IMG/VR virus record: IMGVR_UViG_3300017991_000200
Span: 1-40,708 of that record
DNA length: 40,708 bases
Source of the DNA: a virus
Reading direction: 5' to 3' (one strand)
The notes below the pieces were generated by a model. The model was not told where the DNA came from. It did no database searches and saw only the letters and a list, made by a program, of their open reading frames with translations. Below are positions 1 to 40,708 of the stretch, piece after piece (position 1 is the stretch's first letter; every line of letters begins with the position of its first letter). A program made the position numbers and the translations under genes.

Positions 1-31
1 ATGGGTCAGGCAGTGCAAAAGGAGGAAGATA

Positions 32-256
32 ATGAAAGACAAAGTAGCAGAATATAGAGTACATGGAATGGCGAGTTTTAGGTCTGGCTTCATGGCTGGT
101 GCGCATAATGTAACGTTCTTCTTCTCAGGAACGTTACAGTATATGCACACCGCAAACGCGACAGCATCGCCCCCTGATGCCTTAGCTCTGCCGGATGGTA
201 GTTATGTTGAGGCAGAGCTTAATGGGTGCATATTAACTTTTTATCGGATAGTATAA
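32..256 (+). CDS. small hypothetical protein
   Basis: A 74-residue protein of unknown function. An AGGAGG ribosome-binding site lies a few bases upstream of the ATG, which makes it a credible gene despite its size. It is rich in small and aromatic residues in the middle and has no membrane segment or cysteine cluster. Its 3' end overlaps an upstream in-frame ATG of the next gene, but that gene probably starts later. It is the first gene of the plus-strand early block and may belong to an accessory region. I do not recognise the family. Confidence 0.55.
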   Translation: MKDKVAEYRVHGMASFRSGFMAGAHNVTFFFSGTLQYMHTANATASPPDALALPDGSYVEAELNGCILTFYRIV

Positions 257-264
257 AGGATAAG

Positions 265-528
265 ATGGTCACACAAAAAGAAGCCATATCATACTGTAAA
301 CTACAGCAAACTATTAAAGATATCGCAAAGCAATATACTGAAGATATCGCCACAACCATCGTATATAAGCTCCGCGAAATAAAGGGTATTCCTTATCTTA
401 GGATTGAGGAATACCAGAATAATGGGGGATATACCATGCTACTGGGATACGATGAATTCCCTATAACCAAATGTACTAAGTGTGGAAAGATTTATGCGAT
501 GGGGTATGATGTCCACAATCATAAGTAG
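265..528 (+). CDS. small protein with C-terminal CxxC/HxH motif
   Basis: I place the start at 265, where AAAGGA sits 4 bases before the ATG; an in-frame ATG at 226 would add 13 residues inside the previous gene. The product has 87 residues. The last 18 residues contain a CTKC pair and then HNH, a possible single zinc-binding knuckle, and the rest is a lysine- and glutamate-rich helical stretch. Nothing else identifies it. It is the last gene before a non-coding stretch of about 470 bases. Confidence 0.55.
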   Translation: MVTQKEAISYCKLQQTIKDIAKQYTEDIATTIVYKLREIKGIPYLRIEEYQNNGGYTMLLGYDEFPITKCTKCGKIYAMGYDVHNHK

Positions 529-542
529 TTTACTAAATATAG
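527..542 (+). promoter_or_regulatory. conserved AGTTTACTA motif, candidate phage promoter
   Basis: AGTTTACTAAATATAG lies directly after the stop codon of the preceding gene and 2 bases before the first hairpin of the structured element at 544-677. Closely related strings occur at 1805-1817, 2961-2976 and 3904-3918, always between genes. The position just ahead of RNA-like elements fits a -10-type promoter. I see no matching -35 box, so a different regulatory role is possible. Confidence 0.45.
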
Positions 543-543
543 C

Positions 544-677
544 TGAGAGGCAATCACGCCTCTCAACCACCACTCAGAAGGATTCTTCACAATAGACCTC
601 TCCCCCATCTCCTTGGGGTTGATTGCAGGTCGCCTCCTGATGTGAATTAACCTTACAGTGCCTTCTGGGTGGTGGTT
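544..677 (+). ncRNA. candidate structured RNA (nested hairpins)
   Basis: This non-coding segment has several perfect or near-perfect helices. An 8-bp hairpin pairs TGAGAGGC (544-551) with GCCTCTCA (558-565). A 17-bp stem with one G-U pair joins AACCACCACTCAGAAGG (565-581) to 661-677. Inside it nest TTCACA/TGTGAA (586-591 with 641-646), GACCT/AGGTC (595-599 with 627-631) and CCCC/GGGG (603-606 with 615-618). The loop of the first hairpin (CAATC, 551-555) could also pair with GATTG at 621-625. It follows a promoter-like motif. It could be a small RNA, a leader, or a DNA structure at an origin. Confidence 0.45.
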
Positions 678-750
678 GGGTGGGGTGTGAGCCAAAATGC
701 TGATGAGATGCAAGATGGGTAAAACGTGCTTTGGCGGCAAGGGGAATGGC

Positions 751-849
751 TTGGGATGCTCAATGTTTGGGATGCTCAATGTTTGGGATGCTTGGGATGC
801 TCAATGTTTGGGATGCTTGGGATGCTCAATACCTAATGGCTTGGGATGC
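751..849 (+). repeat. iteron-like array of TTGGGATGC
   Basis: Seven direct copies of TTGGGATGC start at 751, 767, 783, 792, 808, 817 and 841, most followed by TCAAT. Steps are 16, 16, 9, 16, 9 and 24 bases. Because most steps are not multiples of three, the open frame running through here (697-900) would not give a regular protein repeat, and it has no ribosome-binding site, so I treat it as non-coding. An iteron cluster for a replication or regulatory protein, or slippage-generated repeats, would fit. Confidence 0.7.
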
Positions 850-982
850 TCAATACGCAAATGCTTAATACGCAAGGCAGGGTTTAAGGTTCTCAACTAG
901 TAATGCGCAAGCACAACCATCTAAATGCTTATGGCGCAAATTCTCATATCGCTAAGTCATACCCCATCCTACATAGTAAGAT
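850..982. other. rest of the non-coding gap before the Csx15-like cassette
   Basis: Together with the structured element and the repeat array, this completes a gene-free stretch from 529 to 995. It begins with degenerate repeat material in which ATACGCAA occurs twice (853-860 and 868-875). No RNA fold, terminator or clear promoter stands out in the remainder. Confidence 0.5.
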
Positions 983-995
983 AGGAGGTTTTAGT

Positions 996-1433
996 ATGCT
1001 ACAGGAAGTGAAAGAGTACTTCGAGAGTAAAGGGTTTGAATATATATCCCATAGTAGGGTATTTCAGAGACTCGCTACAGAAGGCGAGTTTGGACCTTAT
1101 GTTACCATATTTGAAAAGAAGGCATACTCTATATACCTTGAGGAAACTGGGAAGCAATTCCCTACATACTCAAGGGATAGTATCCCTGTTGGTACTGAGG
1201 TATGGGTACCAGTATATGGTACTTGTACTCTAGAGAAGAGTAGGGAATGGTATAGTGGGAGGATGAAGATATGGAGTACTGAAGGTGATTATGTCTCTGG
1301 TAATCCTGAGACTGTAGGGGAGAGGTTTTCTTTTGGTGATCGTACTTTAGTGTCGTGGGAGTACATAGAGGATAATGCTCGTGGGTTGTTAAACGAGCTA
1401 CAGGGTATTCCCTATTATTATCCTATTAAGTGA
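996..1433 (+). CDS. hypothetical protein, cassette partner of the Csx15-like gene
   Basis: A 145-residue soluble protein starting at the ATG at 996, 7 bases after AGGAGG (983-988). A longer in-frame start at 903 has no ribosome-binding site. It is rich in aromatic residues and acidic overall, with no cysteine cluster or membrane segment, and I recognise no domain. Its leader (AGGAGGTTTTAGTATG) is nearly the same as that of the next gene (AGGAGGTTTAGTATG), and its stop codon abuts the next ribosome-binding site. The two therefore form a two-gene cassette. An anti-defence role is guessed only from that neighbour. Confidence 0.65.
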   Translation: MLQEVKEYFESKGFEYISHSRVFQRLATEGEFGPYVTIFEKKAYSIYLEETGKQFPTYSRDSIPVGTEVWVPVYGTCTLEKSREWYSGRMKIWSTEGDYVSGNPETVGERFSFGDRTLVSWEYIEDNARGLLNELQGIPYYYPIK

Positions 1434-1444
1434 GGAGGTTTAGT

Positions 1445-1759
1445 ATGGTTATATACAATTTTAGTCATCCTTTGTTGGATGAGGTAGTGAAGAAGGTAGA
1501 GAAGAAGGTTGGGGAGAAGGTTTCTTGCGTTAATATTAAGGTGCAGGTTGATGATGATCATAGTATTACTTCGCAAATGGTTGATATTATGGATGGTATC
1601 AATTTTGATGGTAATCCTATTATCGTTAATTTGCCAGGATTATCCGTTGCCGCTGCGGAGGTGGTAAGGTATTTAGATGAGCGAGGGATACCTTACCAGA
1701 TATTGCGTTTGCGAAGAGTAGGTACTCCCCCCAAGTTTATATTTTCAGAATTGTTCTAG
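1445..1759 (+). CDS. Csx15-like protein, candidate type III anti-CRISPR
   Basis: The 104-residue product starts at the ATG 6 bases after AGGAGG (1433-1438). It has the signature I associate with the CRISPR-associated Csx15 family: an N-terminal beta strand running into NFSHPL (residues 5-10), a mid-protein IVNLPGLSVAAA (60-71) and a C-terminal TPPKF strand (94-98). The length fits that family. Csx15 genes occur beside type III CRISPR loci and have been proposed as ring nucleases, which remove the cyclic oligoadenylate second messenger. A phage copy would plausibly blunt type III immunity, as AcrIII-1 does. The assignment rests on remembered motifs, not on a search. It could instead be a related nucleotide-binding protein. 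Confidence 0.68.
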   Translation: MVIYNFSHPLLDEVVKKVEKKVGEKVSCVNIKVQVDDDHSITSQMVDIMDGINFDGNPIIVNLPGLSVAAAEVVRYLDERGIPYQILRLRRVGTPPKFIFSELF

Positions 1760-1786
1760 TTTATCTCAGAATAGAATATCCTTGTG

Positions 1787-1817
1787 GTTACTATAAGGTT
1801 ATTAGTTTACTATAAGG
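1787..1817 (+). promoter_or_regulatory. tandem TTACTATAAGG motif, candidate promoter of tRNA-like RNA
   Basis: Two copies of TTACTATAAGG (1788-1798 and 1807-1817) lie 19 bases apart, the second within AGTTTACTATAAGG. The downstream copy ends 12 bases before the 5' end of the tRNA-like element at 1830, the spacing expected of a -10 box for a transcript beginning at or just before that RNA. The motif recurs at 527, 2961 and 3904. Confidence 0.5.
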
Positions 1818-1829
1818 ATATTCAAATAT

Positions 1830-2033
1830 GGGGATGGAGCTCGATGGGGAGCTTGTACTGAGTATGTATTATGAGGAGGATAGTCAGATCGACTATCTTT
1901 CCTTTGCTGGCGAATACTAGGTACTGTAATATAGCCACATGTTTGCGGGAGTTGCCAGTACCGTGTGACATGATAAAGCTATAAAAACGGAATTCATTTT
2001 CCGTTGGTGTAGGTTCGAATCCTACCATCCCCT
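1830..2033 (+). ncRNA. tRNA-like RNA split by a structured insert
   Basis: The ends match a tRNA: acceptor stem GGGGATG (1830-1836) pairs perfectly with CATCCCC (2026-2032), a D-arm-like stem AGCTC/GAGCT lies at 1838-1853, and a canonical T arm GTAGG-TTCGAAT-CCTAC lies at 2009-2025. CCA is not encoded. Between D and T arms are about 155 bases instead of about 25. They hold an extended hairpin around GATAGTC/GACTATC, a 7-bp stem GGTACTG/CAGTACC (1920-1926 with 1956-1962) interleaved with TATAGC/GCTATA (1930-1935 with 1978-1983) as a pseudoknot, and a 7-bp hairpin at 1986-2005 whose loop contains CAT. No normal anticodon arm is clear. It could be an intron-bearing tRNA, a tmRNA-like RNA or a tRNA mimic. 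Confidence 0.55.
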
Positions 2034-2055
2034 ATCAATTTCATATCGTTTATAC

Positions 2056-2095
2056 TATAGCCAATATCTTTATGTTTATTATTGGCTATATTTTT
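2056..2095 (+). terminator. intrinsic terminator after tRNA-like RNA
   Basis: A perfect 11-bp inverted repeat, TATAGCCAATA (2056-2066) with TATTGGCTATA (2080-2090), is followed at once by TTTTT (2091-2095). It lies about 20 bases after the T arm of the tRNA-like element and ends that transcription unit. The stem is AT-rich, so efficiency may be moderate. Confidence 0.7.
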
Positions 2096-2116
2096 ATAGT
2101 ATAATGGGAGGTTTTT

Positions 2117-2374
2117 GTGGGTATATATGATTTCTCAGAAACTATGCGTATGATAGAGGATATACATGCTCGCGGTCATGGTTTAAGAATATGTAAGGTT
2201 AAGAGAGGTTATGTAGTATCAAATAGTACTACTACATGTATTGGATTTTTGGCTCCTGTATCCCACGATAATGTGAGGGATAGGTTGCTAGAGATGAGAA
2301 GTATTGATCGCTCTGTCATGACTGTAGAGCCGTATCCTGATGGCTCTTATGCTTGTGAGGTGGTGTATCAATGA
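2117..2374 (+). CDS. hypothetical protein
   Basis: An 85-residue protein with a GTG start 5 bases after GGGAGG (2106-2111). It is predicted soluble with mixed helix and strand character, and no known motif is visible. It opens the run of five closely spaced small genes from 2117 to 3882. Its stop codon overlaps the start of the next gene (ATGA), so the two are translationally coupled. Function unknown. Confidence 0.6.
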   Translation: MGIYDFSETMRMIEDIHARGHGLRICKVKRGYVVSNSTTTCIGFLAPVSHDNVRDRLLEMRSIDRSVMTVEPYPDGSYACEVVYQ

Positions 2375-2955
2375 TCATCAAAAATTTCACGGCATTGTTG
2401 GTTATTAAGATGCCCGAAAACGTATATATTAGTAAGTTAAATAGTGCGACAGAAGTGTTGCCAGGGGAGATAGTCAGGAGCGTTTCTATTATGGTGCCTC
2501 ACGGTATTCCTACTGGATTGAAGAGGATATATAGTTGCGTAGGGAGTACTGCTACAATTGCTCTCCGTAAATTAAAAGAAGATGTACACAGGAAACGTTC
2601 TATATTATCTTATCATCCCCAAGAATATCCCTCATTGGGAGCTATAGTTGCTACTGATATGTACTCTCTTAATACCTTGCAACGTATTGCTGATAATGCG
2701 CAAGGTAAATGTTTGTGTTGCGTGGAAGGGCACGATATAGGTTATTGCCACCACGCTATGTATATAAAGGAGTTAGGTATCGTAGCAGCATCTTTCGTGT
2801 TCTATAAAAGTATATACAATCTCACGCCGTATATCGTACCCGATATGCAAACTAAAAATGGTAATGTTGAGTTGGTCGGGTTTAGGTATACTCAGTATTG
2901 CCGCGATAAAAATGCTAGAGTATGTAGAGAAGAAACTCTCATCATCCCAATGTAA
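2371..2955 (+). CDS. hypothetical Cys/His-containing protein
   Basis: A 194-residue protein coupled to the previous gene by an ATGA overlap. The middle contains a compact cysteine and histidine cluster, CLCCVEGHDIGYCHH, which could bind a metal; further cysteines lie near the C-terminus. No membrane segment is seen. I do not recognise the family. It lies in the accessory part of the early block, where anti-defence or host-takeover functions are common, but nothing in the sequence proves that. Confidence 0.6.
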   Translation: MIIKNFTALLVIKMPENVYISKLNSATEVLPGEIVRSVSIMVPHGIPTGLKRIYSCVGSTATIALRKLKEDVHRKRSILSYHPQEYPSLGAIVATDMYSLNTLQRIADNAQGKCLCCVEGHDIGYCHHAMYIKELGIVAASFVFYKSIYNLTPYIVPDMQTKNGNVELVGFRYTQYCRDKNARVCREETLIIPM

Positions 2956-2960
2956 AAATC

Positions 2961-2976
2961 AGTTTACTAATAATAG
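2961..2976 (+). promoter_or_regulatory. AGTTTACTAATAATAG motif
   Basis: This is another copy of the conserved intergenic motif, 6 bases after the stop codon of one gene and directly before the GGGAGG ribosome-binding site of the next. If it were a -10 box, the transcript would begin inside or after that binding site. Here the motif may instead mark RNA processing or a different control. Confidence 0.35.
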
Positions 2977-2987
2977 GGAGGAATGAT

Positions 2988-3224
2988 ATGAGTTATGATC
3001 TTGAGAATGATTTAAGTTCTCAACCCAGCGATATGATAATTATGGCTGGGTTGATGATAATTAGTGTGCTGGGATGGATTACAGTATTTGCTGTATCCTA
3101 CAGTATATTGTTTGGTTACAATAATTTAGAGAGCTGGGTCAATTTCCTGATATGGTTATCTGCTATTATCCCGTCCACAGTTTTCACATTCATAGCTATA
3201 GGTATAAATGAGACATGGAGATAA
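2988..3224 (+). CDS. small membrane protein with two membrane segments
   Basis: A 78-residue protein with GGGAGG upstream of the ATG. After a short acidic N-terminus of about 15 residues come two hydrophobic segments, roughly residues 16-42 and 50-73, separated by a short polar loop. It ends in a basic residue. Its size and shape suit a small inner-membrane effector (for example superinfection exclusion) or a holin-like protein, but no lytic enzyme lies next to it. Its end overlaps the next gene by 10 bases. Confidence 0.6.
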   Translation: MSYDLENDLSSQPSDMIIMAGLMIISVLGWITVFAVSYSILFGYNNLESWVNFLIWLSAIIPSTVFTFIAIGINETWR

Positions 3225-3463
3225 TATGGCGCAAAGTACCAATATATAAGAATACTGTGCATTGCGGAGATATTGAAGAGTGTGTAGTATTAAATACTTT
3301 CACAGTGCAAATTATGCAAGGTACCAGATCTACCACTTCATGTGTGTGGGTGGGATCTCATCTTTTAGGGCAAAAACGGTATGCCAGTATAGATACCGCC
3401 AAATCTGATGCTAAGAGATTGGTTTCTTCTATATTACGCAATTATGCCGATGAATTAGTATGA
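3215..3463 (+). CDS. hypothetical protein
   Basis: An 82-residue protein whose start overlaps the end of the small membrane protein gene by 10 bases and whose stop overlaps the next start by 4 bases. It looks like a small soluble beta-rich domain followed by a C-terminal helix. No catalytic or metal motif is visible. Its tight packing in the run supports it being real. Confidence 0.55.
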   Translation: MEIIWRKVPIYKNTVHCGDIEECVVLNTFTVQIMQGTRSTTSCVWVGSHLLGQKRYASIDTAKSDAKRLVSSILRNYADELV

Positions 3464-3882
3464 TAAAAAGAAAAAGAAAAAGAAAAAGAAGACCTAAATC
3501 TAATACAATACCTGTAGATATGGTGTATATGGGAGATAAATACTTTGCTCCCATGATATTCTTCTTAGTCAATGGGAAGGGATACTCTTATGTACATGGT
3601 ATTCCAGTTTCTCAGTGGGAGCGTACGAAGGATATATTAAGCTATGTGAAACGCAATAGCAGGATTAACACTTGCGGGCATTGTGTAGGATTAGTGAGGT
3701 ATGATGGAAGAAAGTTTACATGTCCTATATGTGGAGAGATAATCAATGCTGCCAATAGTGTTGGTTCTCCTCAAAGCGTACACCTTGCTAATGATATAGA
3801 GCATAATTTACATGTAACTAGTGATGAGTACATTCCTCCCTCTTGCCCAGTGGATATTATAAATGATAGTATATGTAAATGA
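3460..3882 (+). CDS. basic zinc-ribbon protein
   Basis: A 140-residue protein coupled by ATGA to the gene before. It begins with a strongly basic tail (KRKRKRKRR, residues 3-11) encoded by a tandem A-rich repeat. A zinc-ribbon with two CxxC pairs follows: C72-x2-C75 and C88-x2-C91. The tail plus ribbon suggests nucleic-acid binding. The last 45 residues are acidic and carry no motif. Role unknown, possibly a transcription or host-takeover factor. Confidence 0.65.
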   Translation: MIKRKRKRKRRPKSNTIPVDMVYMGDKYFAPMIFFLVNGKGYSYVHGIPVSQWERTKDILSYVKRNSRINTCGHCVGLVRYDGRKFTCPICGEIINAANSVGSPQSVHLANDIEHNLHVTSDEYIPPSCPVDIINDSICK

Positions 3883-3903
3883 ATTGTAGCGTGAGCTGTA
3901 CCT

Positions 3904-3918
3904 AGTTTACTATAATAG
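3904..3918 (+). promoter_or_regulatory. AGTTTACTATAATAG, candidate promoter of the radical SAM gene
   Basis: This copy of the conserved motif contains a perfect TATAAT (3911-3916) and lies about 35 bases before the start of the radical SAM gene at 3951, in the only sizeable gap nearby. A transcript would begin near 3923 and carry the AAGGAG ribosome-binding site before 3951. It is the best candidate in the set for a real -10 element. Confidence 0.55.
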
Positions 3919-3950
3919 AGTTGAGAATATTTTGTAAGTAAGGAGAAGTT

Positions 3951-5015
3951 ATGAGAAAATATAATAGACCTGTTGAAGTAAGTATTGAATTATCCCAAAG
4001 ATGCCCTCTGAGATGTATACACTGCAGCTCAGAAGGTATGGATAATGTAGATACTAGTAATGAGCTATCTCATGAAAAGTGGCTAGATGTAATAGATCAG
4101 GCTGGTGAATTAAGAGCCCATGTATTAAGCATCAGTGGTGGAGAGCCACTAGTGTACCCTAACATATTCGATATATTAGAGTATGCGAAACTTGTTGACG
4201 TAGGGAAAATTCTATTGTATACTACTGGGTGTGTTGGTATAAATGGTGATGGTACACCAATAATGATGGATATAGATTCCAAATTTATGGAATATAATAT
4301 TGGCAGTATTACATTTATATTTTCCTTGCATTCCCCTGATCCCAGAACTCATGATAGTATAGTGGGTGTGGATGGTATGTGGGAAGAAGAAACCAAACTG
4401 ATTAAACAAATCGCTGATAGAGGTGGTGAGGTATGGGTACATACTGTTCCTATGAGACATACCTATACAGCACTCCCCGATATGAGGGAGCTGTGTGATG
4501 ACTTAGGAGTTACTAAAATGTCTGCACTGAGGTTTGTACCTCAAGGAAGAGGTGCGGATACTCGATTGGCAACGAGCCACACTCAGTTCCTACATATGCA
4601 ACGGATCTTGGCAGATATGGTGGAAGATAATCCTTCTCACATAGCCAAAATTAGATTGGGATGTCCCATTGATTTTAGGTTTCTGTTAGGGGGATATAAC
4701 ACTAAGAAGAAATGCCATGCAGGGGATATGATACTAATCAGACCAGATGGAAGTGTTCATCCTTGTGCGGCGTGGAAGACACTCCCCACCACTCTAAATG
4801 TGAAGGATCACTCTCTACAGACAGTGTGGGAAGATTGCGAAGTATTAAATTTTCTTCGCGATTTCCATGAGAATCCCACTTGCGCAAAGGGATGCCGACA
4901 CTTAGAATTATGCGGAGGGGGATGTTTAGCGCAAAGGTTGCATAGTGGTAAGGGAGAAGTTATAGAGGATCTTATCACCATGCCCCCAGATCCCCTATGT
5001 GGGCATAGTAATTAG
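3951..5015 (+). CDS. radical SAM/SPASM enzyme
   Basis: A 354-residue radical SAM enzyme that should cleave S-adenosylmethionine at a 4Fe-4S cluster to make a 5'-deoxyadenosyl radical. The cluster motif CxxxCxxC is C18, C22, C25, followed by SGGEP about 100 bases later in the barrel. The last third is a SPASM region: a cysteine followed by GSVHPC, then CAKGCRHLELCGGGC and a final cysteine, which normally bind auxiliary clusters. SPASM enzymes usually modify peptides or proteins (RiPP maturases, sulfatase maturases). No obvious precursor peptide lies beside it. It sits alone between two promoter-like sites. Substrate unknown, possibly a phage structural protein or host peptide. Confidence 0.85.
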   Translation: MRKYNRPVEVSIELSQRCPLRCIHCSSEGMDNVDTSNELSHEKWLDVIDQAGELRAHVLSISGGEPLVYPNIFDILEYAKLVDVGKILLYTTGCVGINGDGTPIMMDIDSKFMEYNIGSITFIFSLHSPDPRTHDSIVGVDGMWEEETKLIKQIADRGGEVWVHTVPMRHTYTALPDMRELCDDLGVTKMSALRFVPQGRGADTRLATSHTQFLHMQRILADMVEDNPSHIAKIRLGCPIDFRFLLGGYNTKKKCHAGDMILIRPDGSVHPCAAWKTLPTTLNVKDHSLQTVWEDCEVLNFLRDFHENPTCAKGCRHLELCGGGCLAQRLHSGKGEVIEDLITMPPDPLCGHSN

Positions 5016-5031
5016 ATTCCTAGATACAAAT

Positions 5032-5065
5032 TTGCCTTTTCCTTAATTTTATAGTATAATACTAT
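5032..5065 (+). promoter_or_regulatory. sigma70-type promoter with palindrome over -10
   Basis: TTGCCT (5032-5037) and TATAAT (5055-5060) are 17 bases apart, ahead of the gene at 5094. The -10 box lies inside a perfect 15-base palindrome, ATAGTAT-A-ATACTAT (5051-5065), which could be an operator where a repressor blocks RNA polymerase. Confidence 0.55.
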
Positions 5066-5093
5066 TGTAAGGTTATATGATAGGAGGTATACT

Positions 5094-5474
5094 ATGAATA
5101 AGAAAAGTGCTAAAAGAGTAAAGGAATTCATAAATGTTCTGGTGAGGGATGATAAAGGGCGCATCACTTGCGCCCAAGTCCCAGGGCATCATGGGGCGCA
5201 ATACAGAGTTACTGTAAGCAGAGTAGGCAATTCTATACATACTAGTTGCCTACGAGTTGACGATTCCCCTATACCATGTAGGGGAAACTCTGTGACAGTA
5301 TGCTACCATTCATTGGCTGTTTTAATGTTAGCAGCCGAAGAAGCAGGCATGTCGGCGGCATTCTGTGACGATGAGAAGGATGCCAAGAACCTCGCCAATT
5401 TAGGGGGGAACGTGGTCAAGGTTATACCCCACAAATTTGGTAGAAATGTGTGGATGGTAGTTAAAAAGAAGTAA
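5094..5474 (+). CDS. SWIM-like zinc-finger protein
   Basis: A 126-residue protein with AGGAGG 6 bases before the ATG. Residues 50-80 resemble a SWIM zinc finger: C52 and C62, then C70-Y-H72 followed by the helix SLAVLMLA, like the CxH-(hydrophobic helix) end of SWIM domains. The usual initial CxC pair is not intact, so it is SWIM-like at best. SWIM domains bind nucleic acids or proteins and often accompany recombination factors and helicases. The gene lies upstream of the UvsW-like helicase with the same orientation. A hairpin TTCCCCTA/TAGGGGAA occurs within the coding sequence. Confidence 0.55.
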   Translation: MNKKSAKRVKEFINVLVRDDKGRITCAQVPGHHGAQYRVTVSRVGNSIHTSCLRVDDSPIPCRGNSVTVCYHSLAVLMLAAEEAGMSAAFCDDEKDAKNLANLGGNVVKVIPHKFGRNVWMVVKKK

Positions 5475-5480
5475 GTAGTG

Positions 5481-5819
5481 ATGGGTTACATAACAAACCA
5501 TAAACTCGCGGACAATGGTGAGAGATGGGTATACACTAAGTACTCTCACCCATATGCAAAGTATGTAGCCCATCCTACATTACCTGATGATACCATCGGT
5601 ACAAAACCTCCCAGAAACATGTTGATATTTTTGGAACGTCATACATCCCTAAGATTCGAGCAAATTGCCCATATCTGCAAATGTAGTATACCCACAGCAT
5701 TTGCTTGGAGTAAATGGCTGGTAGATGAAAAAGGTTGGGGATGGATGAGATTGAATAGATTGAATACGTATATTATTGGTATATGTAAAAATAAGGTGAG
5801 GAGAAGGAGAAGGGTATGA
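5481..5819 (+). CDS. putative helix-turn-helix protein
   Basis: A 112-residue protein with ATG at 5481; a GTG at 5478 is an alternative. Residues around 55-90 read as a helix-turn-helix or winged-helix domain (LRFEQIAHICKCSIPTAFAW, then a possible recognition helix). The C-terminus is a basic run (KVRRRRRV). Both point to DNA binding, possibly an early regulator or replication accessory. Its stop overlaps the next start (ATGA). Confidence 0.55.
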   Translation: MGYITNHKLADNGERWVYTKYSHPYAKYVAHPTLPDDTIGTKPPRNMLIFLERHTSLRFEQIAHICKCSIPTAFAWSKWLVDEKGWGWMRLNRLNTYIIGICKNKVRRRRRV

Positions 5820-6082
5820 AAGCACTTAATAATTTGGATTATGGTGGTGTAGTCAGAGCCAAAGTCACATCCCACAGTATAGTTTTTCAAGATGTAGATG
5901 ATGAATTTCCAAATGGCGGAGGAAAAGCATCGTTGACGTATAAACAAACTATCAGTTTGTTGAAAACGGTGCAAAAGCGCATACGTCGTGGAGAACCTCC
6001 TAAAACATTGCTCGTTAAGAAGATAGTGGATGCCTCTGGATATTCGGTGTTAGATAGATTCTTAGTGGCATATGATAATTAA
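5816..6082 (+). CDS. hypothetical protein upstream of helicase
   Basis: An 88-residue protein coupled to its neighbours, overlapping the preceding gene by 4 bases and the UvsW-like helicase gene by 11. It appears to be a small beta-rich domain followed by a helical segment with basic residues (KTVQKRIRRGEPPKTLLVKK). No motif identifies it. Its placement suggests a replication or recombination accessory protein. Confidence 0.6.
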   Translation: MKALNNLDYGGVVRAKVTSHSIVFQDVDDEFPNGGGKASLTYKQTISLLKTVQKRIRRGEPPKTLLVKKIVDASGYSVLDRFLVAYDN

Positions 6083-7451
6083 AATAGATAACGTATATTC
6101 TACCATTTCTAATATATCTAGAGATGCGCTAATGGTACTCAGGGATGCACTGAGTGTAGAAGTCCCTGGATATCAGTTCACGAATGCGTACAAACGTGGA
6201 AACTGGGATGGTAGAAAATCTATGCTCAAGCACAATAAATTTCGTACAGGATTGCTGGGCATGGTTGAAAAATTGTTACAAGAAAACGGTTTGGAATACT
6301 CTTTAGATGGGCAATATGGCGAACAGCACAGTATACCAGAAGTGGGTTCCAAGACGTTAGATAATGTAGTATTACGACACTATCAAGTGGTTGCAGCAAA
6401 CACTGCTCTTACCAGTTGCAGAGGGATAATTCGTATCCCAACTGGCGGAGGGAAAACAGAAGTGGCTGCAGCTATATTACACAGTGCCATTGCCGATAAA
6501 CGGTTGGCACTGTTTTTGTCTGGAATGAAGATCTCAGCCCTACAGCCTGCTGAAAGATTCATATCTAGAGGCATAGATGCTTCTAATATAGCAGTAGTGG
6601 GAGCTGGTAGAGATGATACGATACCAAATATCGGTGTAGTATCTGCTACAGTACAAACTTTGCGAAACAGGTTAAATGATGCTTGGTTGCGTAATGTATC
6701 CGTGCTAATATTAGACGAGTGTCACCATGGCTCTGCTGAAACGTGGTTGAAATGTGCGGATGCCGTGGATGCGTCTATACGCATTGGTCTCAGCGGCACT
6801 CCTTTGGTAGGAACTAAAATTCGGGATCTGGAATTGATAGGCGTGACTGGGGATGTAATCTATGATATAACCCCAAAATACTTGGCTGATAGGGGATATC
6901 TAGCTAAAGCAGATGTAATCGGTCACACGGTATATACCGATAAAATAAAAACTGTCAAATATGCTAGAGCTTACAGTAAAACTATAGCAAATGATGGAAG
7001 AAATGGTATAATACTAGATATATCCCGCAATCATGATACAGTACATTTGATACTAGTTAATAGAATATCCCATGGTAAATTATTGAATAACTTAATAGCC
7101 GATTCTGTATTCATTAGTGGCAGTAGTTCTGATGATGTGAGAGAATCGGTGTTGAGGGATATGAGAGAGGGGAAGAGTGGTAATTATATAGCCACTCAAA
7201 TTTTTGATGAGTGCGTTGATGTACCCACTATTGGTATGTTGACTATGGCAGGTGGTGGGAAAGCTCAGCACAAAACTATCCAACGCGCAGGAAGAGCACT
7301 ACGCATACATGATGGTAACGATAGAGTTACTATACATGACTTCGTAGATTTGGGAAATCCTAATCTGTTGGAACATAGTCTTCTGAGGTTCAAAGCGTAT
7401 GAGGAAATGGGATTTGATGTTACTATCTTAGATGAAAGCCATTTGCTATGA
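6072..7451 (+). CDS. UvsW-like superfamily 2 helicase
   Basis: A 459-residue superfamily 2 DNA helicase. Walker A is IPTGGGKT (residues 122-129), motif II is DECH (215-218), motif III is SGTP (241-244) and motif VI is QRAGRALR (404-411). The N-terminal 100 residues contain the YQFTNAYKRGNWDGR region typical of phage T4 UvsW-like proteins. UvsW unwinds branched DNA and promotes the switch from origin-driven to recombination-driven replication. The gene overlaps its neighbours on both sides and heads the replication operon. Confidence 0.88.
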   Translation: MIIKIDNVYSTISNISRDALMVLRDALSVEVPGYQFTNAYKRGNWDGRKSMLKHNKFRTGLLGMVEKLLQENGLEYSLDGQYGEQHSIPEVGSKTLDNVVLRHYQVVAANTALTSCRGIIRIPTGGGKTEVAAAILHSAIADKRLALFLSGMKISALQPAERFISRGIDASNIAVVGAGRDDTIPNIGVVSATVQTLRNRLNDAWLRNVSVLILDECHHGSAETWLKCADAVDASIRIGLSGTPLVGTKIRDLELIGVTGDVIYDITPKYLADRGYLAKADVIGHTVYTDKIKTVKYARAYSKTIANDGRNGIILDISRNHDTVHLILVNRISHGKLLNNLIADSVFISGSSSDDVRESVLRDMREGKSGNYIATQIFDECVDVPTIGMLTMAGGGKAQHKTIQRAGRALRIHDGNDRVTIHDFVDLGNPNLLEHSLLRFKAYEEMGFDVTILDESHLL

Positions 7452-7975
7452 CAGCATCATTACTTAGTATATATCAACAATTACACAGCGGTGAAGGTGT
7501 ACCCATGCGTGTCAGTAAGAACTCTTTGAAATTGTTCTCACGTAGACAAGAGGAGCTGGAGCAAGAGAATGTACCGCTGGAGCTATATGCCCATTATGTG
7601 TTCGAGAAGTTTTTTGATTGGTGCAGGGATACTATGGGTTGGCGTGGTATCCCTGCTAATATCTTCTGCGGCAAAAAGGCATGGCAATATGCAGTCGGAG
7701 CGTATAATAAAGGCATCATCAGTATTACAGATACTTCAGCTGTAACCCACATAGAAAATGTAGGAATAGCTATGGAAGTTATTTCTGCTTATATATTAGA
7801 TGGTGGGGATAATTATGTCACCATAACTAATACTATTACAGAGCTGGGATACGTTGGAGTAGTGTTAACATACGAAGTAGTTGATGATGCTGTAAAAGAG
7901 TTATGCGATAAATGGGGCATTGTAGCCCATGATGTAGATGGGTTGTGGAAGGAGTATTGGGAAAAGTATGGATGA
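7448..7975 (+). CDS. hypothetical replication-region protein
   Basis: A 175-residue protein between two helicase genes, overlapping both (4 bases upstream, 8 bases downstream). It is predicted largely helical, tryptophan-rich and acidic at the C-terminus. No nuclease or ATPase motif is visible. By position a helicase loader, a single-strand-binding accessory or a recombination mediator is conceivable, but the sequence does not decide. Confidence 0.65.
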   Translation: MTASLLSIYQQLHSGEGVPMRVSKNSLKLFSRRQEELEQENVPLELYAHYVFEKFFDWCRDTMGWRGIPANIFCGKKAWQYAVGAYNKGIISITDTSAVTHIENVGIAMEVISAYILDGGDNYVTITNTITELGYVGVVLTYEVVDDAVKELCDKWGIVAHDVDGLWKEYWEKYG

Positions 7976-9317
7976 AGTGAATAGTAATTATCCTTATGAT
8001 CTCGAATTTCAAGTGAATATACTTAGATTACTAGTTTCTAGTAATAATAGTTTAACTGCTTGGGCTGCATCAAGTATATGTAGTGAGTATTTTGATGATG
8101 ATGTACTTGCTATAATATCGTCATATTTATTGGACTATCATAAGGAGTACTCCTCTCCCCCAGCCAAAAGTACTTTAATAACTTATATTAAATCTTCCAA
8201 CAGTCGCAAAGTATTAGATAATATAGAAGCCATATTGCAAACTATCAATGATATATATGATGTAGATATACAAGATGAGGAATACACCGAAGATGTAGTG
8301 TATGGATTCCATAGATATGCTATGACTAAAAACGCATTATTATCTTCGGTGGACGATTTGGCTAGAGGTAATGTAGATAAAGTATTAAGTAAAATAGATG
8401 AAGTGCGGGAGTTAGGAGATAACCATAATATAGATCCTATACTTCCATTTGAAGATAGTAGTTGGTTATATCATAGTGAAGAAACGCAACGATATAGTAT
8501 ACTAAATGCACCTGTGTTGGATCGCGCGTTGGGTGGTGGTATAGCCAGAGGAGAGATGCTATTATTTGTTGCCCCTCCTGGCGCGGGGAAGACAACTCTA
8601 CTTATAAATGCAGGTGTTAGCTGGATATCTCCATTATGTGGGTTGAAAGTACTCCATATCACCACAGAAGTGAGTAAGGATATTATAGCCCAAAGGTATG
8701 CAGCTAGATTAGCTGGAAAGTACAGAAGCAAAGAGAAACTTGTAGATTATATCGATGTAGTCAATAAAAGTGCAGCGTTAATGGCGAGAGGAAGACTTGC
8801 TATTGAACAATTCCCCCCAGATACTGCATCCCCTGCAGACTTGAGGAACTATATATACCGTTTCTCAAGAAAGATATTCGTACCAGATGCCATAATAGTT
8901 GATTATCCGGATCTGTTGAGGTCTGATAATGGGTATAATAGTGCTCCTAGATTTGCACTAGGGAGCATATATAAACAATTACGTGCCATAGCGGTGGAAC
9001 CATTCCCCAATCAAATATTACGTCATGCGAAAGGTCACTCATTGATAATGGCAGTAGCATCTCAAAGCCATAGAAGCACTTATGGTGGCGAGTATGTGGG
9101 AGGGGAGCACGTCAGTGAGGCATTTGAAGCTAAAATGGGTATACCAGATATGGTATTATCTATGGCAGCTACACCGATAGAACGCAAGAATAATCTATGT
9201 AGAATTTCTATAGAGAAGAACAGGAATGCAGGTTCTTGGAAAACAGAATACCGTGCCAAATATAATAGTGATAGTTGCGCTATTATACCGTATGAAGAAG
9301 TTCGTGGAGGTGAATAA
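7968..9317 (+). CDS. DnaB-like replicative helicase
   Basis: A 449-residue RecA-fold hexameric helicase, starting at ATG 7968; an in-frame ATG at 7938 would add 10 residues inside the preceding gene. Walker A is PPGAGKTT (203-210) and Walker B is IIVDYPDLL near residues 309-317. A MAVASQSHR segment (361-369) matches the glutamine-containing H3 motif, and EKNRNAG (416-422) matches the arginine-finger region. The N-terminal 150 residues are helical, as in DnaB N-domains. It should unwind the fork ahead of replication, working with the primase encoded next. Its stop touches the primase start. Confidence 0.87.
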   Translation: MDEVNSNYPYDLEFQVNILRLLVSSNNSLTAWAASSICSEYFDDDVLAIISSYLLDYHKEYSSPPAKSTLITYIKSSNSRKVLDNIEAILQTINDIYDVDIQDEEYTEDVVYGFHRYAMTKNALLSSVDDLARGNVDKVLSKIDEVRELGDNHNIDPILPFEDSSWLYHSEETQRYSILNAPVLDRALGGGIARGEMLLFVAPPGAGKTTLLINAGVSWISPLCGLKVLHITTEVSKDIIAQRYAARLAGKYRSKEKLVDYIDVVNKSAALMARGRLAIEQFPPDTASPADLRNYIYRFSRKIFVPDAIIVDYPDLLRSDNGYNSAPRFALGSIYKQLRAIAVEPFPNQILRHAKGHSLIMAVASQSHRSTYGGEYVGGEHVSEAFEAKMGIPDMVLSMAATPIERKNNLCRISIEKNRNAGSWKTEYRAKYNSDSCAIIPYEEVRGGE

Positions 9318-10255
9318 TGTTAAGGGATTGGATATATGAGAATATTGATGTAGTAAAAGAAGTAGATGATGAAATAATTTGCGTGTGCCCATTATGCGAT
9401 GATACCAGTGGGCACTTATACATAAATGTAAAGTATAATAGCCCTTTTGCGCATTGCTTCAAATGCGAATTTAGACCTGCTACTTGGTTAAACTTGGTAT
9501 GCCAAGTGGAAGGCGTGCCTCCCAGAGTGGCTTTAAGTATAGTAGGTGGTTCCTATACACCTAGAGTAAGAAACAATAATTTATTTAATTATATACAAAG
9601 GTCATTAAGCTCCCCAGATGAGGTGGAAATATTGGATGAGGTTATAGATTGGGGAGAGGTGTTCTCATTAGGTATGCCAGAAGCGTATATTCCTCTCAGC
9701 AGCACTAAATTGAATACAGTATACCATAGATATCTCAGACGTAGGAGAATTTCCGACAGTATTATAGATGAGTATGGCATAGGATTTGCCAGTGGTGGGA
9801 GATACGCAGGCAGAATTATCATCCCATGCTCTTCAAGATATTTTCAAGCCAGAAGCATATCAGATATGCAAAATCCTAAATACTTGAACCCTAGTAAGAA
9901 ATCTGGAGGAAGTATATTCAATCCTCAAGCACTGAAGTACGAAGCTGTTAATATAGCCGAAGGCGCATTTAGTGCTTTGGCTATAGGAGATGATACTATA
10001 GCGTTGTTAGGTAAAAGTGCAACTTCGAAACAAATCAACATACTAAGAAGTAGTGGAGTAGAGAAATTTACAGTTATTTTGGATAGTGATGCAGAAAAGA
10101 ATAGTTGGGATATAGCCCATAAATTGGCAAACTTTGCTGAAGTAGATGTGGTGGGGTTGGCTAATGGCGATCCTGCTGATGATGAGGTACAAAGAAAATA
10201 CTGTATGGGGTATAATCCTATAAATGAGTTGAAAGCGAGGTTGATGTTATGTTGA
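9317..10255 (+). CDS. DnaG-like primase
   Basis: A 312-residue primase. The N-terminal zinc ribbon is C24-x2-C27 and C47-x2-C50. A TOPRIM domain follows, with the conserved glutamate in AEGAFSAL (E215) and the acidic pair DSD (256-258). It makes RNA primers for lagging-strand synthesis. It is shorter than bacterial DnaG and lacks the C-terminal helicase-binding domain, as in many phages. The start abuts the helicase stop and the end overlaps the MazG-like gene by 7 bases. Confidence 0.87.
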   Translation: MLRDWIYENIDVVKEVDDEIICVCPLCDDTSGHLYINVKYNSPFAHCFKCEFRPATWLNLVCQVEGVPPRVALSIVGGSYTPRVRNNNLFNYIQRSLSSPDEVEILDEVIDWGEVFSLGMPEAYIPLSSTKLNTVYHRYLRRRRISDSIIDEYGIGFASGGRYAGRIIIPCSSRYFQARSISDMQNPKYLNPSKKSGGSIFNPQALKYEAVNIAEGAFSALAIGDDTIALLGKSATSKQINILRSSGVEKFTVILDSDAEKNSWDIAHKLANFAEVDVVGLANGDPADDEVQRKYCMGYNPINELKARLMLC

Positions 10256-10569
10256 GGACATACAATAGAATATTAGATATTATACAGAAGCGAGTATTTG
10301 CGGGAACTTGGGTGATGCCAAACCCATGTGAATGCATATTATACTTGATACAAGAGCTGGGTGAATTGTCAGATGCTCATATGCGATGTACGGTTGAGCA
10401 TGTTAGGAGAAGGGATAGGGAAGAAGCATCTCCTATGGAAGAAGTGGGGGATGTATTGCTAATGACATTACTTTATATACACTCTTCGGGATTAGATGTG
10501 GAGGAGGTAGTTGATGAACTTTGTAGAAAACTTGTTGATGTTCATAACGTTAAATTGGACGATAAGTAA
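10249..10569 (+). CDS. MazG-like nucleotide pyrophosphohydrolase
   Basis: A 106-residue all-helical protein of the MazG/all-alpha NTP pyrophosphatase superfamily. Metal-binding acidic pairs are E36-xx-E39 (in IQELGELSDA) and E65-xx-D68 (in MEEVGDVLL). Such enzymes hydrolyse nucleoside triphosphates to monophosphates, cleaning the dNTP pool or lowering alarmones during infection. It overlaps the primase gene by 7 bases and the next membrane protein gene by 56 bases, and fits the nucleotide metabolism theme of this region. Confidence 0.78.
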   Translation: MLRTYNRILDIIQKRVFAGTWVMPNPCECILYLIQELGELSDAHMRCTVEHVRRRDREEASPMEEVGDVLLMTLLYIHSSGLDVEEVVDELCRKLVDVHNVKLDDK

Positions 10570-10897
10570 TATAACAGGGATTCTGCTGATAATAGTATTA
10601 GTGGTATCTGGTATATACTCTTGCGTATATACCATAGATGATGCAGGGAATAGGCATATAACTTATGTGAGTTGGAACGGGGAATTAAAATATTGTCTCG
10701 TATCTAGCAATACTATAATTTATGATACTGTGGATACAGGCGTCAGTATGGTCAGTAAGATATATGTAACTATATACACTGATTGGAAGGGCGTCCCCCA
10801 TATCGAGTATATCAAAAATGGGAATAAGCATCACGCCTATCATAATGGGTTGAGATGGATTATATGCGAAGCGAGGGATCACTATTATGGGAAATAA
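10514..10897 (+). CDS. small membrane protein
   Basis: A 127-residue protein. The ATG at 10514 follows GGAGG (10503-10507) by 6 bases, although this lies 56 bases inside the MazG-like gene. One membrane segment (about residues 22-43, ILLIIVLVVSGIYSCVY) is followed by a polar, tyrosine-rich domain of about 85 residues, probably outside or inside the membrane as a single-pass protein. A small putative membrane gene with a similar segment comes next. Function unknown. Confidence 0.55.
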   Translation: MNFVENLLMFITLNWTISNITGILLIIVLVVSGIYSCVYTIDDAGNRHITYVSWNGELKYCLVSSNTIIYDTVDTGVSMVSKIYVTIYTDWKGVPHIEYIKNGNKHHAYHNGLRWIICEARDHYYGK

Positions 10898-10991
10898 TAT
10901 ATTACTGATAGTATTTATAGCTATAGTATTATATGTATTAGCAGTATCTTGCTATACCATAGTAACAAAACTAGATGACGGAGAAGAATAG
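10887..10991 (+). CDS. tiny single-pass membrane protein
   Basis: A 34-residue open frame starting at ATG 10887, overlapping the end of the preceding gene by 11 bases. Nearly all of it is one hydrophobic helix (ILLIVFIAIVLYVLAVSCY) followed by a short acidic tail ending LDDGEE. It looks like a shortened copy of the membrane segment of the preceding protein, which also has ILLI... and a D-D pair after the segment. There is no strong ribosome-binding site, so coupling to the upstream gene would be needed. Confidence 0.4.
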   Translation: MGNNILLIVFIAIVLYVLAVSCYTIVTKLDDGEE

Positions 10992-11012
10992 ATATTATAG
11001 GAGAAGCATAGA

Positions 11013-13220
11013 GTGAGTATATACGATACCGTATTGAAGAGATACTTAATAGATGGCGAGGATTCTTTAGAGGATGTAATCGATAGAGTAGTTAAATATG
11101 TGGGAGTAGGAAATAATATTATGCGCAGTAATAGATTTCTACCTAATTCCCCTACTCTGATGAATGCAGGTACACCTCATGGGCAATTATCAGCATGTTT
11201 CGTAGTGCCGCTAGAAGATAGCATGACTTCCATTATGGATGTAATGAGGCAAGTGGCACTGATACAAAAGTCTGGGGGAGGTACAGGCTATGCACTATCT
11301 AGATTGAGACCCAAAGGATATGCAGTGGGATCTACAGGAGGTATTGCTAGTGGACCCGTCAGTTTTTTGAAAATGTACGATGTAATGGTGGGAACCATTA
11401 AGCAAGGCGGTAGAAGACGTGGTGCTAGTATGGCAGCTATGGATGTACATCACCCAGATATATTAGAATTCATATGCTGCAAAGAAGGGGAAAATACTAT
11501 CACTAATCATAATATATCTGTAGTAGTAGATGATGATTTCATGAATTCTACTTTACATGATAACCCCATTTCTTTAACTTTTGATGGCGAGATACGTGGT
11601 TCTGTATCTGCAAATAGAATATTGGATGATATAGCACAAGGTATGTGGGAGAATGGAGAGCCTGGGATATTATTTGGCGATACTATGAATAGGTATAACC
11701 CCACTCCCCATCTAGGAGAATATTTAACAACTAATCCCTGTGGGGAGAAACCATTACTTCCGTACGAGAGCTGTAATTTGGGAAGTATAAATTTAAGAGC
11801 TCATGTGAAGAATGGAACCATAAATTGGGATTTACTTCATGATACTATAGTTACAGCAGTGGATATGTTAGATCGCATAATAGATGTCAATTGCTATCCC
11901 ATACCTTCAATAAAACATCGCACTCAAGATACTAGAAAAATTGGACTGGGCGTGATGGGATTTGCAGACATGCTATCAATGGTAGGAGTAAGCTATAATT
12001 CTCCGGAAGCGATAGATATAGCATATACTGTGATGGAATTTATCAATTATACTGCCACTCACACTTCTATGGTATTGGCGCAAGAGCGCGGCAGTTTTCC
12101 AGAGTATGGCGAGTCGCTATACACCAAAGACTATTGGAGAAGTATTAGATGCACAAAAATTGATTACACCCCAGATAAGGATATATTGAATAAGGTATAT
12201 GGTGATGATATACAAGATATAAACTGGGAAGAATTATATACTTCTATAAGCCATAATGGTATACGTAATGCTACTCGTACAAGCATAGCTCCCACTGGTA
12301 GTATTAGTATATTATCTGGTGTAAATGGTGGAATAGAGCCATACTTCAGATTGGCATATAGACGTAAAGTAGTGGTGGGAGATGAAGAGGAAGAGTATAC
12401 TGTACTGAATAGCACATTATGTGAGTATCTATTGCAGCAACAAATAGAGATAACTGATGAATTAGTAGAAAACTTGTGTGATGGTAATGATATAGGAAAT
12501 CTAGTAAGTGAAGATGTAAATGAGGAAATACATAAATTATTTCCTATATCAGAAGACATACCTTTGGGACAACACATCAGTATAGCTGCAGCATTTCAAG
12601 CATATACCGATAGTGCAGTAAGTAAAACTATAAATGTGAGTAATGGTACTTCAGTGGATGACATAAAAAGTACCATACATAAAGCGCATGATGTAGGTTT
12701 GAAAGGCATCACCATATACAGAGCAGGAAGTAGAGATAGGGAGGTAATCTCCCTACATAATAATTCTGATGATAGTTCACCTAATATCAAACATATCAGA
12801 CCTTCTACTATGGAAGGTCGCACAACTAAGATGGCTTTAGGTTGTGGTAAAAGCCTCTACGTGACTGCTAATAGATATAGATCAAAAGAGTTGGCAGAAG
12901 TATTTCTAACTGCTGGCAATTCAGGAGGATGTACTAATGCAATGTTAGAGGCATTAGGAAGAGTAATTTCTATATCTTTGAGATATGGTGTACCTTGCGA
13001 TGCTATAGTTGAGCAATTGCTAGGTATACGATGCTCTGCTCCTGCTTGGGGTAATGGTGGAAAAGTTCTGAGTTGCCCCCACGCAGTGGGAATGGTGTTG
13101 TCTGGAGATGCAAAACCCACTTTCTCTCCAGATTATCCTGAGTGCCCTGATTGCGGAGAAATGTTAGTGAATGAAGAAGGATGTACCATATGTAAGGCAT
13201 GTGGTTGGTCTAAGTGTTAA
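11013..13220 (+). CDS. nrdJ: class II (adenosylcobalamin) ribonucleotide reductase
   Basis: A 735-residue adenosylcobalamin-dependent ribonucleotide reductase, which converts ribonucleotides to deoxyribonucleotides. GTG start with AGGAG 9 bases upstream. Catalytic residues in the expected order are C62 (in LSACFVV), the N241-x-C243-x-E245 site and C254 (in ESCNLGSINL). A later TSCPD-type region starts at CGKSLYVTA. The tail ends with CPDCGEM and CKACGWSKC, a redox-shuttle or zinc-binding tail typical of class II enzymes. Being B12-dependent and oxygen-independent, it needs only cobalamin supply from the host. It sits with a MazG-like protein, a ThyX-like protein and the replication genes. Confidence 0.93.
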   Translation: MSIYDTVLKRYLIDGEDSLEDVIDRVVKYVGVGNNIMRSNRFLPNSPTLMNAGTPHGQLSACFVVPLEDSMTSIMDVMRQVALIQKSGGGTGYALSRLRPKGYAVGSTGGIASGPVSFLKMYDVMVGTIKQGGRRRGASMAAMDVHHPDILEFICCKEGENTITNHNISVVVDDDFMNSTLHDNPISLTFDGEIRGSVSANRILDDIAQGMWENGEPGILFGDTMNRYNPTPHLGEYLTTNPCGEKPLLPYESCNLGSINLRAHVKNGTINWDLLHDTIVTAVDMLDRIIDVNCYPIPSIKHRTQDTRKIGLGVMGFADMLSMVGVSYNSPEAIDIAYTVMEFINYTATHTSMVLAQERGSFPEYGESLYTKDYWRSIRCTKIDYTPDKDILNKVYGDDIQDINWEELYTSISHNGIRNATRTSIAPTGSISILSGVNGGIEPYFRLAYRRKVVVGDEEEEYTVLNSTLCEYLLQQQIEITDELVENLCDGNDIGNLVSEDVNEEIHKLFPISEDIPLGQHISIAAAFQAYTDSAVSKTINVSNGTSVDDIKSTIHKAHDVGLKGITIYRAGSRDREVISLHNNSDDSSPNIKHIRPSTMEGRTTKMALGCGKSLYVTANRYRSKELAEVFLTAGNSGGCTNAMLEALGRVISISLRYGVPCDAIVEQLLGIRCSAPAWGNGGKVLSCPHAVGMVLSGDAKPTFSPDYPECPDCGEMLVNEEGCTICKACGWSKC

Positions 13221-13230
13221 GGAGATAATT

Positions 13231-13881
13231 ATGGTCGATTATGATTGGGCACTAAGAACAGCCCACAAATTGATGAATAGTGATAGTGTAATATTTGATA
13301 CAGAAACTACTGGTTTAAGAGTAGAATCAAGTGCTGATCATCCTGGATCTGAAATTATAGAGCTGGCGGTAATGAATACCAGTGGCGTTGAAATGATTGA
13401 GACTTTAGTTTATCCTACCCAACCACCTGATCAAGGAACTATGGAATTTGTGCATCTAGATGTTGGAGAGTTATTTGACGCCCCAACATTTGATAGGATA
13501 TACCCTTATGTAAATAGGGTATTATTAGATGCAGAGCATGTGATAGCGTATAACGTCAGCTTCGATGCAGCTGTACTACGTAATACATATAGAATTTATA
13601 AATACCCTACCATCCCATTGATGCTAGATTGGAAGTATTATACTCAATACAAATACCCTTCCCAAGATACTCCTATAAAATGGAATTGCGCTATGTTATT
13701 ATATAGCGCATACAAGGGCATACTGAATGATTGGGGATCTTATAAATGGTATAAATTAGAAGAAGCTGCAGAAGAATTTGGGTGTAACCATACCCCACAC
13801 AGAGCTATGGACGATGTCAGAATGGTGTATTGTATTTTAGAATCTATGTCAGAATTAGCAGAAAGGAGAAAATTAGTATGA
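13231..13881 (+). CDS. DnaQ-like 3'-5' exonuclease
   Basis: A 216-residue exonuclease of the DEDD family. Start at ATG 13231 after AAGGAG. Exo I is D23-x-E25 in FDTETTGL, Exo II is the aspartate in YNVSFDAAVL, and Exo III is the HRAMDD segment, giving a DEDDh-type site. It likely supplies proofreading or end-trimming for the phage replisome or the RNR/DNA operon; no phage DNA polymerase is seen here. It overlaps the next gene by 4 bases (ATGA). Confidence 0.82.
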   Translation: MVDYDWALRTAHKLMNSDSVIFDTETTGLRVESSADHPGSEIIELAVMNTSGVEMIETLVYPTQPPDQGTMEFVHLDVGELFDAPTFDRIYPYVNRVLLDAEHVIAYNVSFDAAVLRNTYRIYKYPTIPLMLDWKYYTQYKYPSQDTPIKWNCAMLLYSAYKGILNDWGSYKWYKLEEAAEEFGCNHTPHRAMDDVRMVYCILESMSELAERRKLV

Positions 13882-14744
13882 TAAGTGATAATATAGATGT
13901 ATTAGAGTTGAATAGAAGAATGTTAGAGGTTTCCGATGTATTATCGGAGGAGGTTATAAGATGGGCAAAGCACATAGGGTATGACTACGATATGAAACAT
14001 AACTTATTTAGAATGGTTAAGCCTGCAAATATACCTAACGATTACTTACTGGACCGCATAACGCAGTATATATGTACTGCTAGTAGTGCTATTGTTAATA
14101 TGGACGATATGATAATCACGTATCTTAGGCAAATGAATTTTGTTTATGTAGCTTGGGCACACGGTCTGGGTACTGCTGTAATAGGTGCAAGACTTCCTAA
14201 GAAGAGTCAATACAAAGCCCAAATTATTTGGGATAAGTACAATCCTATGGGGTGCAGGATAGGGGAGGAGGATGAGAAGTTTCTTATCCGGTTGATGAGT
14301 GCGGCAAGTAAGGAAGATGATAGTCACGATAAATTTGGTAGACATACATTTGTCAGTATGTTTGTACGAGGAAGTAGATCATTCTGGCAACAGATGAGCA
14401 CCTACTCCGTAGGTGTATCGAGCCCACAAAGCGAATCAACTATGCACACTATGATGAGTAGAGATGCTTCTCCTTGGGACATATCTAGCGCGTCCCCCGA
14501 TTACACTTTTGATATGCTGAATAATTTGAATGAGAGTATACAAAATGGTGATTTTTTGAAAGCAGTGATGGGGAAGCCAGAGGGCTGGCTGCAAACTCGC
14601 CATATTACATTTACGTATACTACATTGGCTCGTATATACAATCAACGCAAGCACCATAAACATCTGGAGTGGAAATTATTTTTAACTCAATGCGAGATTG
14701 CAGTACCGTATTGGGATCTACTAATTGAAACGAAAGGATACTAG
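13878..14744 (+). CDS. putative ThyX-like protein
   Basis: A 288-residue protein starting at ATG 13878 with AAGGAG upstream, overlapping the exonuclease gene. The segment SRSFWQQMSTYSVG...SESTMHTM and the later IYNQRKHHKHLEWKLF...EI resemble the two conserved regions of flavin-dependent thymidylate synthase ThyX. However, the classical RHRxxSxNExSxRY signature is not recognisable, so it may be a divergent enzyme or a non-catalytic relative. Next to ribonucleotide reductase, a role in dTMP or modified-base synthesis fits. Alternatives cannot be ruled out. Confidence 0.45.
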   Translation: MISDNIDVLELNRRMLEVSDVLSEEVIRWAKHIGYDYDMKHNLFRMVKPANIPNDYLLDRITQYICTASSAIVNMDDMIITYLRQMNFVYVAWAHGLGTAVIGARLPKKSQYKAQIIWDKYNPMGCRIGEEDEKFLIRLMSAASKEDDSHDKFGRHTFVSMFVRGSRSFWQQMSTYSVGVSSPQSESTMHTMMSRDASPWDISSASPDYTFDMLNNLNESIQNGDFLKAVMGKPEGWLQTRHITFTYTTLARIYNQRKHHKHLEWKLFLTQCEIAVPYWDLLIETKGY

Positions 14745-14745
14745 T

Positions 14746-15537
14746 ATGGGTAAAAGAGAAAGACATCCTGGGGATGGAGGGATTCCCTTCATAATATTAA
14801 CAGGGGAGAGGTGTGGTGGGACATTACTATCTCATCTATTAGATAGTCACCCACGTGTGCTGTGCCATAAAGGAGAGATACTATCTAATAAACACTGGTT
14901 GGCTAGATATACTAATAATGCTGTAGAGAAACTAACTTGCGCATTTAATATGCCTGGATACTTGGCTTGCGGAGTGAAAATCTTGTTTGGCGATGCGCCT
15001 GATGGGAGTTATCTCAAAAAGCATATATTAGAGGAAAGATATCCAATAATTATACTAGTTAGAAATCCCTTGCGTTCCTATGTATCCTTAATCATCTCAA
15101 GAACTAGAGAAGAATTGGGGAATAGTGCCCATACATACCGCACATTGAATGAGGTACACGTTATATTAGATATACCGTCAACCATAGAGTATATTATGTA
15201 CCATCTAGGGGAGTACAAGTGGTGGATGAATTACTCCAGGCAAAACGAGTCTACAACCACCGTGTTGGAGTACATAGATATAGCTCAAAATTTGCAACCA
15301 TATTATGGGGAATATAGTGACGAGATACCAGAATATCATTATATGGACAGACCGAGAATAAATGGTTTATCTTGTATTGATGGCGGTAAACTGATATCGT
15401 ATACTCAGATAGCCAATCCCAAGCGCATGGAATATCTAGTACGCAACTATGAGGAATTAGAGAAAGCCATGATAGATGTTGGATACTCTCATTGGTTGAA
15501 CGATACTGAGAGCGTCATACCTTATATAGCAACATAA
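14746..15537 (+). CDS. sulfotransferase-like protein
   Basis: A 263-residue protein, starting at ATG 14746 eight bases after AAAGGA. The N-terminal P-loop-like segment TGERCGGTLLSHLLDSHP (residues 19-36) matches the 5'-phosphosulfate-binding loop of sulfotransferases, and LVRNPLRSYVS (105-113) matches the 3'-phosphate-binding site with its arginine and serine. Such enzymes move sulfate from PAPS to sugars, proteins or small molecules. It is the last gene of the plus-strand block, apart from the structural genes. The acceptor is unknown; host surface glycans or glycosylated virion parts are plausible. Confidence 0.75.
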   Translation: MGKRERHPGDGGIPFIILTGERCGGTLLSHLLDSHPRVLCHKGEILSNKHWLARYTNNAVEKLTCAFNMPGYLACGVKILFGDAPDGSYLKKHILEERYPIIILVRNPLRSYVSLIISRTREELGNSAHTYRTLNEVHVILDIPSTIEYIMYHLGEYKWWMNYSRQNESTTTVLEYIDIAQNLQPYYGEYSDEIPEYHYMDRPRINGLSCIDGGKLISYTQIANPKRMEYLVRNYEELEKAMIDVGYSHWLNDTESVIPYIAT

Positions 15538-15554
15538 CTTAATGGGAGCACAAT

Positions 15555-15593
15555 AAAGTGGGTAATGGTTACAAAATAATCATTACCCACTTT
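15555..15593. terminator. bidirectional terminator at convergent junction
   Basis: A 17-bp stem with one G-U pair (AAAGTGGGTAATG... with ...CATTACCCACTTT) closes a 5-base CAAAA loop. It has A residues on one side and T residues on the other. It lies 17 bases after the last plus-strand gene and between the two convergent blocks, so it can stop transcription in both directions. Confidence 0.8.
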
Positions 15594-15599
15594 TGAAAC

Positions 15600-15654
15600 A
15601 AGTAGGAGGTTGCCCCACTGCATTACGTGGATGTAGTGGGGCGATCTCCTACTT
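15600..15654. terminator. second hairpin at the convergent junction
   Basis: AAGTAGGAG (15600-15608) pairs with CTCCTACTT (15646-15654), and inside it CCCCACTGCAT (15613-15623) pairs with ATGTAGTGGGG (15631-15641) with one G-U. It is GC-rich and overlaps the 3' end of the first minus-strand gene. It may help end late transcripts or protect their 3' ends. Confidence 0.55.
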
Positions 15655-15892
15655 TATTATTATGTAGTTTGGCTTTGACTTCCATCTCAACTGCAGCGGC
15701 ACGTAATTGCCGCGCTATATCTTCTAATACATTAGCCACATGATTATTGTATGCTACAGGAGAAGATCTCTGTATTGCTTCTAATATATATTGAATAAGA
15801 TTTTCGTCAGGCACTTCTTCAGATAAATTTAATGTACTTAATAATTTACTCTTAAAGTCATCACCATTAGTTCTTTTCTTGCGTTGCGTCAC
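15623..15892 (-). CDS. small hypothetical protein
   Basis: An 89-residue charged, helical protein with a GTG start preceded by a very strong GGAGGTGAT ribosome-binding site. No membrane segment or motif is visible. It is the last gene of the structural transcription unit, overlaps the preceding small gene by 26 bases, and its 3' end lies within a hairpin. Possibly a regulatory or accessory tail protein; unknown. Confidence 0.55.
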   Translation of the reverse strand: MTQRKKRTNGDDFKSKLLSTLNLSEEVPDENLIQYILEAIQRSSPVAYNNHVANVLEDIARQLRAAAVEMEVKAKLHNNKVGDRPTTST

Positions 15893-16121
15893 TTATGATC
15901 ACCTCCACATTATTTATGATACTATCTACTTCATCATGTACTAATTTACTCTTTGCTGATCTTATGATATTTGTTATACTGCCAATTATATCCTCTTTTA
16001 CCCTACTTATCACTATCTCATCAGTAATTTCTGATGTATCTGGGTGTGAAGTATAATTTACTTTATGGGCACTTACTAACTCATTCCATGCCTCTTTAGA
16101 TAGTTTTACTGTAATAATCAT
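15867..16121 (-). CDS. small hypothetical protein
   Basis: An 84-residue protein, with AGGAGG before the ATG, directly after the tail fibre gene. It reads as a soluble protein with a short strand followed by long charged helices (residues 28-80). It could form coiled-coil dimers. The position after the fibre is where fibre assembly chaperones are often found, but there is no motif to support that. Confidence 0.55.
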   Translation of the reverse strand: MIITVKLSKEAWNELVSAHKVNYTSHPDTSEITDEIVISRVKEDIIGSITNIIRSAKSKLVHDEVDSIINNVEVIISDATQEKN

Positions 16122-16130
16122 AATTTCCTC

Positions 16131-18569
16131 CTAACTCAAACTAGTAATTATCCCACCACGAACCGTTATAGTGTTGCCATTATTATCTACAAACGTTCCT
16201 GTTACACCATTATAAGTAGGTGAACCAAACGACCCACCTACTTGAAAATAACTATATGCCCATACCGCGCCTGAGCTCCAATTTAACCCTGCGCGTGATG
16301 TAGACCCCCCTGCACCTCCGCAGGTGATGTCGCCATTACTATCTCCATACGTAGAAATAGCATCCCAACACCCAATAGCTCCATTTACAAGTAATTGTCC
16401 ACTAGACCCTGGTGCTCTCCCAATACCAACACTACTATCCACACGCACGCTATCAGGTGTTCCGATTTGATTTGCCGCATCACGATGCCATTCGCAATCA
16501 TTTCCGATCTTCAACGAGTATCCGGCATCTATATCAACGCCTTGATGCGCATCTAGATTCCCTTCAATATCAACATTGCCATCGAAATTGGCATTTCCTG
16601 TGTCTCCATATAGAGTAATATGAGTATTGTAACTGCTATCTCTAACGTATATGTACCCAGTTTGTCCGGAGCCTCCGCAATATAAACGCGAATACAAATA
16701 CAAATAATTATTCACGTATACATAACTATCGAACGTTGCGCTTTGGTCGGTGTCAATAGCTCCAGAACCACTGGCTGAAGAGTGGTCGTGCGATTTATTA
16801 TGATGATCATTTGCGGACACGTCATTTAGTTCATCATGGCTTCCCGTGAAGTTTATGCCTCCATCATACATATATATTTTATCGCACGCAAGCCCTAGAT
16901 ATGCTGTATCTGCCTTATTGCGCACGTGCATGTATGTACTATTTTTTGGTATTAGTTGTATATCATACGCATTACTTCTAAATGCTTCCCCCTCAAAATA
17001 TCTACTTCCAATATCTAAATTAGCAGGACTATGATTAACTCCATCTATCGCGATGCTATGTAACTGATTGTGATGATCGTTCGCGGATACTCCACTGATT
17101 CCATCGTGATCAATACCACTGTCTTTGATGTACAGATTACCTCCAGATACCCCAAAATCGGATCCGTTATAGTTTAACGAGATAGTAGCATCTATCTCTG
17201 TACCAGCATCTACAGCCAATATTTCTATTGGATATACATATCTTAAATCCAAGATACGCTCTGTACCACGTGTAACTCCATTTTCCTTTACCGTCAATCC
17301 GTCCCAACTCAAGGCTTGTCCTACTAGACTCAACCCGCTGCCCGCTGCGTTCACGTACTGTGTATGGTCATTATGACTTAAACCTGATAAACCTCCATGA
17401 TCAATACCACTATCTTTGATGTATATATTATCTCCGGATACACCAAAATCGTTCGAATCGTAATTAAATCTAATCTGTTGTCCGGAAATAGTTAATGGTG
17501 CGCCATACACTGTTGCCGAAGCATGGTGGGGACTACTATCGCCTATGGCTGCATGTCTTGCAATATTTAAGTATTGGGTATGATCGTCGTGACTTAATCC
17601 TGTTAATGCTCCATGATCAGTAACACCTGGAGAGGTATTACTAATGGTGATATCTATCTCAGTACCATCATCGCTAACACTTATTCCCACCCCACTGCCC
17701 GCTATATAATTCAATATGGGTTGTGTACCTATATAAGAACCAGCTCTTTCTACTCTTACACCATCCCAACTAAGTGCTTGCCCTACCATACTTAATCCAC
17801 TACCTGCAGCATTTACATATTGAGTATGGTCATTATGGCTTAATCCTGTTAATGCTCCATGATCAGTAACACCTGGAGAGGTATTACTAATGGTGATATC
17901 TATCTCAGTACCATCATCACTAACATTAACACCTACACCACTACCAGCTATGAAATTTAAGATGGGGCGTGTACCTATGTAGGAACCAACTCTTTCTACT
18001 CTTACACCATCCCAATCTATATCTACAGCATTAGGTGTTGAGTAGTCCAGCGTTATATAATCCCCACCATTAACTGTTAATGAGTTTGGGTATTCATCAG
18101 TTTCATCACCTTTGGTCCACAACTCGCCCATTACATATGGAACTAATAGAAATGGGCGGTAATCCTCATACACATACCCGTTTACCCCATCATCTTCATC
18201 TAATATAGATGACATAGCCACACGTTGATACACAGCGCATAGTACCAATACCCCAAATGGTGGATCAGGCACCAAAGGTATTGCAGCCTCACTACCATAC
18301 TCCCAGCTCAATACCCCGCCATCATCTAGAGTTAACAATGCATATCTGGGATTAGTGGCAGGGGCAACTATGCTGGGTGTATTTGAGTCGATGAATGTTA
18401 TAGGTGTATGACCTATCCATACTGTGCCTGACCCTAGCACTTGAAGCGTCATATCTGGAGTTAGTTGTTGCCTCACTACCAGAGTGCGTAGATTGGGTGA
18501 TAATACCCCACCCAATCTTATTTGAGTATACCCATGTATCCCATACTGGGATCGTTCAAAATCTTGCAT
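16131..18569 (-). CDS. repetitive tail fibre protein
   Basis: An 812-residue fibre. It starts 2 bases after the beta-helix gene without a good ribosome-binding site, so coupling is likely. Residues 1-165 form an attachment domain. The middle has repeats of about 82 residues carrying DHGALTGLSHNDHTQY-type histidine motifs, seen in phage fibres where histidines may bind metal along the shaft, with additional single copies and a DHHN variant. The C-terminal part (about 600-812) is glycine- and serine-rich, ending in a probable receptor-binding tip. It likely contacts the host surface. Confidence 0.82.
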   Translation of the reverse strand: MQDFERSQYGIHGYTQIRLGGVLSPNLRTLVVRQQLTPDMTLQVLGSGTVWIGHTPITFIDSNTPSIVAPATNPRYALLTLDDGGVLSWEYGSEAAIPLVPDPPFGVLVLCAVYQRVAMSSILDEDDGVNGYVYEDYRPFLLVPYVMGELWTKGDETDEYPNSLTVNGGDYITLDYSTPNAVDIDWDGVRVERVGSYIGTRPILNFIAGSGVGVNVSDDGTEIDITISNTSPGVTDHGALTGLSHNDHTQYVNAAGSGLSMVGQALSWDGVRVERAGSYIGTQPILNYIAGSGVGISVSDDGTEIDITISNTSPGVTDHGALTGLSHDDHTQYLNIARHAAIGDSSPHHASATVYGAPLTISGQQIRFNYDSNDFGVSGDNIYIKDSGIDHGGLSGLSHNDHTQYVNAAGSGLSLVGQALSWDGLTVKENGVTRGTERILDLRYVYPIEILAVDAGTEIDATISLNYNGSDFGVSGGNLYIKDSGIDHDGISGVSANDHHNQLHSIAIDGVNHSPANLDIGSRYFEGEAFRSNAYDIQLIPKNSTYMHVRNKADTAYLGLACDKIYMYDGGINFTGSHDELNDVSANDHHNKSHDHSSASGSGAIDTDQSATFDSYVYVNNYLYLYSRLYCGGSGQTGYIYVRDSSYNTHITLYGDTGNANFDGNVDIEGNLDAHQGVDIDAGYSLKIGNDCEWHRDAANQIGTPDSVRVDSSVGIGRAPGSSGQLLVNGAIGCWDAISTYGDSNGDITCGGAGGSTSRAGLNWSSGAVWAYSYFQVGGSFGSPTYNGVTGTFVDNNGNTITVRGGIITSLS
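17575..18015 (-). repeat. 246-bp direct repeat inside fibre gene
   Basis: Two adjacent copies of a 246-base unit (82 codons) differ mainly at scattered third positions. For example, TTAATCCTGTTAATGCTCC occurs near 17594 and again 246 bases later. Copies with lower similarity follow near 17353 and 17093. It arose by tandem duplication and could recombine to change the fibre length. Confidence 0.75.
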
Positions 18570-18571
18570 TA

Positions 18572-20371
18572 TTATATGTTATGCGCTATCTCATTACCTG
18601 TTCCCGTATCATCAACATTACCGCCACTATTCCCAGTTATTAGATTAGCCACTAAAATATTATAGTCGCCATTGATATCTACTCCAATACCTGTATTACC
18701 AGATATCCGATTTCCATTCATTACTATAGTACCTGCTGCAGAATGTATGAATATACCATTCCCATTTTCGTATATATCATTACCTACTACAGTAGTGGAT
18801 GCAGAGGAAGAGTCAAATTGTAATCCCTCGCCTGCGCACTTTACTATATGGTTACCAACGATACTGCTTAGGGAAATTACACCTGTGATACCATCATCAC
18901 CACACTCCCGTATTAAATTGTTAGTTATTTTAAGTCTGGTACCTGATATAATATTTATGCCGTGGTTGTTAACAACCGTTATAGTATTGTTAGATATAAC
19001 CGTGTCTCCAGAAGAATCTATATATATACCATCCTCTGAGAATTCAGTGATGATATTGTTTACTATACTACTTGCTGGGCAGGAATCTACATATATACCA
19101 TAATCACCACCACTCATACGGCAATTTTCTATGGTATGCATATACCCACCAAATAACTTAATACCCATAGATCCGGATGCTGCATTCCAATTATCCCATA
19201 TTAGTATATCTAAATCTCTCATAATACAATCGTAACTATCCTCTATCAATATAGTGGGAGCATTTCTAGCATATACTAATCTGGTATTTTCAATATTACT
19301 GCCATAATGAGTGTTCAAAGCTATGGTGGGTAATGATAAGGTACAATTATTCTTCCTGATAGTAATATCACGTATGGTCACTCGTTTCATATCAGCTATC
19401 ATATAATCCACTGAAGATATAGATGCTCCTTCATATGGAACTAATAGAGTGAGTTGTGTTCCTCCAACATAGGTATCCACCCACAATACATCTCCATATT
19501 CTGTAATAAGTACTTTATCTTCATCCGATGTAGACCAAGCAGTACCTGATCCTGTAACAGCGGTTGATCCATTAGTTAGTGAGATCGTACCAGTATCAGA
19601 GGATACAGTTCCTGACTCACCTACTATAACTGTACCAGACGGCAGATCTATGATTGTACCATTTTTACTCTCTCCAATCAAAGCACCATTGTTAGGTATA
19701 GTAAATCCAGCCACTTCAGTGTATACCCCATCTCTAACGTACACCGTTTTAGCCCCAGCAGAAAATGCTTGGGATGGCAATAAATAATCGCCATTTCCAT
19801 TAACATCAACTATGGCATCATAAACCATTTGACCCATAGTATGTAAACACCATTCCCTAACATCCGTCAATTCACTGCTAGTAATTACAGCAGTTGAGGA
19901 AGTGGTATGCACATTAGCCAAAGGAATTTCCCAAACCGTGGCATCCTGCTGTAGTGTGGGAGGTATAGGATTGGGATCGGCTAATCCCTCATGAACTGTA
20001 ATTTCAGCACTTTTAGAGCCAAAAGTTAATTTCACTACTATGGTGTCTATACGTTCGTCAGCACCTACTAGACCACCACTAATTGTTACATTTGTTGAGG
20101 CATCATTATGAACCCATGCCCCTTCTACAATACTACTGCCTTTCCCCACTTGCACTATCATCCCAGTGCCAGGAGCAGTAACTTCGTAGGAGTCTTCATA
20201 GCCTTTCACAACTCCCCTATTACCTTTTCCCACAAAGGTAGATCCCCACACTTCTCTCCAATCTTCGGAGCTATATAATACTACATCAAATGGAATTGCC
20301 TTTACTGTCATTTCATTACCTCCTATACCCAACAAAATTATTATTGATAATAAGTTTAATACCTTTTTCAT
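18572..20371 (-). CDS. right-handed beta-helix (pectate-lyase-like) tail protein
   Basis: A 599-residue (from 20371) or 579-residue (from 20311) protein. Residues about 200-590 show repeated short strands with V-x-N-N/I-x-G turns (IENCRMSGGDYGIYV, ISNNTITVVNNHGINI), the rhythm of a parallel right-handed beta-helix as in phage tailspikes, NosD and pectate lyases. Both candidate starts have AGGAGG: the 20371 start would add MKKVLNLLSIIILLGIGG, a membrane- or signal-like stretch, while 20311 starts at MTVKAIPF. It likely binds or cuts a surface polysaccharide. Confidence 0.75.
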   Translation of the reverse strand: MKKVLNLLSIIILLGIGGNEMTVKAIPFDVVLYSSEDWREVWGSTFVGKGNRGVVKGYEDSYEVTAPGTGMIVQVGKGSSIVEGAWVHNDASTNVTISGGLVGADERIDTIVVKLTFGSKSAEITVHEGLADPNPIPPTLQQDATVWEIPLANVHTTSSTAVITSSELTDVREWCLHTMGQMVYDAIVDVNGNGDYLLPSQAFSAGAKTVYVRDGVYTEVAGFTIPNNGALIGESKNGTIIDLPSGTVIVGESGTVSSDTGTISLTNGSTAVTGSGTAWSTSDEDKVLITEYGDVLWVDTYVGGTQLTLLVPYEGASISSVDYMIADMKRVTIRDITIRKNNCTLSLPTIALNTHYGSNIENTRLVYARNAPTILIEDSYDCIMRDLDILIWDNWNAASGSMGIKLFGGYMHTIENCRMSGGDYGIYVDSCPASSIVNNIITEFSEDGIYIDSSGDTVISNNTITVVNNHGINIISGTRLKITNNLIRECGDDGITGVISLSSIVGNHIVKCAGEGLQFDSSSASTTVVGNDIYENGNGIFIHSAAGTIVMNGNRISGNTGIGVDINGDYNILVANLITGNSGGNVDDTGTGNEIAHNI

Positions 20372-20373
20372 AA

Positions 20374-20706
20374 CTACCTCCTGTATCTAGCATATAAATA
20401 TTCTCCCTCCTCTAGCGCAGTATTCAAAGTTATACTACTGCCACTAATGGTATAACCTTGCTTATAATTTGATGGCACAGAATCGTACTTTTGCATTACT
20501 CCGTCACGAGTTAATTCTAAACTTTCTAATGGATTGGGTGTATAGGATAATGTAAATATGTTGGCAGTGACTTGTATTGGATGCTCCTCCACAAAATTGG
20601 GTACATCACCTACATCACCCCACTCTTGTACATCATGCCTTCGTATTTGTCTTTCGATGTCTTCTAATTTTTGAAGTAAATTACCAGAGCCATCATATCT
20701 AGCCAT
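20374..20706 (-). CDS. small tail/baseplate-associated protein
   Basis: A 110-residue protein, ATGA-coupled to the hub gene upstream. The first 25 residues are helical (LLQKLEDIERQIRR), followed by a beta-rich domain ending in EYLYARYRR, a fold seen in many small phage baseplate or fibre-attachment proteins. It probably joins the hub to the beta-helix and fibre. Confidence 0.6.
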   Translation of the reverse strand: MARYDGSGNLLQKLEDIERQIRRHDVQEWGDVGDVPNFVEEHPIQVTANIFTLSYTPNPLESLELTRDGVMQKYDSVPSNYKQGYTISGSSITLNTALEEGEYLYARYRR

Positions 20707-22238
20707 TATATAGTTTCCAATTTAACTTTTACAGTTTCGCCCATATCTTTACGTACAGATACAGTAACTTCTACTATACGTACATCCTTTCTTTCTCCAT
20801 CAAATATACCAGTCACTAGATCCCCTAAAAACCACTCACGACCATAGGTACACCCCATAGTATCAGCTATATCAAAATCAAAACTATCGAACGCACCTTT
20901 GGCTATTAAGTTCTCATCACCTACATTAGTGAGTTTTGCTATAGTATCGTCGTTTCTGCTATCCACAAACCCTTCTACAATATTCCAAGGGGATTCAGAT
21001 TGAGCATCTTCATCGTCAACTATAACTACCAGCCTATCTTTACCTTTTCCTGGACCGCCAACATATATACGGTTTATTTCAGTCAATCTATCGGTTGTCA
21101 ATGATGGGTATAGCATGTTGCCTCTACCTAGAGAAAATACTACTGATAGATTCCCTTCTGTATTCCCTACTCTTCTATCTGAGCCACGTTGATCGGATAT
21201 CTTGAACATAAATTCATGAGATACCCGCCACTCAGATAGATACTCTATCCAAAAATCTACATTACCTGCATTAGCCAACTCTTGAGCCACATCTAATAAT
21301 CTAGTATTGCGTATATTACGTGTGACGTAATCTCCTAATATTGGATCATGTAAGTCCTCAATGGTAAGATTAGGTATCTGCCTTCCAGCATCTATTTCGC
21401 AAGGATATAATTGGCACAAGTATAGATTTCTATACCCGCATGCTGGTGGATACAAATTTGTACCAGTCAATTCTATTTCTATACTATCCCCTATTGGTAC
21501 AGTGGGAAGTCTACCCAAATTTACTGGACCGTATGGAGTGATAGATGTTACATCCCCAAATGTATGGCTCCAACTTGCTACTACAGATGCCCCATGCCTG
21601 ACTTCTATATCCAGCTTATCATCCCAACTCAATTCCCCACTACCATCATCATTGGCACTGAATACCAACTCTCCCCCATTATATGTGACCGTATGAGTAG
21701 AATTATGGAATACATTAGGAGGAGCTACTGGGCAAGGATCACTTATTGACGCACTAACTAATAACGTGTGAGATGTAGAGGAGCTTCGTTGTACCAGATA
21801 CGTTTGTGTACCAGAAGCAGCATTCTCATTTACATACTCCTTAATTACTTCTTCAGCAAACCCTGCTTTGGATGAAAAGTCTTCATCACAAGGAGGCTCC
21901 ACCAATCTTCTACGTAATAAATCCTCTAATGTTCTACCTATAGATTCACGATATAGTGCTCCATCTTTTTCTGCATATCTTCTGGTATATCTATTAAATC
22001 CAGAGTAATCTTTAACCCACTCATCCATATACATGGGCTTGCGCCATATCTCAAAGATGTAATCGGTGTAGTCGAATAACGCGCTTTTAGGATCATCCAT
22101 ATCTATACGTATTTGGTGAGAACCTACACCATTGACTCTGTTAGTATAGCTAATGTATCTAGCATTGGCTATATATGCCACAGTAGCTGCATCGTGATCT
22201 ACTATTCTCACATGGTATAGATTACCCAAATTACTCAT
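20706..22238 (-). CDS. tail hub protein (ReqiPepy6 gp37-like)
   Basis: A 510-residue protein, starting at ATG 22238 where it overlaps the distal tail stop by ATGA; a TTG at 22259 is less likely. The early region (YHVRIVDHD..., IEIWRKP) and the later LLDVAQELANAGNVDFWIEY match the beta-structured phage hub proteins of the siphovirus gp37/Tal N-terminal family. An insert of about residues 150-290 with several cysteines looks like an added beta-sandwich domain. It follows the distal tail protein and forms the tip on which fibres sit. Confidence 0.7.
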   Translation of the reverse strand: MSNLGNLYHVRIVDHDAATVAYIANARYISYTNRVNGVGSHQIRIDMDDPKSALFDYTDYIFEIWRKPMYMDEWVKDYSGFNRYTRRYAEKDGALYRESIGRTLEDLLRRRLVEPPCDEDFSSKAGFAEEVIKEYVNENAASGTQTYLVQRSSSTSHTLLVSASISDPCPVAPPNVFHNSTHTVTYNGGELVFSANDDGSGELSWDDKLDIEVRHGASVVASWSHTFGDVTSITPYGPVNLGRLPTVPIGDSIEIELTGTNLYPPACGYRNLYLCQLYPCEIDAGRQIPNLTIEDLHDPILGDYVTRNIRNTRLLDVAQELANAGNVDFWIEYLSEWRVSHEFMFKISDQRGSDRRVGNTEGNLSVVFSLGRGNMLYPSLTTDRLTEINRIYVGGPGKGKDRLVVIVDDEDAQSESPWNIVEGFVDSRNDDTIAKLTNVGDENLIAKGAFDSFDFDIADTMGCTYGREWFLGDLVTGIFDGERKDVRIVEVTVSVRKDMGETVKVKLETI

Positions 22239-23119
22239 ATACCAAGATACCTTTCCCAATATTCCATAGTAATTCTACTATCAGAATTACTTACAGTACT
22301 GTACACCAATACGTAATTTACGCCATCTTCTATAGCCCATGGGGGCAATAATCTAAAATCAACTAAAGAACTATTTTCGCTGAGATACCCCGTCCAATTT
22401 ACTCCGCTTGGACCATCTACTCTTAAGATATCCCAATCAGTGTATATAGTTGCTATTTGTCGTGGCTCTAAGTATGTTTCTAATTTTAATTCTTTATCCT
22501 CATCCGTCAAATTTTTAATTACTACATCTTGCAGTGGACCTCGTAGTGTTATAGTGGGTTTGGCTTCTAAATGCCCACTATTTGTAACTTGCCAAATATT
22601 AGTTAAACTTGACCCAAAAGCGAACGGGAACATAAATGAAAATTGCAGGTTTTGTAATGATGTAAGAGACGCTTCTGCTACAGTCATAGTATCCTTTTTC
22701 CAAGTAGGATCATGCGCTATTAACCTAATTACTGCTCCTTGCGCATTTGATTGGGGCTGTTGGGCAGAACTCATACCAAAATCAGCTTCGTACATGACTT
22801 CTATATGCCATGTAATACCTTTTATTTCCAATTTCAATTTGGCTTTTCCCCGAAACGGGTTTAAGAATCCTATCAAATCACGCCTGCCGTCAAACAATGC
22901 ACCTCTATCTGAATATATAGACATTAACCCTATTTGTATGCGCCTAGAACCTAAATTCCAACGCTTGACACTCTCCCCTTGCTGCTGTATATGACGTTGA
23001 GTAGTGTAATCTATGGGAGGCATACCAAATCCTTGAGAAGATAATAGTATCCTCCCAGCCCTATCGTCAAAAGTATACTTTTCCCCATCTGAAGTCTCTA
23101 GCCATAACATTTCTCGCAT
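22235..23119 (-). CDS. distal tail protein (Dit-like)
   Basis: A 294-residue protein. The N-terminal part (MLWLETSDGEKYTF, then IQIGLMSIYSDR and a region of long strands) and the central HDPTWKKDT element match distal tail proteins, whose hexameric ring caps the tail tube. The C-terminal portion has the beta-sandwich LEAKPTITLRGPL and YLEPRQIATIY. It directly follows the tape measure gene and overlaps the hub start, the standard siphophage order. Confidence 0.72.
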   Translation of the reverse strand: MREMLWLETSDGEKYTFDDRAGRILLSSQGFGMPPIDYTTQRHIQQQGESVKRWNLGSRRIQIGLMSIYSDRGALFDGRRDLIGFLNPFRGKAKLKLEIKGITWHIEVMYEADFGMSSAQQPQSNAQGAVIRLIAHDPTWKKDTMTVAEASLTSLQNLQFSFMFPFAFGSSLTNIWQVTNSGHLEAKPTITLRGPLQDVVIKNLTDEDKELKLETYLEPRQIATIYTDWDILRVDGPSGVNWTGYLSENSSLVDFRLLPPWAIEDGVNYVLVYSTVSNSDSRITMEYWERYLGI

Positions 23120-23121
23120 CG

Positions 23122-26100
23122 TTATGCAGCTCCCATTCTATATAGTAAATTCATAGCTTGTAAATCTTCTATGATAGATGCTTCTGATTGATCATTAGCG
23201 TAATTAGCATTGACTTGCCAATTGTTATGGGTGCTTTGCTCTATATGCCTGATATCCCCTCCACCACTCATACTTGGCGGATTATATGTAGGAGTTGAAG
23301 ATACACCCACAGCTCCTGATATAGAACCTTTAAGACCTACATTTATTTCTTTCCAATCATTAACTAAGGTATCCTCTAGCCTATCTCGCAAATTTTGCGC
23401 CGCATTAAGTAGTATATCTGCATTCTCTAACGGTTTTGCCATGCCTTCTACTACATACCCAAATAGCTCAAGCATCACCTCCGATGGAGAGGCAATACCT
23501 AATAATCTTTTTATCCAATCTACAAAATTCCCAATTAAGTTCTGTACCCCATCACGTAGACTTCCCCAACTGTCTCTCAACCCTTGCCATATACCATCAA
23601 CTATATCACTGCCTATCTCTGTAAATCTATCTGAGAAGTTACTGAATGAATTGGCTATATCATCAATTAACCCACTAACTGCATCTATTACAGTATCTGT
23701 GGCATTAGATATACCTTCTCTGACTTTATCCCATATCTCATTGAACGCGTCTACTACAGCAGACGCTTTTTCGGATATGGCGGAAGCTATATTGCCCATA
23801 GCTTCTATAACCGCATTTACTATATCATTCCAATAGGTTACAAAAGAGTCGTATAGATTAGATAGCCAATTAAGCACCCACTCTAATATGGCTTGGAACT
23901 TCTCCATAATAAACGTGTACATATTTTCTAACCATGTAGTAGTAGTTAATAGAATATTTTCCCACTGCGTGCGGAAATTCTCAAGCATTCTTTGCAATAG
24001 TTCTATAAGCCACTGATATATTTGATTTAATTTATCAGTTATGGCACTATTCATATTATTTAACCATGTGCCTGTAGTTTTGAATACCGTATCCCAATTC
24101 CCTTTGAATGCCTCACTCACCAAACCCAATACATCATCCACTACCTTTTTGGCAGCATTCAATTTGGTATCAATATCTTCTCTAGTCAATCCTAACAAAC
24201 TGGCAGTAGTATTTAATACAGCATTCCAACCTTCTGTGAACTTATTAGATATGGAATCCATCACTTCGCTTATCCTAGTGCGTATACCTTCTGTATTCTC
24301 ACTCACTGATACCGCTAATCCATTTATGGCTTCTGTAGCACTATCCCGTATATTGGTCCAAGCATTTACCATGAACTGCCCTACACCCTCCAACATACTG
24401 AATAATGCCTCTCCCATAGAAGCAAACGAGTCAATTATACCATTAACTATATCTGGAACTATGGAGTTCCCTACCAACACCTCCCATAATCCTGTAAATA
24501 TGGCTATTATACCATCTATAGTCCCTTGTATGGTACTTATAACTACTGTTTTTAATCCATCCCATATATTTTGTATACCCTCTACTACAGAATTCATGGA
24601 ATCTATCATGGCTCCCTTCCAATCGCCACCTGTGAATAGAGCCACTAGAACGTTTATTATACCACTTATAAATCCTGTTAAGGATGTGAGAAGCCCACTG
24701 ATTATCTGCACCACCCCAGCTATGTTAGCACCAATGCTGGGCAACACGGCACTTATGTAATCTACAAATACTTTGAATGCTACAACCAGTACACCTGTAA
24801 CTAATGCAGCCAATGCTCCTAATGCTGGTAATACGTTATTGGCTATATTATCCCATAAACTCTTGAGGGCAGGTATTGCAGGCTGTAATGCCTCAGCAAA
24901 CCCTTTAATCCCTTTCCCTAGACGTTCTACAGATGGGGCAAACATATCACCAACCGTTTTAGCAGCATTACCCAAAGTATCTATAAATCCGGACAGATCT
25001 ACACCTGTGAATTCCTCTATGCCACTGAGCATATTTGCCCATAATTCTTCGGTTCTTCCCTTGACGCTGTTTCCTATTCCACCCCAATTTATATCACTTA
25101 GTTTGGCGGATATGGTATCTTTCACATTGGATATGGTATCTCCAGTAACACGTAATGCATTATCCCACATACCAGATGCAGCACTTGCTACATCACCACC
25201 TAATTTCCCCCAATCAATTCCCCCAAGCATGCTAGTCAATGCATCCCATATTAACCCAGCCACATCCTTAGATATATTAAATACCCCGTTCCATAGTGTA
25301 CTAGCTGCAGAAGCCACAGTACTACCCACTTTGCCCCAATCTATACTATTAAATAGATTGGTTAATGCAGTAGTGATGGTAGATAGTACATTACCACTAA
25401 TACTCATAACGCTGTCCCACAAAGCACTAGTTGCTGACGCTACAGTATCCCCTACTTTCTTCCAATCTATATTTTTGAATAGATTAGTTATAGCACTCCA
25501 TACATAAGATAGTACATCACTACCTATACCAAATGCAAATTGCCATAGCACTATAACTTTTTCACCTAACCAATTGCCTAATGTCGCCCAATCTATTTTA
25601 CCTAGCAAATCAAATAGCGCATTAGTTAATGTAGCCAATAGTTCAGAACCTATATTAGCTATTTGCCCAAATAGCCAAGTCAGAGAACCAGAAGCCATCT
25701 CTGCTATTGAACCCCAATCTATCTCAGTAAATGAGGATATAGCACCTTCCCAATTTCCTTTACCTAACTGCCCAAACCCGTCAATTAGATCATACACCAC
25801 ATTGGTTAATTCCTCAGCTTTTTTGGCCAACCCCTCTGGAAGAAGTTCTCCCCATGGATATTCCCTACTGAATACCCCACTATACATATCCATTGCTACT
25901 CTTCGTAAAGTATTCAACCCATCAGCAAATTTCTCAGCCGTTCCTACCATAGAAGAAGGGAGAACCTTGCTCCAATCAAAGAATTCTATATTACCAGACA
26001 TGAAGAAAGATAACGCGGATCTTATATTACTTACAGAATTTTCTACAAAAGATGTAATATTAGATAGAGCACGCCCTATCTTTTGGGCAGCAATTTGCAT

Positions 26101-28020
26101 GCCTTCTGGTAGATCCGTGATCCAATCATTATACACATCACCATCTTGTACTACAGCAAGTAAGTATTTACCTAGAGTTTTCAGTACACCAAAAAATCCA
26201 CTTATAGAAGATATATTATTAGAAGCAACCACACCTATCCCTGCTATAGCTGCTGCCAATAACCCTAATGGCGATATCAGCACACCTAATGCCCCCACAG
26301 CAGTACCCAGTACAGTAATAAATCCTCCTAGTGCTATTAAAATTGGACCGATGGCTGCACCAGCTGCAGCCAGTGCAGCAGCCCAATATAGTGTATCTTC
26401 ATCTAATTGAGTCACCCACTCTATAACTTTTATCAACCCATTAACTAATGGATCTATAAACTTAGATGTGAACTTACTGAAATCTAAGGATGAGAATCTA
26501 TCTACTAATCTAGATACAGCACCTAGTAGTGGTGTAAATGCTTTGGTGATGGAGTTGCCTAGTTTTATTTTCATAGTATCTACGCTTCCAGACAACGCTT
26601 CTACCACACCATTCCAAGTGCCCATTTTTGCGTTCATTACATCGCCAGCTACAGCAGCACCAGCTATGGCATCTTCCATCCCTTCCCAACCTTCTATACC
26701 ATCATCCAGCAGGGATTGCATAGCTTTCATACCATATGTACCTGCTAGTGTCTGTATATATTGGTTCTTTTGCTCTTGGGTGAGTTCCCTGACTACCTCA
26801 GTACCAGTTTTTTGTTTGGCAATCAAAGGATCCATAGCTTTGGAGGTATTTACCAACACTTGCCGTAATTCTGATAATTTCTCATTACGAGCTTCTTCAT
26901 CTAGATTAGCACCTTTTATACCGGAAGTGTAATCACTAAGAGATTGCTGTGTGCGCTGATATATCTTCTGTAATCTATCTAATTCACTTTGTTCGGATTT
27001 AGTGAGTGCCCCATGGTACTCAATTATGGTGGCATTATCCCCTAGTGCTTTAGAGAAACTATCTACCAATTCAGGCAACTCTTTCATATTGCCTTGACTA
27101 TCGTATAGTTGTATATTCAGGTCACTTAATGCCTCTGTGACTGAATCCGTTGGGCGCATGATATTGGTGAGCATACTCTTCAATGCAGTACCTGCTTCCC
27201 CGCCTTGTATACCCCGTTGACTCAACAGAGCCAACGCAGTATTTACATCTTCTAGAGAAAATCCGAATGCTGCTGCAGTAGGTCCAATATTAGTCAATGC
27301 TTGACCTATATCACTCACTTCCATAACGCTGGCATCTGCAGCCTGCACAAAGTTATTAACTATATCTGTGGCATCTTCGGCTTCCCTACCAAATGTAGCC
27401 ATAGCAATACTCAACAGATCGCTACTCTCAGCCATTGACATGCCACTTGCAGTAGCCAAATTGAGAACAGCTTCTAGTGTTCCTGTGGTACCACCCAACT
27501 CATTTATAGCTTCTGTAAGAGTGATGCCCTCTTTGCTGGCCAAAGCCAATGCTGCACCCATCCCTCCGGCTTCCTCAGATACTGTACCCATTACCTCATC
27601 AGCCTGTTGCCCTGCTTTCAAAAGACCCAGCATTGCCTCTGCAGACTCTGTAGCACCAAATACAGAGTCTGCACCCATTTTGAGTGCGAATTCCCCTATC
27701 CGTTCCATATCATAGCCAGCATCTTTGGTAGCAACTTGTATTAGAGCCATTTGATCTTGGAACTCGCCTGCAGAATCTACGGCAGTATTTACCAGCCCAA
27801 CCATAGGTTTGGTGAGCTTATCTGCTAATATATTTCCTACATCGGCTACATTATGACCTACATCAGCCAAATTGGATCCAAACGTTTGCCATCCTTTGGA
27901 TGCTTTAGTTATAAAATTATCTGTAGCTGTATCCATTTTCTTCAAACCATTTTCATAGGCTTGAAGACCTTTATTGAAGTCAGATACATCTGCTACAAGT
28001 CGTATACCTGTTTGTTCCAT
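23122..28020 (-). CDS. tail tape measure protein
   Basis: A 1632-residue protein that sets tail length. The N-terminal third is a TP901-type tape measure domain (GEFQDQMALIQVATKDAGYD, then helices with TASGMSMAESSDLL and QRGIQGGEAGTALKSML). Several hydrophobic segments occur near residues 570-640, a feature of tape measures that enter the membrane on ejection. From about 860 to 1100 there are tandem units of about 42 residues with IDWGKVG and TLWN-type tryptophans. A long C-terminal helical stretch with tryptophan spacing follows. Its start overlaps the tail chaperone stop (TAATG). Confidence 0.9.
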   Translation of the reverse strand: MEQTGIRLVADVSDFNKGLQAYENGLKKMDTATDNFITKASKGWQTFGSNLADVGHNVADVGNILADKLTKPMVGLVNTAVDSAGEFQDQMALIQVATKDAGYDMERIGEFALKMGADSVFGATESAEAMLGLLKAGQQADEVMGTVSEEAGGMGAALALASKEGITLTEAINELGGTTGTLEAVLNLATASGMSMAESSDLLSIAMATFGREAEDATDIVNNFVQAADASVMEVSDIGQALTNIGPTAAAFGFSLEDVNTALALLSQRGIQGGEAGTALKSMLTNIMRPTDSVTEALSDLNIQLYDSQGNMKELPELVDSFSKALGDNATIIEYHGALTKSEQSELDRLQKIYQRTQQSLSDYTSGIKGANLDEEARNEKLSELRQVLVNTSKAMDPLIAKQKTGTEVVRELTQEQKNQYIQTLAGTYGMKAMQSLLDDGIEGWEGMEDAIAGAAVAGDVMNAKMGTWNGVVEALSGSVDTMKIKLGNSITKAFTPLLGAVSRLVDRFSSLDFSKFTSKFIDPLVNGLIKVIEWVTQLDEDTLYWAAALAAAGAAIGPILIALGGFITVLGTAVGALGVLISPLGLLAAAIAGIGVVASNNISSISGFFGVLKTLGKYLLAVVQDGDVYNDWITDLPEGMQIAAQKIGRALSNITSFVENSVSNIRSALSFFMSGNIEFFDWSKVLPSSMVGTAEKFADGLNTLRRVAMDMYSGVFSREYPWGELLPEGLAKKAEELTNVVYDLIDGFGQLGKGNWEGAISSFTEIDWGSIAEMASGSLTWLFGQIANIGSELLATLTNALFDLLGKIDWATLGNWLGEKVIVLWQFAFGIGSDVLSYVWSAITNLFKNIDWKKVGDTVASATSALWDSVMSISGNVLSTITTALTNLFNSIDWGKVGSTVASAASTLWNGVFNISKDVAGLIWDALTSMLGGIDWGKLGGDVASAASGMWDNALRVTGDTISNVKDTISAKLSDINWGGIGNSVKGRTEELWANMLSGIEEFTGVDLSGFIDTLGNAAKTVGDMFAPSVERLGKGIKGFAEALQPAIPALKSLWDNIANNVLPALGALAALVTGVLVVAFKVFVDYISAVLPSIGANIAGVVQIISGLLTSLTGFISGIINVLVALFTGGDWKGAMIDSMNSVVEGIQNIWDGLKTVVISTIQGTIDGIIAIFTGLWEVLVGNSIVPDIVNGIIDSFASMGEALFSMLEGVGQFMVNAWTNIRDSATEAINGLAVSVSENTEGIRTRISEVMDSISNKFTEGWNAVLNTTASLLGLTREDIDTKLNAAKKVVDDVLGLVSEAFKGNWDTVFKTTGTWLNNMNSAITDKLNQIYQWLIELLQRMLENFRTQWENILLTTTTWLENMYTFIMEKFQAILEWVLNWLSNLYDSFVTYWNDIVNAVIEAMGNIASAISEKASAVVDAFNEIWDKVREGISNATDTVIDAVSGLIDDIANSFSNFSDRFTEIGSDIVDGIWQGLRDSWGSLRDGVQNLIGNFVDWIKRLLGIASPSEVMLELFGYVVEGMAKPLENADILLNAAQNLRDRLEDTLVNDWKEINVGLKGSISGAVGVSSTPTYNPPSMSGGGDIRHIEQSTHNNWQVNANYANDQSEASIIEDLQAMNLLYRMGAA

Positions 28021-28265
28021 TACCGTTTTGACCTCTGTTCAGCCTTGCGTCTATTTTCCTCTGCCTCTAATGCCGCCAATTTATCCTTAGATCTCATATA
28101 AGCAAACATTGCCGCACGCTCCCAAGTGGGTAATGTATAGAATTTACTAATAGTAATTCCCCACTCGTGAGCTATGCGGCACTCTTCATACCTTCTGCTG
28201 TATGTTGTTCGCCCACTGGGGGCAACCCAGCCACTGAGATCCCTATTCTTCCACTTTATTGCGAA
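28020..28265 (-). CDS. tail assembly chaperone, frameshifted extension (gpT-like)
   Basis: An open frame without its own obvious start follows the gpG-like gene. It is +1 relative to the gpG frame, opening just after a +1-frame TAG and running to the TAA that overlaps the tape measure start. The product is about 82 residues: a variable stretch, then LPTWERAAMFAYMRSK and a charged helix ending in EAEENRRKAEQRSKR, the typical gpT end. Such genes are normally made by programmed frameshifting as a gpG-gpT fusion that chaperones the tape measure. An internal ATG with GGGAG is a weaker alternative. Confidence 0.8.
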   Translation of the reverse strand, partial: FAIKWKNRDLSGWVAPSGRTTYSRRYEECRIAHEWGITISKFYTLPTWERAAMFAYMRSKDKLAALEAEENRRKAEQRSKR

Positions 28266-28758
28266 AGGTATTCTCCGCAGTGGCTATATCCTCCTCTGTA
28301 ACCGATGAAGATACTGCTTCCATGAATGTTATAAAGTCATTGCTAGTTTTAATGATCTCTGTACTCACATACAACATTCTCAAGTCCTCGGCATCTTCAG
28401 GGAAATGATTACGTAATACCAACCGCATACTATCTACCCAATCATCGGGAGGATCCAAATCCCCCTCCATCTTAAATATCAAGTATCTGAGTAGTGTGCG
28501 ATTACGTTCTTGATCTACCTCAGCACATGCAGTTTTGTATCCCTCATCATTCACATCCGCCCATAGCTTTTCTCCAAACTTGGTCTTAATGGGTACCATG
28601 GGAGGGTCAGGGTATGGGATACTATTGAATATGGCATCCCTAACTAAGGGAGGCATAGGATCCATACTTACTTTCATCCCCGCACTGAAAGTGATCTCTA
28701 TTTTACCATCATTCCTAGTATCCCATTTCTTAATACTCTTCGCTTTCTTGTTAGCCAT
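28243..28758 (-). CDS. tail assembly chaperone (gpG-like)
   Basis: A 171-residue helical, acidic protein directly upstream of the gpT-like frame and tape measure. It has the gpG pattern: an N-terminal strand region, a PPDDWVDSMRLVL-type middle and an alpha-helical C-terminal region with FMEAVSSSVTEEDIAT. It should coat the tape measure protein before tail tube polymerisation. The +1 frameshift near its C-terminus makes the longer fusion. Confidence 0.78.
   Translation of the reverse strand: MANKKAKSIKKWDTRNDGKIEITFSAGMKVSMDPMPPLVRDAIFNSIPYPDPPMVPIKTKFGEKLWADVNDEGYKTACAEVDQERNRTLLRYLIFKMEGDLDPPDDWVDSMRLVLRNHFPEDAEDLRMLYVSTEIIKTSNDFITFMEAVSSSVTEEDIATAENTFRNKVEE
28255..28266 (-). promoter_or_regulatory. 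candidate +1 frameshift site
   Basis: The minus-strand sequence TTTCGCAATAAA lies where the gpG and gpT frames overlap. A ribosome could slip from TTT to TTC (same phenylalanine tRNA) or from AAA to AAG before GTG, each giving a +1 shift into the gpT frame. The usual lambda-type -1 slippery heptamer is absent. Confidence 0.5.
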
Positions 28759-28779
28759 AACTCAACCTCCTACAGTTTA

Positions 28780-30204
28780 TTATGAGCTCATTGCCTCATT
28801 ACCACAAGTTCCCCTGGTTACAAACCCGCTGGCACCTACTGCAGACACTGTGGAAGGAGTACAAGCCCATACCCCATTCAAACCTGAATTGGCAGTAATA
28901 TCCATAGCTTCCCAACTATATCCGCCATCATCAGTACGATATACATCGCCTGTATCTGCTGTATAATAACCAAAGTTTGTCTCAGAGAACATCAATGCTG
29001 TTATAGTATCACTTGCCGTCAGCGCAGTAGTCTTTTGTGTCCAAGTATCTCCTCCATCCAAGGAGTATGCCATCCTACCTTCCACCCCCGCCACTACCAT
29101 GATATACGTATCAGTTTGTGCGCAACATTTGACATTCTTGGCAGTAAAAGTACTAACAGTTCTGGCGGTCCAAGCACTGCCACCATTAACAGTAGTGGCT
29201 ACTGCACCATTATCGCCCACCACAATCCCCCTGTTGGTATCTAAGAAGTGTATACCATACAGATCCTCAGTAGTGGCAGGAGATACATCTTCCCAAGTCA
29301 ATCCACCATCACTGGAAAACAAAACTACTCCACCATCTGCCGCTATCCAGATATGGTACTTGTCTAATCCAAAGATAGCATTTACAAAATTGGAAGCACC
29401 CAACTCAGTAGCCAAATCTATCTCAGTCCAAGTACTGCCACCATCTGTACTCACTCCTATCTCCTCATCATCACCACTACCTACAATAACGAAATCTCCT
29501 TGCGCATATACAGCATTGATAGTATCGCCAGGAGAACCTGCCCACCCAGTTGGTCCACCTATATCAGTCCAAGTTCCTCCGCCATTGGTGGTCTTCAATA
29601 CCACATTATTGGCACCTACAGCATAGAGAACTTGACATCCTACTGTTCTCTCGCCACATATACCACCACAACTGGGATCATCAGCACTAACTACATCCAT
29701 CAAGTCTTCACTAGTTACTGCTGCTGCTTGGTCAGTAAATACTGGGGAACAAATTTCCATCCAACTTCTAGCACTTACTGCACCACTTACTAGTGCTAAA
29801 GTTTGATCATCTGGTTGCCTAGCAACTGGTGCTGGGATAGTTTTCCCTGTCAATCTAGCCACAGAAATATAGTCAGCAACATCGTATACCTTACTGTCAG
29901 GCCTCTCACATTGGCTATACATTATCAACATATTGAATGCACATTCCATAGCCAATAACCTTGTAGCTATACTCCGAGGCATCTCAATGGTGGTTGTGAC
30001 ATTACCAGGAGCACCTTGCGTTTCTGCTACAATCTCGAACTCTCCTCGTGTATCATCTGATGGTAAGTAATATGGTGTTATATCACCCATTGGAACTTCC
30101 ATATCCCCTACACCAGCATCACCCCACAATTCCCACGGATGGAGTGGACCTTCCTCTTGAATCCATAATCTACCCATTCCACTATCGTAATATGTTTCTG
30201 CCAT
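28780..30204 (-). CDS. major tail protein with C-terminal BNR beta-propeller
   Basis: A 474-residue protein with AAGGAGGA before the ATG. By position (between the connector and tail chaperones) it should be the tail tube subunit; residues 1-160 are the beta-rich tube domain. Residues about 190-470 form a propeller, with six Asp-box/BNR units ending in a tryptophan: TNGGGTW (206-212), TDGGSTW (253-259), SDGGLTW (298-304), VNGGSAW (339-345), LDGGDTW (382-388) and DDGGYSW (425-431). Such repeats occur in sialidases and in the Ycf48 family. Every tail ring would carry six propellers. Confidence 0.75.
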   Translation of the reverse strand: MAETYYDSGMGRLWIQEEGPLHPWELWGDAGVGDMEVPMGDITPYYLPSDDTRGEFEIVAETQGAPGNVTTTIEMPRSIATRLLAMECAFNMLIMYSQCERPDSKVYDVADYISVARLTGKTIPAPVARQPDDQTLALVSGAVSARSWMEICSPVFTDQAAAVTSEDLMDVVSADDPSCGGICGERTVGCQVLYAVGANNVVLKTTNGGGTWTDIGGPTGWAGSPGDTINAVYAQGDFVIVGSGDDEEIGVSTDGGSTWTEIDLATELGASNFVNAIFGLDKYHIWIAADGGVVLFSSDGGLTWEDVSPATTEDLYGIHFLDTNRGIVVGDNGAVATTVNGGSAWTARTVSTFTAKNVKCCAQTDTYIMVVAGVEGRMAYSLDGGDTWTQKTTALTASDTITALMFSETNFGYYTADTGDVYRTDDGGYSWEAMDITANSGLNGVWACTPSTVSAVGASGFVTRGTCGNEAMSS

Positions 30205-30217
30205 TATTATATCCTCC

Positions 30218-31210
30218 TTATGGTGCTACTAATAGATCACCATGCCCTAATCTTAATTCACTAACTGTATTCCAGGCGAAATATGCTCCTTTAGTTAAAC
30301 CCCAAGGATTATTAGCCACTTTGGAAGTGGCGGTTGCGTCTTCTCTATCGCCCTTCCATATTTGTACAACACCCTCGCAACCACAAGGTTCTGAAGGTAG
30401 ATTGACATGAGCTAATCTGACTAATGCGGAATACAATGCGGCACTCCAATAAGTCAATCCTGCTTTATACCTCACGAAAACTTTTTGTATATCGCATAAA
30501 TTGCACCCACTATTGCAAACGCAACCACTAATACATACCTCACCTAATCGCTTATCATACCAAATCACTTCTAGGTTTTCTAACTGCTCGCCATTACTAT
30601 CAACTAGTGTTAATGTATCATCATTATATACTCTATACACATCAACTAGTGTTACGTAATTTGAAATATCGCTATAATATATTTTACTATTTTTGAATTT
30701 TGATGGATCCATCAATCTGCATTGGGGTATAGATACCATAACTTGTGTTGGAGATAATCTATCTACATTAGTATGATGAATTACTATATCTTCACCATTA
30801 TATCTGACTTCTATTTCATCTGTAGATAATGTAGAAGCATAATTAACAATTACTGTACCTACATCATCAGAATAAGATACTGATGGGGAGTCTATGAATT
30901 CGCTCACCTTAGTACCAAATTCTATACCCATCCCCCAAGACAGTTTATATATCTTAGATAAGTCATCTAGCAGTATAGTTTCTTCAAACCAATGAGGAAA
31001 TATGGTATATCCTAGTTGCTGCTCAATCAACTCTCTTGATGTAGCTAATGCTGCAGCCATACGTTCCCTATCCGTTTGCTTCCAAACATAACGGCACCAA
31101 TAATTTGGCTCTCCAGTTTCTGTCCAGCCATTGTAAGGTATATCATCTATACCGATATACTCTTCATACTTATCTAAATTTACATCAGGAAAATTATTAC
31201 TTCTTGCCAT
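30218..31210 (-). CDS. head-tail connector or adaptor protein
   Basis: A 330-residue protein between the glycosyltransferase and major tail genes. The N-terminal helical region (about 40-70), central beta region and C-terminal helix (YSALVRLAHVNLP) fit head-tail adaptors. Seven cysteines cluster at C226, C230, C232, C236, C239 (CISGCVCNSGCNLC) and C276, C278 (CGC), possibly holding a metal or cross-links. It is probably a ring between portal and tail, inferred mainly from position. Confidence 0.55.
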   Translation of the reverse strand: MARSNNFPDVNLDKYEEYIGIDDIPYNGWTETGEPNYWCRYVWKQTDRERMAAALATSRELIEQQLGYTIFPHWFEETILLDDLSKIYKLSWGMGIEFGTKVSEFIDSPSVSYSDDVGTVIVNYASTLSTDEIEVRYNGEDIVIHHTNVDRLSPTQVMVSIPQCRLMDPSKFKNSKIYYSDISNYVTLVDVYRVYNDDTLTLVDSNGEQLENLEVIWYDKRLGEVCISGCVCNSGCNLCDIQKVFVRYKAGLTYWSAALYSALVRLAHVNLPSEPCGCEGVVQIWKGDREDATATSKVANNPWGLTKGAYFAWNTVSELRLGHGDLLVAP

Positions 31211-31230
31211 AACCTATGGCTCCATTACCC

Positions 31231-33012
31231 TCAACCTTTCCTACGACGCTTTTTGGGTATATATCTGGTACGCGCCATACCATTTTCATGTATCTTCCAA
31301 TCTTCAGAGGAAAATAATTTCATATCTTCCGCATTAACCGCAAACGGTACACCTTTTCTCACTCTATATACTTTGGTGCCTCTTATACTGAATGCCCCTT
31401 TCATACTACCTACATATTCTACAATAACTGTAGAGCTGTCGTACATCAACCTGTCCAATTCTCCAGTTTCTGCCATCTTGTACATATCCGAGTGTATATC
31501 CCGCAATGCTTCTCTTAGAATATCTTTATTATCCTCTGCGTTATGCAGCATAGATCTGCCGTGCCTGCGGTATTTCAATACTGTATGGTCTACTTTTCTG
31601 CCATAATAACCTAATTTGCCCATATTCATATTGAATTCATAATCTTCCCATCCCCCTAGATCCGACATACGTTTTTTATATCCTGATGTACGAATCCATC
31701 CACATTTGGGGTATAATGAGCAATAAGGTATTATATTTTTACTCATCAGTTTTTGTAATGAGTATGGCGGCATAGTCAATAACTTTTCATGATCGCCATA
31801 CACTTGTATATCCCCATAAGCTATAACCTGCTCCTCGAATCTGCGTTGATGGTATACAAGACTACCTAATGCATCTGCATTAGCCAGCTCATCATCAGCA
31901 TCCAAAGGTAGGAAATATGGTGAATTAGTTCTTTTAATCCCAGCATTCCTGGCTTCGGATAATCCTCTATTCTTTTTAAGATTTACAAATCTAATTCTAT
32001 TGTCTAATTTTACTAACTCCTCAGCCACTTGCGCTGTATCGTCAGTGCTTCCATCATTAACAATTATAATTTCCCAGTCTACATAATTTTGCCGTATTAC
32101 GCTATGTACCGCATCTGGTAAGTATTTTGCGTAATTATAGCATGGGATTATTACTGTTACATAAGGAGGCATAGTGTCTAACCATTCTTTAGCCCTATCA
32201 GCCATATCTTTATACGTATATCTATTTGCCATCACTAAAGAATTATCGGACATAGTATTCAATAGTTCTCTATTACTATCTAACTTACGTAATGCTTCTA
32301 ATGCTTGAGCTTCATCATCTACTATATACCCATTAAACCCTTCCTGTACATGAAATTCAGCACTACCAACCCTTGTGGTGATAATTGGCAATCCACAAGC
32401 TATGGCTTCTGCTATACATACATTAGATCCCTCGCTAGAAGATAGGCATAGGTACACATCCATCGTATTATATAACCTTACCATATCTTCTAGCGATAGA
32501 TTCTCATTATCTGTAACCAACTCACCCACAGAACTTGCCAATCTACGTATAGCTTCCCAATTCTTCGTAGGATTACGTTTAGAACCCACTGATCCTACTT
32601 TGAGAACTTTATCATTATACTTGATGTCGAACTTAATAAAATTGGGATGGGCAGCAGATGGAATAATGTACTTACTATTTACACCATGCTTATTACTTAC
32701 ACGTTCTGATACACTTGCTACTATGTCAGCCTTATCTATAGCATCTTTAGCATCATGCTCATAAATACAGCTATGAAGTAATTGCGCCACAGGAAGTTTA
32801 TCTAGTGTACTTCGTCTACTTCGTAGATACTTACTATCTCCCGTCCAGTTGAGTACTAATATATCTGTATCAACTACATGGAGCAATTTACTTTGTTTGA
32901 AATGCGCCACTTGAATATCATAGCCAGTTATACCTATAGATATGGTTTCCCATAACCTTTGTACAGCCCATCCTTCCCTATCATATACAGATATAACCTT
33001 TTTATTTCTCAT
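31231..33012 (-). CDS. two-domain glycosyltransferase (GT4 plus GT2)
   Basis: A 593-residue protein with two enzymes in one chain. Residues 1-280 are a GT-B domain with the GT4 signature SSSEGSNVCIAEAIACGLP. Residues from about 282 are a GT-A (family 2) domain: VIIPCYNYAKYLPDAV, VNDGSTDD and the metal-binding LPLDADDELA. Such chains transfer sugars to proteins or glycans. It lies between the major capsid and connector genes, so it may glycosylate virion proteins or modify host surface sugars. Codon use matches its neighbours. Confidence 0.85.
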   Translation of the reverse strand: MRNKKVISVYDREGWAVQRLWETISIGITGYDIQVAHFKQSKLLHVVDTDILVLNWTGDSKYLRSRRSTLDKLPVAQLLHSCIYEHDAKDAIDKADIVASVSERVSNKHGVNSKYIIPSAAHPNFIKFDIKYNDKVLKVGSVGSKRNPTKNWEAIRRLASSVGELVTDNENLSLEDMVRLYNTMDVYLCLSSSEGSNVCIAEAIACGLPIITTRVGSAEFHVQEGFNGYIVDDEAQALEALRKLDSNRELLNTMSDNSLVMANRYTYKDMADRAKEWLDTMPPYVTVIIPCYNYAKYLPDAVHSVIRQNYVDWEIIIVNDGSTDDTAQVAEELVKLDNRIRFVNLKKNRGLSEARNAGIKRTNSPYFLPLDADDELANADALGSLVYHQRRFEEQVIAYGDIQVYGDHEKLLTMPPYSLQKLMSKNIIPYCSLYPKCGWIRTSGYKKRMSDLGGWEDYEFNMNMGKLGYYGRKVDHTVLKYRRHGRSMLHNAEDNKDILREALRDIHSDMYKMAETGELDRLMYDSSTVIVEYVGSMKGAFSIRGTKVYRVRKGVPFAVNAEDMKLFSSEDWKIHENGMARTRYIPKKRRRKG

Positions 33013-33038
33013 CTGCTGCCCTCTGTACTATACTTTAA

Positions 33039-34388
33039 CTAACTGCACTCCGCTTCAGTGGGATTAGCGTAATAGTAATCACTGCCCGGAACAGGAGATA
33101 CAGGATCCAACACTGTATTGTAAGCAATGTTAGTCAAACGACCTTGCGCCCATGGGGCACTACAGTATAATCCTGGTTTAATCCATGTCTTGGCTTTGAT
33201 GCACAGATTAGTTACTGAAGAGCCTATCAAAAATCTGCCGCCATCAGTAGTGGTGAATCGTTGATACCCTGCCTGTGAAGCAAATGCCTGCGAGCCAGCA
33301 TTCATATTATGGTAGATACCATATAGAATTTCTCTGGCTCCTACTTTCCTGGTCAAAATGTACAGATCGCTGACAAATGCACCAGCATCTGCATCCCATG
33401 TACCTTCCAACCACGGATTAACTAGAAGACTGATTGGTTGCCCATCAACAGGCAACATACCATCTCCAAACAACCCACCTGCCAACCAGCCATTCTTCAA
33501 ATCACGAGCCTGGATGGTATCTAAGATACCCACAACCCCACCAGTGGTGGCAGCCCAATCCTCGCTGGCGCATATGGCTGAACAAGCCCATGCATCCATA
33601 AGTGTCTGACGCATATCTTCGTTTACCATCAGTACCATATCACCTGCAGCAATACCACCACGGGATTTAGCTCTCTGACGGATACGACGCACCATAGCAG
33701 TAACTACCTGTCTGATCTTCCAAGCAGTACCGTTGATGGTAACAGAATCCATAATATCGTTACTATCCCAATCAACCACCAAACTATCGACCCATGGCAT
33801 CGCATTACCAGAATCTATATCAGTGTATCCCGTATTGACTAGTAGTTCTAACCCTTTGAATTCCCCCGAATTAGAAGGATTGCCAGTAATTAGCATGCGC
33901 TGTATATCATCTCTGAGCACTTCCCCAGCACCCAACGCTTGCCATTCCAAATCGTTACTAATGGGAGTACCATCTAAAGTGTAGATGGGCTGAACATCGC
34001 AATATCTCTCACCCACATCAGTAATATCGATGCTTTCTCCCTCGCGCCCTAACAAACCCTTCTGGAGAAGAATAGAGCCTACACCCCACTCCCAACTATC
34101 AGGATCACTACAAGGATTAGAGATAGCTCCACTACCAATACCCTGTCCTGCAGCAGAGCCTTCTGGACCTCTCCACCGAAGCATACGAACATATATCTTA
34201 GCTTCGTTATTCTCGTGCCAGGATAGCCACGCTGATAGGGATGTATCCTGCATAACCAAGGACATGAGATCGTTATTCCCACACATCCCAAACAGCCCAC
34301 AATCCCCATAAAACCCTACAGCATCTGTCTTAGATGCGATGACGGGTTTTCTATTCTTTATGACCGCGTTCTTAAATCTCTCATACAT
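33039..34388 (-). CDS. major capsid protein
   Basis: A 449-residue HK97-fold major capsid protein by context, directly after the prohead protease and scaffold. GGAGG precedes the ATG. The N-terminal region (to about residue 70) contains YGDCGLFGMCGNN; the middle beta-strand and long helix are consistent with HK97-like folds (VRRIRQRAKSRGGIAAGDMVL). It has no cleaved delta-domain that I can define. No closer family assignment can be made from the sequence alone. Confidence 0.75.
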   Translation of the reverse strand: MYERFKNAVIKNRKPVIASKTDAVGFYGDCGLFGMCGNNDLMSLVMQDTSLSAWLSWHENNEAKIYVRMLRWRGPEGSAAGQGIGSGAISNPCSDPDSWEWGVGSILLQKGLLGREGESIDITDVGERYCDVQPIYTLDGTPISNDLEWQALGAGEVLRDDIQRMLITGNPSNSGEFKGLELLVNTGYTDIDSGNAMPWVDSLVVDWDSNDIMDSVTINGTAWKIRQVVTAMVRRIRQRAKSRGGIAAGDMVLMVNEDMRQTLMDAWACSAICASEDWAATTGGVVGILDTIQARDLKNGWLAGGLFGDGMLPVDGQPISLLVNPWLEGTWDADAGAFVSDLYILTRKVGAREILYGIYHNMNAGSQAFASQAGYQRFTTTDGGRFLIGSSVTNLCIKAKTWIKPGLYCSAPWAQGRLTNIAYNTVLDPVSPVPGSDYYYANPTEAECS

Positions 34389-34419
34389 AATGTTTACCTC
34401 CGCTTTCCTCTTCTAATAC

Positions 34420-35115
34420 CTAACGATGGTATTTACTATTCAACATCTCATACATGGGATCTCCACCAAGTGGCGATACTGCACCTACATCTTCGTCATC
34501 ATCAGTCTCGCTTTTAGTCTTGGCTTCTGACTTACGGTATACTGTTTTGTTGGACTTAGGCAATAGCTCTAGTAAATCAGCCAACCTTTTCTCAGAAGTT
34601 TCTTCAGTGCTTTCTACTAGACTATTCACCTTATCAACCACATCAGCTATCAACTCACATACCTTATCAAACTCAGCCTTGAAAGATCCTGATAATGCGT
34701 CGTATACCTCTTCTGGTTTCATCGTGCTTGCCTTCTCTGTAACTTCCTCAGTAGTATCTAACGTATGCACTTCCGCATCTTCCTTAGTTGCTAACACTTC
34801 CAATAGCTTTACAGTCAATGCCGTAAGAGAATTAACCATCTTATTCTTGGTTTCCTCTTCCATACCATCAGTCAACTCTAAACACGCTTTGATAGCATCA
34901 CCTAAATTGGCTGGTTCCTCAACTTCCTCAGTATCTGGTGTATCGGCAGTGGTATTATCATCCTCATCGTCAGCCATCTTGAATGTATATGCCATACCAC
35001 TCTTACCACTTATCTCAGATAATCCCTGGGAAAGTAATTCATCAGCCTTATCGTCACCTAACAACTCTGCCAATGATGCTTTCATATCATCATTCACCAT
35101 TATAGTCTTACTCAT
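34420..35115 (-). CDS. nested scaffold protein (internal start)
   Basis: An internal ATG at 35115, in frame with the protease gene, is preceded 6 bases away by AAGGAGGG (35122-35129). It would make a separate 231-residue protein beginning MSKTIMVNDDMKASLAEL, covering the acidic helical C-terminal region. This is the arrangement of lambda C and Nu3, where a protease and its scaffold share one gene. Confidence 0.6.
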   Translation of the reverse strand: MSKTIMVNDDMKASLAELLGDDKADELLSQGLSEISGKSGMAYTFKMADDEDDNTTADTPDTEEVEEPANLGDAIKACLELTDGMEEETKNKMVNSLTALTVKLLEVLATKEDAEVHTLDTTEEVTEKASTMKPEEVYDALSGSFKAEFDKVCELIADVVDKVNSLVESTEETSEKRLADLLELLPKSNKTVYRKSEAKTKSETDDDEDVGAVSPLGGDPMYEMLNSKYHR

Positions 35116-35958
35116 AGTTTTCCCTCCTTCTAATACTCCTATCCCCGTAAAATAATTGGCTGGGATTCTGGTAATACTACGTTCAAATATCCTGATTGAT
35201 TTAGTATATACCCCCTCCACCAAATTATCTGGGTGATATAAAAATCCGACGCTTATCTTATATTCTGTATCAGAAGTGGCTAAACGTTTGGCCACTTCTA
35301 TTTTATCCCCATCAAAATGCCCCCACTCCACAAGGAATGTCCCCAATCTAACCATACCCGTACATGTTCCTATGCGGCTATTGGGTACATGTTCTATTCT
35401 TAATTCTCCAAAGTTGGAATTATCCCAAGCGTATTTTATAGCGTCATCCATAGCATCTACATCAATACGCTCATCTTCCAAATCCCACAAGGTATTACTA
35501 CTGATAGCCATCCATCCAACTATCAAACCTTGTGCTTTTATCATATGTAATTGCCCAGTTGATGCACCATTGAGCAATACTTTTTCCCATGGTACTTCTA
35601 AGGTATCATCTCCAAACTCCTTAGACATTTTACTGTACCACATGGCTATTACTTTCTTCACATCTTCCTTATCAGATGGTGGTATATTAGCAGCATCTAC
35701 TCCCCTACCACCTGTGGCAGCGAATATGGCTCTAGGGATGGCATATATTTCACCATCTATAATATCACAATATGGTAATTTGTATGATCCCTTCAATTCT
35801 GGCTTTTCATCATCGTACCACAGAAAGCAACTAGCAAATTCACTAATCCCATTATCTGGGAATCCTGTATATTCTTGCAACCGCTTCACTGCCTCAGAAG
35901 AGTCCCATTCCCTATCTCTATCAGCCAATGGGTAATCTGTAAATTCTGTAATAGCCAT
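34420..35958 (-). CDS. prohead protease fused to scaffold
   Basis: A 512-residue protein. The N-terminal 290 residues match the XkdF/S78-type prohead protease: residues 15-80 resemble the domain that precedes the protease in such fusions, with candidate catalytic H190 (RIEHVPN), S236 (KISVGF) and E259 (FERSITRIPAN). The C-terminal 220 residues are acidic and helical with many glutamates and lysines, like a capsid scaffold. The protease trims the head proteins during maturation. The start overlaps the stop of the preceding membrane protein gene. Exact catalytic residues are inferred. Confidence 0.72.
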   Translation of the reverse strand: MAITEFTDYPLADRDREWDSSEAVKRLQEYTGFPDNGISEFASCFLWYDDEKPELKGSYKLPYCDIIDGEIYAIPRAIFAATGGRGVDAANIPPSDKEDVKKVIAMWYSKMSKEFGDDTLEVPWEKVLLNGASTGQLHMIKAQGLIVGWMAISSNTLWDLEDERIDVDAMDDAIKYAWDNSNFGELRIEHVPNSRIGTCTGMVRLGTFLVEWGHFDGDKIEVAKRLATSDTEYKISVGFLYHPDNLVEGVYTKSIRIFERSITRIPANYFTGIGVLEGGKTMSKTIMVNDDMKASLAELLGDDKADELLSQGLSEISGKSGMAYTFKMADDEDDNTTADTPDTEEVEEPANLGDAIKACLELTDGMEEETKNKMVNSLTALTVKLLEVLATKEDAEVHTLDTTEEVTEKASTMKPEEVYDALSGSFKAEFDKVCELIADVVDKVNSLVESTEETSEKRLADLLELLPKSNKTVYRKSEAKTKSETDDDEDVGAVSPLGGDPMYEMLNSKYHR

Positions 35959-36431
35959 TAATCCTTTTCCTCCGTATTCGCATTTGCGACCTTGCTTACA
36001 CTCTTTCTTAATCTCGTACCATTACCTTCAGGCACACCTATGCACTCAGCCAATCTTTCATATGCCTCTACGTCACGTTCTATGAGCCATACGATTTGTT
36101 CTTTCCATTCCTCTTCTTCATTAAGGCGATCTATTATCCTATTGACACCTTCTAAAGTTTGTACCACCTTCTCCATGGTATTGCTCAATTGCGATAGTGT
36201 AGTGGTTACTTCTCTAGAATATGCTTTGACTAGATCATCAGTATAGGTAGAACTAACTATATTCCCCTTAATAAATTGCCATATCACCCATACTGCTAGT
36301 GCCAATACCCCACTTTCAACTATATCTATGGCACTAGATATACCATCCATAGGTATAGAAGAATCCATAATAGGTGCATACAAGCAACCTATGCATAACG
36401 TTATTATATCGAAGCTATTTAATATACTCAT
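35958..36431 (-). CDS. membrane protein with coiled coil
   Basis: A 157-residue protein; ATG at 36431, or GTG at 36437 as an alternative. One membrane segment (about residues 40-65, SGVLALAVWVIWQFI) is followed by a charged helical stretch (roughly 75-145) suited to a coiled coil. Its end overlaps the next start. The shape resembles XhlA-type holin helpers and also superinfection proteins. It lies inside the head module, which is unusual. Confidence 0.55.
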   Translation of the reverse strand: MSILNSFDIITLCIGCLYAPIMDSSIPMDGISSAIDIVESGVLALAVWVIWQFIKGNIVSSTYTDDLVKAYSREVTTTLSQLSNTMEKVVQTLEGVNRIIDRLNEEEEWKEQIVWLIERDVEAYERLAECIGVPEGNGTRLRKSVSKVANANTEEKD

Positions 36432-36452
36432 ATGCACCTATCAAATAGTTAC

Positions 36453-37235
36453 TTAATCAGTGTCGTATTGTGCCGCAACTGCTAAGGAGTACAATTGCTC
36501 CAATAAATCTACTATTAGTTCCTTGACACTATTGGAATCGTCTACATTATCCCTGATAAACTCAATTACTTCGTTTAATTCAGGAGGATCCATTACTAGT
36601 ATACGCTTTCCCATACGCTGTAGCATGTAGTACAATGTACTTTTGATAGTATCTGATCCCAAACTTACATTACCCCATATTAACTTAAATAGATTATGAG
36701 ATAATTGGCTGGATCCAAGTGCAATTATGCCAACCCATGCCGCACTCCAAAGCTCCTCACCATCTAATGAGATATACCCTAATACACCTCTGAGTAATGT
36801 AGATAGTATCGGTATACCTAGACATACTATGGATAGTGTAACTAACTTAATTTTTGGGTTCCACTCCTTCTCATCCCCAGTGGTAAACTGTGGAAGGTTT
36901 TCTAGTGCAAAACTAATTAGTATACCCAGCAAATATTGTACCCCAGCTAATGAGCTCAACCACAGCAATAATTGAGGTAATGTCATACCTACCCATGGAG
37001 GTGGGTAAGCTCCTCCTGTATCTGGAAGGATGTCAGGTATTGTTACAGTGGCAGTATATGTAATTGGCTCGAACGTGGGTATTACTGTGTAAGTACTCAC
37101 TACTGTATCTGTGAGTATAATTGTAAATGGTGTGCTGGTTGGACGTGGAGATGGGTATGCCTCACCTACCACTACAGTAGTATTCATTACCAATAAAATC
37201 GTTACTATTGATACAAGTATAATCGTTTTCTTCAT
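36453..37235 (-). CDS. secreted or membrane protein, possibly holin-related
   Basis: A 260-residue protein; ATG 37235 is 8 bases after GGAGG, whereas ATG 37241 is too close. An N-terminal signal-like stretch (MKKTIILVSIVTILLVMNTTVVVGEA) is followed by a proline- and threonine-rich linker (30-85), then several hydrophobic segments (about 88-115, 130-150, 165-185) and a charged C-terminal region. It is paired with the other membrane protein. It could be a holin or a protein that acts at the membrane during entry, but no endolysin is near. Confidence 0.55.
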   Translation of the reverse strand: MKKTIILVSIVTILLVMNTTVVVGEAYPSPRPTSTPFTIILTDTVVSTYTVIPTFEPITYTATVTIPDILPDTGGAYPPPWVGMTLPQLLLWLSSLAGVQYLLGILISFALENLPQFTTGDEKEWNPKIKLVTLSIVCLGIPILSTLLRGVLGYISLDGEELWSAAWVGIIALGSSQLSHNLFKLIWGNVSLGSDTIKSTLYYMLQRMGKRILVMDPPELNEVIEFIRDNVDDSNSVKELIVDLLEQLYSLAVAAQYDTD

Positions 37236-37237
37236 AA

Positions 37238-37741
37238 TCATAACCTCCTACTTCCTCTCCTCAACGCGTTTTCTATAACGCGTTTTATATCAGACTTAGT
37301 ATCGGCAATTATCACTTTTGTAAACTCTCTAGCTTCAGTACCAGGATGATTGACTGACTTGGTGAATACCCAATCCCCAAAACTCCCCCCTGCTCCCCCA
37401 TATCTAGCAGGATTTGGACTTGTTTTAGGTGAATAGTTAGGACGGAATTTCAATATCTTGCTATTTTTGGGTTTAATGGTATGCGGTTTTGTACCCTCAT
37501 CCACATATCGCCATATATTTTTATATTCTCCCGATGGATATATATCTATAGCAATCTCATTGATACTTACTCTAGATCTAGCTCTAAATTCTGGCTTATG
37601 TTCCCAGTCTGCCACTACCTTTTCATGGCTTTTAATTAGAGTCGTTTTGGCTTCCTCTAACCCATCCTTCACTTCCTCTAGCATCTTCTTTATGTTTGGG
37701 TGATCCTTCCTTCTCCCCAATCTGTGGTACACTATTCTCAT
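37238..37741 (-). CDS. HK97 gp10-like minor head/tail protein
   Basis: A 167-residue protein. ATG 37741 follows AAAGGAG by 6 bases; a longer start has none. It has the pattern of gp10-like tail completion proteins: an N-terminal basic helix, a central RARSRVSINEIAIDIYPS region and a long loop with YGGAGGSFG. The gene lies between the minor head protein and the membrane pair, later than usual for the family. Confidence 0.55.
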   Translation of the reverse strand: MRIVYHRLGRRKDHPNIKKMLEEVKDGLEEAKTTLIKSHEKVVADWEHKPEFRARSRVSINEIAIDIYPSGEYKNIWRYVDEGTKPHTIKPKNSKILKFRPNYSPKTSPNPARYGGAGGSFGDWVFTKSVNHPGTEAREFTKVIIADTKSDIKRVIENALRRGSRRL

Positions 37742-37886
37742 TAGGTACTCCTTTAGACATACCTGATATGGCATTGAGTATGCGATCTATAGGTATACCA
37801 TCCTCTACTTTATGGGTAATGGTTGCTAGTAAATTGTGGGCTGTACCTCTATCGCATCCCCAATTATTTGCTAATTGCTGTATCAT
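37632..37886 (-). CDS. small hypothetical protein overlapping the gp10-like gene
   Basis: An 84-residue protein with AGGAGG 8 bases before the ATG. The first 40 residues resemble a short helical, possibly helix-turn-helix, domain (LANNWGCDRGTAHNLLATI). The last 36 residues overlap the gp10-like gene by 110 bases in another frame and are low in structure, so the true end may be uncertain. The strong ribosome-binding site supports a real start. Confidence 0.45.
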   Translation of the reverse strand: MIQQLANNWGCDRGTAHNLLATITHKVEDGIPIDRILNAISGMSKGVPNENSVPQIGEKEGSPKHKEDARGSEGWVRGSQNDSN

Positions 37887-37926
37887 ATAACATACCTCCT
37901 ATCATAAATATATACGTATACTTAAA

Positions 37927-38529
37927 CTATTTACTATGATTTTCCCATGTACAAGCGCAATTGAATAAACATATAGTCCCCTTCCCAGGATAAAATGGTA
38001 AAGAATCCCTTGTTGCTATCGTACCATCTCGCTCTATACATACTGCGCAACTATCCTCACGATGTCTAGTATATATCAGTACATCATCAGGTTTTCCACC
38101 ATGTTTAACTCTTATGCGCTCATATATATACCTAGACTGCTTACTAAAAGACCTCAATCTATACCATAGCATCTTCGGAGACATAGGCTCATAAGGTTTC
38201 CCAGTAGTGGGATCTATATCCCCATTAGCTGCACCATTGGCTTTGGTAATGACTTGTTGTACTAATGTATCTAAATAACCATATTGCGCCCTCAACTCAC
38301 TACCTATAACACCCCAATCTGAGGCATCAAGTATATCCCTCGCACCTACTGCTATAATAGCTTGTCTGATGTATAGATCTTTTAGTTGCGCACGAATACT
38401 ATCTTGTAATTGAGCTGGATTATATACTCCCCGCACCAAGTATGTGGTATCTAATTGGAACTCATCCTCATAGTGTTCTCGCCATTCCCTGGCTATTTTA
38501 TCTAATTTTTGTCTATTTGTTGCAGCCAT
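37927..38529 (-). CDS. Mu gpF-like minor head protein
   Basis: A 200-residue head morphogenesis protein. The C-terminal half contains the typical cysteine-histidine pattern YTRHREDSCAVCIERDG, then LPFYPGKGTICLFNCACTW, seen in Mu gpF-type minor capsid proteins that lie next to the portal. Start abuts the portal stop (38529 shared base). It helps join DNA packaging or portal and head assembly. Confidence 0.78.
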   Translation of the reverse strand: MAATNRQKLDKIAREWREHYEDEFQLDTTYLVRGVYNPAQLQDSIRAQLKDLYIRQAIIAVGARDILDASDWGVIGSELRAQYGYLDTLVQQVITKANGAANGDIDPTTGKPYEPMSPKMLWYRLRSFSKQSRYIYERIRVKHGGKPDDVLIYTRHREDSCAVCIERDGTIATRDSLPFYPGKGTICLFNCACTWENHSK

Positions 38530-39959
38530 TACGCTTCTATCTCATCGAGTAATTGTTGCCGTATACCCTCTATCTCATCCCAATCAAAATCTACCTCTTC
38601 TACAGCAGGCAACAATTTATAATCCCCCCATTTATCTAACAGTTCATCAGGAGGTAATGGGTTAAACTTATCTACTTTGAAATTATCATACTTAATAGAA
38701 TCTAATTTCTTAGGTTCTGCATAGCCATATTCATCATCTCTAAAGACCTCTTCCCCATCAACCAATCCCACACGTATCATCATATCGCGAGCTTCGCTTC
38801 TACTTATCACGCCTTGCCCTTTATCGTACAAGGACATAACTGTGATGGCACTTATCTTATCTACTTCGGCTTTGGCTTTGAGTTCTTCAGCATCTTTAGA
38901 TCCAAAAGTGAAATTTACACCATCCGGACATACGTTTCTAGTTATAGCTCTTTCAAATGCCGTGGCTATCTCTGCTGGACCCTTTCCCTTAGATTTAGTG
39001 TGCTGTATAGTGACATTGGCTTTGGTTGCACCAGTATGTTCTACTTGCCAAATCTCAGAAACATCTACACCAAAACTAAGTGCTAATGTTTTGGCATATA
39101 TCTCTACTGCCACTTTTTCGTCAAACCAGTCAGGTAATGTGGAGAACTCAGTGAATTTTACCTCTGTACCACTACTTATATTATTTCCTACCAGCCATAA
39201 CAATCCTGGGAAGGTTTGTTGATTACGATTGGTGCGCTCTATAGCGTATTCTCTTAAAGCATCTTTAACTTGGGCAACCGTCAATCCTGTTATAGTGGCA
39301 ATACCTTGTGGAGGGAGATTTTCTAATTTCTCTTCCTTATGTTGATGTAATTTCATAAGTAGATTGGCAGAACGCAATGCCCTACTCACTGCACAAAATC
39401 CCCTATCTAAATACTTTTCCTGTATTTGGGGCATCGAACATACCCTGAATGCTTCTGTAGGATCAAATTCTATAGGATTGTATCCATTGGGTTTATATAC
39501 CACCTCTACATTAGGATCTCCAGATAATTCGCATAGAGTAGGATCTATATTATATAGACTATCTATATGTGAACCATAGGGATCTGAAAACCCTTTTTCA
39601 ATCACGCAACCTATATCTGATGTAAGAAATGCTAATACTGCTTTTGAAAATAAATAATGCCAACCTTTCCCGTTTTCTGAATTATCTAATATACGTTCTA
39701 CATGCAGTTTCTTGTTTCTACTACCTTGTACATCATAGTCCCAAGAAGTGGATTTACTCACCATAGCAAATATAGCACCTGATAAAATAGGTTCTTGCCG
39801 CCATATCTGAGATAGATACTTCTCCCTTGTTTTAGTGCCATATTCTGGAGCATTATCCCAACTCTTGGCAAATTGGGTTATGAAATAATATAATTCCCCT
39901 GTATCGTATTTAGCATCATTGTATCTGGGTTGTCTAGACCTTTTCCTTCTTATTATCAT
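38529..39959 (-). CDS. portal protein
   Basis: A 476-residue portal subunit that forms the 12-fold ring for DNA entry. An N-terminal basic tail and YLSQIWRQEPILSGAIFAMVSKST, a middle DPT-containing region and a C-terminal helical region (SRSEARDMMIRVG) fit HK97/SPP1-type portals. It is followed by the gpF-like gene, as expected. The large terminase should lie upstream but is not in the window. Confidence 0.82.
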   Translation of the reverse strand: MIIRRKRSRQPRYNDAKYDTGELYYFITQFAKSWDNAPEYGTKTREKYLSQIWRQEPILSGAIFAMVSKSTSWDYDVQGSRNKKLHVERILDNSENGKGWHYLFSKAVLAFLTSDIGCVIEKGFSDPYGSHIDSLYNIDPTLCELSGDPNVEVVYKPNGYNPIEFDPTEAFRVCSMPQIQEKYLDRGFCAVSRALRSANLLMKLHQHKEEKLENLPPQGIATITGLTVAQVKDALREYAIERTNRNQQTFPGLLWLVGNNISSGTEVKFTEFSTLPDWFDEKVAVEIYAKTLALSFGVDVSEIWQVEHTGATKANVTIQHTKSKGKGPAEIATAFERAITRNVCPDGVNFTFGSKDAEELKAKAEVDKISAITVMSLYDKGQGVISRSEARDMMIRVGLVDGEEVFRDDEYGYAEPKKLDSIKYDNFKVDKFNPLPPDELLDKWGDYKLLPAVEEVDFDWDEIEGIRQQLLDEIEA

Positions 39960-39980
39960 AATATACTCCAGATAATTATT

Positions 39981-40694
39981 TTATCGTCTCAACTTGTTGG
40001 ATACGCTATCTTTATCTTCATGTGTACATAAAAACAAGCTTCGATAATCAGACATACCCAAATTACGCACTTGAAAATTTGTATAACGTGCCAATAAATT
40101 TGGTATATCACGTTGATAAACTAAAGTTCGATGCTGCGATTTCAAACGTTGCGCAATATAATGTTCCTCAGCAGTACCCATTTCAAAGATCATACAATCA
40201 GCAATTTCTGATAGTCTATTTAACCGCGCTGCGAATTCGTCTTCATCACGCAAATAAATATGATGAAATACGCTCAAATTAACAATTACATCGAATGGTG
40301 CCTTACTAATTATATCTTGATAATCACCTTGCCATACCACTATACGTCCTTTGTACCAATGCGGTCCCGTAACTGATAGAACACGTGTCAGTGTTGCTGT
40401 CCATTGTGCATAACAGGGCACAGTATCTACTGCTAATACCCGCGCTTGCGGACATAGATCCGCCAGCAAGTGCGAGAAATAGCCCATATTACACCCAATA
40501 TCTAGTATCTGTACTTTCTTCCCTTCTATACTTGGTAAAAATTCAGCAATCATTTGAGCACGTCGCGTTGTTCCTGATCGAATTACTTGCCAATCGCTCA
40601 ACGCGGATAGTAAGCTCTCCCCATATATCGGCTGATATAATTTCTGCTCACCTCCATAAAATTGCTGTGCGATCTCATGTGCGATCTCATACAA
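39981..40694 (-). CDS. class I SAM-dependent methyltransferase
   Basis: A 237-residue methyltransferase with motif I ILDIGCNMGYFS and a VFHHIY motif in the later part. The acceptor cannot be told. Arginine codons are mostly CGN (15 of 17 by my count) and isoleucine codons favour ATT, unlike the AGA/AGG and ATA preference of the portal and other phage genes, so it looks recently acquired. It lies at the window edge in the place where a terminase might be expected, and its true upstream context is cut off. Confidence 0.75.
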   Translation of the reverse strand: MYEIAHEIAQQFYGGEQKLYQPIYGESLLSALSDWQVIRSGTTRRAQMIAEFLPSIEGKKVQILDIGCNMGYFSHLLADLCPQARVLAVDTVPCYAQWTATLTRVLSVTGPHWYKGRIVVWQGDYQDIISKAPFDVIVNLSVFHHIYLRDEDEFAARLNRLSEIADCMIFEMGTAEEHYIAQRLKSQHRTLVYQRDIPNLLARYTNFQVRNLGMSDYRSLFLCTHEDKDSVSNKLRR

Positions 40695-40708
40695 CTCCTT
40701 ATTTAAGC

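Follow-up and report, generated by a model that had tools for sequence, protein, structure and literature searches.

A trimmed Csx15 variant carried by a tailed phage and its possible role in counter-defence against type III CRISPR

Results

A short csx15 gene on a tailed-phage contig

We analysed a 40,708-nucleotide stretch of viral DNA (hereafter, the window), in which an open reading frame on the plus strand (1445–1759) runs from ATG to TAG over 104 codons. Its 104-amino-acid product, P0001, carries the motifs NFSHPL, IVNLPGLSVAAA and TPPKF, and the reverse strand opposite the gene is closed by stops. Read directly from the sequence, an AGGAGG ribosome-binding site (1433–1438, plus strand) lies 6 nucleotides 5′ of the ATG. 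It overlaps with the stop codon that ends the upstream gene (996–1433, plus strand; from the open reading frame list), indicating that the two genes are probably co-transcribed. The 145-amino-acid product of this upstream gene has no Pfam or PHROG match. Directly 3′ of the csx15 gene, positions 1830–2032 (plus strand) encode a stable tRNA-like or tmRNA-like RNA (folding z-score −5.2), with an acceptor-like closing stem (GGGGAUG...CAUCCCC), a T-arm (GUAGG-UUCGAAU-CCUAC) and long inserted arms; neither ARAGORN nor Rfam recognized it.

A tail tape measure gene (23122–28020, minus strand; PF10145, E = 2.3e-36) identifies the window as part of a tailed phage, and minor-tail/Dit genes are also present, so the gene is phage-borne, as the initial annotation had held. 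That annotation had also stated that the window contains no CRISPR array or cas gene; a domain search of the window revealed no Cas10, and no CRISPR-like array was found in it. With both absent and phage structural genes present, we rejected carry-over from a CRISPR locus. The contig, which is linear, is probably incomplete, and a search of it for Terminase_6N found none. Elsewhere, the window encodes a radical SAM/SPASM protein (3951–5015), a ribonucleotide reductase with a TSCPD domain (11013–13220) and a protein with a weak sulfotransferase-like match (14725–15537), and a mostly non-coding stretch (751–875) holds imperfect short tandem repeats of the TTGGGATGCTCAATG type. When the first 20 kb were compared with 400 Chloroflexota genomes, none of the matches was to a CRISPR spacer: cross-hits in the ribonucleotide reductase gene were the strongest, and a single 25-base exact match fell inside ordinary coding sequence. 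DNA and portal-protein searches found no related phages.

P0001 is a divergent member of the Csx15 family

The three motifs had initially been read as the pattern of Csx15, a reading that profile searches uphold. P0001 scores 39.7 bits (E = 5e-10) against NCBIfam NF040560 (CAS_Csx15), passing the curated cut-off of 35 bits, and matches the PADLOC Csx15 profile with E = 3.5e-6; Pfam and PHROGs returned nothing significant. Two further profiles, both built without P0001, each retrieved it as the sole match among the open reading frames of the window. The first, from 81 cellular Csx15 proteins, gave E = 3.6e-15 and 51.1 bits, against a best score of 6.2 bits in 2000 shuffles; the second, from three other shortened phage proteins (described below), gave E = 5.9e-19 and 62.9 bits. 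In the reverse direction, a profile of all four shortened proteins matched 62 of 400 Chloroflexota genomes (best E = 2.5e-26), and the matches that we read were Csx15. The homology of P0001 to Csx15 is beyond doubt. No match to the AcrIII-1 (Crn2) family appeared among the Pfam, NCBIfam, PADLOC and PHROGs results.

Searches with single proteins were less productive. Using tblastn, neither P0001 nor a Csx15 consensus found anything in phage or plasmid collections, consistent with the published absence of Csx15 from phages, and single-protein scans of viral contigs were likewise unsuccessful. The consensus served as a query only; it seeded the first scans and was validated by its match to PDB 9TEU and 9TET, and none of our conclusions depends on it.

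One face of the composite cA4 site is retained

Csx15 is a CARF-superfamily dimer, and crystal packing combined with modelling placed cyclic tetra-adenylate (cA4) between two stacked dimers (PMC13148439). The first face of this composite site comprises Ser9 and His11 in PfCsx15 (His13 in CliCsx15) together with the aromatic F106 or Y113; the opposite face comprises His82 or His90 with Arg116, Arg120 and Arg123, and in CliCsx15 the lining of the phosphate site is formed by arginines from the C-terminal helix (PMC13148439). On the basis of residue numbering, we assigned CliCsx15 to PDB 9TEU and PfCsx15 to PDB 9TET. Residues of P0001 were mapped using these solved sequences and a family alignment of 85 rows, with the numbering checked by residue counting.

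Motif I of P0001 (N5-F6-S7-H8-P9; 1457–1471, plus strand) places H8 at the position of His11 (Pf) and His13 (Cli), which is histidine in 83 of the 85 rows. The alignment likewise places F98 (codon 1736–1738, plus strand) at the base-stacking aromatic (F106 in Pf, Y113 in Cli; PMC13148439), a position occupied by F or Y in every row, and 84 of the 85 rows share R88. The second histidine (His82 in Pf, His90 in Cli) is present in 82 rows; P0001 has D78 there instead (codon 1676–1678, plus strand). Both the alignment and the AlphaFold2 model show the stop codon (1757–1759, plus strand) directly after the last strand, with the C-terminal Arg helix absent, and the GLxxEEWQT segment is also missing. 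Because the second histidine and the Arg helix are both lacking, P0001 is classed, from its sequence, as a variant Csx15 rather than a typical one.

The AlphaFold2 model of P0001 (pLDDT 95.1, pTM 0.85) is a compact, small Rossmann-type fold. Its five strands (2–5, 27–30, 59–62, 84–92 and 97–103) and three helices (12–22, 41–50 and 67–79) follow the order seen in Csx15, as expected of a CARF-like fold. The model ends at strand 97–103, whereas that of a canonical phage protein, L084 (pLDDT 96.9), has additional helices at 57–62 and 114–123, the latter being the Arg helix. Structural comparison was unspecific: a PDB fold search with P0001 returned CARF proteins amid many Rossmann folds, from a library ending in April 2026 whose listed top matches did not include the two Csx15 structures. 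Among predicted viral proteins, the best structural match was BFVD A0A1S5Y369 from an uncultured archaeal virus (123 amino acids, E = 1.4e-4, 18% identity), which may itself be a viral Csx15-like protein.

These residues bear on whether P0001 could cut cA4. PfCsx15 holds on to cA4 and cuts it little or not at all, and H11A abolished sequestration (PMC13148439). CliCsx15, the sole enzymatic Csx15 studied, hydrolyses cA4 slowly and, in E. coli, renders a type III system ineffective; its full activity needs both H13 and H90, with H13A abolishing cleavage and H90A abolishing cA4-induced stacking and leaving very low activity (PMC13148439). Were P0001 an active ring nuclease, cA4 would be hydrolysed by His8, possibly aided by R88 and R90, making the protein an enzymatic anti-CRISPR akin to AcrIII-1. 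The retained motif-I histidine, essential for cleavage by CliCsx15, and the nearly invariant R88 would suit such an enzyme; however, with D78 in the place of H90 and the C-terminal arginines gone, we consider it unlikely.

Csx15 recurs on viral contigs

Profile-guided scans of IMG/VR, which rely on short peptide patterns and therefore miss members, identified Csx15 on ten further contigs, all above the curated NF040560 cut-off. Tail, terminase or portal genes occur on eight of them: terminase and portal (L122), terminase (L127 and L088), Dit and minor tail (L092), baseplate (L084), minor tail and tape measure (L095) and tape measure (L085 and L087). The other two, L086 and L094, have helicase matches and other replication genes recognized by eye, and their viral status is less certain. 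A Cas10 palm domain was found on none of the 11 Csx15-bearing viral contigs, the window included; in a control using the same search, Cas10 lay ~3–7 kb away for five of the six csx15 genes in four cellular genomes (distances computed from coordinates). In a phylogenetic tree, full-length phage Csx15 proteins are scattered among cellular ones; the label changes at least three times, a pattern suggestive of repeated capture. A few kb from csx15, L087 (5825–6484) and L092 (4889–5458 and 5593–6186) encode related genes of one family, present in two copies in L092; the two contigs are otherwise different.

Four phages share a mini form

In P0001 and the proteins of L092, L122 and L127, the chain stops no more than a few residues from the last strand. 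HGRMGYFP and the Arg helix are missing from all four, N-F-[SA]-H-P is retained, and the three other contigs also carry phage structural genes. By contrast, in a profile-based Chloroflexota sample, an HGR-type motif is present in 38 of the 40 cellular matches that we read, the two without it being L162, a frameshifted copy, and L171, a divergent member with IAGRHG. The difference between 38/40 cellular and 0/4 mini proteins gives a Fisher p of about 1e-4, which is illustrative only, as the sequences are related and the count was made by hand. By eye, the Arg helix could be made out in nearly all 40, a stricter script flag having missed variants. The frameshifted copy (G341:C2:594500–595100) is a cellular csx15 split over two frames. 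Among Armatimonadota and Bacillota, a few divergent members lack a plain HGR yet keep the C-terminal helix, and a lone match to the complete profile lies in a short open reading frame cut by a contig end. With three phyla sampled (Chloroflexota, Armatimonadota and Bacillota), we observed the mini form in phages alone.

In the tree, long branches lead to the mini forms, and the data would allow a single origin (p-AU 0.248). Its length, shorter than canonical Csx15, and its long branch could also mark P0001 as a decaying, functionless copy of a captured csx15. Against this, the proteins of three other phages stop at almost the same point past the last strand, the profile built from them recognizes P0001 (62.9 bits), the ribosome-binding site and reading frame are intact, and the fold is predicted with confidence. 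We therefore regard decay as very improbable and rejected the pseudogene reading, the form being common to four phages.

Divergence could instead reflect another ligand, either a nucleotide or a protein, such as the messenger of a different defence system, or a phage function outside type III CRISPR. Half of the cA4 site is missing, the sequence has strongly diverged, and about a quarter of csx15 genes sit in genomes without type III CRISPR (PMC12409355). All four mini forms nevertheless keep motif I and the aromatic, which flank the adenine base and belong to one face of the composite cA4 site; such a change of ligand or function is a minority prospect.

The conserved face suggests a further mechanism, in which it would dock with cA4 beneath a Csx15 dimer of the host or an effector containing a Csx15 domain, and the missing face would then block further stacking. 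Such effectors exist: in L032 (9099–10001, plus strand), a Schlafen AlbA_2–Csx15 fusion that matches PDB 9YLU (CbCash) lies directly upstream of a csx15 gene, so Csx15 domains occur in effector-like proteins too. The capping argument is purely structural, and we hold it to be rather improbable; equally doubtful is the broader proposal that mini-Csx15 is a phage-specific subfamily that ends cA4-driven assemblies of host Csx15 or Schlafen–Csx15 effectors.

Discussion

The locus at 1445–1759 encodes a mini-Csx15, identified by its NF040560 score, independent Csx15 profiles and AlphaFold2. Kinship to Csx15, phage location and the lack of CRISPR genes make counter-defence the simplest reading of this gene. 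The initial annotation had proposed an anti-CRISPR resembling AcrIII-1; the ring-nuclease part of that proposal is weakened, since only the first histidine is kept and the C-terminal helix is gone.

Specifically, we propose, with about an even chance of being right, that mini-Csx15 holds cA4 and so shields the phage from type III CRISPR. In this model, cA4 made by Cas10 would be bound and held by mini-Csx15, and cA4-activated effectors, deprived of it, would stay off. With the motif-I face kept and the opposite face lost, the protein would be expected to act as a sponge, binding cA4 as a single dimer without self-stacking into filaments, and any cutting would be slow or nil. The precedent of PfCsx15 makes a sponge likelier than a nuclease, and both cleavage and capping appear less likely than the sponge role. 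We infer cA4 as the ligand, sequestration over efficient cleavage and the anti-CRISPR benefit, the last from where the gene lies, what its family does and how Csx15 recurs in phages. Two observations speak against a sponge: the phosphate-holding arginines are gone, and the counterpart of H90, required for stacking in CliCsx15, is replaced; cA4 binding may thus be lost altogether in the mini form. Moreover, type III systems make much cA4, and for that reason the authors of PMC13148439 regard sponging as inefficient.

Compared with known systems, P0001 is homologous to Csx15 along its own length, sharing the motif-I S-H, the VNxPG segment, the RLR strand, the aromatic F98 and the five strands. 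It differs in size (104 versus about 125 amino acids), in lacking the GLxxEEWQT helix, the second histidine and the Arg helix, and in being carried by a phage and not beside Cas10. In its proposed mode, holding a defence messenger without destroying it, mini-Csx15 resembles Acb2-type sponges. These act on a different messenger and belong to a different family.

AcrIII-1 (viral Crn2) has the role proposed here, that of a phage protein lowering cA4, but is a separate family and an efficient ring nuclease (PMC12409355, PMC13148439), whereas P0001 lacks half of the Csx15 active site. AcrIII-2, a viral SAVED protein, is likewise a virus-borne member of the CARF/SAVED superfamily for cA4 (PMC12751052), and its catalytic His128 has been equated with His13 of CliCsx15 (PMC13148439); it differs in being a 230-amino-acid SAVED domain related to CalpL that stacks and cuts cA4. 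The C-terminal domain of CbCash is Csx15-like and, as in P0001, lacks the second histidine (Q instead), but it belongs to a cellular effector-like fusion to a Schlafen AlbA_2 domain and keeps the C-terminal helix.

Csx15 was described in 2026 as absent from phage genomes, leading to the suggestion that it may have no anti-CRISPR use (PMC13148439). With Csx15 present on eleven viral contigs, and the trimmed form on four of these, this premise falls, and despite the reported absence Csx15 makes a good candidate blocker of CRISPR for viruses. Capping, if true, would be a new route to disabling cyclic-nucleotide immunity. For the family, the phage Csx15 proteins offer naturally occurring variants in which the two halves of the cA4 site are uncoupled.
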